Assembly: GCA_029212615.1 (NCBI GenBank)
Contig: JARGPJ010000002.1
Location: 496,001 to 560,000, forward strand
DNA: 64,000 bases
Source of the DNA: Verrucomicrobiales bacterium
GTDB taxonomy: Bacteria > Verrucomicrobiota > Verrucomicrobiia > Verrucomicrobiales > DEV007
Reading direction: 5' to 3'
Shown: positions 1-64,000 of the stretch, piece by piece
How the letters are laid out: every line of letters starts with the position of its first letter
Position numbering within the stretch: position 1 is the stretch's first letter
Notes under the pieces: model-generated
What the model saw: the letters and a program-made list of their open reading frames with translations, nothing else
Told to the model about the DNA's origin: nothing
Database searches by the model: none
Made by a program: the position numbers and the translations under genes

Positions 1-1
1 C

Positions 2-952
2 GAAGGCCTTCCACCGTTTACGATCCAGTCCTGCGACAACATCGAGCACAACGGAGACATGACCCGTAATATGCTGATCGCCTTCGCCGGCAAAGCAGAT
101 CCGGAACTTGGCGCCTGGATCGAAAACGAAGTGAGCTTCCCCAATGCCATGGTTGACCGGATCACTCCTGTCACCACTCCTCAGGACGTCAAATCACTCG
201 AAGAGGATTTCGGGGTCAAAGATGAGTGGCCCGTAACCTGCGAGCCGTTTTGCCAATGGGTCATCGAAGACAACTTTTCCGATGGACGCCCTCAATGGGA
301 AACTGTCGGAGCGCAATTTGTAGAGAACGTCACCCCCTACGAGACCATGAAACTGCGCTTGCTAAACGCTGGCCATTCGGTCCTCGGTTTACTCGGCTCG
401 ATCCACGGTCATGCCACCATTAACGACTGCATTGCCGATCCGCTTTTTGAAACATACCTTCGACGCTTCATGGAGGTGGAGGCCGGTCCGGTTCTTGATC
501 CCGTCGAAGGCATCGACCTCGGACGCTACAAGGCCTCACTGATCGAGCGCTTTGGAAACCCGGCAATCAAGGACTCACTTGCCCGAATCTGCCTCGAGAG
601 TTCTGCCAAAATTCCAAAATTTGTTCTCCCGACGATACGGGAAAATATCGCCCGGAAAGGCAGCACCGAATTCGCAGCTCTCGTCCTCGCCGCCTGGTGC
701 TACTACAGCGACAAGGGCACCGACAGGAACGGCAACAAACTCGAGCTCGTCGATGCCATGAAGTCAGAGCTTCACCAGGCAGCGGCCCGCACCTCCAAAG
801 ACAAACTCGCCTTTCTGAAATTCCGCCCGGTCTTCGGTGACCTCGCAGAAAACAAAGCCTTCGCCGCCGAATACACCGGGATGGTCGAGGAACTCTACAC
901 ACAATCTGATATCGCCAGGCAAATGCAGGCGCTGCTTTTCGGCAGAGAATAG
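2..952 (+). CDS. Mannitol 2-dehydrogenase family polyol dehydrogenase (5' truncated by window edge)
   Basis: This is the C-terminal part of a long-chain mannitol dehydrogenase/fructuronate reductase family enzyme, a cytoplasmic NAD(P)-dependent oxidoreductase that interconverts polyols and keto-sugars. The frame is open to the first bases of the window and reads PFTIQSCDNIEHNG just before the first ATG at position 59, so the gene begins outside. Family landmarks seen are SFPNAMVDRITP, the substrate-binding KLRLLNAGHS stretch and the KIPKFVLPTIREN segment near the C-terminus. Only the exact polyol (mannitol, fructuronate or other) is uncertain. An OprB-like porin starts 57 bases downstream on the same strand, which suggests a sugar or polyol use operon that begins to the left of the window. 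Confidence 0.9.
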   Translation, partial: EGLPPFTIQSCDNIEHNGDMTRNMLIAFAGKADPELGAWIENEVSFPNAMVDRITPVTTPQDVKSLEEDFGVKDEWPVTCEPFCQWVIEDNFSDGRPQWETVGAQFVENVTPYETMKLRLLNAGHSVLGLLGSIHGHATINDCIADPLFETYLRRFMEVEAGPVLDPVEGIDLGRYKASLIERFGNPAIKDSLARICLESSAKIPKFVLPTIRENIARKGSTEFAALVLAAWCYYSDKGTDRNGNKLELVDAMKSELHQAAARTSKDKLAFLKFRPVFGDLAENKAFAAEYTGMVEELYTQSDIARQMQALLFGRE

Positions 953-1009
953 CAAACTCTCCTACAGCAGCTCCGGATCCATCTTCCCCCCAACCAAATA
1001 AAAAGCATA

Positions 1010-2257
1010 ATGAACAAAACATTCCTGACAGCCACTGCTCTATCGGCAGTAGCCTTTCTAGCAAGAGGGGAAGCCGGAGTCATTGACTTGCTGGCCCCGA
1101 TCAAAGGAAACCACGACACCTCATCCTGGTATGAACGCGAACGCCTACTGGGCTCACATGATACCCTGGAAGAATCGGGTATCTCCCCGTTCCTGTACTT
1201 TGATTCCATCGCGGCAGCAAGCGTCGACGGTGGACGCGAGTCGGCTCAGAATTTCACCGTGCAAACTTATGCGGGTGTCGATCTCGACCTGGAGAAACTT
1301 TTAGGCTGGGATGAAACCACCGTCAAAATTTCAATGGTCGACCGCGAAGGCCTCGGAATCTCGAAGGACGTGGGTGGCATCTATGATCCCATGACCATCA
1401 ACGGTGGCGCCGACGGACAGGTCACCTGGCTCTATCAGGCATGGATCGAAAAAGTGGTTTTCAATGATTGGGCAATCAAAGTCGGACGAACATCGATGGA
1501 CGAGGATTTCGCGGAAGGCGGTCTGAACCGCTACTCCCTGAGCACCTCTATCAACGGGCCTATCCGCTCAATGATGCTCGATACTCCCCAGATCTATTCC
1601 TTCCCCCTCGCACTTTGGGGTGGACGCGTAAAGTACAGTCCGAATGACGAACATCAGTTTCAGCTGGGAACCTACCAGATCAACGACAACCCCTTCGGCA
1701 CGCATCTGAAAGGAACGGACTGGAGCATCAACAGCGGTGACGGAGTGACAGTCATGGCCCAGTATGACTGGACCCCGGAAGTGTTCGGCCGTCCCGCCCG
1801 CTTCTATCTCGGCCTCGCCGATTCCATTTATGATGTTGAGGACTTCGATGGCGGAGAAAGCTCGAACATGCTGAGCTTCTACGGCCGTGCCGAGGTTGAA
1901 GTGATCGACGATCTCAAGCTATTCGCCTTCGCCGCCTACAGCACGGAAGACGAAAACGCCAAGATTCCCCTGCAGATCAGCGCCGGTGCAAACTGGAAAG
2001 GTCTGATTCCCTGCCGGGAAGATGATCATACCGTGTTCTTCGCCACCTATGGTGAGATCAGCGATACCTATGGAGAATATGTCACCATGGGTCCGGTGAG
2101 TTCTGAAGTGGTCCTGGAACTGGGGCATCGTATTCAGCTCATTCCCTCGACCTACATTCAGCCAGCCGTCCAGTACATCATCAACCCCGGCGGTGGAACG
2201 AATGGCGACCTCGATAACGCAGTCGTTCTTGGCGCCTGGTTTGGCATCACCTTCTAG
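1010..2257 (+). CDS. OprB-like carbohydrate-selective porin
   Basis: This 415-residue outer-membrane protein begins with a cleavable signal peptide (about residues 1-22, ending in a GEA-type site). The rest is amphipathic beta-strand sequence with many aromatic residues, and it ends in Phe, as outer-membrane barrels do. The pattern (DLEKLLGW early, repeated runs of Q, Y and W, a terminal GAWFGITF) fits the OprB family of carbohydrate-selective porins, which let sugars diffuse through the outer membrane. Its place 57 bases after a polyol dehydrogenase supports a sugar or polyol uptake role. The substrate cannot be read from the sequence, and other 16-strand porin families are possible. The gene converges with the HAD phosphatase gene, 38 bases away. 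Confidence 0.78.
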   Translation: MNKTFLTATALSAVAFLARGEAGVIDLLAPIKGNHDTSSWYERERLLGSHDTLEESGISPFLYFDSIAAASVDGGRESAQNFTVQTYAGVDLDLEKLLGWDETTVKISMVDREGLGISKDVGGIYDPMTINGGADGQVTWLYQAWIEKVVFNDWAIKVGRTSMDEDFAEGGLNRYSLSTSINGPIRSMMLDTPQIYSFPLALWGGRVKYSPNDEHQFQLGTYQINDNPFGTHLKGTDWSINSGDGVTVMAQYDWTPEVFGRPARFYLGLADSIYDVEDFDGGESSNMLSFYGRAEVEVIDDLKLFAFAAYSTEDENAKIPLQISAGANWKGLIPCREDDHTVFFATYGEISDTYGEYVTMGPVSSEVVLELGHRIQLIPSTYIQPAVQYIINPGGGTNGDLDNAVVLGAWFGITF

Positions 2258-2295
2258 ACCCGGCCGATCAGGTAGGAATTCCGAATTCCCCTCCC

Positions 2296-2961
2296 TTAAT
2301 TCCTCAACAAGTTGAGAATAAAGGGAGCGGCTTCCTCAAGCGAAGAATAGATCGCTGTCGTCAATTCCTTCATCTCATCAGTTGGCTGGAGAAGATCAGG
2401 GATCATCACCGGATTCATCCCGGCCCGGTGAGCTGCCCGGACACCATTATAGGAGTCCTCCAGAACCACGCATTGCGACGGATCAACATCCAGTTTTTCG
2501 GCCGCCAGTAAGAAGATATCAGGTTCCGGCTTGGATTTCTCCACTTCACATCCTGTGACGATCAGATCGAAGAAGTGTTCCAGCTCAGCAAGACGCAGCT
2601 TACGTGGTGCCAACTCCCGCTTCGATGAAGTCACCACTGCTCTCGGCACCTGCTGTTCAGACAACTCGGTCAGGAGCGAAACGCCCCCCTGCTTCACCTC
2701 GATACCATTTCTCATGAAATTCGAGAGATAGATATCGTCATACCTCTCGAGAAATCCCGCCTTCTTCAAATCAATTCCGAGGTGTTCTCCAAGAATCGCG
2801 AGACAATCTCCTGCATGGCGCCCGATCAGGCTCAACAGAATCTCATCGTCTATTGATTCACCGAACTGTTCCGCCGCTCTCTTCCAGGCGACAACTGAGG
2901 GAGCCTCGGTGTCTACCAAAAGGCCGTCCATATCGAACAGCACCGTCGTGATTCTTTTCAT
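2296..2961 (-). CDS. HAD superfamily phosphatase, beta-phosphoglucomutase-like
   Basis: This 221-residue soluble protein is a HAD hydrolase of the sugar-phosphatase/phosphoglucomutase-like branch. Motif I is FDMDGLLVDTE, with the nucleophile Asp10 and acid/base Asp12. Motif II is VVTSSK near residue 115, motif III is the Lys in SKPEPD, and motif IV is VLEDSYNG. The helical cap lies between motifs I and II (about residues 18-85), as in subclass I. It probably dephosphorylates or isomerises a small phosphorylated metabolite. The neighbouring polyol dehydrogenase and porin hint at a sugar phosphate, but the gene lies on the opposite strand and that link is only inference. Confidence 0.9.
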   Translation of the reverse strand: MKRITTVLFDMDGLLVDTEAPSVVAWKRAAEQFGESIDDEILLSLIGRHAGDCLAILGEHLGIDLKKAGFLERYDDIYLSNFMRNGIEVKQGGVSLLTELSEQQVPRAVVTSSKRELAPRKLRLAELEHFFDLIVTGCEVEKSKPEPDIFLLAAEKLDVDPSQCVVLEDSYNGVRAAHRAGMNPVMIPDLLQPTDEMKELTTAIYSSLEEAAPFILNLLRN

Positions 2962-3139
2962 GATATCGATTCTGGGGATTCTCCCGTGCAGACTTGTATT
3001 GGACTGGTTACGTCAGGCTTACGCTTCGTTCGAAATTCAGGACGAGACAGTCGCTCGAGATTATTTAACAAATTGAGCTTCAGAACCTGAGATAAGAGCC
3101 GGCTTTACCAGTCCCCTTTCAGTCTTTGCCCCCCCTACC

Positions 3140-3487
3140 CTATGAAAGGCAGGCAGCTGAGGTGTCAACTCGCTTGAGCCGCTTCAAATCCTCCTGAAAA
3201 ACAGATTCATGAAAGACCAAGCTCTCGAGGCACTTCAGATTCTGACTCAAGAACGTCCCCGGTTCGGAAGGCAGGCGGTAAATCGTCCAGTTTGCGTGAC
3301 GCATCGATTCAATCATGGCATGGCGCTTGAGATAGGCCAACTGTTTCGAAACTTTCGGCTGCGGCTCCCCGAGAACATCCTGAATGTGGCATACGCACAG
3401 CGGTTCACGTTGCAACAAATGAAGAATCCGCAACCTTGTGATGTCGCCGAGGCACTTGTAAACTGAAAGGTATTCTTCCTCCATCAT
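3140..3487 (-). CDS. arsR: ArsR/SmtB-family repressor, distal copy
   Basis: This is a winged-helix ArsR/SmtB-family regulator of 115 residues when started at the ATG-ATG pair at 3482-3487. A longer in-frame reading (start near 3556) would overlap acr3 and adds no recognisable domain, and a purine-rich AGGGGGAA lies just upstream of the chosen start. The DNA-recognition helix reads QPKVSKQLAYLKR. Cys31 and Cys33 (LCVCHI, just before that helix) match the classical arsenite-sensing CxC site of plasmid-type ArsR. It follows acr3 by 20 bases on the same strand and so is most likely co-transcribed with the pump it represses. It differs in sensor type from the arsR at 7934-8269. Confidence 0.88.
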   Translation of the reverse strand: MMEEEYLSVYKCLGDITRLRILHLLQREPLCVCHIQDVLGEPQPKVSKQLAYLKRHAMIESMRHANWTIYRLPSEPGTFLSQNLKCLESLVFHESVFQEDLKRLKRVDTSAACLS

Positions 3488-3507
3488 TTTGCCGGGTTCC
3501 CCCTGAA

Positions 3508-4611
3508 TCAACCTTGCGCTTCTGTCTCGCCAAACCACCCCCTGGAGCGCTGACAAATGCGGACCAGAAAAAGCATCAGGGGAACCTCAATCAAGACTCC
3601 GACAACCGTCGCGAGAGCAGCTCCGGAGGATAGCCCGAACAGCATCACAGCGGTGGCGATTGCCACCTCAAAATGATTCGAGGCGCCTATCATCGCGGCG
3701 GGAGCGGCATCTTCATACTTCAGCTTCATCAACTTTGCCGCCAGGTAGGTGAGGCCGAATATCATCAGGGTCTGAATAGCCAGCGGAATCGCGATCCATA
3801 AAATCGTAAGCGGATTAGCGAGAATCGTCTCGCCTTTAAAACTGAAAAGCAGCACCAGGGTCAGAAGAAGAGCTCCGATCGAAACCGGAGTGAGAAAGCG
3901 GAGGAATTTTTGATTGAACCAGTCGGCCCCCTTCGCCCTCATGATCCACCTCCTCGAGAAAAAGCCACTCACCAGTGGAAGAGCAACGTAGATCCCCACA
4001 GAAAGCAGGAGCGCCTCCCACGGGACCGGCATTTCATTGACTCCGAGCAGCCATCCCCCGAGAACACCGTAAAGAATCAGCATCGTCAGTGAGTTGATCG
4101 CAACCATCACGAGAGTCAGCCCCTGGTTACCCCTCGAAAGATGACTCCATACCAACACCATCGCGGTACAGGGAGCGATACCCAACAGAATCGCGCCTGA
4201 AATATAGGAGCGATAGAGGGCCACTTCCGTGCCGTCTTTTACCACTTCGGTCCCGGGCAGCAAATCTTTGAAAAACACACCGAGAAACAAAGTCGCCAGA
4301 CCAAGCATCGTAAAAGGTTTGATGGCCCAGTTGACGAAGAGCGTCAAAAAGACCGGCTTCGGACTGCGAGTGGCTTTAAGCACCTCGCCAAAATCGATCT
4401 TTACCATGATGGGGTACATCATGAAAAAGAGACAGATCGCAATGGGAATCGAGACAACCGGCGCTCCATTCACTTCAAGGGCCATTCCGTCGAGGGCCCG
4501 GGCCAAGCCGGGAGCAAGCTTGCCTAGCAAAACTCCAGCAAGGATACAAAGTGCCACCCAGATGGTGAGATTACGTTCAAAAAAGCCCATGGAGGATTTA
4601 TCAAGACTCAT
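3508..4611 (-). CDS. acr3: ACR3-family arsenite efflux permease
   Basis: This is a ten-helix inner-membrane permease of the ACR3 (BART) family that extrudes As(III). The segment [13 protein letters not shown] carries the family's essential Cys (residue 148 from the start used here), and the conserved Glu occurs in the ninth-helix motif GVLIEVPL. The start is taken at the ATG at 4609-4611 ([14 protein letters not shown]). The in-frame extension to 4659 adds 16 polar residues not typical of the family. It lies upstream of the distal arsR and downstream, across a decayed gene, from arsJ. A good promoter match at 4703-4731 on the same strand suggests that acr3-arsR has its own transcript. Length (367 residues) is normal. 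Confidence 0.93.
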
Positions 4612-4702
4612 AAAAAGCGATTGTTGGGAATACTCTGACAGGAACCGGCCTTGACCCACAATTGGACAAGGCCTCTTCCTCGTGGCTACATGCTCTTACC
4701 GG

Positions 4703-4731
4703 AATATTCCCCAAAGTGCATATTATGTCAA
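4703..4731 (-). promoter_or_regulatory. Candidate sigma-70 promoter of acr3-arsR
   Basis: Reading the minus strand there is a perfect -35 hexamer TTGACA (plus 4726-4731), a 17-base spacer and a -10-like AATATT (plus 4703-4708), about 90 bases before the acr3 start. The -35 and spacing are ideal and the -10 is moderate. The position between the decayed gene and acr3 is where a promoter for the acr3-arsR pair would be expected. No clear ArsR dyad was found over it. This is a sequence match only. Confidence 0.42.
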
Positions 4732-4884
4732 TTTTCAGAAGTGCTCTCAACATTTCGCTCAGTTTGAAAGCCGCCTCAGGAATTGATCACTCAGGCAAAA
4801 CCCTGAGGTCAAAGCAATCAACTTCAGTGAACCTGCCCTGCTGGCGGCCCTCCATCATCCCGGAAAAAGAAACAGGGGCACCGT

Positions 4885-5457
4885 TCACGCACATTGACCG
4901 GACTCAACCCCGCTCTTCAAGACGCGTGCCCGACGATAACGGTGAATCGAACAGATTGCGCCGAGAAAGCCCTCCAGCAGAACTATTGCAGTATGCTCAG
5001 GCACAACAATACCCTCGAGAAAAATCTGATCGAATTTCGTTCGCGAGTTGTTTTGGGTGCCTGAACCGCCCCGGCCGTAGATGCGAATTTCGACAGAATC
5101 GATCCCCTGAAAGGCTGCATTTCCAGAGAGGTCGACAAAGTTATCCTGTCTGATATCATCGTGCGGACTCACCAAGGTTTGATTACTGGATATCAACGCA
5201 TTCGCTGCATTCCATGTTGTTCCCCCACCTGTTTGCACGAGAATATTAAACATATCCATCAGCTTGTCGGTGGTAAGGTGCGCAATCGCCGTGCTGATTG
5301 AAAACCCGGTGAGATTTAATGTAACCGGATTGGTTGCAGTAGCGGTAAACCCCACAAAATCATCATTACTCACGGCAGTAGCCGGATCAGCAGATTTTAA
5401 ATTGTTATTCACCGGTCCAAAGCTTCCAGTCGAGTTGAATAACAAAAGAGTAGAGTT
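4885..5457 (-). pseudogene. Decayed PEP-CTERM protein remnant
   Basis: An open stretch of about 190 codons encodes beta-rich, Asn/Thr-rich sequence like the secreted beta-sandwich proteins with PEP-CTERM sorting tails that are common in Verrucomicrobiota. The C-terminus keeps the layout of that tail: VPEHTA, then a hydrophobic segment, then a basic HRYRRAR. However, the invariant Pro of PEP is His, a Glu interrupts the hydrophobic stretch, and 20 extra residues follow. There is no signal peptide. A stop codon (plus 5458-5460) sits just upstream, and an out-of-frame ATG-AAA-CTC start (plus 5465-5467) runs into the frame as if a short indel removed the leader. I read it as a frameshifted or truncated relic lodged between arsJ and acr3. 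A functional short protein is less likely. Confidence 0.6.
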
Positions 5458-5639
5458 TCATGACGCAGTGAATCTACTCCAAAGAAGATCGCTGCTTATT
5501 GACCTTAGACCTTGCATAGATTTGACTGGTTCTCAAACCCACCATCACTCACCGAGAGCGACCGTAAAGACCGGATCTCCCCCTGATTCGGTGACCCTAC
5601 GATTCGTCCCCCGCTCTCGCCAATGAAGGAACCGGAGTA

Positions 5640-6890
5640 TCACGGCCGCGCGGGAAACGGACCCGAAGCGAACGCCTTTCGCGGCAATAGAACGGTCAGG
5701 AGCACAGCGGCAACGATGAAGCCAACGCTCACCCAAAGGCATCCGGCCAGCCCGGCCTTCAGATAAACCACTCCGGACAGGAGCGTGCCGACCAGCCTTC
5801 CGCAGGCATTTGCCATGTAATAGAATCCCACATTCAGGGAGACCTTATCCGAATCGGAGTAGGCAAGAATGAGATAGGAATGGACGGCGGAGTTCACCGC
5901 AAACACGATCCCGAAGAGAGCCAACCCCGCTAACACTGACACAACCGGGTAAAAGTCATACTGTACTGCTGCTGCAATCCCCGCCGTGACCACCGCGAGA
6001 GCTGCCCCCCAGCCGAGAGCGGAGTTGGCACCACGAGCGGCTTCACCCCCGACTTTCCGGTTCACAATCCCGGGAGCGACAGCCTGTACCCCTCCATAGA
6101 CAATGACCCACCCGGCCATAAATGCACCCACCATCCAGAAGCTCCAACCGAGCACTTCCGTGAGAAAAATGGGAAGCCCGACCACGAACCAAAGATCGCG
6201 GGCACCGAAAAGAAAGAACCTCGCCGCAGACAGATAATTGATTTCCCGACTCTTTGAAAAAAGCTTCGAAAATTTCACCTTCTCTTTGGATTTTCCCATG
6301 TCCCCTTTCAACAGAAAGATGGAGAGGAAAAGGATAATCGAGAGACCTCCCGCCATCGCCAGTAGCGCCGGGGCAAAACCGATCCAGGAAAGCAACACCG
6401 CTCCGAGAAAGAAACCGACACCCTTCAACGCGTTTTTTGAACCGGTGAGAAGAGCAACGAATTTGAAGAGAAGTCGCTCGGAATGGTCCGATTCAGCTTT
6501 CGTCGGAATGAGGAGTTTGATCGCGCTTTTCGAACTCATTTTGGTGAGATCTTTGGCGACCCCGGAAAGGGCCTGAGAGGTCATCACAAATCCGACAGAC
6601 AGCATGACCGTCCACTCCGAATTCAAAAACGAGAGCATCGACAAGGCGACAATCTGAATTGCGAGCCCGGCGAACAAGGTAGGCTTCAGCCCCTTTCGGG
6701 ACGCAATCCATCCACCGAACAAATTGGTGATAACGCCACAGAACTCATAGAGTAGAAACAGAAACGCAATTTGAACCGGAGAATAACCCAGCTCATGAAA
6801 ATGCAGGAGCACCAACATACGAAGGGCTCCGTCGGTCATGGTGAACCCCCAGTAGGCGGCGGTCACAATTGCGTAATCGCGGGTATTCAT
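5640..6890 (-). CDS. arsJ: ArsJ organoarsenical efflux MFS transporter
   Basis: This major-facilitator membrane protein (416 residues from the ATG at 6888-6890) carries the ArsJ signature at its N-terminus: [20 protein letters not shown]. ArsJ exports 1-arseno-3-phosphoglycerate, the unstable product made when GAPDH uses arsenate in place of phosphate, and so gives arsenate resistance without reduction. The start codon overlaps the stop of the upstream GAPDH gene in an ATGA arrangement, which indicates translational coupling and matches the known gapdh-arsJ pairing. About twelve hydrophobic segments are visible. An upstream in-frame extension lies inside the GAPDH gene and is not needed. Confidence 0.93.
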
Positions 6891-7903
6891 ACCTCCGGGA
6901 GAGATTGCGCCACCTTCACCGCGAGGTCGACGAGACGATTTGCGTATCCCCACTCATTGTCATACCAGACAAGGAGCTTCACCTGTGTCTCATCGACGAC
7001 CATGGTAGAGAGCGCGTCGACAATCCCGGAACGAGGGTCATTCAAATAATCCGTTGAAACAAGAGGGCGTTCTTCGTAGCCAAGAATGCCTTTGAGATCC
7101 CCCTTAGAGGCGTCCTGAATGAGCGAATTCACTTCCTCAACTGTAGTCTCTCGTGAAAGCTCAAAGACACAATCCGTGAGCGATGCGTTGAGGAGCGGGA
7201 CACGAACCGCGACCCCATTGAGTTTTCCGACCAAATCAGGATAAATCATTGTGATCGCCGTAGCGGAACCGGTTGTTGTGGGAATCAGTGAATTCAAGGC
7301 GGAGCGCGCCCTGCGAAAATCTTTGTGAGGAGCATCAACCACCACCTGCGTATTCGTCACATCATGGATCGTCGTAATGAGTCCATGCGTGATTCCGATC
7401 TGCTCATGGACCACCTTTACTACCGGTGCGATGCAATTCGTCGTGCAGGAAGCCGCCGTGACCAGATGGTGTTCCTCCGGATCGTAAAGATGATCATTAC
7501 ATCCCATGACAACATTGAGAGCGCCTTCTTTCACCGGAGCGGCAACGACCACCTTACGGGCACCATTATCGTAATGTGGCTGGATAGACTCAGGAGTCCT
7601 GAATTCGCCCGAGCTCTCAATCACGATATCCACTCCGTGCGCCGACCAGTCAATCGTAGCAGGAGACTCGTGATCACTGAAGCTCACCGACCTGCCCTCC
7701 ACCGAAAAACCTGATTCGCCTGCCTCGATGTTTCGATCCCACTGCCCGTGAACAGTGTCGAACTGAAGCAAATGAGCAGCGAGAGGCGCCCCTCCTTTCA
7801 GTTCATTCACATGAACAATTTCGATTTCAGAATGATCAAAAGCAGCGCGAAAAGCAAGTCGCCCCATTCTTCCAAATCCGTTGATTCCAATTCTTATACT
7901 CAT
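6887..7903 (-). CDS. ArsJ-associated glyceraldehyde-3-phosphate dehydrogenase
   Basis: This is a 338-residue type I GAPDH. The Rossmann motif [10 protein letters not shown] is at the N-terminus, and the active-site SCTTNCIAP has its catalytic Cys at about residue 153. The substrate-loop TTTGSATA and the C-terminal [11 protein letters not shown] are intact. In this setting it is expected to arsenylate glyceraldehyde-3-phosphate with arsenate to 1-arseno-3-phosphoglycerate, which the coupled ArsJ exports. The gene lies between arsR (30 bases upstream) and arsJ (4-base overlap) on one strand, so it is a dedicated resistance copy and not the glycolytic housekeeping gene. ATG at 7901-7903 is preferred over a GTG one codon earlier. 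Confidence 0.95.
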
Positions 7904-7933
7904 CACTGTAAATCTGTAAATATTTTGAGCCGC

Positions 7934-8269
7934 TCAACCGCAACACCCTTTCTCCTCTCCGGAAGGCGGCAGGCATAATTCAGGTCGCCCCTGACAACAA
8001 TCTTCCGTGAGAAAGGTCATGAGTTGCTGAATCCCCTCCTTGCGAACCCGGTAAGTGATCGACCGCCCTTTCCGCTCGGAGGAAATCATTCCGGCATTCA
8101 TCAACTCCTTCAGATGAAACGACATCGTCGGCTTCGGGATGTCCATTTGCCGGGAGAGTTCACCCGCACATATTCCTTCGACTCCCGTTTTCACCAGCAA
8201 ACGAAAGACTTGCAGCCTCGCCGGTTGAGCAAGCGAACTCAGAGCAGTGACCGCGTCGATTAGTTCCAT
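7934..8269 (-). CDS. arsR: ArsR-family repressor with C-terminal cysteine cluster
   Basis: This 111-residue winged-helix repressor heads the arsR-gapdh-arsJ operon. Its recognition helix reads KPTMSFHLKELMNAG. Unlike the distal arsR it lacks the CxC pair before that helix. Instead the C-terminal tail carries Cys91-Cys92, Cys99 and a final Cys109-Cys110. That layout recalls the C-terminal three-cysteine As(III) site described for Acidithiobacillus ferrooxidans ArsR, so the sensor site appears to have evolved separately. The start at 8267-8269 (MELIDAV) is preferred, as the longer reading to 8302 prefixes 11 hydrophobic residues atypical for the family. A near-perfect dyad covers this start codon and may be its operator. 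Confidence 0.88.
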   Translation of the reverse strand: MELIDAVTALSSLAQPARLQVFRLLVKTGVEGICAGELSRQMDIPKPTMSFHLKELMNAGMISSERKGRSITYRVRKEGIQQLMTFLTEDCCQGRPELCLPPSGEEKGCCG

Positions 8270-8288
8270 AATTCTGAAACTATGAAAC
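8263..8288 (-). promoter_or_regulatory. Candidate ArsR operator over the arsR start
   Basis: On the minus strand, GTTTCATA (plus 8281-8288) and TATGGAAC (plus 8263-8270) form an inverted repeat matching at 7 of 8 positions, with 10 bases between the arms. The dyad covers the arsR start codon. A repressor bound there could block its own operon arsR-gapdh-arsJ. The same segment also holds a short direct repeat TTTCATAG/TTTCAGAA. This is only a pattern match. Confidence 0.3.
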
Positions 8289-8500
8289 AGAAAAAAGCGC
8301 AAAGGTCAAAGGCGAAATGCTCTACGGCGCGGGGCAATCTTGTCACTGAAGCGCTGAGCTACCTTCACGCCACCCCTTAACCACCATTGACGAACGGCGC
8401 CCCCTTTCCCCAAACAACTAATTGCTACTTTGCGCCGGGTTCGGGACGAGGTGGTTTCACAAGTTCGGCGGGGAATGGAATATGAGGCTCAATCCTGAAC

Positions 8501-11500
8501 CTAGTTGCAGAGGACATTCACACTCCGCTCGTCAAGAGATTGACGAATCACTTTCAGGAGATCCCGGGGTGAACAGGGCTTTTGAATGAAATTCTGTCCC
8601 TCTTTCAAAGCCAGTTCCTTACCTGCTATTTCAGCGCTGTATCCACTGATAAAGACGATCTCGATTCCGGGATTTGCTTCACGAACCCGGTTCGCGAGTT
8701 CAAAGCCACTGACGCCCCCCGGCATCACGATATCAGTGAAGAGTAACTGGATTGCATCCTGGTGCTCCTCCCAGATTTCCAGCGCTTCCACTCCATGCGC
8801 TGCTTCCAGAACCCGGTAACCGGCACGCTCCAGAATATGGCGCGCGAGACTGCGTACCGGAGCCTCGTCTTCAACCAGCAAAATGGTTTCCGATCCACCT
8901 TTTGGGATGGAGTTTCGCTCACCTCCACTTGCGGCAAGTTCGACTGATTCGACGATCGGAAGAAGTATCTCAAAAACCGTTTGCCCGGGCTCACTTTCGA
9001 CGGAAAGCACCCCCTTGTGCTGCTTCACGATTCCAAAGACAGTGGCAAGTCCCAACCCCGTGCCCTGCCCCTGTTCTTTCGTGGTGAAAAAAGGCTCAAA
9101 AATTCTCGTCATATCCTCAGGACTAATTCCTGTGCCGGTGTCAGTAACCCTTAGCAGCGCATAACTCCCGGGCAGCGCATCGACGATTTCCGCCGCCGCC
9201 TTCTCCGAGAGATCACGCACCGCCGTTTCAATCGACAATTGTCCTCCCTCCGGCATCGCATCCCGCGCATTGACCACGAGATTCAGAAGCAGCTGATCAA
9301 GCATGCCCCCGTCGGCACGCGTCATCAATGGCGATGAATCAAGGCTGAGATTCAAGTTCACATCTTCACCGACGATACGCTTCAACATTTTACTCAGTCC
9401 CCTGACATTCTCATTCAAGTCCAATCGGCGTGGCTGCATCACCTGGCGACGACTGAAGGCTAACAATTGACGAGTCAGATTCGCAGCACGCTCTGATGCC
9501 TGAATGATCTGCTGAGCTGACTCATCGATTTCATCACGCGAAGAATCCTCCATCATCAACATCGACCCATAGCCATGAATGATCGTCAGAATGTTGTTAA
9601 AGTCGTGAGCGACACCACCGGCCAATTGGCCAATCGCTTCGAGTTTCTGCGATTGGCGCAACTCTTCTTCCAGTTGCTTGCGGGAACTGACATCCCTGTA
9701 GTTCTTCACCACCGCGCCAACTGCCGGATCATCCAACAGGTTGGTGACGACCCCTTCGAGCCATAACCATCTGCCGTCTTTGTGCTTTCGACGCCATGAC
9801 ATCGGCACAGGTTTTCCCGGATGCATTAAAGTCTCCTCGAAAACCTTTGCGACCATGGCGAGGTCATCCGGATGAGTATTATCAGTGTCCCTGCAACCAA
9901 TCAGTTCTTCCAGAGAGTAACCCTCCGTCGATGAGACCGAAGGACTCGCGTACAGAATCTGACTCTCATCATTGACCAGGGTTAGGCAATCGGCGCTGTG
10001 CTCAATCAACGTTCGAGAGCGCTGCTCAACCTCCTGCATCGCCTGCTCAGCCAGTTTCTTCTCTGTGATATCCTGATTGACTCCATAGATTTTGATGTTT
10101 CTACCTTCCTCGTCTTTTACCACAAATATCTGGACCGCGACGTGACCGACTTGTTCATCTCCATAAACCACCCTGTGCTCTAATTGTATTGCGACATCTC
10201 TTTCCCGAGCGGCACTGACTTTTCGCACGACCGACTCGAGCTTTCCAACATCCTCCGGGTGACAGAAGCGTTGCAACACCTGTCCAAGCGACATCGAGTA
10301 CCCGCCTTCATTCACCGCAGTCGTCCGAAATAGATCGTAGAAGTGATCATTAAACTTAAACAGCCCTTCGACCGTGTCGTAGTCCCAATGGGAAAGACGG
10401 GCAATCTTCATCGAATTGGACAGCTTTGCTTTGCTCTCGCGCAGAGCCCGCTCCATTTCAAGCCTCTCGACCTCACCTTTCCGAACCTTCAAAGCAAAGG
10501 AGATATCAGCGGCAAGTTCGTCGAGGAGAATCATCTCTTCCTCATCAAAGAATCCTTTCTCACCGGAGTAGAGGTTAAAATTTCCAATCACCTTGCCGTC
10601 CTCCATCAAAGGAAGGGAGGCGAGAGAACGATAGCCCCAGCCCATTGCCACGACACGCCACTCGACCGACTCCGGATCGGTCGCAATATCATGACAAATA
10701 CCGTGGCGTCCGGAAGAGAGCGATTTTGCGGTAAAGCTGCATCCCGGGGGGCGATCGACCCGACAGGATACTGACTTCAACGTATCCAAAGTTTCATCCG
10801 AAGCACCTGCATGCCCCGCCATGCGAAGCTGCCTGCCGCCACGGTTGAGCAAGCCGATCCACGCCATTCGGAACTGACCCTTCTCCACCGCAATACGACA
10901 AGTTTCCATCAGTAAGGTCGAAACGTCTTTCTCCCTCACGATCAGCTGGTTGATCCCACTCAGTACAGCATGCGTTCGATTAAGTTGCCGGATGCGCTTC
11001 TCCGCATTTCGTTGTTCCGTGATATCGACCATGATCCCGCGCAATGACGAGACCTGATCGTCTTGCATGACGACGGTAACAATATCACGCAGCCAAACCG
11101 TGCGACCGTCTGCTGCGATCATTCGATAAACAAATTCGTGGTCCTGATGTGCTTTCGTATACTTCGAACAGTAGTCCACCGCATAGGTCCTATCCTCAGG
11201 ATGAATATGATCAACCCAGAATGATTCTTCCTCGACCCATCGCGATACAGAATACCCGAGGAGCCGTTCGGCTTTCGGACTGACATACGTAAATCGAAGC
11301 GTTTCCGGATCCGCCTCCCATACGATCCCCTCGACTGAATCGATAAGAGAACTGAGATGCTCTTTACTCGTCTTTAAGGCCGTTTCAGTCCGTTTGCGTT
11401 CCGTAATATCAACGGAACAACCAGTGAACATTTCACGTCCCCCCGCATCTTTAATTCGCTGAGCCGCCATTGAAGCCTCGAATTTAGAGCCATTCTTTCT

Positions 11501-12973
11501 CAGCGCAGTGAACTCAAGCGTGCATTCACCCTTTTCTTTTAATTCGCTGATCAGCCTCACCGGAATCTGTGGATCGACACAATGTTTCATCGCCGATTGT
11601 CCAACCACTTCGTCGAGGCTGTCGTAGCCCCACATTTTCAGATAAGCCTTGTTCACGTAGATAAACTTTCCGTTTTCATCTACAAGATCAAATCCATTGA
11701 GCGAGTTCTCCAGGGCCTGGTTTCGAAGGCGTAACTCCGACTCAGTCCGTTTCAAACCGGTAATTTCCTGAAACGAACCCCGGAGCTTCACGACACTCCC
11801 GTTTTCCACCATCGGATGCCCGATCATTCTAACCCATTTCGCTACCCCGTCAGCAGAGGTTAACTCCGCTTCCAGATCGAATGGCTCCCCTTCCTGAATC
11901 GCACGTTCGATCGCCGCCTCCACTTCTGCACGTGAGGTCTCAGAATAAAAATCCAGGCCCCGTTTCAAATTCACAATATCATCAGGATCGAGCCCATGAA
12001 TGCTTGCGACCGGTCCTGTCCATAAGACATTTCCGGCGTCAACGTCCAGTTCCCACCCCCCGACATTTGCAATTCGACCGGTTTCCTCAAGAATCGCCCG
12101 GTGATGGCTCAGTTGCTCCTCCGTCCTCCGCCGCTCGGTCACGTCACGCGTCACTCCCAGCGCCCCGGTAATCAAACCATTCTCATCGCGCATGGGAACA
12201 GAATGCGTCTGCAGCCACAATTTTGTCCCCTTAAGTCCGGTAATCTCATATTCCAGAATCCCGGCTTCCCCCTGAAAGACACTTTCCGCGAGAAGTTTGT
12301 AATCGCTCCTTTGCTTCGGTGAAACCAGGGAGTAAATACATTTCCCTTTTATCCGGTCGAAAGATTCCGCTTCGAACAACTCCAATCCAGCGCGGTTCAT
12401 CATCTCCACCGATCCTTCCGGGCCGATGAGATGCACGGATTCGGGCCCTGAGTTAAAAACGGTAAATAAAAGACACTCGTTCCGGCTCAATTCACGAGTT
12501 TTGAACCCCAGATCTATCTGCGCGATCGCCTGGCGACCAAGTGCTTCAAGAGCCTCTTTTTGAAAGCCTTCCAGCTCCCGTGGAACGACGTCGAATACAC
12601 AAAGAGTCCCAATCGCATCACCGGATGCGGTGTAAAGTGGTAAACCCGCATAGAAACGAAGTTCCGGTGGACCGGTGACGAAGGGATCATCACAAAATCT
12701 TGGATCTTCCCTCGCATCAGGAACGACAAACAGACCTCTCGCATTGACCGCCTCCCTGCAAAACGGCCCGCGTTCGGAACGCTCCGGAAAGGCACCTCCG
12801 AAAACTGATTTGCAGAAACTGGAATCCTCCTCCACCGAACAAACCATCGCAATCGGAGCCGAACAGATTTGAGCCGCCAGGGAGGAAAGGTCATCCAATG
12901 CCCCTTGAGACGGGATATCGAGCAACTGAGAAGGCCTCACAGAGAGAGCCGCTGGTACCATTCCTAAATCCAT
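8501..12973 (-). CDS. Soluble multi-PAS/GAF hybrid sensor histidine kinase with C-terminal receiver
   Basis: This is a 1490-residue signalling protein with no transmembrane segment. Rough domain order: GAF (20-150), PAS (165-280), PAS-PAC (295-410), PAS (415-530), PAS (540-655), GAF (665-835), PAS (850-970), PAS (985-1100), HisKA, HATPase_c (about 1220-1335) and receiver (about 1365-1480). The phospho-acceptor is His1123 in AGGVAHDFNNILT. The ATPase has NLVVNARDAMPEGG and DTGTGISPED. The receiver has the acidic pair in VEDEAP and Asp1414 in FTDIVMPGG. PAC-type ends (DVTERRR, DITERKR, DITEQRN, DITEKKL) separate the sensors. No response-regulator output gene is adjacent, so the partner is unknown. 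The gene is monocistronic and follows an AT-rich leader. Confidence 0.95.
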   Translation of the reverse strand: MDLGMVPAALSVRPSQLLDIPSQGALDDLSSLAAQICSAPIAMVCSVEEDSSFCKSVFGGAFPERSERGPFCREAVNARGLFVVPDAREDPRFCDDPFVTGPPELRFYAGLPLYTASGDAIGTLCVFDVVPRELEGFQKEALEALGRQAIAQIDLGFKTRELSRNECLLFTVFNSGPESVHLIGPEGSVEMMNRAGLELFEAESFDRIKGKCIYSLVSPKQRSDYKLLAESVFQGEAGILEYEITGLKGTKLWLQTHSVPMRDENGLITGALGVTRDVTERRRTEEQLSHHRAILEETGRIANVGGWELDVDAGNVLWTGPVASIHGLDPDDIVNLKRGLDFYSETSRAEVEAAIERAIQEGEPFDLEAELTSADGVAKWVRMIGHPMVENGSVVKLRGSFQEITGLKRTESELRLRNQALENSLNGFDLVDENGKFIYVNKAYLKMWGYDSLDEVVGQSAMKHCVDPQIPVRLISELKEKGECTLEFTALRKNGSKFEASMAAQRIKDAGGREMFTGCSVDITERKRTETALKTSKEHLSSLIDSVEGIVWEADPETLRFTYVSPKAERLLGYSVSRWVEEESFWVDHIHPEDRTYAVDYCSKYTKAHQDHEFVYRMIAADGRTVWLRDIVTVVMQDDQVSSLRGIMVDITEQRNAEKRIRQLNRTHAVLSGINQLIVREKDVSTLLMETCRIAVEKGQFRMAWIGLLNRGGRQLRMAGHAGASDETLDTLKSVSCRVDRPPGCSFTAKSLSSGRHGICHDIATDPESVEWRVVAMGWGYRSLASLPLMEDGKVIGNFNLYSGEKGFFDEEEMILLDELAADISFALKVRKGEVERLEMERALRESKAKLSNSMKIARLSHWDYDTVEGLFKFNDHFYDLFRTTAVNEGGYSMSLGQVLQRFCHPEDVGKLESVVRKVSAARERDVAIQLEHRVVYGDEQVGHVAVQIFVVKDEEGRNIKIYGVNQDITEKKLAEQAMQEVEQRSRTLIEHSADCLTLVNDESQILYASPSVSSTEGYSLEELIGCRDTDNTHPDDLAMVAKVFEETLMHPGKPVPMSWRRKHKDGRWLWLEGVVTNLLDDPAVGAVVKNYRDVSSRKQLEEELRQSQKLEAIGQLAGGVAHDFNNILTIIHGYGSMLMMEDSSRDEIDESAQQIIQASERAANLTRQLLAFSRRQVMQPRRLDLNENVRGLSKMLKRIVGEDVNLNLSLDSSPLMTRADGGMLDQLLLNLVVNARDAMPEGGQLSIETAVRDLSEKAAAEIVDALPGSYALLRVTDTGTGISPEDMTRIFEPFFTTKEQGQGTGLGLATVFGIVKQHKGVLSVESEPGQTVFEILLPIVESVELAASGGERNSIPKGGSETILLVEDEAPVRSLARHILERAGYRVLEAAHGVEALEIWEEHQDAIQLLFTDIVMPGGVSGFELANRVREANPGIEIVFISGYSAEIAGKELALKEGQNFIQKPCSPRDLLKVIRQSLDERSVNVLCN

Positions 12974-12998
12974 TTAATTTGGAAAATACCCCATTGTT

Positions 12999-13012
12999 AT
13001 TGTATTTACAAT
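12999..13012. promoter_or_regulatory. Perfect AT-rich dyad upstream of the hybrid kinase
   Basis: ATTGTA and TACAAT flank two bases, giving a perfect 14-base inverted repeat 26 bases before the kinase start, inside a strongly AT-rich stretch (about 12971-13045) that probably holds the promoter. It could be a repressor site or simply part of the AT-rich promoter region. Confidence 0.28.
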
Positions 13013-13225
13013 AATTATAATTAAAATATCTAAAGTATTATTGGTAACTTCCTGATAGCACAGCAGTCATGAACGACGATAGCTCTGTGCGACCTCTCAC
13101 CGAAGGTCACGACAAACAGAAGTAAAACACTCCTCTTTTTGCTTTCGCCCTTTTGCCCGGCGACAGATCATCCCCCGGAATTGATCCCGTCTCCCTACTA
13201 TTGCCAAACATGATCTTCGTGGCTA

Positions 13226-13322
13226 TGGCGGAGAGGGAAGGAATCGAACCAACCCCGGTAAGGATCACTCACCGACAACGGTTTTGAAGACCGCGGGGCC
13301 CACCAGGTGCCCATCTCTCTCC
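13226..13322 (-). tRNA. selC: Selenocysteine tRNA, anticodon TCA
   Basis: The minus strand folds as a tRNA-Sec. It has an extended acceptor arm starting GGAGAG and ending CTCTCC, discriminator G and encoded CCA. The D arm has a GGGC/GCCC stem. The anticodon stem GCGGT/ACCGT holds loop CTTCAAA, so the anticodon is TCA. The long variable arm has a seven-pair stem (CGGTGAG with CTTACCG), and the T loop is TTCGATT. The length of 97 bases including CCA matches bacterial selC (95 in E. coli). Odd points: the acceptor has one A-C mismatch at its seventh pair, and the T stem reads GGTTGG against CCTTCC, with two facing T-T positions and a total acceptor plus T branch of 12 instead of the usual 13 pairs. 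It decodes the UGA in the selenoprotein at 17610-17936. Confidence 0.93.
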
Positions 13323-13359
13323 TTTGCAGCAGAGTTGAGTGTGCTCCGCTACGTGGAAA

Positions 13360-13378
13360 ACGTCAATGAAGATGACGT
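13360..13378. promoter_or_regulatory. Inverted repeat upstream of selC
   Basis: ACGTCA and TGACGT form a perfect six-base dyad with a seven-base spacer, 38-56 bases upstream of the tRNA-Sec 5' end on the minus strand. It contains a -35-like TTGACG (plus 13361-13366), but the matching -10 is poor. It may be a promoter or operator for selC. Position is the only support. Confidence 0.25.
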
Positions 13379-13441
13379 AGAGAAGAACGGGAGCTTACGA
13401 ACTCCGTAATCGTTCAATGCAGGGACAAGAATCCTGAAAGA

Positions 13442-14770
13442 CTACCAGAACCATCCCCCGGCATTGGCAGATCCCTGGCCGAGGTTTAAACCAATACCTT
13501 GATTAGCTGTCGCCGAGCCCCCGCCGAGATTACCCGCAACGCCCTGATTAGCTGTCGCCGATCCTTCCCCCACGTTTGCCGCAGCGCCATTCGTTGCACT
13601 AGCCTCACCCTCACCTACATTGGCTGCCACGCCCTGGATGGCGCTCGCAGAACCCTCGCCCACGTTCGCTGCTATCCCGTTTAAAGCGCCGGCTTGGCCT
13701 TCTCCAATATTGGCAACCGCTCCCTCTCCACCCAATATTACCTGCGGCGAACCGGTAGTAGTCATTGCTGGATCAGAGGAATCATTTCCGGACGACCAGC
13801 CAAGGTTGAGAGGGCTCCCGCCTGAACTCGATTGACCAAGGGTAATTCCCAGTCCGAGCAGGCCTATCGCAATTTGCCCCTCTTCAGCCATGGTATCACC
13901 TGAAAGGACACCGAGTGCGATCCCTCCATCCGATGAAGTATCTCCACCCGACAAGGCCCCGAGGGCAATCCCGCCATTCGACGAGGTATTTCCACCCGAA
14001 AGCGCATTCAACGCAATGCCCCCATTCGCCGAAGTGGCGTTGCCGGAGCCTAAGTTGACCGCAACCCCACCAGAGCTACTCGGCGCCGCCGCACCTGCGC
14101 TACCTGACGGGCTCACAGGCAAACCGGAACCTGTCATCGAAGCCGGCGTAGCAGCGACCGGATAAGACGAAGAAGCGGAGACCGGAGTAAAATCTGATAC
14201 AGGTGCAAGCTCGTTAGGTGTCGCTTCTACATAATCCCAGATCCAGTTCCCCTGAGAGGCATAGCTGACTGATGATGAGCGTCCGCCACCGGGGGACTCT
14301 TCATCGGACACCTCGCGGTCGAGACTGAATGATTTAATTCCATCACGCTGCGATACGGTGATTAAGAAACGGGATGTAGAAGGGTCCCAGTACGCCCGGG
14401 AAGCGCTCGAACTCCTTTCCTTTTCGTCCATCCACACGCACTGCAGCCGTTCATCAATCGTCGAACCCGATCCTAAACCGACAAACGTCTGCCGGTCAGT
14501 CTCAGAAAGTTTTGACCTAAGTTCCCGAAATACCTCCTCCGGGGTTTCCAACCCATTCAGATCGCCTCCTGCCGCGAGATGCAAAAGGATCGCACGATTC
14601 AATGTGCTCACGTCACTCTCCAACTTTAACTTCCTCGACCTGTCATTGATCGTTCCCGCCACGTTTATCATGATCGATGATATCATCGCCACGGCTACCA
14701 CCATGACTAACAAATCAAAGACAGATGCTCCTCTAACCCGAGTGGTGCTGTTTCTGTCGTAAGCAATCAT
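13442..14770 (-). CDS. Pilin-like N-terminus fused to two glycine-rich repeat arrays
   Basis: I do not recognise a named family for this 442-residue protein. Residues 1-45 resemble a type IV prepilin leader plus hydrophobic helix (RGASVFDLLVMVVAVAMISS), but the prepilin Glu at +5 is Leu. Residues 50-180 form a small globular part with pseudopilin-like features. After a Ser/Pro/Ala linker (180-232) come two repeat arrays: about four units of 16 residues of the form GGIALxxLSGGxTSSx (about 234-300), then six units of 15 residues of the form GxAANVGEGxAxAxx (about 350-436). The protein ends GGWFW. It is probably a surface fibre or matrix protein. It lies between selC and the cysteine desulfurase on the same strand without clear operon spacing. 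Confidence 0.75.
   Translation of the reverse strand: MIAYDRNSTTRVRGASVFDLLVMVVAVAMISSIMINVAGTINDRSRKLKLESDVSTLNRAILLHLAAGGDLNGLETPEEVFRELRSKLSETDRQTFVGLGSGSTIDERLQCVWMDEKERSSSASRAYWDPSTSRFLITVSQRDGIKSFSLDREVSDEESPGGGRSSSVSYASQGNWIWDYVEATPNELAPVSDFTPVSASSSYPVAATPASMTGSGLPVSPSGSAGAAAPSSSGGVAVNLGSGNATSANGGIALNALSGGNTSSNGGIALGALSGGDTSSDGGIALGVLSGDTMAEEGQIAIGLLGLGITLGQSSSGGSPLNLGWSSGNDSSDPAMTTTGSPQVILGGEGAVANIGEGQAGALNGIAANVGEGSASAIQGVAANVGEGEASATNGAAANVGEGSATANQGVAGNLGGGSATANQGIGLNLGQGSANAGGWFW
13463..13723 (-). repeat. Coding tandem repeat, 15-residue (45-base) period, six units
   Basis: This is the second array of the pilin-like protein (residues about 350-436). Each unit follows GxAxNxGxGxAxAxx, with only conservative changes between units. 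At DNA level the units share the words coding for AANVGEG but differ at third positions, so the array is not a recent duplication. The regular spacing of Gly and Asn suggests a beta-solenoid or stacked fibre. Confidence 0.7.
13847..14071 (-). repeat. Coding tandem repeat, 16-residue period, about four units
   Basis: This is the first array of the pilin-like protein (residues about 234-308). The units run GGVAVNLGSGNATSAN, GGIALNALSGGNTSSN, GGIALGALSGGDTSSD and GGIALGVLSGDTMAEE, then fade into GQIAIGLLGLG. The period differs by one residue from that of the second array, so the two arrays probably form separate segments of one fibre. Confidence 0.7.
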
Positions 14771-15238
14771 AGATGTTATGAATTTATCATAAATGTAATA
14801 ATTCTTAAAACTATTTAACGCCTATTTTATGGGTAATTCCCCCCATTAACAAAAAGACCAACGCGTTCATTATCGCTATATTCCTTCCCGAGCTTCTGAA
14901 AGCCGCGGAAAATCTTTAAATTTCAGCTCTTCGGAAATTTAAAGGAATTTACCCAATTACAGATACCGAGTTCAAAAACGAAGCTCCGGGCCTCCTTTTC
15001 CGGATGGCAACCTGTATAGGCGATTCCGAAAGAAGTAGTCTTTCGACGGTCGCAAAATCTGATTTCGAAAAAGGACATATCGACTCTCACCCATAAAGAG
15101 GCCCTTGCCATTCCTTTTCCATCCACACGCCCCCCCCGACAGAACAACGATAAATAAATGGAGCGCCGTTGACGCGATCTGGTACAAGCAGGAAAGAATG
15201 AATTCATGCATGTGGGGCCGGAATCATTCCGCTCCCCG
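14771..15238. other. Intergenic region between the cysteine desulfurase and pilin-like genes
   Basis: These 468 bases hold no gene I can support. The part next to the pilin-like gene (about 14775-14880) is AT-rich and probably carries its promoter. A perfect 11-base inverted repeat lies at 14914-14944. The rest, up to the desulfurase stop, has short open frames on the minus strand but no start-site signal, domain or plausible composition. Confidence 0.55.
14914..14944 (-). terminator. Perfect 11-base inverted repeat, possible terminator of mnmH-desulfurase transcript
   Basis: CTTTAAATTTC (14914-14924) and GAAATTTAAAG (14934-14944) are perfect complements with a nine-base loop. On the minus strand it lies about 295 bases after the desulfurase stop and is followed by ATTTTCC, a weak T-tract. 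The stem is AT-rich, which argues against a strong intrinsic terminator. A protein-binding dyad or transcript-end hairpin is equally possible. Confidence 0.3.
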
Positions 15239-16369
15239 CTAACTAACGATTCTTGCAATCAGCTCCACCGCCTCATCCACTTCCTCCTGCGTCGTGAAAA
15301 TAGACAGCGAAAGCCGCAGGCTGCTGAAGGCTTTCTCATCAGAGAACCCCATCGCTTTCTGGACATGACCGGGCTGACTTTTCCCGGTCATACACGCGCT
15401 TCCGGCGGAGCATTGAACTCCGGCGGCATCCAGTTTCGGGAGAAGCCCGGCGGCGACCCGCCCGGGAAAGGAAACATGAGCGACATTGCCGGTGCGATGC
15501 TCCCGCGATCCATTAAACTCAACCCTGTTCAGCCTCTCACCCAACCCTGTCTCAAGCCGATCCCTGAGCGCGGCGACTCGATCGAGCCCGCCATTTCCGG
15601 CTTCCTCCATCATGATGGAAGAAGCTTCGCCGAGAGCAACGATATAAGGGACGTTCTCGGTGCCACTGCGGTGCCCGCCTTCTTGCCCTCCCCCCCGAAT
15701 CATGGGCTCAAACGGCGTTCCTTTTCGGATAAAAAGAGCCCCTACTCCTTTCGGTGCATGGAACTTGTGTCCACTGATAGAGAGGAAGTCGACAGGCACC
15801 TCATCGACGCGGACAGGAACTTTACCAACGGCTTGAATGGCATCAGTGTGCATCCACCATCCGGCAGCTTTCGCAATTTCAGTGGCCTCCATCATCGGCT
15901 GAACGACACCTGTTTCGTTGTTCGCCCACATCAAGGAGGCAAAACCGGGCTTCGAGCTGTCGACGACGTTTTCAAACTGATCGAGATCAAGGCGTCCATT
16001 GTCATGTACACCGACGCGCTCAACATCGAACCCGACGGCAGCCATCGCTTCGGTGGGCCGGAGAACAGCACTGTGCTCAATCTCACTGACCGCGACCCTG
16101 GACGACTTCCTTCCAATCTCGCGGGCGAGTGATTTGATGACCATGCTGTTCGACTCTGTTCCACATCCCGTGAAAACTATTTCATCCGGCTCCGCACCAA
16201 TGAGGGCGGCAACCTGCTCGCGAGCCGTTTCAATAGCTACCTTCACTTCACGCCCCGCTGCGTATCCGCTCGACGGGTTGTACCAGGCTCCGGTTAAGTA
16301 CGGCATCATTGCCTCGACAACTCGTGGATGCACCTGTGTCGTCGCGTTGGAATCGAGATAAATGGACAT
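15239..16369 (-). CDS. NifS/IscS-family cysteine desulfurase, possible selenium donor
   Basis: This 376-residue PLP enzyme removes sulfur (or selenium) from cysteine (or selenocysteine) to an active-site Cys persulfide. The PLP lysine is Lys202 in SISGHKFHAPKG. The catalytic loop CSAGSACMTG has Cys320 and the likely nucleophile Cys326. The N-terminal IYLDSNATT and the RSGTEN phosphate-binding region are intact. It starts 14 bases after the stop of mnmH on the same strand, so the two are very likely one operon. No iscU, iscA or iscR gene is nearby. That setting, within a selenium neighbourhood, suggests it may supply Se for selenophosphate or tRNA selenation, or the S for the thiouridine precursor, but the sequence itself cannot distinguish S from Se use. 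Confidence 0.93.
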   Translation of the reverse strand: MSIYLDSNATTQVHPRVVEAMMPYLTGAWYNPSSGYAAGREVKVAIETAREQVAALIGAEPDEIVFTGCGTESNSMVIKSLAREIGRKSSRVAVSEIEHSAVLRPTEAMAAVGFDVERVGVHDNGRLDLDQFENVVDSSKPGFASLMWANNETGVVQPMMEATEIAKAAGWWMHTDAIQAVGKVPVRVDEVPVDFLSISGHKFHAPKGVGALFIRKGTPFEPMIRGGGQEGGHRSGTENVPYIVALGEASSIMMEEAGNGGLDRVAALRDRLETGLGERLNRVEFNGSREHRTGNVAHVSFPGRVAAGLLPKLDAAGVQCSAGSACMTGKSQPGHVQKAMGFSDEKAFSSLRLSLSIFTTQEEVDEAVELIARIVS

Positions 16370-16383
16370 TGGTCGAACCTGAA

Positions 16384-17448
16384 TTAGAGAAGAAGAGAAG
16401 GCGCCAGCCGTCTGATTTGCTCCGCCGCTTCCTTTATCGCAATGGAATCATGCGAAAGTAACTGTACCGTCGCTGAGGGAACCTGATAGTTTCCACTCCC
16501 GTCAACCGTGTAGCGGTGGTCGTAGTGTTCAGTGAGGAGTTCGACCACAAAAGGATGCCACTCTCCGGCTTCAGTCATCGTTTTCCATCGAGCCAGAGTC
16601 TTGTTGGCATGAAACCCTGCGAGCCGATCAATGGTGTCATGAACACGATCCAGATTCCCGACCCACTCTTCGTAGTCGCCCGAAAGATAACGTGCTCGCG
16701 CTTCAACCGGGGAATCAATTTCTATCACCGGAGAACCCTTTAGTTTCTGCCACAGTGGGTTGGGTAAATTTAATTTCCCGATCTTAGCGCTCTCCGCCTC
16801 AATGTAGAGAGGACGATTCATATCAATCGATTCGAACTTCTTAAAAATGAGCGACTCAAACTGCTTTTGGGCTGGCTGCGGATCGTCAGGATCACCACCA
16901 AAGACAGATCCTTTATGCCTGGCGATACCCTCAAGGTCGAGGACCTGCTCGCCCATTCGGTTCAACTCGGCAAGGAGCAGCGTCTTCCCCGCACCGGTGT
17001 ATCCGTTCAAAACGATGAGCTTCAGCTGCGGCGACTTCACCTTGATTGACTCAACGACGGTGGATCGATAGGCCTTATATCCCCCGCAAATGAGCGAAAC
17101 ATCCCAGCCAACGTCACTCAGCACCGTGGCCATGCTGCCCGATCGCTGGCCACCCCGCCAACAATAGACGAGAACCCGATAATCTTTCGGTTTCGACGCA
17201 AAATGGCTGTCGAGATGGTTGGCAATATTCCGCGAAACGATAGCAGCGCCGAGCTTTCTGGCATCAAAAGCGGAAACCTGTTTATAGATCGTGCCGACCT
17301 TAACCCTCTCTTCATCGCTGAGAACAGGAAGATTGATTGCCCCGTCGAGATGGTCCTCTTCAAACTCTCCGGGCGAGCGGACATCGACGATTTCCTGAAA
17401 ACCGGAAAGATCGGCAGGAAGGGAAATTATTTCGATATGACGACTCAT
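16384..17448 (-). CDS. mnmH: tRNA 2-selenouridine synthase (MnmH/SelU)
   Basis: This 354-residue enzyme replaces sulfur by selenium in 2-thiouridine at the wobble position of some tRNAs, using selenophosphate and a geranylated intermediate. An N-terminal rhodanese domain (about 1-130) carries the active-site Cys96 in VLVYCWRGGQRS. The C-terminal P-loop domain has NGYTGAGKT at about 148-156. Length and order match E. coli MnmH, whose catalytic Cys is at nearly the same position. It is first in a probable operon with the cysteine desulfurase and diverges from the selenoprotein gene across 161 bases. The required selenophosphate synthetase SelD is not in the window. Confidence 0.96.
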   Translation of the reverse strand: MSRHIEIISLPADLSGFQEIVDVRSPGEFEEDHLDGAINLPVLSDEERVKVGTIYKQVSAFDARKLGAAIVSRNIANHLDSHFASKPKDYRVLVYCWRGGQRSGSMATVLSDVGWDVSLICGGYKAYRSTVVESIKVKSPQLKLIVLNGYTGAGKTLLLAELNRMGEQVLDLEGIARHKGSVFGGDPDDPQPAQKQFESLIFKKFESIDMNRPLYIEAESAKIGKLNLPNPLWQKLKGSPVIEIDSPVEARARYLSGDYEEWVGNLDRVHDTIDRLAGFHANKTLARWKTMTEAGEWHPFVVELLTEHYDHRYTVDGSGNYQVPSATVQLLSHDSIAIKEAAEQIRRLAPSLLL

Positions 17449-17609
17449 GAAAGGGACTCGAACGACAACACAGGAAGGTAAACGTTCAAGATGACTTACG
17501 ACTTTATTTTAACAATCATGGGGAATTTTCTGTCATGAATCCCACTCTCAAGCGTATAAAACAGTGCGGAACCGATGACGTAATGCCGTCGGGGCCGCCA
17601 ATCAATAAT

Positions 17610-17936
17610 ATGAAAAAATTAATCGCAACACTAGCGGTGACGATTCTTGCTTTTGCTCCGGCATTTGCAGAGGAAGTCACTTATGTAGCCGGCATGACCG
17701 GCGTCGTTTGAGGTGGATGTAAGCGTGACGTCAGTTCGGCGTTCTCTTCTCTGCCAGGTTTCACGTCCATCACTGTAGAGGATGGCGAAGAAGCAGGAAC
17801 TCAAAAGGTTACCGTCATCACCGATGGTTCCGAAGAAATCAGCCAGGAGGCCGCGATCGAGTCTCTCGGCAGCAAAGCCAGCAAGTACGTCGTACAAAGC
17901 TGGGGCGTCGAAGGCGCTGAACCTGAGGAGAGCTGA
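17610..17936 (+). CDS. Secreted HMA-like selenoprotein with in-frame TGA (Sec34)
   Basis: The gene reads 108 codons through one in-frame TGA at 17709-17711. Residues 1-20 are a clear signal peptide (MKKLIATLAVTILAFAPAFA). The mature part begins EEVTYVAGMTGVVUGGCK, so Sec34 and Cys37 form a U-x-x-C pair where heavy-metal-associated (MerP-like) domains have CxxC after GMT. The following pattern (VSSAFSSLPGFTSITVEDG, then KVTVITDG, then a helix EAAIESLGSKA) matches the beta-alpha-beta-beta-alpha order of that fold. The frame stays open for 74 codons after the TGA with normal composition and ends at TGA 17934-17936, just before a terminator. A tRNA-Sec gene is 4 kb away and mnmH is divergent. Read conventionally the gene would be a meaningless 33-residue peptide. 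It is probably a periplasmic redox or metal-binding protein. Confidence 0.88.
17727..17743 (+). promoter_or_regulatory. Candidate bacterial SECIS hairpin
   Basis: Directly after the UGA the mRNA can form GACGUC/GGCGUU, a six-pair stem with two G-U pairs, closing a five-base loop AGUUC (17733-17737). The loop starts 21 bases after the UGA and has G as its second base. This fits the general bacterial SECIS pattern (stem-loop within the coding region, 16-37 bases after UGA, G among the first two loop bases). The stem is short and the flanks pair poorly, so the exact fold is uncertain. Confidence 0.6.
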
Positions 17937-17964
17937 CCCCTAACCGGTTAAGTAATTCTTACGA

Positions 17965-17996
17965 AAGCCTCGTTGTCTCGGCAGCGGGGCTTTTTT
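17965..17996 (+). terminator. Rho-independent terminator after the selenoprotein gene
   Basis: AAGCCTCG (17965-17972) pairs with CGGGGCTT (17985-17992), eight pairs including one G-T, and is followed by a run of six T (17991-17996). It begins 29 bases after the selenoprotein stop and separates that gene from the next operon. Its position supports the stop at 17934-17936 as the true gene end, so the gene is monocistronic. Confidence 0.85.
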
Positions 17997-18075
17997 GTGG
18001 CAGGAAACACGCGTGAAGAAGAACAAAACCTTCATAGCGCTGAGGCCCGCCCTATGGTTAAATACTCAGTTGAAT

Positions 18076-21000
18076 ATGGCGAAATCTTCACAGCACTCCT
18101 CAGCGCCAGTCGATGAGCCGACCGGATTGTGCATTCCGCCCCATTTGCAGGAAAAACTGGAAGCTTTTCAGCAGCGCCTCTGGTCCGTAAAGATTGCAGA
18201 AGGCGCTCTCGCCGGTCTCATCGGCCTCGGAGTCACTTTTTTCACCGTGTTCGCTGTCGACCGGATCATCGACACTCCGCTCTGGCTCAGAGTCAGTCTG
18301 CTTTTACTGGGTTTTGCCGTCCCCGCTATTTCGATCCCTCTTCGCTGGCGGCGATGGGTCAAAAATCAGCGCTCGCTTGAGCAGGTCGCCCGCTTGCTGA
18401 AACAACGCTTCCCGCGGCTCGGTGATGAATTGCTCGGCATTGTCGAACTCTCCCGAAGTCACCGCGGCGAATCGAGCCGTGTCCTCATCGAAGCCGCGAT
18501 GGCCCAGGTCGATGAACGAATAAAAGACCGTGACTTTGACAACGCAGTCCCTGCCAGTCGCTACGGGCTTTGGTTGGGTTCCTCTCTCGCCGTTCTCGGC
18601 CTGTCAGCGCTGCTTCTGCTTTTTGTCTTCGATGCGACGAGAAGCTCTCTCGCCCGATGGATCGCCCCCTTCAAGGGCGTGGAACGTTACACTTTTGCCC
18701 GGATCGACCCTCTCCCTGAAGAATTGATCGTTCCTTATGCCGAAAACTTCGACCTGACGCCGAAATTATCAGCAACGAGCGAATGGAAACCCGAATCCGC
18801 TTCAGTGCGCCTTCCCGGCAAAACAAAGCTTTCCTCTCTCCGCTCGGAAGACCGCTTTTCCTTTGACGTTCCCCCTCAGAAAGAATCCCACTCACTGGGA
18901 CTGCGCGTCGGTGACGACTATCAGAAAATCAAGCTCACTCCCCTGCCGCGTCCCGAGTTAACCGGGCTCACAGCGACGCTTCAGTTACCCGACTACCTTC
19001 TCTACCGGGAGGATATGGTCGTGCCAATACGGGGAGGATTACTCTCTGTCGTCGCCGGAACGACTGCCACCATCACCGGCAGCACCTCTCGCAAACTCGC
19101 TTCAGCAAACTCCACATGGGAAGGAGCCCGTATCGAGGGATCGAGCTTCTCCACCTCGCCGTTAACGGTGGAAGAAGCGGTCGAGCAAACCATCACATGG
19201 GAGGATATCAACGGCCTCACTTCTAAAGACCCGCTCACCATTAAACTTAGCCCGACGAGTGACCGGAAGCCTGATATCTTTGCCCGCCAACTCACGAAAG
19301 AGCGCATTGTGCTCGCCGACGAAGTGATCTCCTTCGACCTCTCCGCCTCCGACGACTTCGGCATTCGCTCGGTTGGCCTCGAGTGGCACGGCCAGATTCA
19401 AAACGACGGCACCCACGCAACGAAGGGGGAAAAGCCCGTTGCCGCGGGAGCTCCTGAGAAGCGTGAGATTGAGACGCTCGCCACATTTTCAGCGTCGAGA
19501 GAAGGCATTGCCCCGCAAACTGTTCAGATACGCGCGTTTGCCGAAGACTATCTTCCGGACCGGGAGCGAAGCTACTCACCAACCTTTACCGTTCATATTC
19601 TGAATCCCGCCCAGCACGCGGAATGGATCACCCGTGAATTCGGGAAATGGTTTCGCAGTGCAAGAGAAGTCTACGAGAAGGAGAAACAGCTCTACGAGTC
19701 GAATGAATCACTCAACCAGCTCTCAGACGGGGAACTTGACTCGCCTGAGAACCGGAGAAAGCTGGCGGAACAGGCGTCTGCCGAAACCGCAAATGCAAAG
19801 AAACTTGAAGCCCTCACTCGCGCAGGTCGCAGCCTCGTAAAGCAGGCGGCGAAGAATGACGAATTTAACGCGGACCGGCTTGAGTCATGGTCAGAGAAGA
19901 TGCAAACGCTCGACGGAATTGCGCACGAGCGCATGCCTGAGGTATCCGACTCCCTTCGTCAATCATCGGAAGCTCCAGGCAGCCCCGGCGGAGGCGCAGC
20001 GAAATCTGAAGATCCGTCAGGCAACGGCGATGAGTCAGCACCGGGCCTCCCGGGAGCGACATCAGAACTCGAAGCGGCTGAAAAGGGTGAACCGAAGTCA
20101 CCTCAAAACTCTCCCGCGAGGAAGAAGCTCAAAGAAGCCGTCGAAGACCAATCCGCCCTTCTCGAAGAATTCGCGAGAGTAGCCGATGAACTTCAACAGA
20201 TTCTATCGAGCCTTGAAGCGAGTACTTTCGTCAAGCGCCTCAAAGCAGCTGCCCGCGAACAAACGGAACTGGTTGAAAAAATGGATCAGACACTTCGTGC
20301 AGGGTTCGGTCTCCCCCGTCACCGAATTGAACAGACGCTTCGCGACGTCGGGGCGAAAGCAGCCACCAGCGTTGAAGAACAAAGCACTCGCATCTATGCC
20401 ATCCAGACCGATCTCGAAGCATACTACCAGCGTAAGCAGGACGTCATCTACAAGAAGGTCCTCGATCAAATGAAAGAGACCTCTGCCGTTGCCCGCATTA
20501 AGGAAATCGGTCATCACTCGGAAGGCAATCTGAGCGGCCTCTCCATTTCATCCGCTGAATATTGGGCTGACACATTGGATCGGTGGGCCGAGGAACTCGT
20601 TGAAGCGGCAAATGAAGGCGCCTCAAACGAAGGGGAAACCAAAGAGGGTCTTCCTCCGGAAATTGTCCTCAAAATCATGAAATCATTGCAGGACCAAATG
20701 TATCTACGCGATGAAACACGCGAGATGGAGTCGGTCCGCCCTGCTCTTACCGAAGAGACCTATGAGTCCAAAATCATCCCGCTTGAACTTTCGCAGCAGG
20801 ATCTCCGGGAACGAGTCGACCTCGTGCAGGATGACATCCGCCAACTTCCTGACGGCGATCAACTCTTCGGGGCGGAGCTTCAGCTCCTGAGCCTGGTTTC
20901 CGATACCATGAGACAGGCTCGTGGCGTTCTCGCCCGACCCAGTACCGGACCGGAAGCCATCGCCGCTCAAACGGAAGCCATCGAACTACTGCTCCAGTCG

Positions 21001-21237
21001 AAACGTCAGCAGAACTCCGGCGGCGGTGGCGGAGGCAACTCTCCCGGAGGCGGAGCGGAAGCGGGCGGAAGCGGCTCATCTGCCCTCAGCGACATCAGTC
21101 TCCCCGAAGGGGAACGGCGGCGCTCCGATGCGACCGAACGGGAGGTCGAACAATCCACCGGCAAGGCAGGACGAACTCTTCCTGAAGAATTCCGCCGTGG
21201 ACTGGATACCTATTTCAATACGATTGAATCGAACTGA
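18076..21237 (+). CDS. DUF4175-like large membrane protein with coiled-coil and Gly-rich tail
   Basis: This protein of about 1053 residues starts at the ATG at 18076. An earlier in-frame TTG at 17995 lies in the terminator tail and is rejected. Two membrane helices (about 40-62 and 68-90) and a third (about 163-187) anchor it. The following part (190-540) is beta-rich and extracytoplasmic in style, and the rest (540-1000) is long, charged and helical with Glu/Lys-rich and Ser/Gly-rich stretches. A GGGGGG-containing tail comes near the end. This order resembles the DUF4175 proteins found in PVC and other Gram-negative bacteria, often beside prenyltransferase-repeat and redoxin proteins. Its function is unknown, perhaps an envelope scaffold. 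Its stop overlaps the next start (TGATG), so the operon is translationally coupled. Confidence 0.75.
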   Translation: MAKSSQHSSAPVDEPTGLCIPPHLQEKLEAFQQRLWSVKIAEGALAGLIGLGVTFFTVFAVDRIIDTPLWLRVSLLLLGFAVPAISIPLRWRRWVKNQRSLEQVARLLKQRFPRLGDELLGIVELSRSHRGESSRVLIEAAMAQVDERIKDRDFDNAVPASRYGLWLGSSLAVLGLSALLLLFVFDATRSSLARWIAPFKGVERYTFARIDPLPEELIVPYAENFDLTPKLSATSEWKPESASVRLPGKTKLSSLRSEDRFSFDVPPQKESHSLGLRVGDDYQKIKLTPLPRPELTGLTATLQLPDYLLYREDMVVPIRGGLLSVVAGTTATITGSTSRKLASANSTWEGARIEGSSFSTSPLTVEEAVEQTITWEDINGLTSKDPLTIKLSPTSDRKPDIFARQLTKERIVLADEVISFDLSASDDFGIRSVGLEWHGQIQNDGTHATKGEKPVAAGAPEKREIETLATFSASREGIAPQTVQIRAFAEDYLPDRERSYSPTFTVHILNPAQHAEWITREFGKWFRSAREVYEKEKQLYESNESLNQLSDGELDSPENRRKLAEQASAETANAKKLEALTRAGRSLVKQAAKNDEFNADRLESWSEKMQTLDGIAHERMPEVSDSLRQSSEAPGSPGGGAAKSEDPSGNGDESAPGLPGATSELEAAEKGEPKSPQNSPARKKLKEAVEDQSALLEEFARVADELQQILSSLEASTFVKRLKAAAREQTELVEKMDQTLRAGFGLPRHRIEQTLRDVGAKAATSVEEQSTRIYAIQTDLEAYYQRKQDVIYKKVLDQMKETSAVARIKEIGHHSEGNLSGLSISSAEYWADTLDRWAEELVEAANEGASNEGETKEGLPPEIVLKIMKSLQDQMYLRDETREMESVRPALTEETYESKIIPLELSQQDLRERVDLVQDDIRQLPDGDQLFGAELQLLSLVSDTMRQARGVLARPSTGPEAIAAQTEAIELLLQSKRQQNSGGGGGGNSPGGGAEAGGSGSSALSDISLPEGERRRSDATEREVEQSTGKAGRTLPEEFRRGLDTYFNTIESN

Positions 21238-22223
21238 TGAATTCTCGAACATCATACTTTTTGCTCGCAAGCCTTCTCTGCTTTCCCGTCGCCATGACCG
21301 GAAAACTTCAGGCACAGGTCAACGAGCCGGATCCTTTCATCATCGTCGATGAAGGCCCCGGCGCCCCTGATATTTCCACCGTCGAAGGACCGGCCGGAGG
21401 CGAGCGCATGAACGAACCGCTCAGCGCGCAAATCTCTCAGCACATTCTTAAGCTTGCCGAAGGTGAACGCGACAAGCGGTTGAAATTCATGTCAGTCGTT
21501 ATCGACGACGTGGCCCGCCTTTGTGAGATTGCCCCTGAACAGCAGGAACAGCTTCAGCTCGCGGCAAAGGGTGCCGCGGAGCGATCGATGAGAGACTGGC
21601 ACACTCAGGCGGAGAGATATTTCCGAACCCGACTCGACGGAGCAGACAGCGATGCGGCCAAAGAAATGCTTGAAGGCATGGGAAGTGTCAATTTCGGGGG
21701 GAATCGATCAGAAGAAGAGGGCGAATCACTCGACCTCTGGAAAGATACGCTGAGAACGGTCCTCTCAGAGGATCAGATTGATCGTTACGAGGAAGTGCTC
21801 GAACAACGCCAGCTCGATCGCATCGAAGCGTTCACGCTCATGTCAGTGACCACGCTCGATTCCCACCTTCGCTTTACTCCGAAGCAAAAGGCACAGATCA
21901 ACGAACTGATCCACTTTGCCACGACCGCGTATCTCGACGATGTGCAACGCTATTGGGGGGACTATTTCGAGAGAGGCATGCTTATGTCACTCGCCAATGC
22001 GGCGGAGGAATCTGAGTTACGCAAGATCCTAACAGAAGAGCAATACGACAGACTGAAGGAAGCGACGGCAAACTTCGATCACTTCTGGGATCAAAAGCGC
22101 CGCCTCAAACGGGCCAAGGAAAAAGCTGCGCTCCGAAGAGCCGAACAGGCGGAGAAAGGGGAGGAAACTGAAAAAGAAGTCTCGCCGCCCGAACCGGCGA
22201 AACCAAATGTGATGACCCAATAG
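21237..22223 (+). CDS. Secreted helical protein of unknown function
   Basis: I do not recognise this 328-residue protein. A signal peptide (about 1-27, ending LQAQ) precedes a short acidic segment and then almost entirely helical sequence. Two segments, VLSEDQIDRYEEVL (about 178-191) and ILTEEQYDRLKEA (about 262-274), resemble the LTxxQ-type motifs of the Spy/CpxP periplasmic chaperone family and may be distant repeats. The C-terminus is Lys/Arg/Glu-rich (KRAKEKAALRRAEQ), then Pro-rich. The start overlaps the stop of the DUF4175-like gene, and the next gene begins four bases after its stop, so it is an integral member of this operon and probably a periplasmic partner of the membrane protein. 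Confidence 0.7.
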   Translation: MNSRTSYFLLASLLCFPVAMTGKLQAQVNEPDPFIIVDEGPGAPDISTVEGPAGGERMNEPLSAQISQHILKLAEGERDKRLKFMSVVIDDVARLCEIAPEQQEQLQLAAKGAAERSMRDWHTQAERYFRTRLDGADSDAAKEMLEGMGSVNFGGNRSEEEGESLDLWKDTLRTVLSEDQIDRYEEVLEQRQLDRIEAFTLMSVTTLDSHLRFTPKQKAQINELIHFATTAYLDDVQRYWGDYFERGMLMSLANAAEESELRKILTEEQYDRLKEATANFDHFWDQKRRLKRAKEKAALRRAEQAEKGEETEKEVSPPEPAKPNVMTQ

Positions 22224-22226
22224 GAT

Positions 22227-23261
22227 ATGATCCGCCTTCCCCTTCTTCTTGTTTTCCTCGCACTCTCCGGAGTCGCACCGCTCTCCGCGCAGCTTCCCTC
22301 GATTCGTCTCGGGAACGAAATCCCTTCCGAAGTGGAGACGATCTATGAACGCGGCCTCGCGTTTCTAAGCCAGGCCCAGAATGACAACGGCACCTGGAGA
22401 AGTCGATCCGAGCACGGCATCACCGGGCTCTGCCTCATGGCCTTTCTTGCGAGTGGGGAAGATCCGAATTTCGGGCGATACCGGCAGAACATCAAGAATG
22501 CAATTCGGTCCATCCTTGTCGGGCAGGACGCGAGCGGTTATTTTCCGAACAGCATGTATCACCATGGATTCGCGATGCTTGCTCTCGCAGAGGCATATGG
22601 CGTCGTCGATGAAGAAACGCTCTGGGACAGCACTGACAAGGAAACCGACAGACAGTCTATCGCGGAAGCGCTGCAGAAAGCGATCGCTCTGAGCGTGAAT
22701 GCCCAACAGCAGAATCGATGGGGAGGGTGGAGATACAAGCCGACTTCGACCGACGCTGACACCTCTGTAACAGGGTCGGTCTTAATGGGACTCCTCGCCT
22801 GCCGGAACGCGGGCCTCAACGTTCCTGAAAACTCCATCGAAAGTGCCCTCGTCTACCTCCAACGAAACACGGCCTCTTCCGGATTTGTTGCCTATAGCGG
22901 CGGCATTGGCGGCGGTGGAGAATCGATGGCACGGTCTGCCGTGGCGACACTCGTCTATGCTGTCGGCGAAAAGCGCGAATGGGAAGAATACGATTCCGCC
23001 CTTTCCCACATCGCCGGAAACCTTGACCACAAGGAATCCGCCCACACCCACTACTTCTACTACTACATGGCCCAGGCTCTCTTTCAAAGCGATCCGGAAG
23101 CATGGGAACTCTGGAATAGAAATACCGCCCGTATGCTCGCCGAACAACAGGCCGATGACGGAAGCTTTGCCGGCAGCTATGGGGAATCATATGGCACCGC
23201 AATGTCGCTCCTTGCTCTCGCCCTGAACTATCGTTTCCTCCCTATCTACGAGCGCTTTTAA
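22227..23261 (+). CDS. Secreted prenyltransferase/squalene-oxidase-repeat protein
   Basis: This 344-residue protein has a signal peptide (about 1-21) and then repeats of the alpha/alpha-barrel type found in squalene cyclases and protein prenyltransferases: ALAFLSQAQNDNGTWR-like units (about 38-55), GWRYKPTSTDADTSVTGSVL (about 172-190) and LAEQQADDGSFAG near the C-terminus. The DADTS string recalls the DxDD catalytic motif of hopene cyclases, but the protein is about half their size and exported. PVC bacteria carry many such proteins of unknown role, and an enzymatic cyclase is unlikely. It lies four bases downstream of the helical protein and four bases upstream of the thioredoxin-tailed gene, in one tight operon. 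Confidence 0.82.
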   Translation: MIRLPLLLVFLALSGVAPLSAQLPSIRLGNEIPSEVETIYERGLAFLSQAQNDNGTWRSRSEHGITGLCLMAFLASGEDPNFGRYRQNIKNAIRSILVGQDASGYFPNSMYHHGFAMLALAEAYGVVDEETLWDSTDKETDRQSIAEALQKAIALSVNAQQQNRWGGWRYKPTSTDADTSVTGSVLMGLLACRNAGLNVPENSIESALVYLQRNTASSGFVAYSGGIGGGGESMARSAVATLVYAVGEKREWEEYDSALSHIAGNLDHKESAHTHYFYYYMAQALFQSDPEAWELWNRNTARMLAEQQADDGSFAGSYGESYGTAMSLLALALNYRFLPIYERF

Positions 23262-23265
23262 AAGT

Positions 23266-26200
23266 ATGATGCGCCTTTCCCGACCCTGTTCACTTAGCGA
23301 CTTGACCCTCTTGGTTATCGCCTTGTCAGGACTGCCATGGCTGAGCCCGTCCGGCCATGCTGAGGATGCTTTCTTGAAATGGAGGAACGGGGATTCCCTC
23401 AAAGGTGACCTCCTCACCAGTTCAGATAAGATCATCAACTGGAAAGCGCCACCGTTCGCGGCGCCTCTCAGCATTCAGGTCGAGCAGCTTGAAGGCATTC
23501 GCCTTCCCCGGCAATCGAAGACAAAACAAGCTCCGCCTCCCGCCCCCTTCCGACTGCTTTTGAAAAACGGAGATCGCCTCGAAGGCGAGTTGGAATTTAT
23601 CGATGAAAAGGCGATCGGCTTTCTGGCGGTTCCCTTTCAGGAAACAGCGCGAATCCCGAAAGCGCATGTCGAGCGCCTCATCCACGTCGGAAGTGATTAC
23701 CTTCGATACTCGGGCCCGAGCGATCTCGACAGCTGGACATCGAGCGGGCGTGATCGGAAAATTTCAGAGTGGCACACTGATCTCACCGGGGCTTTTGCGA
23801 CCCATCAGTGGTCAGGAAATCTCTTCCGTGAAATTGAGTTTCCAAAAGCGGTTGAAATTCATTTTCAAGCTGCTTTTCCCCTTGGGTCTCCCAACCTGGA
23901 AATAGGACTTGTCCGCGGCGCAGACCTCGGGCCCAAGATTGAAACCTGGGATAACTTTCTGGTACTGACTTATCGAAGTCAGTTTGTGCCCGTGATGGAA
24001 TTAGGTGAAGAAACGAAACGATTGGACTTTCGTTTTCTCTGGGATCAGACCACAGGCAAACTTCTCCTTTGCGACCCTTCCGGCAGGAAACTGGCGTCCA
24101 TCGATCGAGCCCTCGTTGACAGGCGCGCCTCAGACTCCACCAAATCCAGGGCTTCTGATCCTCTTATTCGGGGGTTCTCCATTCTCAACCACACCCCCGA
24201 ATTGAAACTTCTCTCCCTCTCGGTTCAAGAATGGAACGGAAAGGACCCTGCTGTAATCAACCTGGCAAAACCCCGCCTCCTCATGGCAGGCCGGGAGCCA
24301 CAATTCGCGACGGACAGGGTTCGACTGTCCGCCGGGTCAAACTCGATTCGAACCGGCTCCGGATCCTACCCTATTGAAGAGCTACAGGAATTCATTCTCG
24401 GCGTGAAAGATAGTGTCGACCCAACTCCGGAAAAGGAATCGAACAGCCGGATAGCGTGGCACGACGGCAGCAGCATCAGCGGCCGCCTCACCCGGCTCGA
24501 GGAAGGAAGCGTTGCCATCGAAACAGACTGGTCTCCAGGCGAGCTGCAACTCAATCTGAACAACGCAAAAGAGATCCGCTTTCCCAACGAAGAGATCGCG
24601 CCGATTGCGGGGACGGATCAACTCGAAGGCGAAGGCTACGGTCTACGTGGAGCCGTTCGCCCCCTCGCACAGAAACAAGGGCAGAGCCTTACCGGGTGGC
24701 TCTCCCCCGGGGCAACTCATCCTGTTCCATTCTCAGATACGACCTCCGCCAAAGTGACGAGATATCCCCATGCTTCCGCAAATCCCGATCTCACCAGCCT
24801 GATCGGCCAGACGCGCGTTTATCTGAAGAACGATGAAATTCTCGTCGGCTCACTCATCTCAATCGAACATGAGGCGATTGAATTTTCGAGTAAAGTTACC
24901 GGCCCGATTAATATTCCCACTTCGAATGTTCGTGCAGTCGACATAGGCAGCTCGGGCCGTCTTCTTGAGGGGTTTGCAGACCTGGAGTGGGAGGAAATCG
25001 AAGACCATGAAGATGACGTCAGTCTGACACGTGACACCGCAATCATTCGAGCAGGCGGCTTCGGCAATCCCTCTCTCGTTCTCGGTGATCGCATTCATTT
25101 TTCAGCGAAATGGAAACAGACCTATGGAGCAGTGACCCTTAAGCTGTTTGCAAATGGTTTTGAGGAGAATTCGCCGTCGACCGACATCATCATCGCGGCG
25201 CAGGGCAATCGACTCTTTGTGGGGAAATTGAAAGAAAGCGGCGCCTTTTCTTTCTCCGGTGATCAAATCCCGATGGTCGGCGATATTGCTGAGTTCGAAA
25301 TCCGGATGGAAGGAGACAATATCGAAGTCATCGTTAACGGGAAGACTTCGATCGATATTGTGATTGAAGAAGGCCGCGTTTCAGGAAACGGAATCTACTT
25401 CAAAATGGGAGGCGGATGGCAAGGATGGAATCAGTCTGACAATGAAATAACGATCTCGGATTTTCGAATCGAGCGCTCACCCGGAAGTATCCCCCGGAGA
25501 GTGATCGATCCATCTGCTAAGGAGATGTCGCTTGCGCTGCCGCGGTCCCGTCGCAGCCCCGCCCCGCGCCATCTCCTTATCGCGCCGAACGGTGACCTGC
25601 TTCGCGGGCAACTCAATTCAGCAACGGCTAAAGGAGTGAACTTTCGCGTCAACGAAACGACCATCGATCTCCCCACAGAACGGATCTCAGCCATCGTCTG
25701 GCTGAATGCAGCTGTTTCTGCAGAAGAAGAAGCTGAGGAAGTCAGCGGGGCTGATCAAGCCGGGGAAGAAGATCTGACAGCACCCTTAACCGTCACCCAT
25801 GAATTTGTTCTCATGGATGGCAGCCGCCTGAACTTACACGCGGATGAAGTCGTGAATGAGAAGTTTGTCGGAGAGTCAAGCCTCCTCGGCACCTGCACCA
25901 TTGCCATTGACAACATTCGTGAAATGAAACGTGGCCCCGCTCGATCGGCCTCGGAGCTGGAGTCATTCGAAATCGGAGCCTTTAAAGACTGGACCCTCAA
26001 GCCAACGCCGGATCCCGTCATCCCCGGGACTGAAAGTAACTCCCCTTCTCCACTCGTCGGAAAAGAGGCTCCTTCCCTGGAACTGACCATGCTCGATGGA
26101 TCCATCTTCAAGCTCGCAGAGCACCGTGGCAAAGTCGTTGTTCTCGACTTTTGGGCAACCTGGTGCGGCCCATGCATCAAAGCGATGCCGGACATCCAGC

Positions 26201-26481
26201 AAGTTGTTGCGGCAATGCCTGAAGGAGCCGTGACCCTTTGCTCCATCAATCAAGCAGAGTCTCCCCCCATTATCAGCCAGTTCCTCGAATCGAGAAAATG
26301 GACAGATCTCCCGGTGACTCTCGATTTTGACATGAAAGTGAGTAGAGCTTATCTCGTCGAAGAGATTCCGCATACCGTCGTGGTGGGCAAAGACGGAAAG
26401 GTTCACTGGGTCCACGAAGGCTACTCGGAAGACCTTCAAGAGAAACTGTTCAATGCGATCGCAGAATCACTGCAACAATGA
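23266..26481 (+). CDS. Large secreted protein with repeated NGD motifs and C-terminal TlpA-like thioredoxin
   Basis: This protein of about 1071 residues has an N-terminal signal region (about 1-32, ending GHA). Small beta units recur through it, each carrying a variant of 'dG(D/S)xlxGxL': WRNGDSLKGDL (about 43), LKNGDRLEGEL (about 103), WHDGSSISGRL (about 402), LKNDEILVGSL (about 525), APNGDLLRGQL (about 775) and MDGSRLNLHAD (about 850). A segment around 590-745 resembles a LamG/DUF1080-like beta-sandwich (SAKWKQTYGAVTLKLFANG, then FRIERSPGS). The C-terminal 130 residues are a TlpA-type thioredoxin with active site W966-C967-G-P-C970. It is probably periplasmic or surface-bound and last in the DUF4175-like operon. 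The reductant partner is unknown. Confidence 0.82.
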   Translation: MMRLSRPCSLSDLTLLVIALSGLPWLSPSGHAEDAFLKWRNGDSLKGDLLTSSDKIINWKAPPFAAPLSIQVEQLEGIRLPRQSKTKQAPPPAPFRLLLKNGDRLEGELEFIDEKAIGFLAVPFQETARIPKAHVERLIHVGSDYLRYSGPSDLDSWTSSGRDRKISEWHTDLTGAFATHQWSGNLFREIEFPKAVEIHFQAAFPLGSPNLEIGLVRGADLGPKIETWDNFLVLTYRSQFVPVMELGEETKRLDFRFLWDQTTGKLLLCDPSGRKLASIDRALVDRRASDSTKSRASDPLIRGFSILNHTPELKLLSLSVQEWNGKDPAVINLAKPRLLMAGREPQFATDRVRLSAGSNSIRTGSGSYPIEELQEFILGVKDSVDPTPEKESNSRIAWHDGSSISGRLTRLEEGSVAIETDWSPGELQLNLNNAKEIRFPNEEIAPIAGTDQLEGEGYGLRGAVRPLAQKQGQSLTGWLSPGATHPVPFSDTTSAKVTRYPHASANPDLTSLIGQTRVYLKNDEILVGSLISIEHEAIEFSSKVTGPINIPTSNVRAVDIGSSGRLLEGFADLEWEEIEDHEDDVSLTRDTAIIRAGGFGNPSLVLGDRIHFSAKWKQTYGAVTLKLFANGFEENSPSTDIIIAAQGNRLFVGKLKESGAFSFSGDQIPMVGDIAEFEIRMEGDNIEVIVNGKTSIDIVIEEGRVSGNGIYFKMGGGWQGWNQSDNEITISDFRIERSPGSIPRRVIDPSAKEMSLALPRSRRSPAPRHLLIAPNGDLLRGQLNSATAKGVNFRVNETTIDLPTERISAIVWLNAAVSAEEEAEEVSGADQAGEEDLTAPLTVTHEFVLMDGSRLNLHADEVVNEKFVGESSLLGTCTIAIDNIREMKRGPARSASELESFEIGAFKDWTLKPTPDPVIPGTESNSPSPLVGKEAPSLELTMLDGSIFKLAEHRGKVVVLDFWATWCGPCIKAMPDIQQVVAAMPEGAVTLCSINQAESPPIISQFLESRKWTDLPVTLDFDMKVSRAYLVEEIPHTVVVGKDGKVHWVHEGYSEDLQEKLFNAIAESLQQ

Positions 26482-26569
26482 GTGTTTAAATTATCATACT
26501 GGACAGAATCTCAATTCCAGCTATCATGATTGAGACTCTCTCAACTTTGAACCTCAATCTTGCAATTCC

Positions 26570-26947
26570 ATGACCAAATTCCTGCCAGCGTTTGTCGTCA
26601 CCGCTCTTCTCGGAGCCACTCTCATTCCCGCCTACGCCGGCGGAACCGGGTATTCCAGCGGAAGCTCCTCAAACTGCGCCGATTCGAAGTTTCAGACTCC
26701 CCGCTACAATCAGCTTCTACCTTACCGGCACTATGAAGATCGCCGCCGCTACAATGCGGCACCCTGTCAGGGAGAAGGACACCGTGAACAGCCCTATCTT
26801 CTCAAAACAGTGGTCGTGAACAGAAAGAAGGTTCCTCACTATACCTACGACAATCAGGGCCGCCGGTGCTGCCACAAAGTCACCCGTGTCACTTACAAAG
26901 CGCTCTACTCAGACGGGAGCTGCCGGGTCTGGACAACGCAAAGCTGA
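26570..26947 (+). CDS. Small secreted cysteine-containing protein
   Basis: I do not recognise this 125-residue protein. A signal peptide (about 1-23, ending AYA) is followed by a Gly/Ser-rich start and a compact, basic, Tyr-rich domain with five cysteines (SNCADSK, APCQGE, RRCCHK, GSCRVW), so disulfides in the periplasm or outside the cell are likely. It starts 88 bases after the thioredoxin-tailed protein. That gap is longer than others in the operon, so it may have its own promoter. The gene converges with the phosphate transporter, with only two bases between their stop codons. Confidence 0.7.
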   Translation: MTKFLPAFVVTALLGATLIPAYAGGTGYSSGSSSNCADSKFQTPRYNQLLPYRHYEDRRRYNAAPCQGEGHREQPYLLKTVVVNRKKVPHYTYDNQGRRCCHKVTRVTYKALYSDGSCRVWTTQS

Positions 26948-26949
26948 AA

Positions 26950-28698
26950 TCAGCTCATCAAATCCTCTTCATCCTCTTCGTGAGTGAGATGATGCGCCGT
27001 TTTCACGATCGAGAGGGCGTAGTTGCCAATCAGCTCAAACTGATTGTGAATCTCAACAGTAATCATCTCAGTCTTCACTGAATTCACCTCAGTTGCCATA
27101 CGCCGCATTGAGGCCTTGTTGTAGGCCTTTCGAAGCCGGTCTGTTTTCTGCTCAAGGTCTATGGCCCGCTGGAGAACCTCATCATCGGGCCCATTGCCTT
27201 CAAGGGCCGCTTCGTAGTTTCTGATCACCTCGACAACGACGTTCGCCAAATCCGCGACATTGGTGTTCGCTTCCTCTCCAAAAGCCCTGTGCTTATTGTA
27301 CTTCCGGGAGGTGATCTGCACGAGTCGATATATCACGTCGGAAATTTCCTCAAGCTCAGCCGCTATTCTAACCATCCGGCTTACGGTGCGGGCATTCTCA
27401 GTGCTGAGCTCAGCCGCGGAGATTCTCACTAAATAGTCGGTAATATCGTGCGTGAGAAGATCAGCATCATCTTCGAGCTTTTTCAGCTGATTCACTTCAT
27501 CGCTGAGGTCACGATCCGGATTGCTCAACACATTAAGGTAACCATCAAACATTCTGCGGGTAATTCCGGCAAGCTCCCTCGTCGCACTTTCCGCTTCGGG
27601 AATATTAAGTTCCCCAACATCTAACAATGATTGCGAGATAAACTGTAATCTCGGTTGCCGCTCCCCTTCATCATCCTCTACCCATCCCGTCACCAGTTTT
27701 GCAATCTGCGGCACAAAACCGATCAGCAGCAGAATATTTGCCAGATTAAAAAGCGAGTGAAAAATGGCGAGCTTAAAGCCGACATCGGAATCGTGCTTCT
27801 CCGTACGAAAGCTTTCCGGCAACAGGTCGCCCAGCCAGTTGATTCCCGCGGTGAATGGATAGAAAACAATTAGCATCCAAACCACCCCGATGACGTTGAA
27901 AAGCAAGTGGGCGCGGGCAGCACGCTTAGCGTCAGCACTTGCACCGATTGAAGCCAGCCAGGCCGTCACCGTTGTTCCAATATTCTCGCCGAGAACAATT
28001 GCAGCAGACTCATGAAAGCCTATCCAGCCCTGCAATGTGATTGTTACCGTGATCGCCATCGCCGCTGATGACGATTGAACAAAAATAGTCAGGAAGACTC
28101 CGAGAGTAAGAAAGATCAGAACGGAAAAATAACCCTTCCCGCTGACTTGAAGAATGAACTTACGAATGCTCTCAGCCTGATCCTTTGTCTCCATGTCAGT
28201 ACTAGCCAACATCGATCGAAGGTCAGGCACCGTGTCTTTAAGAAGAGACAATCCGTAAAAGATAAGCCCGAAGCCAATGAGTATCTCCCCCACGCTGCGC
28301 CATTTATTCCTACCGGCAAAGAAAAGCGGCAAGCCGACACCGATAATCGGAAGAGCAAGGTCTGCGAGCGAGAACTTCCCGACAAGTGCAATGATCCACG
28401 CAGTGAGAGTCGTCCCCAGGTTGGCCCCCATGATAACCCCTATTGATTCGGTCAGGGTGAGAAGTCCGGCACTGACAAAACTCACCACCATCACCGTGGT
28501 TGCTGATGACGACTGAATGAGTCCGGTTGTCGCCACTCCAGTCACCACCCCGGTAAAGCGGTTACCCGTCATCGTCGCCAGGATTCGCCGCATTCTCTCG
28601 CCGGCAGTTCGCTGCATCCCCTCGGACATGACTTTCATGCCATAAAGAAAGACTCCAAGAGATCCTAGAATTTTAAGAACAAAGACAAGAGTATCCAT
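26950..28698 (-). CDS. Na+/phosphate cotransporter family protein with PhoU-like tail
   Basis: This 582-residue inner-membrane protein has two copies of the Na/Pi-cotransporter repeat. Each carries the QSSSA(T/A) motif (GLIQSSSATTV at about 60 and FVQSSSAAMA at about 208) and a GxNxGTT motif (GANLGTT at about 92 and GENIGTT at about 240). The C-terminal region (about 350-575) is a helical PhoU-like domain. Such NptA/YjbB-type proteins carry phosphate across the membrane, often outward when it is in excess. A separate phoU gene starts 83 bases upstream on the same strand, so the two are likely co-transcribed. Confidence 0.92.
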   Translation of the reverse strand: MDTLVFVLKILGSLGVFLYGMKVMSEGMQRTAGERMRRILATMTGNRFTGVVTGVATTGLIQSSSATTVMVVSFVSAGLLTLTESIGVIMGANLGTTLTAWIIALVGKFSLADLALPIIGVGLPLFFAGRNKWRSVGEILIGFGLIFYGLSLLKDTVPDLRSMLASTDMETKDQAESIRKFILQVSGKGYFSVLIFLTLGVFLTIFVQSSSAAMAITVTITLQGWIGFHESAAIVLGENIGTTVTAWLASIGASADAKRAARAHLLFNVIGVVWMLIVFYPFTAGINWLGDLLPESFRTEKHDSDVGFKLAIFHSLFNLANILLLIGFVPQIAKLVTGWVEDDEGERQPRLQFISQSLLDVGELNIPEAESATRELAGITRRMFDGYLNVLSNPDRDLSDEVNQLKKLEDDADLLTHDITDYLVRISAAELSTENARTVSRMVRIAAELEEISDVIYRLVQITSRKYNKHRAFGEEANTNVADLANVVVEVIRNYEAALEGNGPDDEVLQRAIDLEQKTDRLRKAYNKASMRRMATEVNSVKTEMITVEIHNQFELIGNYALSIVKTAHHLTHEEDEEDLMS

Positions 28699-28781
28699 CT
28701 GCGGGTGAAATAACGAGTCACGACCCTGCCAAACGTGACGGATTTGTCACATCAAAAATACAAAAGGATTTCAAAGAAATC

Positions 28782-29477
28782 TCACTCCTCCTCTGTGAGC
28801 GCGTCAGGACCGATATGCCGAATGTCCGCAGCACGGTGGATATACACCACTTCCTCGCCAATATTGACGGCATGGTCGCCAATTCTCTCAAGACAACGCA
28901 CCATGAAGATGCAGTGCAGATAAATCCTGAGATTCTCAACATCAGACTCCATCGAACAGGTTAATTTCTTAATCGTCCGTTTATGAAGTTCGTCCAGCTT
29001 CTGATCGCGATCATAGAGAGTCAGCGCGAGATCGACATCACCCTCTGAATAAGATCGCAAGGAATCCAAGAGGAGGTCATCAGCCAGGCGAAAAACGGGC
29101 TCAAGCCATCTTACTTCCTGCAACTCAGACTTCTTCATCAGCTTAATCGCACGTCTCGCGATATTCTCCGCTTCGTCTGAGACACGCTCCAGATTCGTGG
29201 CAATTTTCATGGCTCCAACCACGGAACGAAGGTCGGTTGCCAGTGGATTAAACCGGGTCAAAATTTCCATTCCCTCTTCCCCGATCTCCCTCTCATAATC
29301 ATTAACGGCTTTATCCTCTTTGATCGCGGACCGACAGAGTCCTTCGTCCCGCGTGAGTAAGCCCTGCACGGCATTGGTTAAATTCTCACCAGCAGTACTC
29401 CCCATCAGCAAAATCGACTGCTTGGTGTTCTTCAAGCCGTCTTCAAACTGCGATAGGGTGTGTGGGATCTCTGCCAT
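28782..29477 (-). CDS. phoU: PhoU family phosphate-signalling regulator
   Basis: This 231-residue helical protein is made of two PhoU three-helix repeats. The family motifs that bind metal clusters are present as DLRSVVGAMKIATNLERVSDEAENIA (first repeat, in part) and LRIYLHCIFMVRCLERIGDHAVNI (second repeat, in part). The start is taken at the ATG at 29475-29477 (MAEIPHTLS), since the 16-residue extension upstream is atypical. It regulates phosphate transport and signalling. Here it precedes a Na/Pi transporter and not the pstSCAB genes, which suggests it governs that carrier. Confidence 0.92.
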   Translation of the reverse strand: MAEIPHTLSQFEDGLKNTKQSILLMGSTAGENLTNAVQGLLTRDEGLCRSAIKEDKAVNDYEREIGEEGMEILTRFNPLATDLRSVVGAMKIATNLERVSDEAENIARRAIKLMKKSELQEVRWLEPVFRLADDLLLDSLRSYSEGDVDLALTLYDRDQKLDELHKRTIKKLTCSMESDVENLRIYLHCIFMVRCLERIGDHAVNIGEEVVYIHRAADIRHIGPDALTEEE

Positions 29478-29579
29478 AATAAATGAAAACCTGAGTTTCG
29501 TTGATAAACAATGGACGTATACCACGAGGATTCAATCAATTGAAACCGGAGTAAATCTGATTGCGTTCCGGGAACTCAG

Positions 29580-30077
29580 TCACGGAACTTCAGGTGAGTG
29601 TGCAAATTTTCCGCCCAGGAGAGCTTGCAGGGTATAAATAGCGAACGATGCCACGCCGTAGGACAAGCCTAAAACCACTCCAAAATCGACGATGCCGCGC
29701 CAGGGAGAAGGTAAGTACCTCACCAGGACAACGAGTAGAATAATCCCGAGCGTCAAACAAATCGCGGTGATCTGCGTCCGGCGATTTGCAAAGAAGTAGC
29801 CCATGCAGAAAAAGGGAGCGAGAACGACGTGAAGAGGCTTCGGATGGTCGCGTAGAAATTTCACCCGGGCAGCGGTTCGTGGAGAGAACTTCTTCTGAAA
29901 CCCCCGGTATCCTTCCGCCACAACCATGAAGAGAGCAAAGACGACGAGAAAGATCCACTGTCCCTTTGTGAGAGGCGACTGCAACACCTCCCAGGCGCGG
30001 GGAGCGAGACGGTAAATCGCAAAACTGAGAAGAGCCGTCACTCCCGTAAATCCCCAGATCGCGCCTACTACTCCCAT
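29580..30077 (-). CDS. Unrecognised four-helix inner-membrane protein
   Basis: This 165-residue protein has about five hydrophobic segments (residues 5-25, 42-60, 85-100, 103-122 and 130-152) with a basic loop GFQKKFSPRTAARVKFLRD between the second and third. I see no catalytic motif and know no family for it. It lies 54 bases upstream of the phoU operon and 57 bases downstream of the acidic membrane-anchored protein, all on the minus strand. It could belong to either transcript. Confidence 0.6.
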   Translation of the reverse strand: MGVVGAIWGFTGVTALLSFAIYRLAPRAWEVLQSPLTKGQWIFLVVFALFMVVAEGYRGFQKKFSPRTAARVKFLRDHPKPLHVVLAPFFCMGYFFANRRTQITAICLTLGIILLVVLVRYLPSPWRGIVDFGVVLGLSYGVASFAIYTLQALLGGKFAHSPEVP

Positions 30078-30134
30078 ATACGTTTTTTATGATGTCCTGA
30101 AAACAATCGGCCTGCGGAGCGATACGCCAGTCTA

Positions 30135-31016
30135 TTACGCGGCCTCACTAATGTCGCCGTCCTCGTTCCCGGCTGAGATGAAATCCCCCATTCCTTTGAG
30201 TTGGCCCTCTATACTTGTGACGAGCTCATCCAACTCGTCGAGCCCTGCATCAAGACGGGCAAACTGCTCCGCAACTTCATTCCCGAGAATTTCGGCAAGC
30301 GGCAGGATATTTGGCACATCCTCAACCTCGTCAGTCGGCGAAGATGATTCAGCGGTGGCACTGGCGATCTCGTCTTCAAGCGCTTCAAAATCCGGCCCCC
30401 CGTCAATCAATGCCTCCATCGAGTCCATTGCCTCGTTGATGAGAGAAAGCTCCTCCCCTTTGACGTCTTCGACGAGGTTCACCTGAAGCTCAGAGATCTC
30501 TTCTTCAACGACCTCAACATCGATTCCGATAGGATCATCTGCTCCTTCAGGCATCTCCGCCTCATCGGACTCCGTTTCACCAACAACATCTGCTTCCACA
30601 TCTGCTTCGAAAATGTTGCTCTCACCTTCGTTCTCTTCCTGAAGTTCATCCTCCGGTGCGAAAACAACCGGTTCACCACGATCCCGGGCAGGAGAGGAGC
30701 GCATGAGCATCGCGAGACCAGCGGCAGCCTCCTGAAGCTCGTCAAAATAACTACTTTCGCCGCTCTCTTCAGCTTCAAGCGGTTCATCAATTTGCACGTC
30801 GCTAAGCGGCTTCAAATCCATCACGAGAGGGTCTGAAGACGCGCCCTCACCGCTTTCCGTCAACTCGGGAGCCGGAAGAAGGTGCATCGTTCCCAACTCA
30901 GAAGGAGCGTGATGAATAGATTTCTCTCTGGAACGCCCCGCAAATCTCGCGTAGAGCATAAATGCTGACAACACCAAAAGCGCAGCGATGAGAATCAGAT
31001 AACCCCAGGTATTCAT
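30135..31016 (-). CDS. Membrane-anchored very acidic protein of unknown function
   Basis: This 293-residue protein has one membrane helix at the N-terminus (about 4-22), a short basic patch (RFAGRSREK) and then a long region dominated by Glu and Asp with few aromatic residues. The last part (LDELDELVTSIEGQLKGM, about 255-275) looks like a helical segment. No family was recognised. Low-complexity acidic tails of this kind occur in proteins that bind basic partners or cations, but that is speculation. It diverges from the rhomboid gene, with a 98-base intergenic region. Confidence 0.6.
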   Translation of the reverse strand: MNTWGYLILIAALLVLSAFMLYARFAGRSREKSIHHAPSELGTMHLLPAPELTESGEGASSDPLVMDLKPLSDVQIDEPLEAEESGESSYFDELQEAAAGLAMLMRSSPARDRGEPVVFAPEDELQEENEGESNIFEADVEADVVGETESDEAEMPEGADDPIGIDVEVVEEEISELQVNLVEDVKGEELSLINEAMDSMEALIDGGPDFEALEDEIASATAESSSPTDEVEDVPNILPLAEILGNEVAEQFARLDAGLDELDELVTSIEGQLKGMGDFISAGNEDGDISEAA

Positions 31017-31114
31017 AATTGATACTGAATCATCAAGACTTCTTAGATACTTTCAACCCTAAATGATAAGGATTTTCAACGAATCCGGCTTATTTTTAGG
31101 CTTTTACTGAATTC

Positions 31115-32011
31115 ATGAGCATTTACTCACGTGATTATATGCGCGACGGGAGCCAACAACGTCCCGGCAGCCCGTCCACCTGGAACGTCGTGACGTGGCT
31201 ACTTGTCATCAATCTTGCCGTATTTTTGATCAACTTGATCTCAGCCGGCAGGATCGGCGAATACCTCGGACTGTCATGGCGGGCCCTGTCCGCCTTCCGC
31301 ATCTGGACTCCTCTCACCTATCAGTTCACCCATCTCGGGCTGCTCCATTTAGCCGGAAACATGCTCGGACTCTTTTTCCTGGGCAGACTCCTCATGGGGA
31401 TCATCGGGCCGGCAAAACTGGTTCGCGTTTATCTCCTTGGCGGTCTCCTCGGCGGCTTCCTTCAAATTGCCTTCCAGCTCGCACTCGGAATCGATGCCAA
31501 TATTATCGGTGCCTCGGGAGCGGTTTTGGCCATCCTTGCGGCAACAGCAGCACTTCTTCCCCATCAGAAATTTCAGCTTCTGATCTTTTTTGTCCTGCCT
31601 ATCAGCATGACCCTTCGCACCCTCCTCTGGATCTCTATCGGGGTGAATCTGGTCTCACTGATCATGAGCCTGACCGGCCAGGGCGGCGGCATCGCCGTCA
31701 TGGCTCACTTCGGCGGAATGCTCTTTGGTTGGGCCTATATCAAATACTGGTTCAACGGAACGTCAACACGCCCTGCAGGGAAACGTTTCCCGATTCGAAT
31801 ACTCAAAGACTCTGACAGTCCCGGGAAAATTCGAAAAAAGAGAGAGAAGAAGAAGAAAGCTTTCGTCTCGACTGACGTTGACGCCATTCTCGACAAGATT
31901 AATGAAAAAGGCTTTCAAAGCCTAACCGATGAAGAAAAGCAGCAGTTAGAGAAATCAAGCGAACGACTCTCCAAACGCGTCAACGATTCTAATACCGGAA
32001 AACATGAGTAA
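31115..32011 (+). CDS. Rhomboid-family intramembrane serine protease
   Basis: This 298-residue integral membrane protein has six helices of the rhomboid fold. The catalytic Ser is Ser134 in IIGASGAV and the partner His is His198 in VMAHFGGML. The oxyanion-hole helix HLAGNMLG has Asn82. These are the standard active-site residues, so it should be an active protease that cuts membrane proteins within or near the bilayer. A basic C-terminal tail of about 90 residues (KKREKKKKAF) is cytosolic. Its 3' end overlaps the next gene by eight bases, so the two are probably translated together. Confidence 0.92.
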   Translation: MSIYSRDYMRDGSQQRPGSPSTWNVVTWLLVINLAVFLINLISAGRIGEYLGLSWRALSAFRIWTPLTYQFTHLGLLHLAGNMLGLFFLGRLLMGIIGPAKLVRVYLLGGLLGGFLQIAFQLALGIDANIIGASGAVLAILAATAALLPHQKFQLLIFFVLPISMTLRTLLWISIGVNLVSLIMSLTGQGGGIAVMAHFGGMLFGWAYIKYWFNGTSTRPAGKRFPIRILKDSDSPGKIRKKREKKKKAFVSTDVDAILDKINEKGFQSLTDEEKQQLEKSSERLSKRVNDSNTGKHE

Positions 32012-32516
32012 ATCGGCGACGAAATCCCCCTCCGGAAGATCGACACCCGGAGTGCACGCAAGTTTCCGGCACCTTACGCGAATTCTCTTTGCGATAGCCT
32101 TCGTCCTCTGCATCTACCTCTCCGGCCTGCTCGGCGTCCAGATGGCAAAAAACCGGATCCCGGGCGCCACGACGGCGGAGAAAGCGCAGAACACCGCAGC
32201 AAGCATGCTTACCCTTGGGAACACAGGTGAACCGGTCTACTTTGCGACAAGTCCTGAATCACTTCGCCACTTTTTCAACACCTACGCTTCTCCCGGGGAG
32301 CGAGCCAGCGCTGACCTTTCCAGCCTCGATATCCGCCGGATTAATGGCCTCATTGAAGTAACAACACGCAAAGCTGAAGCCGATGCCGTCGAAGTCACCG
32401 TAAACTCCGGTGCGATCGCCGGAGCTGTCTACTGGGTTCATCACACTCAGATTCCGGATCGCACCATGATAGACCCCATCATTCCTCCGGTACCGACCCG
32501 CGAGCCATCCGAATGA
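32004..32516 (+). CDS. Single-pass membrane protein of unknown function
   Basis: This 170-residue protein has a Ser/Lys-rich N-terminus, one membrane helix (about 27-48, ILFAIAFVLCIYLSGLLGV) and a globular C-terminal part of about 110 residues. That part is probably periplasmic, with one internal stretch of alternating hydrophobic residues (INGLIEVTTRK, then VEVTVNSGAI). I recognise no family. It starts inside the last codons of the rhomboid gene and could be a partner or substrate of that protease, but nothing in the sequence shows this directly. Confidence 0.6.
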   Translation: MSKSATKSPSGRSTPGVHASFRHLTRILFAIAFVLCIYLSGLLGVQMAKNRIPGATTAEKAQNTAASMLTLGNTGEPVYFATSPESLRHFFNTYASPGERASADLSSLDIRRINGLIEVTTRKAEADAVEVTVNSGAIAGAVYWVHHTQIPDRTMIDPIIPPVPTREPSE

Positions 32517-32582
32517 CAACAGAATTGGCAAAATTTGCATTTTTCGTTTGTTTGGAGGCCTTAACTACCTAACCTGATTGAC

Positions 32583-33494
32583 ATGCTTGAGTTAGCGATC
32601 CTCGGAAGCGGCAGTTCTGGAAACAGCGCGCTCGTGTGCCTTGGCGAAACTCGAGTCCTCGTTGATGCGGGACTTTCCGCAAAGCAACTTTGTCTCCGGC
32701 TTGAGTCACTGGGCGTCGATCCGAATTCACTGAGCGGCATCATTCTCACCCACGAACACGGTGATCACACCCGGGGCATCGATGTCTTCTGTCGAAAGCG
32801 CCCCCTCCCTGTCTATGCGACGACGCACACTTGTGCCGTCGTTCGTGAAAACGTGAACTCGCCCGTGACTTGGCGCCCTTTTGAATCCGGTAGCCCATTG
32901 GCGATCGGGGAAATGAAAATTGAGTCGTTTTCGGTGCCTCACGATGCCGTGGACCCGGTGGGATTCGTCTTCAGATGCAAACAAAGCAGTATTGGTATCC
33001 TGAGTGATGTCGGACACGTGACCCGAATGATCATGGATCGTCTCCGGGGCGTCGACACCCTGTTCACAGAGGCAAACTACGATGAAGTGATGCTGCAAAA
33101 CGATACGAAACGCCCGTGGTCAACCAAACAGCGGATCAGCAATCGCCATGGACACCTCTCCAATGATCAGACCGCTGATCTCGTTTCCGCCATTGCCGCA
33201 CCCAATCTCACCCGCGTCGTTCTCGGGCACCTCAGCAGTGATTGCAACACCGCTGAACTGGCGACATCGGTGATCGCAAAGAAACTCACCGAAAGCGGCT
33301 TCAGTGACGTTGCTGTCGAGTGCGCTGAGCGCATCCATCCCCTTCCCCTCACAGCAGCCGCACGTGCCTCGAAAATTCCGCCCGCGATCGACGAAGAAAA
33401 ACCTGCGAAATCCGCGCGGGTGTGCGAGCCTTCCGCTCCGGAGCCCACCTCTGACATGCCTTCCGACTGGAAGCAGACGGAATGGGCCTTTTAA
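32583..33494 (+). CDS. MBL-fold metallo-hydrolase, YycJ/WalJ-like
   Basis: This 303-residue metallo-beta-lactamase-fold enzyme has the HxHxDH metal site as THEHGDH (about residues 57-63). Further metal ligands are in SVPHDAVDP, GILSDVGHV and a C-terminal GHLSSDCN. The N-terminal ILGSGSSGNS is characteristic of the YycJ/WalJ group, which has been linked to DNA repair and cell-wall regulation. The last 40 residues are a Pro/Lys-rich tail outside the fold. It stands 66 bases after the small membrane protein and 39 bases before trpE, but the genes seem functionally unrelated. Confidence 0.9.
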   Translation: MLELAILGSGSSGNSALVCLGETRVLVDAGLSAKQLCLRLESLGVDPNSLSGIILTHEHGDHTRGIDVFCRKRPLPVYATTHTCAVVRENVNSPVTWRPFESGSPLAIGEMKIESFSVPHDAVDPVGFVFRCKQSSIGILSDVGHVTRMIMDRLRGVDTLFTEANYDEVMLQNDTKRPWSTKQRISNRHGHLSNDQTADLVSAIAAPNLTRVVLGHLSSDCNTAELATSVIAKKLTESGFSDVAVECAERIHPLPLTAAARASKIPPAIDEEKPAKSARVCEPSAPEPTSDMPSDWKQTEWAF

Positions 33495-33533
33495 ATCCCG
33501 TGGTGATTAAACACCACTGCCTCCCTGCCCGCG

Positions 33534-35051
33534 ATGACTGTGCTGAAACCGTCTTTTGAGGAATTCTCGACTCTAGCCCAAACAGGAAATCTCATTCCTG
33601 TCTGGACTGAATTAGCCGCTGACTACGAAACGCCTGTCTCCGCGTTTCAAAAACTGAGCGAAGGGAAACACACCCCGTGTTTCCTCCTCGAATCAGCTGA
33701 AAACAGTGAGCAAATCGGCCGTTTCTCTTTTCTCGGAGTCGATCCCCGCTTCGAAATCCGCGCGAGCGGGCGGAAGATCTCGACCCGTAATCAGGGCGAA
33801 ACTGAGTTTCATACGACTGAACTGAGTGAAGCTGAAGGCGACCCCCTGCATGAAGTCGAACGTCTCATGGCGAAGTTTACGCCTGTCGCCGTTGACGGTC
33901 TCCCTGTCTTCACGGGCGGTGCCGTCGGCTTTATCGGTTACGACATGGTTCGCTTCTTCGAGCCTACCGTTCCCGGACCTCCTGACAACGGTCTCGGCCT
34001 TCCCGATCTGGCCTTTGTGATTACTGATACGCTCGTGATTTTCGACCACCGGTTTCGAAAGCTGCAGGTTGTCGCCAATATTTGCACGGATGACTTCGAT
34101 TCGCTCAAGCTTGCATACGAAAGCGGAAGAACCCGGATTGAGGCGGTAATCGCAGGACTCTCAAAACCACAGATTTCGGCGCCTTTCTCGCTCATGGAAG
34201 AGCCGGACTCGCCTGATGAAGTTGTCAGTAACACCTCGAAAGAGGAGTACGAGGACATGGTCGAACGCGCCAAGGAATACATCCACGCCGGAGATATTTT
34301 TCAGGTCGTTCCCTCGCAGCGATTCGAAAGTGACTACACCGGACGCCCCATCGATCTATACCGCTCACTGAGACACGTGAACCCTTCACCTTATATGTTC
34401 TGTCTCGAGTTCGGCGACGAGTTTTCTCTCGTGGGAAGTTCACCTGAAGTTCATGTCCAGACGATCGATGGACAGATCAAGATCCGCCCCATTGCCGGAA
34501 CCCGCTGGCGCGGCAAGACACAGGAGGAGGATGACGCCCTCGCCGAAGACCTTCTGAACGATCCCAAAGAACGAGCTGAGCACGTCATGCTTATCGACCT
34601 CGCACGGAATGATGTGGGACGGGTCGCTGAGTATGAATCCGTCGAAGTAAGCGAATTCATGATCATCGAGCGCTACAGCCACGTGATGCATATTGTTTCC
34701 AACGTTCGCGGGCGTCTTCGCGACGACCAGAGCGCCTACGACGTCATGAGAGCGACCTTTCCTGCCGGCACCGTGAGCGGCAGCCCGAAAGTGAGAGCGA
34801 TGCAGGTCATCGATGAATTTGAAAAGTCAAAACGGGGCGCCTACGCCGGTGCGGTAGGTTACTTCGGGTTCGACGGAAACCATGACAGCTGTATCGCCCT
34901 TCGAACCGTCGTGCTTAAAGACGGCAAAGCCTATGTTCAAGCCGGTGCCGGCGTCGTCGCTGATTCCGTACCCGAAAATGAATACAACGAGACCGTGAAC
35001 AAGGCCAGGGGTATGATGCGGGCTATCGAGCGGGCCAAACTGCTGGGCTGA
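33534..35051 (+). CDS. trpE: Anthranilate synthase component I
   Basis: This 505-residue enzyme converts chorismate plus ammonia (from the glutamine amidotransferase subunit TrpG) to anthranilate, the first step of tryptophan synthesis. The N-terminal feedback site has CFLLESAENSE, with the typical LLES that binds tryptophan. The catalytic domain has GDIFQVVPSQRF, IRPIAGTRWRG, MLIDLARNDVGRV and PAGTVSGSPKVRAM. The close relative aminodeoxychorismate synthase PabB lacks the LLES site, so TrpE is favoured. No other trp gene is next to it: the downstream neighbour is a kinase after 347 bases. Confidence 0.95.
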   Translation: MTVLKPSFEEFSTLAQTGNLIPVWTELAADYETPVSAFQKLSEGKHTPCFLLESAENSEQIGRFSFLGVDPRFEIRASGRKISTRNQGETEFHTTELSEAEGDPLHEVERLMAKFTPVAVDGLPVFTGGAVGFIGYDMVRFFEPTVPGPPDNGLGLPDLAFVITDTLVIFDHRFRKLQVVANICTDDFDSLKLAYESGRTRIEAVIAGLSKPQISAPFSLMEEPDSPDEVVSNTSKEEYEDMVERAKEYIHAGDIFQVVPSQRFESDYTGRPIDLYRSLRHVNPSPYMFCLEFGDEFSLVGSSPEVHVQTIDGQIKIRPIAGTRWRGKTQEEDDALAEDLLNDPKERAEHVMLIDLARNDVGRVAEYESVEVSEFMIIERYSHVMHIVSNVRGRLRDDQSAYDVMRATFPAGTVSGSPKVRAMQVIDEFEKSKRGAYAGAVGYFGFDGNHDSCIALRTVVLKDGKAYVQAGAGVVADSVPENEYNETVNKARGMMRAIERAKLLG

Positions 35052-35398
35052 GAGACAGTTCCGGCCGCTCGACAGGAACAAGTCGATGAATTGGTGCGAG
35101 CACCCCGGATTCGCCACCTCCTGTTCCCCCCACGCGCCAAAGTAGCGCAATCATTGCATTGCCTTTGAATCATATTCTAATTACCCTCCCTCCGTTGAAG
35201 GATGTAATGACGACTACCGACAATCTCCGCTCGGGATAACAAAAACTCATCGGAGCGGGAACAAGGCGACAACTTTTCATCAGACGCACCCGAAAAAAAG
35301 AGTCAATTTTTCGTGAGGATGAATGGGTTCCAACCTGAATAATATTTCACGCCCGGGCCCGGCTTTACTCAGAAAACGCCCCGTAAAATGAATGAGCC
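35052..35398. other. Intergenic region between trpE and the Ser/Thr kinase
   Basis: These 347 bases carry no supported gene. Two structure-like features are visible: a compact palindrome GGTGC-GA-GCACC near 35093-35104, and a hairpin CCGCTC (35227-35232) with GAGCGG (35253-35258) and a 20-base loop containing an A-run. No cloverleaf, riboswitch core or T-tract terminator was recognised. An unannotated small RNA is possible but unsupported. Confidence 0.4.
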
Positions 35399-36727
35399 AT
35401 GCTAATCAGGAGAAATCAGCAAATTGCAAGCGCGTCGGTTCGCCGTCTCTTGCAACCCTTCACCTCAAAGAAGCGCTATCACACTGTTGATGATATCGGC
35501 GAGGGAGGCCTTTCCAAGGTGTCTTCCAGTTTTGACAGCTGCCTTAACCGCGTCGTAGCGGTGAAAGAATTGCGGGAGGAAAATCTCTCCGACCCCGACT
35601 TTCTCAACGCCTTCATCAAAGAGGCAAGGATGATCAGCTATCTGGATCACCCCGGAGTGGTCACCGTCTATGACGCTCATCTGAACGAGAGCCAAAATCT
35701 CTGCTACACCATGCAACTGTTGAGCGGCCAGACGCTCTCAGAATTTCTAACACATCACCTGCAACCTGATGTCCTGAACGAGAACTACCTGTTTGAGGTT
35801 CTCAACATCTTTACGAAGCTGTGCGAGACTCTCGCCTACGTGCACGACAAAGGAGTGGTTCATCTCGATTTGAAGCCGGAAAACATCATGCTCGGGCACT
35901 ATGGCGAGGTCATGATCATGGACTGGGGCAACGCCCACCTCTATGACGCGGATGTCTACGAAGACTATTTCCGGACCTACTTAAGAGCCGATTCAGATTT
36001 TAACATTCAATTGGAATCCGGAGACGCGATCGTCGGGACTCCACTGTATATGTCCCCCGAGCAGACTCATACTCGCAGCAACCTTGGTCCCACTTCTGAT
36101 ATCTACAGTCTGGGAGTAATGGTCTACGAACTACTGACAGGACAACGTCCCTTTGCTGCTCCCGCGGTTGACGATATTGTCGAGCATGTGCGCACACTCG
36201 TTCCGCCCCCCGTTCATGAGTTGAATCCCGATATCCCGCTACGAATTTCCCACATCCTCCAGAAGATGATGCAGAAATCGCCCGGGGATCGTCATCAATG
36301 TGCCCGCGAGGTGCTAACCGATATACAAGCTGCACAGACATCGGGACAGGCCTTTCCTGAATGGGAGATTCCGGCAGGCCACATTATTTTTCAAGAGGGT
36401 GACCCCGGAGATTTCACGATCAGAATCAAAACCGGCAAGGTGGAGATCTCCAAAGAGAATCAGGGAACGAGGATGGTACTCGCCGAACTCGGTCCGGGGG
36501 ATATCCTCGGAGAACTAGCCGTCTTTTCCGACATCCCCCGTACCGCTACCGCGACGACTCTGGAAGACTCAGTCGTCTACCTGATGCGAAGCACGGAGGT
36601 AAACGCAGAGATGGAAAAGCTGAGCCCCTGGGTCTCGCAAATGATAACGGCCCTCTCAAACCGTTTCGACGCCCTGAACAAGAGTGTCATGCAAATGGAG
36701 AAAAAGAACAATCCCACTGCCAGTTAG
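35399..36727 (+). CDS. Ser/Thr protein kinase with C-terminal cyclic-nucleotide-binding domain
   Basis: This 442-residue protein has a Hanks-type kinase domain (about 25-315) joined to a cNMP-binding jelly roll (about 322-425). Seen in the kinase: glycine loop GEGGLSKV (34-41), ATP lysine Lys56 in VAVKEL, catalytic loop HLDLKPEN (155-162), metal-binding DWG (175-177), the GTPLYMSPEQ activation-segment end and SDIYSLGVM. Two departures from the norm are Leu in place of Arg before the catalytic Asp (a non-RD kinase) and DWG for DFG. The cNMP domain shows GDILGELAVF and RTATATTLED, a phosphate-binding-cassette-like stretch. There is no membrane segment. It is probably a cytosolic kinase gated by a small nucleotide. 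It is 116 bases upstream of PPK2 on the same strand. Confidence 0.9.
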   Translation: MLIRRNQQIASASVRRLLQPFTSKKRYHTVDDIGEGGLSKVSSSFDSCLNRVVAVKELREENLSDPDFLNAFIKEARMISYLDHPGVVTVYDAHLNESQNLCYTMQLLSGQTLSEFLTHHLQPDVLNENYLFEVLNIFTKLCETLAYVHDKGVVHLDLKPENIMLGHYGEVMIMDWGNAHLYDADVYEDYFRTYLRADSDFNIQLESGDAIVGTPLYMSPEQTHTRSNLGPTSDIYSLGVMVYELLTGQRPFAAPAVDDIVEHVRTLVPPPVHELNPDIPLRISHILQKMMQKSPGDRHQCAREVLTDIQAAQTSGQAFPEWEIPAGHIIFQEGDPGDFTIRIKTGKVEISKENQGTRMVLAELGPGDILGELAVFSDIPRTATATTLEDSVVYLMRSTEVNAEMEKLSPWVSQMITALSNRFDALNKSVMQMEKKNNPTAS

Positions 36728-36843
36728 CCCGAGAGACGAATCCCGGGAAGTTGGACGCACCCTCCTCCTCATCGTTTCCCGTGACAATTTTGCCTCCGAA
36801 TTTACTCTCATTTTTCCCAATTCCCCTCCATGTTCCCCCCATT

Positions 36844-37746
36844 ATGGACGAAGAGGAAATGTTCAAGAGGGTCCGGGCAGAATTCACGGACAATTTCGAC
36901 GAGGAACTCGAGATCGAGTTGGGCGAGTATTCGGACGAGCACCGCTCGGACGCCGCGCAGGCAATGGGGCTCTCCGAGTTCCGCCGCCAGTACTTTCGCG
37001 AGTTGCTTAGATTGCAGGTTGAACTGGTGAAACTCCAGGACTGGGTCGTCGCTACCGGGGAGAAAATCGTCGTCATTTTCGAAGGTCGGGATTCCGCCGG
37101 AAAAGGCGGCACCATCAGCCGCTTTACTCAACGCCTCAATCCACGCGTCTGCCGTGTCGCCGCGCTCCCCGCACCCAGCGACCGGGAGAAGACACAGTGG
37201 TACTTTCAACGCTACGTTTCCCACCTCCCCGCCGCAGGGGAAATCGTGCTCTTCGACCGAAGTTGGTACAATCGGGCCGGAGTGGAACGCGTCATGGGTT
37301 TCTGCACTAAAGACGAGTATAAGGAGTTCTATCGCTCTGTTCCCGAATTTGAACGCATGCTGGTAAGATCCGGCATTCGGGTGATCAAATACTGGTTCTC
37401 AATTCAGGACGAAGAACAAAAATTTCGATTCTCAGCGCGTATTCACGACCCGCTCAAACGATGGAAACTCAGCCCGATGGATCTCGAATCCCGTCGCCGC
37501 TGGGAAGACTACACCAAGGCGAAGGAGACCATGCTGAAGAAGACCCACATTCCTGAAGCCCCCTGGTGGGTCGTCCCCGCGGACAACAAAAAGAAGGCGC
37601 GTCTCAACTGCATCAACCACTTTCTCAGCCAGATCCCCTATCAGGAAATCGAGCAGGAGACTGTCGAATTACCTGCCCGCGAGCATTATCCGGATTACCA
37701 CCGGAACCCGGTTCCGGAGGAAATGATCGTGCCTCAGAAATTTTGA
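36844..37746 (+). CDS. ppk2: Polyphosphate kinase 2 family protein
   Basis: This 300-residue PPK2 enzyme transfers phosphate between polyphosphate and a nucleoside diphosphate (or monophosphate). The start is the ATG at 36844 (MDEEEMF), as the 31-residue extension upstream is hydrophobic and not typical. Walker A is GRDSAGKGG (about 81-89) and the lid and Walker B region is FDRSWYNRAGVE, with Asp138. The single-domain length and the lid sequence fit class I or III, which make ATP or GTP from polyphosphate. It converges directly with pyruvate kinase: its TGA is followed at once by the complement of the pyk stop. Confidence 0.92.
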   Translation: MDEEEMFKRVRAEFTDNFDEELEIELGEYSDEHRSDAAQAMGLSEFRRQYFRELLRLQVELVKLQDWVVATGEKIVVIFEGRDSAGKGGTISRFTQRLNPRVCRVAALPAPSDREKTQWYFQRYVSHLPAAGEIVLFDRSWYNRAGVERVMGFCTKDEYKEFYRSVPEFERMLVRSGIRVIKYWFSIQDEEQKFRFSARIHDPLKRWKLSPMDLESRRRWEDYTKAKETMLKKTHIPEAPWWVVPADNKKKARLNCINHFLSQIPYQEIEQETVELPAREHYPDYHRNPVPEEMIVPQKF

Positions 37747-39171
37747 TCAGTCTTTAACCTGCCGAAGCTGGAGTGAATCCACGATCTGGTCTCTATCGAC
37801 CAGTGCGTTCGTGATCACGACAAGCCAGTTTCCAGCCTTTACCCAACCTTTGCGCTTCAAGTAGGCTACCGCATCTTGAATGGTCTCGTCAGGGTCATCG
37901 GAAAACTCCATCAGAAACGGTTCCACTCCCCAGGGGAGGAGAAGTTGACGGAAAACAGGCTCCACGTCCGTGAAGGCATAAATTGGAATGCCATGGGGTC
38001 TTAGCGCACCAAGAACGTAGGGCAGAAATCCGCTCCGGCTGAAAACAACGATACCGGAATCTTCGAGGTCGGCGGCCAGAACCGCTGCAGAGCGCAGCAT
38101 TTTTGCTTTGGGCTCTTTGAGTTCAATGAGCGTGTTTAATTTACGCTCCACCGACGGCTCGATTGTTTCAATGATATTTCGGAACACCTGAACTGACTCC
38201 AGCGGATAAGCCCCGGTCGTCGTTTCTCCGGAGAGCATGACGGCGTCAGCCTGCTCCCGAATCGCGTGAGACACATCGGAAACCTCGGCACGTGTCGGCA
38301 TCGGCGAGGTAATCATCGACTCAAGCATGTGCGTGGCCACGATGACCGGCTTTCCTTCCGCATGGCAGGCGGTGATGAGCTGAGACTGCACGAGCGGAAG
38401 CTTGTGGTAGTCAATCTCCACCCCGAGATCCCCCCTCGCGACCATGATTCCATCCGCCTCGCGAATGATCGCCTCCATGTTTCTAACCCCTGCCTGATCT
38501 TCGATCTTGGCGATGATTCGGGCCGACGAACCCAGCCCGTCAAGGAAGGCCCTTAGAACCTTTACATCATCGGCTTCCCTCACAAAGGAGAGAGCGACAA
38601 AGTCAATTCCTGCCTTTACCCCGGCACGAAGATCATCTTCATCCTTCTCCGTCAATGCAGGTAAATCCACTTGAATCCCCGGGAGGTTAATATGGCGCCT
38701 TGATCCCATTTCGCCCGGCGTAAGGACCTCAAAACGAATCCGCCGCTCGTCTTTAGCAATCGCTTTGAGTTGAATCAGCCCCGAATCGACAAGAACCGTG
38801 TCGCCAACGGTAACCTCTCCCGGGAGCCCCTTATAGTTGACGGTGACCGCGGGAATATCCCCGGTCGGCTCGGCGCCATCGATATAAAACTCAATGAGAT
38901 CTCCTACCGATAAATCCAAAGGCTCATCAACCGCACCGGTGCGAATTTCGGGCCCCTTCACATCCATCATCACCGCGACGTGGCGCTCCACTTCGGTCGA
39001 AACCTCCCGGATGAACCACATGGCATCGGCCACCCACTGATGTGAGGCGTGAGCCATGTTGAGGCGGAGAATATCAACTCCTCCGTTAATCAACTTAGAG
39101 AGCATTTCCTTGGACTCGGTAGCCGGTCCAAGAGTGGCAATGATTTTGGTGTGACGATAATGTTCAGCCAT
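37747..39171 (-). CDS. pyk: Pyruvate kinase
   Basis: This 474-residue glycolytic enzyme makes pyruvate and ATP from phosphoenolpyruvate and ADP. The N-terminal TKIIATLGPATES and LRLNMAHASH, the metal-binding MVARGDLGVEI and the active-site MLESMI plus SGETTTGAYP are all present. The C-terminal allosteric domain (about 340-470) is complete. The start at 39169-39171 (MAEHYRHTK) is preferred over a slightly earlier ATG. The gene diverges from the first pseudopilin gene with 104 bases between the starts. Confidence 0.95.
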   Translation of the reverse strand: MAEHYRHTKIIATLGPATESKEMLSKLINGGVDILRLNMAHASHQWVADAMWFIREVSTEVERHVAVMMDVKGPEIRTGAVDEPLDLSVGDLIEFYIDGAEPTGDIPAVTVNYKGLPGEVTVGDTVLVDSGLIQLKAIAKDERRIRFEVLTPGEMGSRRHINLPGIQVDLPALTEKDEDDLRAGVKAGIDFVALSFVREADDVKVLRAFLDGLGSSARIIAKIEDQAGVRNMEAIIREADGIMVARGDLGVEIDYHKLPLVQSQLITACHAEGKPVIVATHMLESMITSPMPTRAEVSDVSHAIREQADAVMLSGETTTGAYPLESVQVFRNIIETIEPSVERKLNTLIELKEPKAKMLRSAAVLAADLEDSGIVVFSRSGFLPYVLGALRPHGIPIYAFTDVEPVFRQLLLPWGVEPFLMEFSDDPDETIQDAVAYLKRKGWVKAGNWLVVITNALVDRDQIVDSLQLRQVKD

Positions 39172-39275
39172 GTGCGTATCCAATAGGGCAATATCTCAGC
39201 AAAGCAAATATGAGGCCAGCCAGACGGTGGGATCTTGCTCTTTAAAATATTATCTCCTACGATGCGCCTCTGAAA

Positions 39276-39680
39276 ATGAAACGAAATAGATACGGTCAAT
39301 CCGGGTTCTCCCTTCTGGAGTTGCTCATGGCTATGGCAGTTTTTGCAATTGCGGCAGTGAGCCTGGCGCAGGCGATCAATTTGATCAGCCTGACCGTGGT
39401 TGAGTCAATTGATGATGGGGAGCTTCGCGAGCGACTGAGGGGAGAGCTTCTCGCCGCAAGCAGGGATCCTTTTATCAAAGCGGAAACTCGTCTCACTCCC
39501 CCGAATGGCGACGGAATATTTTTCAGAATCGAAACCACCAAAATGAATGCCGAAAACCGCCAGGGCATTTCCCTGGAAGACCTCTACGAGGTTCGAGTCA
39601 CGGCACTGCGACAGCTCACGGGAGAGGCCGAGGAAGAACTCGACTCCGCTTCAACCGCCAGTTTTTCAGGCATCTTTTAG
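39276..39680 (+). CDS. gspI: Type II secretion pseudopilin GspI-like
   Basis: This 134-residue protein has a prepilin leader with the cleavage motif QSG|FSLLELLMAMAVFAIAAVSLAQAI, so the processed pilin starts at Phe with Glu at +5. The small C-terminal part is typical of minor pseudopilins. It is the first of the plus-strand secretion genes, immediately before a GspJ-like gene whose start follows its stop at once, so the order I-J-K suggests GspI. The start ATG is 39276. Pseudopilin processing needs a prepilin peptidase, and none is in this window. Confidence 0.75.
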   Translation: MKRNRYGQSGFSLLELLMAMAVFAIAAVSLAQAINLISLTVVESIDDGELRERLRGELLAASRDPFIKAETRLTPPNGDGIFFRIETTKMNAENRQGISLEDLYEVRVTALRQLTGEAEEELDSASTASFSGIF

Positions 39681-39681
39681 A

Positions 39682-40314
39682 ATGGCAGCTCATCCCGAAA
39701 GAAAAGGCGGGTTCACCCTGTTGGAAATGATGCTGGCAGTTGCCGTCTTTCTCATTCTCATTACCTCAGCGTTTTCTCTGGTCGGGGCAACCACAGAGCT
39801 GATGACAGAAGTTTCCGAAGCCCAGAAGGAATCAGCACTCCAACTTCGCTTTCTTGAATCCTGTCGAACCGCCTTTGAGGCAACTAACCTCAACTCATCA
39901 ATCGAATTTCACCATTTTGATCGAGGAGGCAATACATTCGACACTTACCTTTCCTTTGTGAACACGCCCGCCGCCTTCGATTTTGGAATGAACAGCCGGG
40001 AGGAAATTGAGCGCACCGTGCTGGCTGCGGAGATCAGACCGGATGGGTTTATCCGCTCGCGAATTTACTATCTGACCCGGGAATCCTTCGAGGCAGCTGA
40101 GAGAACCGATTTTTCAGAGATCGAAGGACCACATTTAGAATTGATCCCCCGGCAGCGCCAGCTCTCCTGGCTCTTTTACAACGAAAACACACAACGTTGG
40201 GAACCTACTCTGGAGGGCAATTTCCCCAACTCAATGGTAAAGCTCATCCTCCAGGTCGACGGAACAACTGAGCCAATCGAAACGGTATTCTACTATCTGA
40301 AAGGCGGGTCGTGA
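39682..40314 (+). CDS. gspJ: Type II secretion pseudopilin GspJ-like
   Basis: This 210-residue minor pseudopilin starts at the ATG at 39682, one base after the preceding stop, reading MAAHPERKGG and then the pilin motif GGFTLLEMMLAVAVF. A larger in-frame reading would run 135 bases back through gspI and carries no pilin leader, so it is rejected. The globular part is beta-rich with aromatic residues. In this order it corresponds to GspJ. Its TGA overlaps the GTG start of the next gene, which indicates translational coupling. Confidence 0.75.
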   Translation: MAAHPERKGGFTLLEMMLAVAVFLILITSAFSLVGATTELMTEVSEAQKESALQLRFLESCRTAFEATNLNSSIEFHHFDRGGNTFDTYLSFVNTPAAFDFGMNSREEIERTVLAAEIRPDGFIRSRIYYLTRESFEAAERTDFSEIEGPHLELIPRQRQLSWLFYNENTQRWEPTLEGNFPNSMVKLILQVDGTTEPIETVFYYLKGGS

Positions 40315-41249
40315 AAAGTAAGGCCGACATCAACGTTTCCCCTCACATACGGGGATCAGCCCTGATTGCCATTTTATGGATTGTTGCGATTTTGAGCGTC
40401 GCCGTCTTCACGGCAACCCAGTTCCTTTTTATCGAACTGGAATCAGATTCGAATGCGGCCTCGCTGTTTCGCGCCGAACAGCTCGCTGATCGTGGAATCG
40501 CCCTTGCAGCTCATCCCGATGTCGAGCCGGGAGACCCGATCCTGGTGCAACAGTTGAGCGATTCCGAGTCATTTTCGGCACGCATCAGCAGCGAAGGGGA
40601 ACGGCTGAACCTGAACACCCTCCTTGAGAACGCCACTTTCGACCGGATCGTCCTCGAAGAGCTCTTTGTCGACTGGGGGCTCCGGTTCGACGAAGCGGCG
40701 GATGTCGTCGACAATCTAATCGACTGGGTCGACCCGGACAATAACGAGACAAATCTCGGCGCGGAGCAGCCCTTCTACCTGAGCCATGAGCGCCCCCGTC
40801 ACCCCTATAACCGCCCTTTCCGATCACTCGAAGAAGTTGAGTTGGTGAATCAGTTTGATCTGGTCAGAAATGCCAACCCGAATTGGAAAGAATCCTTCAC
40901 TTTACTCAGCAGTGGAAAGCTGGATTTAAATGAAGCCCCCGCGGAGCTCATTCTCGCGACCTGCGAGTGCGGTGAAGCGGCGGCAGAAGCATTCATCGAG
41001 GTTCGAGAGCAGATGAGAGACGGGCCTGACTATCAAATTTTTGAGTCCCTTGAAGAAGCCATCGCACTCCTCTCGATTCCGCCTGATTTCGAAGATCGTA
41101 TCCTGGCTAGAATCACTGTAGAGGAAGCGGTAAAACGCCTCGTTTCCGTGGGCCGCTTTGGCTCAATTGCTGTTGAAAGGGTGCTCACTGTTCAATACAC
41201 TGGCGAGACGGGAATCGTACAGCAATGGACCTCCCGCCGCCTCGAATGA
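40311..41249 (+). CDS. gspK: Type II secretion pseudopilin GspK
   Basis: This 312-residue protein begins at GTG 40311, overlapping the preceding stop (GTGA). It has the GspK features: an N-terminal hydrophobic helix (IAILWIVAILSVAVFTATQF), RLNLNTLLEN, then DLIDWVDPDNNETNLGAE with the Asp/Asn metal-binding loop, a long helical insert and the second DLNEAPAELIL. GspK caps the pseudopilus tip with I and J. Its 3' end overlaps the gspL start. Confidence 0.88.
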   Translation: MKSKADINVSPHIRGSALIAILWIVAILSVAVFTATQFLFIELESDSNAASLFRAEQLADRGIALAAHPDVEPGDPILVQQLSDSESFSARISSEGERLNLNTLLENATFDRIVLEELFVDWGLRFDEAADVVDNLIDWVDPDNNETNLGAEQPFYLSHERPRHPYNRPFRSLEEVELVNQFDLVRNANPNWKESFTLLSSGKLDLNEAPAELILATCECGEAAAEAFIEVREQMRDGPDYQIFESLEEAIALLSIPPDFEDRILARITVEEAVKRLVSVGRFGSIAVERVLTVQYTGETGIVQQWTSRRLE

Positions 41250-42454
41250 CACAGACATTTCCAGACTGGGCCTACCTGAGCGATGAATCAGGCAGGCATT
41301 GGTATCACCTGAGCAAAGGAACGAAACTTCCCCGCGACGGTGATGGAAAAGAGCGCCCCCCTCAAAAGGCTCTTTTCGCCATTCCGAGTCGGGACCTGAT
41401 TTCGCACCCCCACTGGGTCAGCAGTAAAGACGACGCCATCATCGCCCAGGTCGTTGCGGTCGAAACTGAAAAACTCGGCATGAGGCTCACCCCCGGACCC
41501 GGCCGGATTTCCGATTGGAAACCCGTCAAGTACAACGGAACCCGCACTCTCGTTCAGTCAGTCGCGATCCCCTGGGATTTTGAAACCGGCGAAACAAAGG
41601 CCACTGAGTTCATCGACTTTATCCCGCAGTATTCACTCTATCCCCCACCCGCAGACACGGTCGCGCTCTGGAAAGAAGACGGTGAATGGATCGCCGGTTA
41701 CGCCAATGGAAACCGGTGGGCGCACATACAAGCTCTCGGAGAACTTTCTGCCGGCGAAATTGCGAGCGAGATCAAGCTGACATTGATCGAACTCTCGGCC
41801 AAAGAGATCATTGACGAGACACGGGAAGTGGTTGTCTGGGGAGGCTACGACGTCGCCCTCCATCAATCCCTTCAGGAGCAAACCGGCTTTGAGGTAAGAT
41901 TCGAACCGAAGCCTCTCGCCACCACCACAGCCTCTGAGGGCTGGAATTTTGAGCCGCATGAAGTTTCACGTGCCAGGATTCATCAATCCCGTAAAAAACG
42001 TGGTGCCTGGATCGGAGTGGCAGTTCTCTTCGCGGTCTTCCTGATTGCCGCCGCCGCTGTTTTTCACCTCTGGACCTTGCAAAAAACCAATGAAAACCTC
42101 AGACGGCGAATCGCCGATAACCGCCCTGCGGCAGAGGTGATCGAGAAGGCGATGACGCACTGGGATACTCTGAGCCCGGCGATTGAACCACGAAGATCAC
42201 CGCTTGAGCTGTTCCATCAAATTTCACGCCTTCTGCCCCCGAAAGGATTTCGTGTGACCTCCTACGAAGTGCAGGACCATCGCATTATTTCCCTCACCGG
42301 TGAAGCTTCAAACATGGGGACCGCTCTCAAATTCAAGGGTGACCTCGAAGAGAACAGTGCTCTCAGCGACTATGAGTGGGAGGAGCGTCAACCCCGCCAG
42401 AAGGGAGACCTCATTGAATTTAACGCCATTGGCAAATACCGCTTCGCCGAATGA
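41246..42454 (+). CDS. gspL: GspL-like secretion inner-membrane assembly protein
   Basis: The protein runs about 402 residues from the ATG at 41246 (ATGA overlap with the gspK stop). An earlier in-frame start lies inside gspK. A cytoplasmic part (1-260), one membrane helix (about 263-288, WIGVAVLFAVFLIAAAAVFHL) and a periplasmic part with a ferredoxin-like fold follow the GspL/PilN layout. Sequence similarity is low, so the call rests on position between gspK and gspM and on topology. It would couple the GspE ATPase to the pseudopilus base. Confidence 0.7.
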   Translation: MTQTFPDWAYLSDESGRHWYHLSKGTKLPRDGDGKERPPQKALFAIPSRDLISHPHWVSSKDDAIIAQVVAVETEKLGMRLTPGPGRISDWKPVKYNGTRTLVQSVAIPWDFETGETKATEFIDFIPQYSLYPPPADTVALWKEDGEWIAGYANGNRWAHIQALGELSAGEIASEIKLTLIELSAKEIIDETREVVVWGGYDVALHQSLQEQTGFEVRFEPKPLATTTASEGWNFEPHEVSRARIHQSRKKRGAWIGVAVLFAVFLIAAAAVFHLWTLQKTNENLRRRIADNRPAAEVIEKAMTHWDTLSPAIEPRRSPLELFHQISRLLPPKGFRVTSYEVQDHRIISLTGEASNMGTALKFKGDLEENSALSDYEWEERQPRQKGDLIEFNAIGKYRFAE

Positions 42455-42972
42455 AACCTGGCGAAAAGCGTCTGTTGATGATCCTCCTGAGCCTCCTTAT
42501 CCTGGGTGCGGGGGTGATCAGCGTCGATATATACACGGACAAACGTGATGAGTTAGAATCAGAGAAGCAGCGACTTGAGCTCGAGTGGGTCGAAATCGAT
42601 GCGCTCTTTGAGGAGAAAGAAACATGGGAGTTGCGAGCCAACTGGCTGAAGCAGAATCAGCCCTCATTCACCTCCACGGAGATTGCGTCACAACAGATCT
42701 TCAATGATGCACTTGCCGAAAACCGGAGGGGAATCACAACCTCGAAACACACTCTTTTGCCGATAGAGGAAACTGAAGTCTATATCCAGGCAGGAGTCGC
42801 TCTCACGGCAACGGGCGACCTTGCCGCGATCTTTCGCTGGATCTACGACATCACCCGCCCGACTTCTTTTCGTTCCGTCAGAAACCTCACCGTTCGCCCG
42901 GATCAGGAGGATCCAACACAGGTGGTGACACAATTTGAATTGCTTCGCTGGTATGCGCCCCCCTCTACATGA
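42451..42972 (+). CDS. gspM: GspM-like secretion protein
   Basis: This 173-residue protein has a short N-terminus, one membrane helix (about 8-27, LLMILLSLLILGAGVISV), a helical coil rich in Glu/Lys (about 27-60) and a C-terminal beta/alpha part (about 100-170) that may be ferredoxin-like. This is the layout of GspM/PilO. The ATG overlaps the gspL stop, and its stop overlaps the next start. Family membership rests on topology and gene order more than on motifs. Confidence 0.7.
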   Translation: MKPGEKRLLMILLSLLILGAGVISVDIYTDKRDELESEKQRLELEWVEIDALFEEKETWELRANWLKQNQPSFTSTEIASQQIFNDALAENRRGITTSKHTLLPIEETEVYIQAGVALTATGDLAAIFRWIYDITRPTSFRSVRNLTVRPDQEDPTQVVTQFELLRWYAPPST

Positions 42973-43571
42973 AAGGCTGCCTTCTTATTACGCTCGCAAC
43001 AGTCGGGGGCCTGAACCTTTGGGCCGACGAGATTCTTCCGACAGAATTTCCGGTTACCCGCTACACTGCCCTGTGGGAAGACTCCCCATTTAACCGGCAG
43101 GTGGTAGCAACGGTTGAAAATCGAGTCACGAACACGCTGGGAATCAACCTGTCCCTCGAAGGTCTTGTCACCGACGAAACAGCCGGCACAATTGCCTACA
43201 TGCGGGACCTGAAAGAGAATAAATTCCTCGTCGTGACGAAAGAAAAATCAGACAGTGTCCCCTTTTACCTCATTGATGCCCGGAAGAGCAGCAACCCGGC
43301 GGAAACGAGAGTCACCATCTCAGACGGAAAAGAAACAGCCGAAATCGGCTTTGCCGAGGGCGTCTTCACGAAAAAGATCGACAGTCCCGTGCCCGTGCCT
43401 GATGCAAAGGATAAGAAAGAAGCGACTCCTCCTCCTGCGGCGCCGGATTCCGCCCCGGCTCCGAAACCTCCCACCAGCGGCAAATCGCCAAAGAGCAAAG
43501 CCCCCGCAGAATCCGATTCACGGCGCAGACGAATCCTGTTACCCTCGAGATCGCCTGCCACTTCCAATTGA
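42969..43571 (+). CDS. GspC/PilP-like periplasmic secretion protein (tentative)
   Basis: This 200-residue protein has a signal-like N-terminus (MKGCLLITLATVGGLNLWADE), a beta-rich domain (about 25-140) and a Pro/Ala/Lys-rich low-complexity tail that ends in RRRRILLPSRS. The coupled start and the position directly before the secretin gene suggest the role of GspC or PilP, which links the inner-membrane complex to the secretin. No conserved HR domain was recognised, so the call is tentative. Confidence 0.5.
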   Translation: MKGCLLITLATVGGLNLWADEILPTEFPVTRYTALWEDSPFNRQVVATVENRVTNTLGINLSLEGLVTDETAGTIAYMRDLKENKFLVVTKEKSDSVPFYLIDARKSSNPAETRVTISDGKETAEIGFAEGVFTKKIDSPVPVPDAKDKKEATPPPAAPDSAPAPKPPTSGKSPKSKAPAESDSRRRRILLPSRSPATSN

Positions 43572-43578
43572 TTTCTAA

Positions 43579-45888
43579 ATGTCATCCAGACACCATTTAC
43601 CTCAGGCCATCGCGCTTTTCTTTTTGATTGGCGGAATGTCTCTCACTTTGATCCCGGCCCAGGATTCCGCGCCCGGAAACGAGCCGATGACCGATGTTCA
43701 GTTCCCGAACACGCCGGTTCCGATTATTCTCCTCGAATACGAGCGCCTCACGGGAAAGCGTGTCATTCGGGATTCATCCATTCAGGATCAGAGCCTCAGC
43801 ATTCAGACTTCCGGGAAAATGACCTATTCGGATGCTGCCGAATTCATCGAAAAGAGTTTCCTTCTCAACGGCTACGCGATTCTCTCCACCGAAAAAGAGG
43901 ACGAAATTAAAATCGTTTCCTATACGAGCAAGTTCCCGAGCAGCGAAGGGCTTCCGGTCGTGACGACCCCCTTTCAGATCCCGGAGTCTGATCAGGTTAT
44001 TACCTACATCATGCCCCTCTCCTACCTCAGTCCCGAGGCCGCCGCAGAGTTGTTCGAAAGCATTGTCGAACTGCATTCCTACGGCAAAATCACCCCCCTG
44101 CAGAATGCTTCCGCGGTCGTCATCACGGAGAGCTCCAATGTCATTCGTCGACTCGTGGAACTGAGAGATCATCTCGACGTGACTCCCATTAAAACGATGG
44201 ATCGCTCCTTCCAGTTGGAACGCGCCGACGCAGAAGCTGTTGTCGAAGCCCTCATCGACATCCTCGAACTCGATCAGGAATCCCCTCCCGGAGGCTCCTC
44301 ACAAGGAGCGAATGCACAGAACCCGGCATCGATGCAGGCTGCCGGCGGTGCCCTCATCCCGTCCCAACGCGGGAGTGCCTCTTTCGCCAAACCGACTTCT
44401 CCAAAGCCGCGCGTCAGAGCGATCCCCAGAGCAAACCGGGTCCTCGTTGTCGCCTCACCCAGCGACATGGACTATGTCGCCAACATCATCGCCCACCTCG
44501 ATGCTCCCGTCGAAAACTCAACCTACCTGAGAAGAAAGCTCAAATACATCCAGGTGGCCGATGTCCTCCAAATCGCCGGCGACGTCATTCAACGTGGCCT
44601 CGGGAGCGAAGATGCGGGACAGAGCCAGTTGTCGGGCCAGCAAAACAACCGGCAACAGAATCAGTTTGGCAATCAGAACAACGGCAATAACAATGAGACA
44701 GGACTGGGAGGCAACAGTTCAGGCAGCGGATCGAGCGGGAATCTTGGAAATGCCGGGAGCGATCAGGCCGCCCCGCCTCTTTCTGTGGTGATCGATAAAA
44801 CCCTGCTCGTTGCCGACAATGCCCAGAACATGCTCATCGCCTCAGGTCCGCCTGAGCACCTCCTCCTTATCGAGGAGCTTCTCGACACGATGGATGTTCG
44901 GCCGAGCCAGATCCAGATTTCAGCGGTCATCGCCCAGCTCAACCTCAGCGACAATTTCAACTTTGGATTCGATTTCCTGAGGACACTCGATAACCTCGGA
45001 AACGGAGCCACTCCTGCAATTGCAGGTTCGTTAGGCTCAACCGGCGGTGGCCTTCTCGATGTATCAAGCCTGACCGACGTCAATAATCTGATTCCGGCAG
45101 CCCAGGGCCTGACCCTCTACGGACAAATCAACAACCACACCGATGCGGTCTTCACCGCCCTGGAAAACACCAACCGTTTCGAAGTGCTGCAACGCCCCAC
45201 CGTTTACACCATCAACAACCGACAGGCGACCATTGAGACCGGCCAGCGAATTGCGGTGCCAAGAAGCACGCTTTCCTCAGTCGACATCGATCAGGGAAAC
45301 AACAACCAGGTCGTGACCGCTAATATCGATTTCGAAGATGTCGTTCTGCGAATCGACGTCCTGCCGCTCATCAATGCCGACGGGGAAATTACCCTTCAGA
45401 TTCAACAACGGAATGACGATATTATTGGCAGCACCCTGATCGGCAACGACGAGATCCCCACAATCGGAACGCAAGTCATCGGAACCACCGTGATGGTTCC
45501 GGATGGAGGAACTGTTCTCCTCGGCGGATTAATTTCCCAGGACGACCAGAAGTCTGAAAGCGGTGTTCCTCTCTTTGCGAACCTCCCCCTCGTCGGACGC
45601 GTCTTCGGAAACACAAGCGACAGCCTCCTCCGACAGGAACTGCTCATCTTCATTCAACCGAAGATCATCAGGAGCGAACACGATCGGGTCTACGCTGATC
45701 AGGACATGCAGGACCGAACGAAGGTCGCCACTTCTGCAATGGAATTCGCCAACGACGAATCCGATAACCTGGACGTCTTCGAAACCCCGGAATTCAACTC
45801 TGCCGAAAAGCGGGTGCACTTTTTCAGAGACCTCTTCAAGAAACAGAAAAAGAAACCCACAGTGAGAGCCGTCCCCGTTGGAGAGTAA
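43579..45888 (+). CDS. gspD: Type II secretion secretin GspD
   Basis: This 769-residue outer-membrane secretin starts with a signal peptide (about 1-30, ending PAQDS). N-terminal N0/N1-type domains (about 35-220) follow, then repeated KH-like domains with RVRAIPRANRVLVVAS. An Asn/Gln/Gly-rich linker (about 350-395) is followed by the beta-barrel secretin domain, including LQRPTVYTINNRQATIETGQ, VVLRIDVLPLINADGEI and VMVPDGGTVLLGGL. A C-terminal basic tail may be the S-domain. It forms the gated channel for folded proteins and ends three bases from the convergent gspH gene. Confidence 0.93.
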   Translation: MSSRHHLPQAIALFFLIGGMSLTLIPAQDSAPGNEPMTDVQFPNTPVPIILLEYERLTGKRVIRDSSIQDQSLSIQTSGKMTYSDAAEFIEKSFLLNGYAILSTEKEDEIKIVSYTSKFPSSEGLPVVTTPFQIPESDQVITYIMPLSYLSPEAAAELFESIVELHSYGKITPLQNASAVVITESSNVIRRLVELRDHLDVTPIKTMDRSFQLERADAEAVVEALIDILELDQESPPGGSSQGANAQNPASMQAAGGALIPSQRGSASFAKPTSPKPRVRAIPRANRVLVVASPSDMDYVANIIAHLDAPVENSTYLRRKLKYIQVADVLQIAGDVIQRGLGSEDAGQSQLSGQQNNRQQNQFGNQNNGNNNETGLGGNSSGSGSSGNLGNAGSDQAAPPLSVVIDKTLLVADNAQNMLIASGPPEHLLLIEELLDTMDVRPSQIQISAVIAQLNLSDNFNFGFDFLRTLDNLGNGATPAIAGSLGSTGGGLLDVSSLTDVNNLIPAAQGLTLYGQINNHTDAVFTALENTNRFEVLQRPTVYTINNRQATIETGQRIAVPRSTLSSVDIDQGNNNQVVTANIDFEDVVLRIDVLPLINADGEITLQIQQRNDDIIGSTLIGNDEIPTIGTQVIGTTVMVPDGGTVLLGGLISQDDQKSESGVPLFANLPLVGRVFGNTSDSLLRQELLIFIQPKIIRSEHDRVYADQDMQDRTKVATSAMEFANDESDNLDVFETPEFNSAEKRVHFFRDLFKKQKKKPTVRAVPVGE

Positions 45889-45891
45889 AAC

Positions 45892-46398
45892 TCAATCGAG
45901 GAAGGTCTCCTCCTCCGCTAAACCAGTGAGCGCGTTAAATTTCAGACTGGTATAAGAGCGCCCAACCGTCAGTCGCAGGCCGATCGGCTCGCTCAGCCCC
46001 GAATCCCTGAAACGCCAAACAAACCTGTTCAACGGCATCCATTTCGTCGCTCCCAAAGGAAGCAGTTCGAGAAAGAGTTCCTCAGGGATAGGGTAAACCT
46101 CATCGCCTGCCTCTTCATTCGGATCAATAATCGGGGTGCCTGCAGTTGGCTCCCGATCAGTCAGCCAGAAGCGTTTCCGATCAAAAACCACGTAGTGATC
46201 ACGCTTGAAGGCATAGGATCGTTTCTTAGCCAAAGTCGCGGCCGACCTCAACTCTGCCGTCGTCCCGGCGAGAAGTTCGCCTTCCCGACCATCGTCAAAC
46301 CGGAGAAGAAAAAAGCCCGAAAAGAGCGCGATAATCGCAAGCGTGATAAGGACTTCGAGAAGAGAATACCCGCTGCCCCTACCAGTTGGAGACGTCAT
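45892..46398 (-). CDS. gspH: Type II secretion pseudopilin GspH-like
   Basis: The protein has about 168 residues from the ATG at 46396-46398, which is preceded by GAAGG at good spacing. An upstream ATG at 46417-46419 would give a longer leader and a larger overlap with gspG. The prepilin motif is GRGSGYSLLEVLITLAIIALFSGF, with Glu at +5. The globular part is beta-rich (RSYAFKRDHYVVFDRKRFWLTD, in part). It lies last in the minus-strand arm E-F-G-H, and its 5' end overlaps the gspG 3' end. Confidence 0.75.
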   Translation of the reverse strand: MTSPTGRGSGYSLLEVLITLAIIALFSGFFLLRFDDGREGELLAGTTAELRSAATLAKKRSYAFKRDHYVVFDRKRFWLTDREPTAGTPIIDPNEEAGDEVYPIPEELFLELLPLGATKWMPLNRFVWRFRDSGLSEPIGLRLTVGRSYTSLKFNALTGLAEEETFLD

Positions 46399-46804
46399 CT
46401 TCAGTGCCTTCTTTTCCATCTTTTCCGACGGAGAAAATATCGTATGAGTCCGTATTGAATTTTCCGGGATAACGATACTGATAAAGATTTCCCCAGGGGT
46501 CGTAGAGAGCCTCTTCTTTCAACAGGGATTTGTAACTCTTCGGCTGAGGCCCGTCAGACGGCCTGACCACGAGAGCCTTCAAGCCCTGCGAAGTCGTCGG
46601 GTAGAGCCCGCCTTTCGTCTTATACCGAATGACACTGGCCGTAAGTCCGGCAATGTCCCCTTTAGCCCGCCCCTCCTCGGCGTCACCGAGAACATCCTTC
46701 ATCATGACCGTGCCCATTCCGATGAGTAGAGCAATGATCCCGAGGACCAGCAACATCTCCATGAGCGTGAACGCTCCGCGCTTTTGATGCCCTGAAATAA
46801 TCAT
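46379..46804 (-). CDS. gspG: Type II secretion major pseudopilin GspG
   Basis: This 141-residue protein shows the GspG pattern. The leader motif is KRG|AFTLMEMLLVLGIIALLIGMG, with Glu at +5. A helix carrying KGDIAGLTASVIRYKTKGGLYPT follows, then the hallmark C-terminal YDPWGNLYQYRYPG and a final D-rich loop (DIFSVGKDGKEGTEDD). Those features bind calcium in known GspG. It makes the pseudopilus shaft. The gene follows gspF at 19 bases and overlaps gspH. Confidence 0.93.
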   Translation of the reverse strand: MIISGHQKRGAFTLMEMLLVLGIIALLIGMGTVMMKDVLGDAEEGRAKGDIAGLTASVIRYKTKGGLYPTTSQGLKALVVRPSDGPQPKSYKSLLKEEALYDPWGNLYQYRYPGKFNTDSYDIFSVGKDGKEGTEDDVSNW

Positions 46805-46823
46805 GAGGGGAGGCTATCAGGAC

Positions 46824-48086
46824 TCATCGATTCCGCAAGACGGAAATCGTTTCATAGATGACCGAAATCATCATGTAGGACATCACTCCCACGAGGAGCG
46901 CCATCACTAAGATAATAGCAGGCTGAATCACCGAAGCGATTCGATCAATGCTCCGACTAAACTCACGATCCAGACGCTCACCCGCCTTAGACATGGATGA
47001 GGCAAGCTGACCCGTGTCTTCTCCAATCCTGACCATGTCAATGAGCCCGGGCTCGAAAACGCCGGCCTTCTCGAGGGAACGGTTCAACAATGCGCCTTCG
47101 GATACTTTGTTAGTGATCCCGTTAATCTGCTCCCTGATGTATCGGTTTGCAGTCGTGCCTTCGACGAGCTGCAAAGCCTTCACCAGGGTGAGCCCATTGT
47201 TCAGTAGGTTGGAAAGAGTCTCGACAAACTGTACATTAAACCGGGTGATAAGAAGCTTCCCGAACAATGGAAGCCTCAACTTCTTTTCGTCCCAAATCCG
47301 CTTCACAGACTCCTTCTGGAAAATCACCGCTCCGGCGATGAGCATTATCGCCAGCACGATGAGAAGCGGGATCCATTGTGCTTTCAGAAAATCTCCCGCA
47401 CCCAGCATGAAGCGGGCAACCGGAGGCAACTCTCCTCCGGTTGATTCAACAAGACGCCTCAGTTTCGGAATCAGGAAGAACGTAAACATCAGAGCAACTC
47501 CCACCCCTGACAAAATCAAAAAAGCCGGGTAGATCATCGCCGTCGCCAACTTCCCTTTCAATTCCGCAAGGGTCGTAAGATAACTCACCTGTCGCTTCAA
47601 TATATCGCCCAGCGCTCCCGAGACTTCCCCGGCAGAAACCAGGTTCAAATACAGATCCGAAAAGCTGGGAGAGGAGGCCCGCATCGCCGAGGCTAGAGGA
47701 ACTCCGTCCCTTACTTTCCCGTAGCAGTCTGCCGCCACCCGTCTGATTGCAGGGCTCTCGCTCCGTTTCCCGATAGAGTTCAACGCGGTATCCAGCTGAA
47801 CTCCCGCGGTGAGCAAATCGCTCATCTCCTCCGTAAATTGAATGAGATGTTTCGAGGAGAGTCGATTCTCGGCAGGAGCGCCGCCCCGCTGCACTTTCGT
47901 CTCTGCCCTTGCTTTCCTCCCACCTTCAGATTTTTTTACTTTGGCCCCTTCCACCTCAACGAGGGAAAGTATCTGCAACCCCTTTTCATTAAGACGACGC
48001 ATTGCATCGCCCTTGGTTGAGGCATCTAACGAGCCCTCCGAAAGGCTTCCATCCTTCTTAAGAACTTTGAATTGAAAGGCGGACAT
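46824..48086 (-). CDS. gspF: Type II secretion inner-membrane protein GspF
   Basis: This 420-residue protein has two GspF/PilC domains of about 110 residues each with helix pairs (about 90-220 and 295-415), including RRVAADCYGKVRDGVPLASAM and the C-terminal VIQPAIILVMALLVGVMSYMMISV (both in part). The N-terminal 60 residues resemble the GspF N-domain that binds GspE. It anchors the pseudopilus motor in the inner membrane. It lies 16 bases after gspE on the same strand. Confidence 0.94.
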   Translation of the reverse strand: MSAFQFKVLKKDGSLSEGSLDASTKGDAMRRLNEKGLQILSLVEVEGAKVKKSEGGRKARAETKVQRGGAPAENRLSSKHLIQFTEEMSDLLTAGVQLDTALNSIGKRSESPAIRRVAADCYGKVRDGVPLASAMRASSPSFSDLYLNLVSAGEVSGALGDILKRQVSYLTTLAELKGKLATAMIYPAFLILSGVGVALMFTFFLIPKLRRLVESTGGELPPVARFMLGAGDFLKAQWIPLLIVLAIMLIAGAVIFQKESVKRIWDEKKLRLPLFGKLLITRFNVQFVETLSNLLNNGLTLVKALQLVEGTTANRYIREQINGITNKVSEGALLNRSLEKAGVFEPGLIDMVRIGEDTGQLASSMSKAGERLDREFSRSIDRIASVIQPAIILVMALLVGVMSYMMISVIYETISVLRNR

Positions 48087-48102
48087 ACTGGCTGAATCAG
48101 GG

Positions 48103-49851
48103 CTAGGTCAATTCGGTCGAAGCCACCACTTCTTCGATTGTCGTCTGGCCTTCGATCACTTTCCTCCATCCATACTCGCGCATGTTCACATAGCCATCGA
48201 GCATCCCCTGCCGCTGCAGGTCCTGCTTCGATGCACCACTCACGATCAATTCCTGCACCTTGTCAGTCACCCGGAAAAGTTCATAAACGGCTGTCCGCCC
48301 CCGGTATCCGGTATGCCCACAGGCATCGCAACCTTCAAGCTTCGCCTGCAAAATTCCTTCCGCATCTTTTAGAGGAAAGCCAACCGAACGAAGAAACTCA
48401 GCGGTGTAGTCCGCCTGCAGGCAACACTCACGGCAGAGACGCCGGACAAGTCGTTGCGCGATAAAGGCCCGCACGGAGGCAGCGACGAGAAACGGCTCCA
48501 CTCCCATGTCGATTAAACGAGTGATTCCACCAATCGAGTCATTGGTATGCAGAGTGCTGAAAACAAGGTGGCCGGTCAGCGCCGACTGCACCGCTATTTC
48601 AGCAGTCTCCACATCTCGAATCTCCCCGACCATGATGATATTAGGATCACCCCTCAGGACGCTCCGAAGCCCGGAGGCAAAAGTGAGATCAATCTCGGGC
48701 TTCACGGCTATCTGCAGTGCCCCTTCGAGGCGGTTCTCAACGGGATCTTCGATCGTAACGATCTTCCTGTCTTCTGAATTCAAAGCCGAGAGAAAGCAGA
48801 AAAGGCTCGTCGACTTTCCACAACCTGTCGGACCAGTCACCAGAACAATTCCATTAGGGCGGGAGAGAATCTCATCCACATCCCGTCGCAATTCGGGAAA
48901 CATATCGAGACGCTCAATATTGAACTGTTCCTGCCCGAGAAGACGGAGACTGATGCTTTCCCCTTCAATCCCGGGGATCGTCGCGACCCGCGTATCGATT
49001 GGCTCTCCTCCCACCTGAAGAGCAATTCGGCCATCCTGCGGCTTTCGCTTCTCCGCGATGTCGAGACCTGCCATGAGTTTGAGCCGGGCGATGACAGAAC
49101 TCTGCAAGGTGACAATATTATCCGGCACTGAAACCCGCCGGAGCACACCATCCACCCGATAACGAACCCGCAGATCGCTCCTCAGCGGTTCGATATGGAT
49201 ATCCGTGGCACGCTGTTTCAATGCCTCATTCAGAATCTGATTCACGAACTTCACGACCGAGGCTTCTTCATCCTCATCATCAATCACGTTCACTTCCTCT
49301 TTGAAACTGAACTCGTCTTCATTCCAATCCCGGCTCGCGAGGAGGTCATCAAAAATATCACCTCCCACTCCATAGAGCCGCTGCAATCCGCTCAAAACCT
49401 TCCGCCTTGGTGAAAGAACCCACTTGATCGGGCAGGCAATAGCACGTCGCACTAACTGTCTATCAAAGGTTGCGAAGGGGTCATAGTGCGCTAATTCGAT
49501 AAAATCAGGAACGGTTGCACTTCCGCCTTCACGATAGGAAACCCTCAACGGGAGCACTCGATGCTTGATCGCTACAGGAGGAGCGCACAAAGATTTTAAG
49601 ACATCTGCATTTGCCTCATCCGCGAGCGCTTCCCCGTCCCAGGCCAAGCCCAGGCAGGAGGCAAGAGCGCTTCCGAACTCCCGTTCCGAAACCTCGACAT
49701 GATCAAGCAGCCAATCAATCAATGAGCCGCCATTAAGAAACTGCTCCTCCATCGCGGCGGTATCGACGCATGAACTCAAATCAAGCCCCGCCGAATCGCT
49801 CAGTAGCGAGAGAACTCCTTTGAAACCTGTTGCTGTTGTTCCGTTTACCAT
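48103..49851 (-). CDS. gspE: Type II secretion ATPase GspE
   Basis: This 582-residue cytosolic motor has an N-terminal MshEN-type domain (about 1-150), the PilB/GspE ATPase core with Walker A GPTGCGKST (about 340-348), the Asp box TIEDPVENRL, Walker B VLRGDPNIIMVGEIRD and the His box FSTLHTND. A zinc-binding four-Cys region (CRECC, then CDAC at about 475-520) is typical of GspE. The gene is co-directional with gspF-G-H and with an upstream gene that ends 72 bases away. Confidence 0.95.
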   Translation of the reverse strand: MVNGTTATGFKGVLSLLSDSAGLDLSSCVDTAAMEEQFLNGGSLIDWLLDHVEVSEREFGSALASCLGLAWDGEALADEANADVLKSLCAPPVAIKHRVLPLRVSYREGGSATVPDFIELAHYDPFATFDRQLVRRAIACPIKWVLSPRRKVLSGLQRLYGVGGDIFDDLLASRDWNEDEFSFKEEVNVIDDEDEEASVVKFVNQILNEALKQRATDIHIEPLRSDLRVRYRVDGVLRRVSVPDNIVTLQSSVIARLKLMAGLDIAEKRKPQDGRIALQVGGEPIDTRVATIPGIEGESISLRLLGQEQFNIERLDMFPELRRDVDEILSRPNGIVLVTGPTGCGKSTSLFCFLSALNSEDRKIVTIEDPVENRLEGALQIAVKPEIDLTFASGLRSVLRGDPNIIMVGEIRDVETAEIAVQSALTGHLVFSTLHTNDSIGGITRLIDMGVEPFLVAASVRAFIAQRLVRRLCRECCLQADYTAEFLRSVGFPLKDAEGILQAKLEGCDACGHTGYRGRTAVYELFRVTDKVQELIVSGASKQDLQRQGMLDGYVNMREYGWRKVIEGQTTIEEVVASTELT

Positions 49852-49923
49852 CCTGTCGCGACGCTGCGAGACGATAGCGACTTGAAGAGATGGCTCAAAC
49901 AGTTTGTTTTCCCTCGAAAGCCA

Positions 49924-50502
49924 TTATTGAAAGGAATCCTGCCCCTCAAGCAGGATATCGTCATCAGTCCAGAGATGCCTGTCCGGGCCGGCCGAACGAA
50001 TTTCCAACAATGCCCGCGAAACGGGATGAAAATGATACGGAGTCCCCCACCGGTCAATGAGCTCCCCCGTTTCATTCAAGACACGGTGCCCCGGCGGTAT
50101 AATCGCCAGTTTCCCCGCATTTCTTCCGGTCATCGATTGCATGATATCAACATTCTCTCCTCCCTGAGGGATCGTCTTAAACGCACTGAGATGGATACGG
50201 ATCAATTCGTCGACCACGAGCAAATCCTGACCGGGATCCCCCTCGGGATCATTCAACTGATCCGCAATCGCCCGCCCCTGGGGGAGCAAATTTATTCCGT
50301 CTTCATTCCGCGCAGCGACTTCAAATGTCGCCGTCGAAGTTAACGCTCTCCGGGATGGTTTCAGGTTCTCCCCGGAAGAACCTGAAACTGAGGCTGAATC
50401 GATTTCCGCCCCCCCTGCACCCAGCCTGCTCATTGCCACAGCGCAGAGCCCTATGAGGACTACTGCCACTGCAGCAAAGATAAGAAACAAACGCCCTCCC
50501 AT
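49924..50502 (-). CDS. Membrane-anchored GspG-like C-terminal domain protein
   Basis: This 192-residue protein starts at the ATG at 50500-50502, overlapping the DUF1501 stop as TGATG. A TTG one codon earlier is less likely. It has one N-terminal helix (about 4-22, LFLIFAAVAVVLIGLCAVAM) but no prepilin motif, and ends with DRWGTPYHFHPVS and EIRSAGPDRHLWTDDDIL. The 'D-W-G-x-P/L-Y' and 'S-x-G-x-D' signatures match the C-terminal half of GspG/pilin-like proteins. I do not know a named family. It sits between DUF1501 and gspE, so it may be a secretion accessory or pseudopilus-like factor. Confidence 0.6.
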   Translation of the reverse strand: MGGRLFLIFAAVAVVLIGLCAVAMSRLGAGGAEIDSASVSGSSGENLKPSRRALTSTATFEVAARNEDGINLLPQGRAIADQLNDPEGDPGQDLLVVDELIRIHLSAFKTIPQGGENVDIMQSMTGRNAGKLAIIPPGHRVLNETGELIDRWGTPYHFHPVSRALLEIRSAGPDRHLWTDDDILLEGQDSFQ

Positions 50503-52001
50503 CAAAGCACGTAATTAACGTTGGAGCCTGAGGCGAGGGGATCATCAAAGCGAACCAGATTAGGGAAGATATCATTCACATTCGGCACTCCCAGCCAGTC
50601 AGCCGCCACTGCGGCGTACTGATCCACTGAAGTTGACGGAATCCAGCGTCCCCGGGTTGTTCCAGCGTCTATCCCGCCGTTAACGATCAGCTGAGGGAAA
50701 GTTCCGAAAATCTTACCGCCATCAACCGGACCACCCATAACAATTTGATGACCTCCCCATCCGTGATCAGACCCTGAGGTTCCCACATCAGTTCCATTCG
50801 GAGTAAGGGTCCTCGTGAAATCCGAATGGGACATCAACATGACCTTATCATTGTCACCGATCTCTTTCATCGATTCATTGAATGCCTTCAGCGAAGTCGA
50901 AAGATCCGTCATGAGACCGCCATGAGATGAAATCTGATTCGCATGAGTATCGTAACCTCCTGCCGCACAGAAGAAAATCTGGCAATCATTATTCAAGGCG
51001 CTTCGACCGGAGATCAACTTTGCCACCATTTTCAATTGATCGGCAATGGAGCTGTCGGCGTTCGCAGCGGTAAACTCCGCGTCAATCGCCGCTTCGTTGG
51101 AGGCCGCGACGGCATCGTTCACGATCCCTTCGTTTGTTCGAGAGTTCTTAACGACGTCATTATATCCCGCTTCGAGAAGGTGGGAGTGCGCATGTTCAGT
51201 GATCATGTCGAAAGCTTCGAGACGGCGACCGGCATCATTGTTGTTGTACCCGCTGCTTCCATTCAGAGCATTGGCATAGTCAGTTCCATACCCACTTAAC
51301 GGAATCGCTCCGTTGGAAGTGACCGCGTATTGGCTTACCTGATTCCCTACCTGAAGTGAGTTAATCCCCGCAAGAGAGACAGAAAGAGAAACTGTCCCTC
51401 CCTGGCTGGAGGCCAAAAGGTCAGCGGCGCGCCCCCCCCACCCCGTCCGGAACGGCTGGTCAGGAATGGAACTCTGCCACTGAATTTGCTGATCCGAGTG
51501 GGAGTATAACTGGGGAGGGAGAAGACCCGCCTTATTCGGGTCGAGATAGTCAGTTCGTGAAACCGGCCATGACAATGAACCCACATTCGCCATGAAAGAC
51601 AAATCCCCTGAACTGAACAGATCAACGACAGGTTGCATGTTAGGGTGTACACCGTATTGATTTGATGTTCCCGGCAACGGAAGCGGAGCTCCCGCCGTCG
51701 CGTCATGGAGAGGATCGCTTTGATCGACGATTCTCAAGATGCCGCGATTGTCCTTGTAGTTGTCATACTCCGGATGCGCTGATCGAGGAATAAGCATATT
51801 GTTAGAGTCATTTCCTCCATAGAGGAAAAGAACGACAAGAGCTTTATATCCTCCACTGCCTCCGCCCTGGGCAAGGGCAGACTGCATGAGTTTCAAGTTC
51901 GTGAGCGTATCAATGACACCGGTAAGAGCCATCGTTGAGCAGGCCGAACGTCCAAGGAAGTTCCGGCGAGTGAGATAATCTGCGCTGCTTTTCTTTTTCA
52001 T
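50502..52001 (-). CDS. DUF1501 protein with Tat-type signal
   Basis: This 499-residue protein has an N-terminal twin-Arg export signal (TRRNFLGRSACSTMALTG) and the DUF1501 core, with VLFLYGGNDSNNMLIP early on, DNKVMLMSHSDFTRTL later and SDHGWGGHQIVMGGPVDGGK near the C-terminus. These sequences resemble the alkaline phosphatase/sulfatase superfamily. DUF1501 proteins are very abundant in PVC bacteria, nearly always paired with DUF1800, as here. Their role is unresolved. The gene follows DUF1800 by 40 bases and overlaps the next gene. Confidence 0.92.
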   Translation of the reverse strand: MKKKSSADYLTRRNFLGRSACSTMALTGVIDTLTNLKLMQSALAQGGGSGGYKALVVLFLYGGNDSNNMLIPRSAHPEYDNYKDNRGILRIVDQSDPLHDATAGAPLPLPGTSNQYGVHPNMQPVVDLFSSGDLSFMANVGSLSWPVSRTDYLDPNKAGLLPPQLYSHSDQQIQWQSSIPDQPFRTGWGGRAADLLASSQGGTVSLSVSLAGINSLQVGNQVSQYAVTSNGAIPLSGYGTDYANALNGSSGYNNNDAGRRLEAFDMITEHAHSHLLEAGYNDVVKNSRTNEGIVNDAVAASNEAAIDAEFTAANADSSIADQLKMVAKLISGRSALNNDCQIFFCAAGGYDTHANQISSHGGLMTDLSTSLKAFNESMKEIGDNDKVMLMSHSDFTRTLTPNGTDVGTSGSDHGWGGHQIVMGGPVDGGKIFGTFPQLIVNGGIDAGTTRGRWIPSTSVDQYAAVAADWLGVPNVNDIFPNLVRFDDPLASGSNVNYVL

Positions 52002-52041
52002 GATTAAAAATTGGTTAGGGTTTGATTGTAATTAGCACGCC

Positions 52042-55000
52042 TCACTTCTGGTGAATGTATTCAGGGGTTGTCGCCAGCAAGTAAATGGCATCTTTCACTT
52101 TGCTCCCGTTGCTTTGACTGGCGATGAGATCGATCGCAATACTTCGAGGATTCGGAGTCGGCGCATTCCCATAAGTTGCCTTGAAATTGCCGGCCATTAA
52201 GAGGACATCGAGATGATCCACCAGCGTCGTGACGGCCTCGGCAACAGTTGCTCCTCCACTGATCTCGGCATCGTAGAATGCCTGAACGCTGGCTTTGTCG
52301 ATCGCGACATTATCCAGGTCAGGATCGGTTTGTCCGACCAGGGCATTCACGCCCTGCCATGTTCCCCGTGAGATCTGATTGAGATAATTCAGGTTGTAAA
52401 TCACCTGTGTCTCAGTCGTTTGAATCATCTCCGGGGCAACGAGGCCGGCAGCAGAGGCTGCTCCTCCGGGCTCATAGTCAGGCAGAAACCAGTTGAACAC
52501 CGTCGGCGGCCTCAGTGGAGACTGGCTCAGAACCGTTGTTGTGTCACCATACCTGAAACGGGTCATCCCGGGCGGAAAATTGTCCAACTGTCCCGCCGGA
52601 TAGCCATAGGCACTGAGGTCTGATAAAGGCAACTGTGAGTTTGCATCAAATGCCCTCAAAATTTGAGTATAGCGAACAATGGGCTCCTTCTGTTTTCCGT
52701 AGCCGATGTCATCTGCGAGACTTAGGGTCCTCGCCTCATAGTCGAGAAGGATCGCCCGCACCATCGCTCCGAAATCACCACGCTGACCACTTCCCGACCC
52801 GTTGTATGTGCCTGACTCATACGCCTGTGCGACCCGGTAAACATACCCCCGGCTCGGGTTACTGTGAGTGAGCCGCTGAATCATCAGCCTCGCCAGAAAC
52901 GGACCTGTATTCTGATGGTTATGGATGATATCGAGAGCTGCATCCAGGCAAGCTTCACCACTCAGTCCCGCGGAAACCGTTCCGCCGAGAAAGTTCTTCT
53001 CACCGGTGTCATGCTTGTCCGCGAAATTCTTCATCGGGTTCGTCCAGGAAGCCTGGAAATACTTTGGCCCGTTCCCCCGGTTGAAATTGGTGTTGTCTAC
53101 AACCGGATACCCATCAGCTTTGTTCCCGTGACCTTTACTGAAGCTCCATCCCGTAAAGACTCGCGCCAACTCGGTGATATCCTCATTTGTATAGGTTTGA
53201 ATAGGTAGCCCTCCCTCGTCGAGTTCGAGGGTTCCGTCAGGATTAAGCTGGAGCAACCCGACCGAGAACAGTTGCATGATCTCACGAGCGTAATTCTCAT
53301 CCGGAGCCACGAGAATGTTCCCGTTTCCATCGGAGAGTGCTTTCTGATTTTTGAGGGAGCTCAAATAAGCGCCCATGACAGGGCTCTTACTGATGTCCTC
53401 AATTAATGAACGGAAGTTTCCGTCTGCAGCAGCAACCAGATTATCATAGTATTTAGCTGCCCCGTAGTGACGAACCCGAACATTATTCTCGGCTTCGGAA
53501 ATAACGAATATCTCGCTCAGAGCAAAACCGGTTCGTTGACGGAGCTGATCATGAGCCTTCACTGCAATCGGCCACCAGCCGCGGCGACGATTATTATGAT
53601 CCGGGTCGTTTGAGTTATCAAAATTTATCGGGTCCGACCCTCTTAGCGCCCACTCCTGTTGGTCAGCGGCGTAGGTGTAATCGTAGAGGTTTGTCTGATC
53701 GAGCGCAAACTGGTCATCAATCCACTGAGCGAACCCGGCAATGCGATCGCCACCGTGATTATTGTTGATATCATCAACCAATCCTTCAATCTCAGCTTGA
53801 GTCGGCCCGAAAGTCGCCTGCGTGAGAAAGCGGGAAACATCCCGGGTGAGATCATCTCCGGATAGCGAGGTGATGGCAGGCGGTACCGCCGGTTCCTCAT
53901 AAGTGCCCCCATCAACAAGGCTGTAGACGGCACGAATTTCACCGGACTGAAACTGTTCGGTATGCACGTTAGCATAAAGAAAGAAACCATTCTGCTTGTT
54001 GAGAGAATCGATTAAATCCTGACCCGAATACGGTTCGCTGGGAACGATGTCCCAGACCTCTCCGGTAACCTGACCATGAGGAAGACTGATCACTGTTGGC
54101 CCCGGCAGACCATTCGGCGAAGATTCATCAGCATGGTGGATGTGTGAAGCATTCTGGCCAGTCGTCAGTCCACTGAACGAAGACGAAACCACTGCTTGAG
54201 TATTGCTTCCATTCATCACAAGCGTCGAGAATCCGGAAGCTGAAGTTTGGCCGGCAGCCCACGGCTCAGCGGTATAGAGCCCCACATAGAGCTTGTCATT
54301 GTCCGGATCGTCGGTCGCATCGCTGATCGTCCCGGTTTTGGCTGACCCGGTAAGGATGTAATCCGGATCCGTCTGTAAAGTGATCCTGAAATTCTCAGGA
54401 TACTCAAAGATGCCGTCATCGATTGGATCAACGTAAATGATGATACTCGCTGCGTTCTCCGGAATCGTGACCGCGCCATTGAGAATCGTCCCGTTATTCA
54501 GAGTAACATTGTAGTCACTCGGACTGCTTACCGCATCAAGATCAGTCGAACCATCGATCGTAAAATTGACATCGAGAGAGGCTTTTCCGACCTTTCGGTT
54601 TATACGAAAACGGGCACGAGTTCCCTCCTTCTCAAAAGAATCCTTATCCAGAGTGGCAAGCGAGACCGATCCGCCACTGAACACAAACGGATCATAACCC
54701 GCTTCAAATTCTTCGAGATGAGTGAGTAGATCATTGTCAGGATCATTACCCGCATCGTTCGGATCGGCGGGATTCAGGCCATTCTGCGTCTCCCAGTCAT
54801 CACCCATGCCGTCACCATCTGAATCAAGCACAGTCGCAGCAGTCAGATATCCAACCACTTCGTCGGCGTGATCATTTCCTCCCGGAAGGCTCTCTTCCTC
54901 CTCGGCAAAAATGGTAGCACTTCCCGCGGTCAGTTTCCTTGATCGAATCGTGACAGGGTCCGCTTCGTTGTAGCTTTGAAAATCAGCCAGAAAGACCGGC

Positions 55001-56514
55001 AGCGCGTAGTTGGCGCCGAAGCTGACCACCTCATCGATATGGCTCACTGTATTGGTCGACCCGACCGTGAAGTTCATTCCACCAATACTGGTGAAACTCC
55101 CCTGCCCTGACTCTATCGCGACGTAGTGTACGGTCTCGGGACCATGGGTTCCGTCATTTCCTTTTTCTTCATCCAACTCAACGGCGAACCCGTCCCCGTC
55201 AATCCCACTGAACCGGTGCGTGAGCGCTTCCGGCTCATTTGTCGTCACGATCTGACCGAGAACAATCGGAGTAGCAGTGAATGGATCGATAAAACTCTCA
55301 GCTGCAGCCACGTGGGTTGCCCCCCCTACCTCGCCTGCCTGCCACTTGAGTCCACCCATTTCAAAAACACCGGCCTCCATCACAAGGACACTGACCGACT
55401 CAACGTTGTGACCGCCATCGCGATAATCCCACTCATCAACTTGAGCCTCAAAGCTGGTCGCGGTCACATTCCGAACCCGCACCGTTGATTTATCACCGCC
55501 ATTCATGCTGGGCGGGCCGAGCACGACGACGGGATTCGAATAGGTCTGAGACAGATCGACCGTTTCCCAGTCATCACTCATGTTGATCGTTAAAAGTTGA
55601 AGCTTGGAATCAGCTTCACCATAGGCATCACCTACGATCATCAGGCCGACATTCTCGGAAGTATGACCAATCTCATCATCCTTCGATAACTCTTCTTCCA
55701 GCCAAATCACGGCCGATGTGTCGGTCGCAGATCGATAGCGGAGGCGGGCCACGTCACCGCCGTCCCGCGTTTGCTGATTACCGAGAATTCCGGGATTCCG
55801 GAGGAGCCCTCCGAAGTTGACGGTCGTGTTTCCACCAGTGACAACGTCGCCAGTCAGGAGAATTTCAAAAGGTCGACCATTCAGGTATCCCTGCCCGGGA
55901 GTCGCCGCAATGTAACCGACAGACTCATTTAGAATGGCGGTTGTCGCCAGTTCTTCATCTTGAAGCTGAACCTGAAAGGATGTCGTGCTGACGTTGCGCG
56001 CTCGGGTGATGAGTGCCTTCGTATCTGTTGCATCCAGCATATTGACCGCCGTTTCAACCTGGGACAGAACCACTGGAGCCACGACGTGACTACCAGCCAG
56101 TGATACCGTCTTGAAACCGGAACTGACGTTGGTTCTACCTGCCTCGAAAATGAGCCCGCCTATATCATGAACCCCTTCTTCGAGAACAAAATAGGAAACT
56201 GTTTCAGCGGTGTGCGAACCGTCGAGGTAGTCATACTCATCAATCTGCCATTCGAATCCAGATGTAGTTACATTTCGAACTCTGACGGTACTTGGATTCC
56301 CCCCCGCAGTGGTGAGAGGCCCCATCACAACAACCGGTGGCGTTGCATACGTTTCGTCAAAAGCGACGTTATGCCATTGCGCCGAATTCGACTGGTTTTT
56401 GGTAAGGGTTCCAAACTCGGAAACCGGGTTTGCCTGAACATTAGCAATACATGCAATCGTACAAGCCGCAGTTAGTAGACCCGTCAAACGACGGACCAAT
56501 CCATGGTATTTCAT
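52042..56514 (-). CDS. Large DUF1800 protein with lectin-like, Calx-beta and CHRD domains
   Basis: This protein has about 1490 residues from the ATG at 56512-56514 (signal peptide, about 1-29). Repeated units each containing STVRVRNVTxxxFExQxDExxxxDGxHxxE (about 30-555, roughly five copies, two strong) resemble the H-type lectin (H_lectin) fold. A DxDGDGxxDDWE calcium-type linker follows (about 565-610), then a Calx-beta domain (about 620-735), a CHRD domain (about 740-870) and the DUF1800 domain (about 890-1480), whose start is DVSRFLTQATFGPTQ. The whole chain is probably exported and surface-anchored. It heads a minus-strand run DUF1800-DUF1501-GspG-like-gspE-F-G-H. Confidence 0.85.
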   Translation of the reverse strand: MKYHGLVRRLTGLLTAACTIACIANVQANPVSEFGTLTKNQSNSAQWHNVAFDETYATPPVVVMGPLTTAGGNPSTVRVRNVTTSGFEWQIDEYDYLDGSHTAETVSYFVLEEGVHDIGGLIFEAGRTNVSSGFKTVSLAGSHVVAPVVLSQVETAVNMLDATDTKALITRARNVSTTSFQVQLQDEELATTAILNESVGYIAATPGQGYLNGRPFEILLTGDVVTGGNTTVNFGGLLRNPGILGNQQTRDGGDVARLRYRSATDTSAVIWLEEELSKDDEIGHTSENVGLMIVGDAYGEADSKLQLLTINMSDDWETVDLSQTYSNPVVVLGPPSMNGGDKSTVRVRNVTATSFEAQVDEWDYRDGGHNVESVSVLVMEAGVFEMGGLKWQAGEVGGATHVAAAESFIDPFTATPIVLGQIVTTNEPEALTHRFSGIDGDGFAVELDEEKGNDGTHGPETVHYVAIESGQGSFTSIGGMNFTVGSTNTVSHIDEVVSFGANYALPVFLADFQSYNEADPVTIRSRKLTAGSATIFAEEEESLPGGNDHADEVVGYLTAATVLDSDGDGMGDDWETQNGLNPADPNDAGNDPDNDLLTHLEEFEAGYDPFVFSGGSVSLATLDKDSFEKEGTRARFRINRKVGKASLDVNFTIDGSTDLDAVSSPSDYNVTLNNGTILNGAVTIPENAASIIIYVDPIDDGIFEYPENFRITLQTDPDYILTGSAKTGTISDATDDPDNDKLYVGLYTAEPWAAGQTSASGFSTLVMNGSNTQAVVSSSFSGLTTGQNASHIHHADESSPNGLPGPTVISLPHGQVTGEVWDIVPSEPYSGQDLIDSLNKQNGFFLYANVHTEQFQSGEIRAVYSLVDGGTYEEPAVPPAITSLSGDDLTRDVSRFLTQATFGPTQAEIEGLVDDINNNHGGDRIAGFAQWIDDQFALDQTNLYDYTYAADQQEWALRGSDPINFDNSNDPDHNNRRRGWWPIAVKAHDQLRQRTGFALSEIFVISEAENNVRVRHYGAAKYYDNLVAAADGNFRSLIEDISKSPVMGAYLSSLKNQKALSDGNGNILVAPDENYAREIMQLFSVGLLQLNPDGTLELDEGGLPIQTYTNEDITELARVFTGWSFSKGHGNKADGYPVVDNTNFNRGNGPKYFQASWTNPMKNFADKHDTGEKNFLGGTVSAGLSGEACLDAALDIIHNHQNTGPFLARLMIQRLTHSNPSRGYVYRVAQAYESGTYNGSGSGQRGDFGAMVRAILLDYEARTLSLADDIGYGKQKEPIVRYTQILRAFDANSQLPLSDLSAYGYPAGQLDNFPPGMTRFRYGDTTTVLSQSPLRPPTVFNWFLPDYEPGGAASAAGLVAPEMIQTTETQVIYNLNYLNQISRGTWQGVNALVGQTDPDLDNVAIDKASVQAFYDAEISGGATVAEAVTTLVDHLDVLLMAGNFKATYGNAPTPNPRSIAIDLIASQSNGSKVKDAIYLLATTPEYIHQK

Positions 56515-56806
56515 AAGCGATTTAGGGGGCTGGATTGTGCGACAGGCACGCAATCCGTTATTTTTTAGTGGTTTATGGACCCCTAACCGCTGAAACTAAA
56601 ATCCACCCAACCGGAACGTTGGGATGACAATTCCAGTGTGGGCGGCGGGAGACATGGCGCGATCCTGCTCAAATTTTGCGGGATCCGTCAATCCTTTTAT
56701 TGCCTTTTTGTACAAAAAAGTGCTTTTACAACTATTTCCCCCTTTATTAGATAGCCCTACCTATATACGCATAAAAAATGAGCCAGGTTCAAATCATGGA
56801 TGAGCG
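56515..56806. other. Divergent intergenic region between DUF1800 and the redoxin gene
   Basis: These 292 bases separate divergent genes and should hold both promoters. Seen in it are a seven-pair hairpin AGTGGTT/AACCGCT (about 56563-56587), an AT-rich block (56690-56790) and a perfect palindrome at 56705-56718. A further six-base dyad CCAGAT/ATCTGG lies just inside the redoxin reading frame (about 56817-56844). No gene was supported. Confidence 0.5.
56705..56718. promoter_or_regulatory. Perfect 14-base palindrome
   Basis: TTTTTGTACAAAAA is self-complementary and lies in an AT-rich block about 100 bases upstream of the redoxin gene and 190 bases upstream of the DUF1800 start. It could bind a dimeric regulator serving both divergent genes. 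Chance is a real alternative in AT-rich DNA. Confidence 0.3.
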
Positions 56807-58675
56807 ATGATCCTTGCCAGATCTATAGATAGAAGGCAATCTGGTCAGATGCAGAAATGGGTAGGAAATATTGCCATCACCACACTCCTTGTCACATTTT
56901 CGACTTCACACGCAGAGACGAAGAAGCCCCTTCCCGCATGGAGTTCGTCACTTCAATGCCTTGCCCCGCTTGCCCGGGAGGCAAGGGAAGGCAACGCCCC
57001 TCTCAAACTGGATCAAGCCTTCTTTGATGGCCCTTACCGCTTCGACCGCCAACTTCGTAATGCCTCCGAAAAGGCAATAACCAGAGAGGGCTTTGAGCGA
57101 CTTCTCGCCTTTGATGACCGTGAAGCCGAACTGGCGTTTCGGGAGGCGGTAGTCCGGGCCGGTGACACAACATCAGCGTGGATCGGGCTGGCGGCGGCCA
57201 ATACTTCCTCACTGAGAAGGTTCGCCTGTTTCGCCGACGCGGCGACAGCCTCAACCCCGACAGCTGAAGAGTCGATGTGGATCAGAAATCTCCGTGCCGC
57301 CGTCCTCGAATCAGATGAGGAGGCTTTGAACGAATGGCTCAGTCTCGCCATCTCTTCAGACGATTTCGCTATCGCGGTCTCCCTCGCATGCCACCTCATT
57401 CGACGTGCCTCGATGAACATACCGGACGACCGTACAAGTGAGATCATGCAAGCTCTCACCGAAGCATTCCCGGAAATAGCACGGGTTCCATTCCTCAACG
57501 AAACCGGAGACCTCCCAGTCAGACAGGACATGAGCCCGACCTCTGAGAAATACCCCTCGGCCTGGTGGAGTCGACTCTCAGCGGAGCAGGCACTCAATGC
57601 CGGACAGTTGAACAACGCCGCAGGATTTCTCAGGCGCTCGATAGACCATGAGTGGAACCGCCTCGAGCAGACCGGGCAGATCATGCCTGAAGCATCGCTA
57701 AATTTGGGGGAAACTTCTGCACGCCTCTTGCAGCTATTGCTGAGCGGAAACGAAACAGACGAAGCTTCTTCCTTCGCGAAAGCTCTCATGAAGCTTCCGC
57801 GGGATGCCAACGCCGTCGGTAAGAAGTGGAGCCGCCTCCAGCGGGAAGCCACGACATGGGTCGTCGCAAGGCAAACCCTCGCTCAAATAGCACTTCGAGA
57901 GAAAGACTGGGAAGGCGTTGCCGCGCTACCAAAAGGCTTCACCTCGCGGGACAAAGCTGAGTGGTTCTTCTGGCAAGTCATGGCAAAGGTAAATGCAAAA
58001 CAGGATTTCAACCTCTGGCTTGCTGCCCTGAGAAGAGAAGCCGAAGGATCAGACCTCGTTTCTGCTGCCGAATCCTATTTGCACTGGCAAACCGAAGGTG
58101 AATGGCTGGCGGAAGGCTCCTTTCCCGGGATTCCCCCATTCTGGCTCGCAGAATCAACGGCTCCCTCACTTTCGCCAGGTCCCACTGTTTCGACGGAGAA
58201 CCTTATCATGCCCCTCAAGCTTCCTGCTGCTCCCTTCACTCTTGAGAACGGAGAGAATGAAATGGTCAGCCTCGACCAGTTCATCGGAGAGCCGCTCGTG
58301 GTCATCTTCTTTCTCGGGGGTGGATGCCTCCACTGCGTCGAACAACTCAACGCTTTCGGTCCAAAAGCGGAATCCTTCGCCGAAGCCGGCATCAAGATGC
58401 TCGCAATCAGCACCGACCCGGTAAGCGTCCTGACTCAGGCCGTGGCCGCTTCTCCTGACGAAAACACCCCTTTCCCCATTCCCATCGTTTCAAATGAGGA
58501 TCTTGACGTTTTTCAATCCTGGGGCGCCTATGACGATTTTGACGGGCGGGCGATTCACGGGACCTTTCTCCTCGACCGGAAGGGGGAAATCATCTGGATG
58601 GAAACCGGAAACACTCCCTACATGCATGGGGACTACCTCCTCTACGAAGCAACCCGCCTCCTTACCCATCCCTGA
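56807..58675 (+). CDS. Secreted helical-repeat protein with C-terminal peroxiredoxin-like (AhpC/TSA) domain
   Basis: This 622-residue protein has a signal peptide ending HAE, at about residue 37 of this reading or residue 23 from a second ATG at 56849. The central part (about 50-450) is helical and resembles tetratricopeptide-like repeats. The C-terminal domain (about 470-615) is an AhpC/TSA redoxin with GGGCLHC (Cys507 and Cys510, a CxxC), ISTDPVSVL and HGTFLLDRKGEI. The CxxC instead of the peroxiredoxin TxxC suggests a thioredoxin-like (TlpA/ResA) reaction. It has no close operon partner, and the ThuA gene follows after 55 bases. Confidence 0.82.
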   Translation: MILARSIDRRQSGQMQKWVGNIAITTLLVTFSTSHAETKKPLPAWSSSLQCLAPLAREAREGNAPLKLDQAFFDGPYRFDRQLRNASEKAITREGFERLLAFDDREAELAFREAVVRAGDTTSAWIGLAAANTSSLRRFACFADAATASTPTAEESMWIRNLRAAVLESDEEALNEWLSLAISSDDFAIAVSLACHLIRRASMNIPDDRTSEIMQALTEAFPEIARVPFLNETGDLPVRQDMSPTSEKYPSAWWSRLSAEQALNAGQLNNAAGFLRRSIDHEWNRLEQTGQIMPEASLNLGETSARLLQLLLSGNETDEASSFAKALMKLPRDANAVGKKWSRLQREATTWVVARQTLAQIALREKDWEGVAALPKGFTSRDKAEWFFWQVMAKVNAKQDFNLWLAALRREAEGSDLVSAAESYLHWQTEGEWLAEGSFPGIPPFWLAESTAPSLSPGPTVSTENLIMPLKLPAAPFTLENGENEMVSLDQFIGEPLVVIFFLGGGCLHCVEQLNAFGPKAESFAEAGIKMLAISTDPVSVLTQAVAASPDENTPFPIPIVSNEDLDVFQSWGAYDDFDGRAIHGTFLLDRKGEIIWMETGNTPYMHGDYLLYEATRLLTHP

Positions 58676-58730
58676 TTCCGCGCTCTCTCCCACTTGACCT
58701 TTTCACCCTCACGAGTCCAAACTTGAGACG

Positions 58731-59681
58731 ATGCTCCATTCACCCCGCCCGACATTGAGACTGATTTCCCTTACCGCTGCACTTTTCACGTTCACCTTTT
58801 TCACGACTCGGCAAGCAGAGGCTGACATGAACGACGATGGAAAGACCGTGATCTGTTTTGTTTCTCATCAGACGTCTCACGGGTTCGGAAAACACGAATA
58901 CTCTGCCGGCTCACATTTAATTGGGGAATGGCTTACTGAAAGCTATCCGGACAAAACCATCGAGACTCGTTACGCCGTCGAATGGCCCGCCGATCCCGGG
59001 TCCTTTTTTAATAACGCTGATACGGTTGTCTTTTTCTGCACGGGAGGACCGTCGCATCTCGTGAACCAGCATGTCCGCGAGTTTGATGAAGTGATGCGCA
59101 CAGGCGCGGGGATTGCCTGCCTCCACTATGCTGTCGAAGTTCCCATCGGCCCAAGCGGCAAAGGCATGCTCGCCTGGATGGGTGGCTACTTCGAAACGAA
59201 CTGGTCCGTCAACCCACACTGGGTCGCCTCATTTGAATCTTTCTCCGACCATCCTGCCGCGAACGGCATTCACCCCTTCGAAATGGATGACGAATGGTAC
59301 TTCCACATGCGTTTCGTTGGCGACATGAAAGGCGTCTCACCGATTCTCTCGGCCGTTGCTCCTGAACAAACCATGAAACGGAAAGACGGTGATCATTCCG
59401 GAAACCCTGCGGTGCGGAAAGCCGTCGCTGCCGGAGAACCTCAGCACGTCGCATGGGCCTACGAGCGCGGGGAAGACTACCGGCACGGTCGAGGCTACGG
59501 CTTCACCGGATTGCACTATCACTGGAACTGGGAAGACGACAACTTTCGTAAAACCGTCCTCAATGGCGTCGCCTGGTCCGCCGGGCTCGAGATTCCAGAG
59601 GCAGGGATTGAAACCTCCCGGCCAACGAGAGAGTTTCTGGAAAAGAATATCATGAACTACGCCGGGGCGCAGAAGAAGTAG
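58731..59681 (+). CDS. ThuA-domain protein, secreted
   Basis: This 316-residue protein has a signal peptide (about 1-33, ending AEA) and a ThuA-like fold of the glutamine amidotransferase class. Motifs seen are VICFVSHQTSHGFGKHE near the N-terminus, GGPSHLVN, GIACLHYAVE (a nucleophile-elbow-like turn without an obvious Cys triad), and GRGYGFTGLHYHWNWEDDNFRKTVLNGVAW (in part) near the end. ThuA proteins are linked to trehalose and other sugar use, and PVC bacteria carry many. Its 3' end overlaps the convergent transposase gene by 32 bases. Confidence 0.85.
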   Translation: MLHSPRPTLRLISLTAALFTFTFFTTRQAEADMNDDGKTVICFVSHQTSHGFGKHEYSAGSHLIGEWLTESYPDKTIETRYAVEWPADPGSFFNNADTVVFFCTGGPSHLVNQHVREFDEVMRTGAGIACLHYAVEVPIGPSGKGMLAWMGGYFETNWSVNPHWVASFESFSDHPAANGIHPFEMDDEWYFHMRFVGDMKGVSPILSAVAPEQTMKRKDGDHSGNPAVRKAVAAGEPQHVAWAYERGEDYRHGRGYGFTGLHYHWNWEDDNFRKTVLNGVAWSAGLEIPEAGIETSRPTREFLEKNIMNYAGAQKK

Positions 59682-60723
59682 GAGAAATCACCTCCTTCTG
59701 AAGATCCCTCAGGACACGTAATTCGCCCCACTCCGCACCGCGCATTTTTCGAGCGCCGGTCACGCGCGTTTTGCCGTAGCGTTGTCGTCGTCCCTGTTCG
59801 CGGGAGAACACTCCGTTGATGAATTCAGCGCTCCCGAGAATCGCGCCGTCACAGAAATACCTCACCCGATGTCGCAGGATTCGACGAATCGGCATCGCAC
59901 CGTTTTCTGCAAATACTTCCTCAACCTCTGCTTCGCTGAATCCACGACGACCACGCTCACCGGCAACTTCGTCGGCGGACTGTTCCAATCCATCATCATA
60001 CAGAAAAAGGCGATAGCGATTCTGCGTGCGACGCCAGTCAGACTTGAAACAGGCATCCTGTAGCGACTCACTGAGAATGATTCCCAGGCCAGCCCGTGCC
60101 TTCTTCGCTCCCCCGGTCGCCGAAACCGCTTCCGCATACCCGCACCAGCGATAGTCTTCCGGATTCTCGACGATGCCCGCTCTGACGGGGTTGAGATCAA
60201 TGTAGGCCGCCACCGTAATCAGAGCGGTTTCACTTCCCTCTACTAGAACACTCTTGTAGCGCCCTTCCCATAGCGTGCCGGTGCGGTTCAGTCGCTTGTT
60301 CATGTAGAGCGTGACCCGTTGCTTCAAGTCCTTGAGGAAGAGCCCCATGTCGCCACGGCGTCTCTCGTAGCGGGAGAGAATCTCCTGACGCCATTTTTCG
60401 TTGCCGGATTCTTTTGCCCGTTCCAACTCCTGCTGAACGCCCATAACCGTGAATGAATCGTGAAGGAGCGGAAGAACCTTCAGAAGTTCCCCCTCCGTCA
60501 ACGGTTTGAGATCCCCTTTCTCCGGCACATCGAGCAGCAGATGAAAGTGATTCGTCATCAGACAGTAGGTCACCACTCGAACTCCCGTAAAAGCCTCAAG
60601 ATTCCGCATGATCTTTCGAAAAATTTCTTTGTCCGTGGGTTCAAATACCATCCTCCGGTCCACGACCCGCGAAACGACATGGTAAAACGAACGCCCCTCT
60701 CCGAGCAGTCTGGCTGTTCTCAT
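59650..60723 (-). CDS. RAYT (IS200-like, REP-associated tyrosine transposase)
   Basis: This is a Y1-type transposase of about 357 residues from the ATG at 60721-60723. A longer reading to 60768 adds 15 residues next to a repeat. Landmarks are FYHVVSRVVDRRMVF, the HUH metal motif in MTNHFHLLLDVP, GTLWEGRYKSVLVEG and AAYIDLNPVRAGIVENPEDYRW. A C-terminal extension (about 255-340) follows, as in the RAYT branch. RAYTs cut and paste short REP-like hairpins as single-stranded DNA. Copies of a GGGACAGACC repeat lie just beyond its 5' end. The C-terminal codons overlap the convergent ThuA gene. Confidence 0.88.
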   Translation of the reverse strand: MRTARLLGEGRSFYHVVSRVVDRRMVFEPTDKEIFRKIMRNLEAFTGVRVVTYCLMTNHFHLLLDVPEKGDLKPLTEGELLKVLPLLHDSFTVMGVQQELERAKESGNEKWRQEILSRYERRRGDMGLFLKDLKQRVTLYMNKRLNRTGTLWEGRYKSVLVEGSETALITVAAYIDLNPVRAGIVENPEDYRWCGYAEAVSATGGAKKARAGLGIILSESLQDACFKSDWRRTQNRYRLFLYDDGLEQSADEVAGERGRRGFSEAEVEEVFAENGAMPIRRILRHRVRYFCDGAILGSAEFINGVFSREQGRRQRYGKTRVTGARKMRGAEWGELRVLRDLQKEVISPTSSAPRRSS

Positions 60724-60770
60724 GCGGGGACCATAAACTGTTCGTAAGAACACTTCAAGAGAAATCAACT

Positions 60771-60790
60771 GGAGGTCTGTCCCTTAAAAC
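60771..60790 (-). repeat. GGGACAGACC repeat, copy 1 (inverted)
   Basis: On the minus strand this reads GTTTTAAGGGACAGACCTCC and continues with AGTTGATTTC, similar to but diverged from copies 2 and 3. It lies about 50 bases upstream of the transposase start and overlaps the stop of the adjacent hypothetical gene. Its inner AGGGACAGACCT can form a short three-to-four-pair hairpin around GACAGA. It is probably a REP-like element mobilised by the RAYT. Confidence 0.65.
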
Positions 60791-61674
60791 TAAACTATAA
60801 CGGCGATTCCCATCAACGCGACCGCCATTATCACGTAGGGCCAGACTGGTGAACGCGAGGGCGATGGGGACTCCACTTGCTCTCCGTTTACATCCGATTC
60901 TTCAGGGCTTAAAGGCTGTTCTGCTTCTGTTGGTCGAGCAGTAGGCGATTCTGCTTCTGCTCCTCCTGTCGAGCCGGATTGGATATGCTCCACAACACTC
61001 GATACAAGCTCTGAACCAGGTTGATCGCCCAGAGCTTGTAGCTCAGCGGCACGTGCTTTGAGAACAGGTATATCGCTTGGATTACCGTTAACTCGATACC
61101 ATTCGGCCACTCTTGTTTGAACTTGCCCGTCGTTGAGTTGCAGCAGTCTCGAGACCGTCTCACCTGTGAGACCTTCCCCATATGTCTTGAAGACGAAAAA
61201 TGAACTACGGATCAATCCCAACGCCTTCGTCGCTCGGTGATACTCGTTGAACTCAAGATCTGAGCCGACCCCGGGAACTGGAGTCGTGCGACTCAACACA
61301 TCATTTAGCTGTTCAACCTTATGGGATTCCGCCTCTAAGATTTCTGCGTATTGCTGAAGGATCTCTTCGCTATAGCCATTCAAGTCATGTAGTGCTCGAA
61401 GCCCTGCCGAGATCGCCATGACGTCAGATACACCGTCCCCATTGAAGAACGAGTCCTTAACGTACGCCCAAACCTCTTGCTCTCGACCGGAGAGTTCTGA
61501 GCGAACTCGCGCGCGCATTTCTTCTCCATATCCGGCTTCTCCATATCCGCCAAGCATTTCGGCAAAATCGAAGTCTTTTGCATACACGAGGACAGAACAA
61601 AAATTAAGGTAAACCATGCTGCACACGATTCCCCCTATTCGAGCATCACTCAGTTTTTGCGGCAGGATGTGCAT
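60790..61674 (-). CDS. Hypothetical secreted protein with C-terminal membrane anchor
   Basis: I recognise no family in this 294-residue protein. It has a likely signal peptide (1-33; basic start, then IGGIVCSMVYLNFCSVLVYA). A helical region (about 40-225) is rich in Glu and Leu. A Ser/Pro/Glu-rich linker follows (about 230-275), and a C-terminal hydrophobic segment (VWPYVIMAVALMGIAVIV) probably anchors it in the inner membrane. An alternative start at 61615-61617 would lose much of the signal. The stop codon TAG falls at the edge of repeat copy 1, and copy 2 lies 105 bases upstream of the start. It may be accessory, brought in with the repeats. Confidence 0.55.
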   Translation of the reverse strand: MHILPQKLSDARIGGIVCSMVYLNFCSVLVYAKDFDFAEMLGGYGEAGYGEEMRARVRSELSGREQEVWAYVKDSFFNGDGVSDVMAISAGLRALHDLNGYSEEILQQYAEILEAESHKVEQLNDVLSRTTPVPGVGSDLEFNEYHRATKALGLIRSSFFVFKTYGEGLTGETVSRLLQLNDGQVQTRVAEWYRVNGNPSDIPVLKARAAELQALGDQPGSELVSSVVEHIQSGSTGGAEAESPTARPTEAEQPLSPEESDVNGEQVESPSPSRSPVWPYVIMAVALMGIAVIV

Positions 61675-61778
61675 GTATCTTATTTTCTTGGTGTTGTTGT
61701 AATCGCTTGGAAGCTCCTAGGACATTCTCAGGAGAAGTCCCGAAACCCCATGGTCCAGCACCCGTCATTAAATTTTGA

Positions 61779-61809
61779 AAGTTTAAGGGACAGACCTTCC
61801 ATTGGTTCC
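61779..61809 (+). repeat. GGGACAGACC repeat, copy 2
   Basis: This 31-base stretch is identical to copy 3 at 62911-62941 and has the same orientation. Its core is TTTAAGGGACAGACCTTCC, followed by ATTGGTTCC. Four bases separate it from the stop of the next hypothetical gene. AAGG and CCTT around GACAGA can form a small hairpin, as in REP elements. Confidence 0.8.
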
Positions 61810-61813
61810 CAAG

Positions 61814-62761
61814 CTAGTCCCCGAACCAACTCCGCCTTTGAATTTGAAGCTTTGCATCATCAACATATAAATTCAAAGACATCCAAATATCGCCCGAATA
61901 AAGTAAGCCGCTCCGAGAGTCGTGACGAAATGGGATTCCTGATTCCCCAAAAACATCTTTTATTGCCCCGGGGATATCGTCAGGAGCCGGAACAAGCTTT
62001 CCACCTTTCCCTATGTATGCAACTGCAGCAGGGATAGTTGCGGACAACTGAAAGTCATTTGCAAGCATTTGTCGCCACAATGTCAATAAATCGGGCTTCT
62101 GCATCATTGAATAGACGGTTGCAACCTCATTCTCCTCCTTGCGGTTATTCAACATGATCCAATTGGCCAACTGGTCACCTGGAATGTCGTCCGCTGCCTT
62201 TTGAATATTCACTTCAAATTCCTTTATTGACTTATCAACGTCAACATTCTTCAAGAACCACTGCTTAGCTGAAGGTATTCCTTGGTACGATTTCAGTGCA
62301 CGAGCGATATCAGAAGCCGCACTTGGATCTGCCGCAATCACTCTCCATGCTACAGCAACCGCTACTTGATCACACGTTGCAGCAATCAGTTCATTTAGAT
62401 ATCCTTCTTCATTCGAAGCCAGATTTGAAAATTCTAAGAAATCCTCAAAAGAATCAAGCCATTCTTGAGCTGGATTTATTTCAATCTCACCAATCGCCAT
62501 TTCAAGTGACTTCAAAACTTGTACTACGAACCTGACATCATCGTCCGACTGTTCTTCGGCGCCAGGCACTACCTCAGTAATACCTGGCCAATTTTCAGCG
62601 TTATCTAACGCAAACCTAATAGCATCTTGTGTGCTCAGTTCTGCAAAAGCGTCAGTCCATGATTTGACCTCAGTAGGCTTTCCAAATGCAGCGGTTCCCG
62701 TTAGAAAAAGAATCGCAATTAGTTTTATTTTCAAAAAGCAGTATTTCAAAAGCCGTTCCAT
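61814..62761 (-). CDS. Hypothetical exported protein flanked by direct repeats
   Basis: I do not recognise this 315-residue protein. An N-terminal hydrophobic stretch (about 7-26, CFLKIKLIAILFLTGTAAFG) is a likely signal peptide. The rest is soluble, mainly helical and acidic, with a Trp-rich middle (AVAWRVIAADPSAAS, then SAKQWFLKN) and a Phe/Trp-rich C-terminus (GDIWMSLNLYVDD). AT content and codon choice appear higher in A/T than in the flanking genes, as judged by eye, which suggests recent acquisition. It is bounded by identical 31-base repeats (copies 2 and 3), 1132 bases apart. Confidence 0.6.
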   Translation of the reverse strand: MERLLKYCFLKIKLIAILFLTGTAAFGKPTEVKSWTDAFAELSTQDAIRFALDNAENWPGITEVVPGAEEQSDDDVRFVVQVLKSLEMAIGEIEINPAQEWLDSFEDFLEFSNLASNEEGYLNELIAATCDQVAVAVAWRVIAADPSAASDIARALKSYQGIPSAKQWFLKNVDVDKSIKEFEVNIQKAADDIPGDQLANWIMLNNRKEENEVATVYSMMQKPDLLTLWRQMLANDFQLSATIPAAVAYIGKGGKLVPAPDDIPGAIKDVFGESGIPFRHDSRSGLLYSGDIWMSLNLYVDDAKLQIQRRSWFGD

Positions 62762-62910
62762 CGTAATTGAATATCGAAATCCGAATCAACAAAGTCTATT
62801 TCGGTCCGCGTAACTCGGCCTCCCGGGCCCAATGAAGGAAATCCGGACTGAATTTCCACAGCTCTCTTGGGACTAACAAAACGGTCAAAAGGGTAGACTT
62901 CATTATGGGG

Positions 62911-62941
62911 AAGTTTAAGGGACAGACCTTCCATTGGTTCC
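62911..62941 (+). repeat. GGGACAGACC repeat, copy 3
   Basis: This is identical over 31 bases to copy 2 and in the same orientation, 1132 bases further on. It marks the far edge of the accessory patch, 76 bases before the NUDIX gene ends. A short open frame on the minus strand runs through it, but I do not regard that as a gene. Confidence 0.8.
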
Positions 62942-63016
62942 ATTGACCGTATCAGAATGGATTATGCATTGTCCAGAGCAACAGAACCCACCGAAAGTAG
63001 GCAACAGACCTGTCAC

Positions 63017-63520
63017 TCACCTCTCTTCAAACCGCACCTCTTTCGACAGCATCTTCTCTCCGTCAAACTCGAACCAGGCTTGAAAGGCCTTTCCTGCCAG
63101 CATTTGCGGGAGCCAGTGACGGTCGTCGGCCCACATGCGGTCGAGAGGCAAATCGTCGATCGGAAACCACTCAGGGCGCGCCTCGCGTGTTTCGGTGGGG
63201 ATACCCTCAAATCCGGATCCCTGAAAAACGGTACAGTGAAGCTTTAACCCATCGACAAAGTCAAAATACAAGACGCCCCTCTCTTCAATAAAAGTCGGCG
63301 TGATGCAGAGTTCCTCCTGCACCTCACGGATCGCCGCTTCATGAGCGGTTTCGCCTGCTTCCAGCTTGCCACCGGGACCATTGATCTTGCCGGCGCCGAG
63401 ACCGGTCTTTTTATGAATCAACAGTACCTCACAGCCTCTCGTCAGAAAAACGAGATTAGCAATCATGTTAGGCGTCCATGATGAAGGAAAAGGACAATGA
63501 GCGATTTCGGACTTTGTCAT
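63017..63520 (-). CDS. NUDIX hydrolase (MutT-like)
   Basis: This 167-residue protein carries a complete NUDIX box, [22 protein letters not shown] (in part), with the Glu residues of REVQEE. The rest resembles the 8-oxo-dGTP diphosphatase/MutT and ADP-ribose group ([16 protein letters not shown] before the box). The ATG overlaps the gcvP stop in an ATGA arrangement, so the two genes are probably translated together. An internal ATG at 63464-63466 is possible but loses the first strand. The substrate is unknown. Confidence 0.92.
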
Positions 63521-64000
63521 TCAGCGTCAGAATAGGCATCCATCCCCTCACAAGTGCAAACCAGATTTCGATCCCCGAAGACATTGTCGATACGACTCAC
63601 GGGGGGCCAGAATTTTCGCTCTCTCACCCACGCGAGCGGATACGCGGCTGACTCAGGCGTATAGGCCCGTTCCCAACCGCCTTTGAGCAGGGTTTCGGCA
63701 GGGTGCGGGGCGTTCTTCAGTGGGTTATCGAGCGGGTCGGATTCCCCCCCGGTAATGGCAGTGATCTCCGCGTGAATTTGAATCATCGCGTCACAAAAAC
63801 GGTCAAGCTCCTCTTTCGACTCGCTCTCAGTCGGCTCGATCATGAGCGTGCCTGCGACGGGCCATGACATGGTCGGGGCGTGGAAACCGTAATCGATGAG
63901 CCGCTTTGCAATGTCTTCAACCTCGACCCCGGCGGTCTCTTTGAAGCCACGAACATCAATGATGCATTCGTGAGCGACACGCCCCTTTTCACCCCGGTAA
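63517..64000 (-). CDS. gcvP: Glycine dehydrogenase (decarboxylating), GcvP, 3' part
   Basis: The minus-strand frame is open from the right window edge to the stop at 63517 and reads like the C-terminal 160 residues of glycine decarboxylase P protein. Landmarks are [41 protein letters not shown] (in part) and [14 protein letters not shown], ending with [12 protein letters not shown]-like sequence ([15 protein letters not shown]). GcvP is a PLP enzyme of the glycine cleavage system that decarboxylates glycine and loads the H protein. The catalytic lysine lies outside the window. The gene is incomplete at its 5' end. Confidence 0.94.

Follow-up and report, generated by a model that had tools for sequence, protein, structure and literature searches.

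A gene for a putative selenoprotein with a heavy-metal-associated (HMA) domain was found in the window, by which we mean the whole 64,000-nucleotide stretch of Verrucomicrobiales DNA that was analysed. Codon 34 of this gene is an in-frame TGA, and comparison of the sequences indicates that it is selenocysteine (Sec) and not a stop, because the TGA is conserved, a hairpin lies downstream of it, the Sec machinery is present and the gene co-occurs with selA. On balance we favour the reading that the product is a true selenoprotein, an exported HMA domain whose Sec/Cys pair would bind a soft metal in the periplasm, the metal binding being the part that we infer. The features of the window are listed here by position and strand.

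17610..17936, + strand: gene of the putative secreted selenoprotein of HMA type (Pfam PF00403), 108 residues with Sec at position 34 and TGA as the final stop; orthologues have the same start and TGA
17610..17669, + strand: N-terminus resembling a signal peptide, as read from the sequence; its 20 residues end in A-F-A (A-x-A cleavage pattern)
17709..17711, + strand: codon 34, an in-frame TGA interpreted as Sec, at the U of U-G-G-C; TGA in 45 of 46 motif matches
17728..17742, + strand: SECIS-type apical hairpin ACGUC-AGUUC-GGCGU, 5 pairs, loop 17733-17737 with G at loop position 2
17975..17990, + strand: terminator-like hairpin with T-run, 3' of the terminal TGA
17449..17609, no strand: divergent intergenic region common to mnmH and the Sec gene, with blocks conserved in the genus
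16384..17448, - strand: mnmH, tRNA 2-selenouridine synthase, divergent neighbour (NF008752, 440 bits against a cut-off of 266)
15239..16369, - strand: cysteine desulfurase, NifS/IscS-like (Aminotran_5; TIGR03402 416.6 bits, below the cut-off of 530.75)
13226..13322, - strand: tRNA-Sec, anticodon TCA (ARAGORN; RF01852 61.5 bits against 47)

A preliminary description of this DNA had proposed a signal-peptide-like start, an in-frame TGA within U-G-G-C and 74 further open codons, and the sequence bears out all of these together with their coordinates. The open codons extend to the terminal TGA at 17934-17936, and the translation around codon 34 is MTGVV-U-GGCK. Where a good terminator had been placed after the stop, there is a terminator-like hairpin at 17975-17990; the tRNA-Sec gene in the window and the divergent mnmH were confirmed, the latter scoring above NCBIfam cut-offs. 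The conserved SECIS-type hairpin straight after the TGA is an addition to that description. Orthologues have comparable N-termini, and the confidence of the structure model is low in this segment; the basis for export is the signal-peptide-like pattern, which suggests that the Sec protein leaves the cytoplasm.

Conservation of codon 34 and the downstream hairpin

The motif was searched in 74 genomes of the taxonomic family with codon 34 left free. The 46 matches obtained, in 40 genomes, comprised 45 with TGA (39 genomes) and one with GAG, and none of the 46 had a Cys codon at this position of the Sec-form motif. The GAG match (G448) looks like chance and was rejected; the sole profile hit in that genome (E 7e-6) is on another contig. 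All 35 family genomes without a TGA match were searched again with a protein profile (12 in one round, with G438 as a check, and 23 in another), which added five TGA forms outside the strict pattern (G425, G433, G434, G436 and G458). With motif pattern and profile search taken together, the Sec form was carried by 44 of the 74 family genomes.

A protein search of 56 genomes, the window's own and those of relatives, gave matches at 73 places in 44 genomes. The codon at the homologous site was TGA in 28 places and a Cys codon in 45, with no other codon seen; the breakdown for 72 of the places was TGA 28, TGC 31 and TGT 13, and the 73rd place, also Cys, is outside the hairpin, residue and tree counts. 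Similarity among the homologues goes on past the TGA to the C-terminus, and the site is always Sec or Cys. A homologue check had been proposed in the preliminary description; when it was run, no homologue ended naturally at residue 33, Sec/Cys was conserved, and similarity was found downstream of the TGA. The read-through translation, with C in place of U, passed the Pfam HMA gathering score (residues 31-87, 27.8 versus 24.8 bits). Because this match above the cut-off crosses the TGA, the pattern around the in-frame TGA is not due to chance.

If the TGA were a true stop, the gene would encode a 33-residue exported peptide or be a decaying pseudogene. The same gene does use TGA as its terminal stop too, but the in-frame TGA is retained in nearly all motif matches, dozens of species keep the frame open past it, similarity to HMA domains continues after it, and the hairpin that follows covaries. 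We regard this reading as extremely improbable and rejected it on the conservation of the TGA, the intact frame and the similarity beyond the TGA.

The hairpin begins after 16 nt past the TGA, and nucleotides 20-24, numbered from the T of the TGA, pair with 30-34. Its loop is either AGUUC or CGUGx; positions 2 and 3 of the loop are always G and U. The complete 5-bp hairpin was present in 50 of 51 Sec forms versus 0 of 44 Cys forms, the 51 sequences consisting of the one in the window and 50 matches at the 48 further loci of the collection scan described below. Over the five pairs, 99.6% of cells were paired; pair 21-33 was seen as C-G, U-A, A-U and U-G, and pair 24-30 as C-G and U-A. Cells changed on both sides numbered 12 versus 1.6 in shuffles, a count that kinship among the sequences inflates, as it does the other covariation counts. 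The covariation score was 0.197 versus 0.102 in shuffles, and at most 0.06 when the partner was slid by 1-3 columns. Two of the five covariation measures did not go beyond the range of the shuffles, namely double-changed pairs (2 versus 1.0, equalled by 65 of 500 shuffles) and further pair types (5 versus 4.0, equalled by 73 of 500 shuffles). RNAalifold independently returned the same hairpin. Each of bases 21, 24, 30 and 33 falls on a third codon position, so that protein constraint is an unlikely cause of the pairing.

Folding of 66 or 44 nt of the window's RNA showed no clear gain in stability over shuffles and favoured another pairing; the 21-nt hairpin by itself was moderately favoured over shuffles (z -1.5). 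According to the available portion of PMC1088965, the bacterial SECIS is a stem-loop immediately downstream with a small apical loop containing G, and in the Sec gene a stem-loop of this kind lies just 3' of the TGA. A covariance model run on the gene's own genome found no other convincing SECIS site, the next match (19.6 versus 59.7 bits) being the Cys paralogue, and no second match to the hairpin pattern was found in the window.

The collection scan was run over bacterial and archaeal genomes with an exact pattern that contains the TGA and is therefore silent on TGA conservation. It returned 51 stretches, 48 of them with real members in records titled Verrucomicrobia or its orders, families or (once) species. 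Those from Prochlorococcus (L084), Draconibacterium (L098) and Betaproteobacteria (L115) were chance matches without similarity outside the motif and were left out of the hairpin counts. In a class-wide sample of 384 genomes, which had one other genome of the genus, the pattern occurred only in the window's own genome, and no plasmid homologue was found at E 1e-5. Two HMA domains are fused in tandem in L109 (2735-3202, where the contig ends inside the second domain) and L119 (around 1143-1547); these proteins have two in-frame TGAs, and a separate hairpin follows each TGA.

Selenocysteine machinery and gene neighbourhood

The window's own genome holds selA, selB, selD and tRNA-Sec, with selA, selB and selD located ~27-35 kb upstream of the Sec gene on the same contig. 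The selD gene (G000:C18:485452-486381, L148) contains an in-frame TGA, and SelD of this genome is probably a selenoprotein itself. Between selA and selB, outside the window, lies an ABC transporter consisting of a PF12974 binding protein, an ATPase and two permeases (L146 4261-11221; G000:C18 about 478.3-485.2 kb), which is a candidate selenium importer. A PF12974 binding-protein gene also comes after selA in L129, L130, L131 and L145. Two tRNA-Sec genes lie close to each other in L131 (11887-12681).

selA scored above its cut-off in 40 of the 44 Sec-form genomes as compared to 7 of the 30 others (p = 2e-9, unadjusted for kinship); by the motif pattern alone, the figures were 36 of 39 and 11 of 35. 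The Sec-form genomes without selA above the cut-off were G426 and G454, in which a partial selA fell below it, and G438 and G436, which are 53% and 59% complete. The reverse case, selA present and the Sec form not found, was seen in G002, G004, G016, G022, G430, G431 and G459; five of these seven are at most 83% complete, and G004 and G016 are over 90%. SelB, counted by hand in the set of 56 genomes, occurred in 20 of 24 Sec-form genomes versus 8 of 32 others. In the motif search, the Sec motif of this one Verrucomicrobiales family had TGA only and was largely confined to genomes with Sec machinery.

The contexts of 19 relatives were compared. A divergent mnmH with the NifS-like gene behind it was found in 14 of them, and tRNA-Sec was within the examined stretch in 12. 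By genus, mnmH was divergent in 14 of 15 relatives in the window's genus, as well as in the window itself, and in 0 of 4 in other genera; the neighbours of the Sec gene are selenium genes within the genus and variable outside it. Ten neighbour proteins were scanned from eight contexts outside the cluster, of which eight matched unrelated families (among them helicases, a lyase and lipases), one had Sel1 repeats and one had no match. No metal transporter, reductase or sensor was found among the scanned neighbours of the Sec form. The NifS/IscS-like cysteine desulfurase in the window is possibly the Se donor.

In a 15-sequence alignment (75% consensus) of the region between mnmH and the Sec gene, the blocks CTTACA, TGTCAC and CGTATA were conserved, and a scan of 17449-17609 for the sigma-70 consensus gave no hit. 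The arrangement makes it possible that the two genes share regulation. Two further window genes were noted: a 442-aa ORF between the NifS-like gene and tRNA-Sec (13442-14770, - strand), with no Pfam or NCBIfam match, and the gene of a 1071-aa protein with a C-terminal thioredoxin/AhpC-type domain (23266-26481, + strand), which belongs to a series of genes downstream of the Sec gene that is found again in relatives.

The HMA fold and the Cys-form relatives

HMA domains are known for metal transfer, and their usual motif is M-x-C-x-x-C. The HMA pattern recognised in the preliminary description held up in Pfam, in a profile match to solved HMA domains (ATP7B, CopZ, MerP and ZntA) and in a structure model with beta-alpha-beta-beta-alpha-beta topology (pLDDT 83). 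Position 34 aligned with the first Cys in both alignments shown, both to ATP7B, and Sec34 and Cys37 are at the start of helix 1 in the model, the HMA metal site. No Foldseek match reached E <= 0.001, and both HMA and other ferredoxin-like folds are among the top hits. Like the PF00403 domains of CopZ, MerP, ZntA and ATP7B, the Sec protein passes the domain score and has the same topology; unlike them, it is a putatively exported single domain in which the first Cys is Sec and the Met of the motif is Val. The ligands are U-x-x-C instead of the C-x-x-C of PF00403, a Sec-for-Cys variant of the site, and the paralogues have Cys at this position, in agreement with the earlier proposal that Sec takes the place of the first Cys. 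MerP (TIGR02052) is also a small exported single HMA domain and was the best NCBIfam match (23.6 bits), but the Sec protein is far below its cut-off of 92.55 bits, and no mer genes were found among the 10 scanned neighbours outside the cluster or the scanned window neighbours.

Alignment A2 contains 40 Sec rows and one Cys form; the rows were taken from the 44 of 51 with a clear start and stop, and those with ambiguous letters or tandem copies were left out. U34 and C37 are the sole invariant Sec/Cys positions in the alignment.

A Cys-form HMA paralogue (L002 1492-1800) is 40% identical to the Sec protein over residues 8-100 and likewise has a signal-like N-terminus and an HMA domain. It differs in having Cys, with D/E before it, in the absence of the hairpin and in its zinc-uptake neighbours. 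In L002 (1-3159), the gene of this putatively exported protein adjoins ZnuA and a ZnuC-like ATPase, an arrangement that recurs in the genus and suggests an HMA step in zinc uptake. A divergent gene of this locus encodes a 435-aa protein, unmatched in Pfam, of which a long segment is rich in His, Asp and Glu. The stretches examined around the Cys form comprise 44 places. ZnuA was present in 16 of these, and 27 had at least one of ZnuA, ZnuC and a protein related to the His-rich one; L002, from which the queries came, is included in the count. Neither ZnuA nor a relative of the His-rich protein was found in the 19 Sec contexts.

The residue before U in the Sec forms was T in 20, V in 7 and K in 1 (n = 28), and D/E in none, whereas 28 of the genus's 30 counted Cys paralogues have D/E before the first Cys; a 31st, outside the count, has K. 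As in ZntA, an acidic residue before the first metal ligand has a role in the zinc-type HMA site, and the Sec form does not have the zinc-type D/E-C-x-x-C. The 30 Cys paralogues of the genus formed one clade in the tree (support 100/100), and by its sequence the Sec form is a clade separate from this zinc-linked paralogue. The tree of Sec and Cys forms, which has few columns and long branches, contains 2 changes, from which no order of Sec versus Cys can be read. Cys homologues of the GVVCxACS type occur in nearby families and in the selA-less family genomes G447, G460, G461 and G462; because of these four genomes, the statement that Cys orthologues are altogether absent from the family was withdrawn. 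The GVVCxACS homologues may be orthologues of the Sec form.

Possible function and relation to described selenoproteins

In the mechanism that we propose, SelA, SelB, SelD and tRNA-Sec would decode UGA codon 34 as Sec with the help of the hairpin just downstream, and the mature exported single HMA domain would present a selenolate/thiolate pair (Sec34/Cys37) at the metal site. In the periplasm this pair would most likely bind a soft ion with affinity for selenium, for example Hg(II), Cu(I), Ag(I) or Cd(II), and then scavenge the ion or pass it on. Because it has T, V or K and not D/E before U, the Sec form has most likely diverged in its specialisation from the genus's zinc-linked Cys paralogue, and the absence of the acidic residue points to Hg, Cu, Ag or Cd over zinc. 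The more specific proposal of a Sec-dependent periplasmic metallochaperone, with Se as a metal ligand outside the cytoplasm and not as a redox catalyst, and with the zinc-uptake Cys paralogue as its counterpart, is a tentative one. Our estimate for it was lowered slightly because selA-less family genomes carry the GVVCxACS Cys homologues.

Its main rival is a redox role, in which U-x-x-C would form a selenenylsulfide and the protein, built on an HMA scaffold, would serve in the periplasm as a reductase or as a scavenger of peroxide. UxxC is named as a redox motif, and most uncharacterised selenoproteins are judged likely to be redox proteins, in the available portion of PMC13188914. The lack of a metal-handling gene among the scanned neighbours of the Sec form is in keeping with such a role, and so is the finding that U34 and C37 alone are invariant among the Sec/Cys positions of the alignment. 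The fold, however, is that of HMA and not thioredoxin, HMA domains are associated with metal transfer, and the Cys paralogue of the genus recurs beside zinc-uptake genes; we judge a redox role to be rather unlikely. The protein could instead be dedicated to selenium, and sense, store or pass on selenium or metal-selenium species for the selenium gene cluster. In 14 of the 19 contexts the gene is divergent from mnmH, and in 12 it is near tRNA-Sec, which would fit such a role, as would the conserved intergenic region shared with mnmH and the ABC transporter with a PF12974 binding protein between selA and selB of the same genome. The gene is outside the selenium cluster in other genera (0 of 4 contexts), however, the seven selA genomes in which the Sec form was not found include two (G004 and G016) over 90% complete, and the clustering may merely reflect a common need for Se, which leaves this role quite improbable.

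An inventory from 2026, covering 119 families and subfamilies of prokaryotic selenoproteins, has no PF00403 entry in its available portion (PMC13188914). Table 1 of that inventory does include a cation-transporting ATPase E1-E2 selenoprotein (TIGR01525) with UxxC, and the metal-binding NF041115 (UxxU) and a MerT-type protein (PF02411) are also given as selenoproteins. TIGR01525 and NF041115 resemble the present case in that Sec is predicted in metal-handling proteins, within UxxC or UxxU; they differ from it in that the former is an ATPase and the latter a different family, which was not among the NCBIfam matches of the Sec protein (E up to 0.01). Table 2 of the 2008 GOS marine survey lists a 'Mercuric transport protein MerP' selenoprotein with 2 sequences and 0 Cys homologues (PMC2398784). 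The table row is for a Sec-containing MerP-type protein from marine metagenomes and gives neither domain nor motif, and it is possible that the entry was an earlier glimpse of the Sec HMA family. No other stand-alone HMA selenoprotein was found in the available portions of the literature, including PMC9312934, PMC1794560, PMC8318568 and PMC12013277. The Sec form of the HMA metallochaperone domain is probably an undescribed selenoprotein family. Reading the TGA as a stop breaks the gene into two fragments, so that gene callers of the usual kind would overlook it, and no NCBIfam 20.0 model matches the Sec protein above its cut-off; it therefore appears that a conserved family of selenoproteins has been left without a model.

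The Sec gene offers a marker of the Sec trait in Verrucomicrobiales. If Sec is a metal ligand in this minimal HMA domain, the protein would be a small, clean system for measuring what Se contributes beyond S in metal binding, and a single genus naturally supplies paralogues with Sec and with Cys for such a comparison. For the bacteria themselves, the Sec HMA protein suggests that metals, or redox stress, are handled by means of selenium outside the cell membrane.
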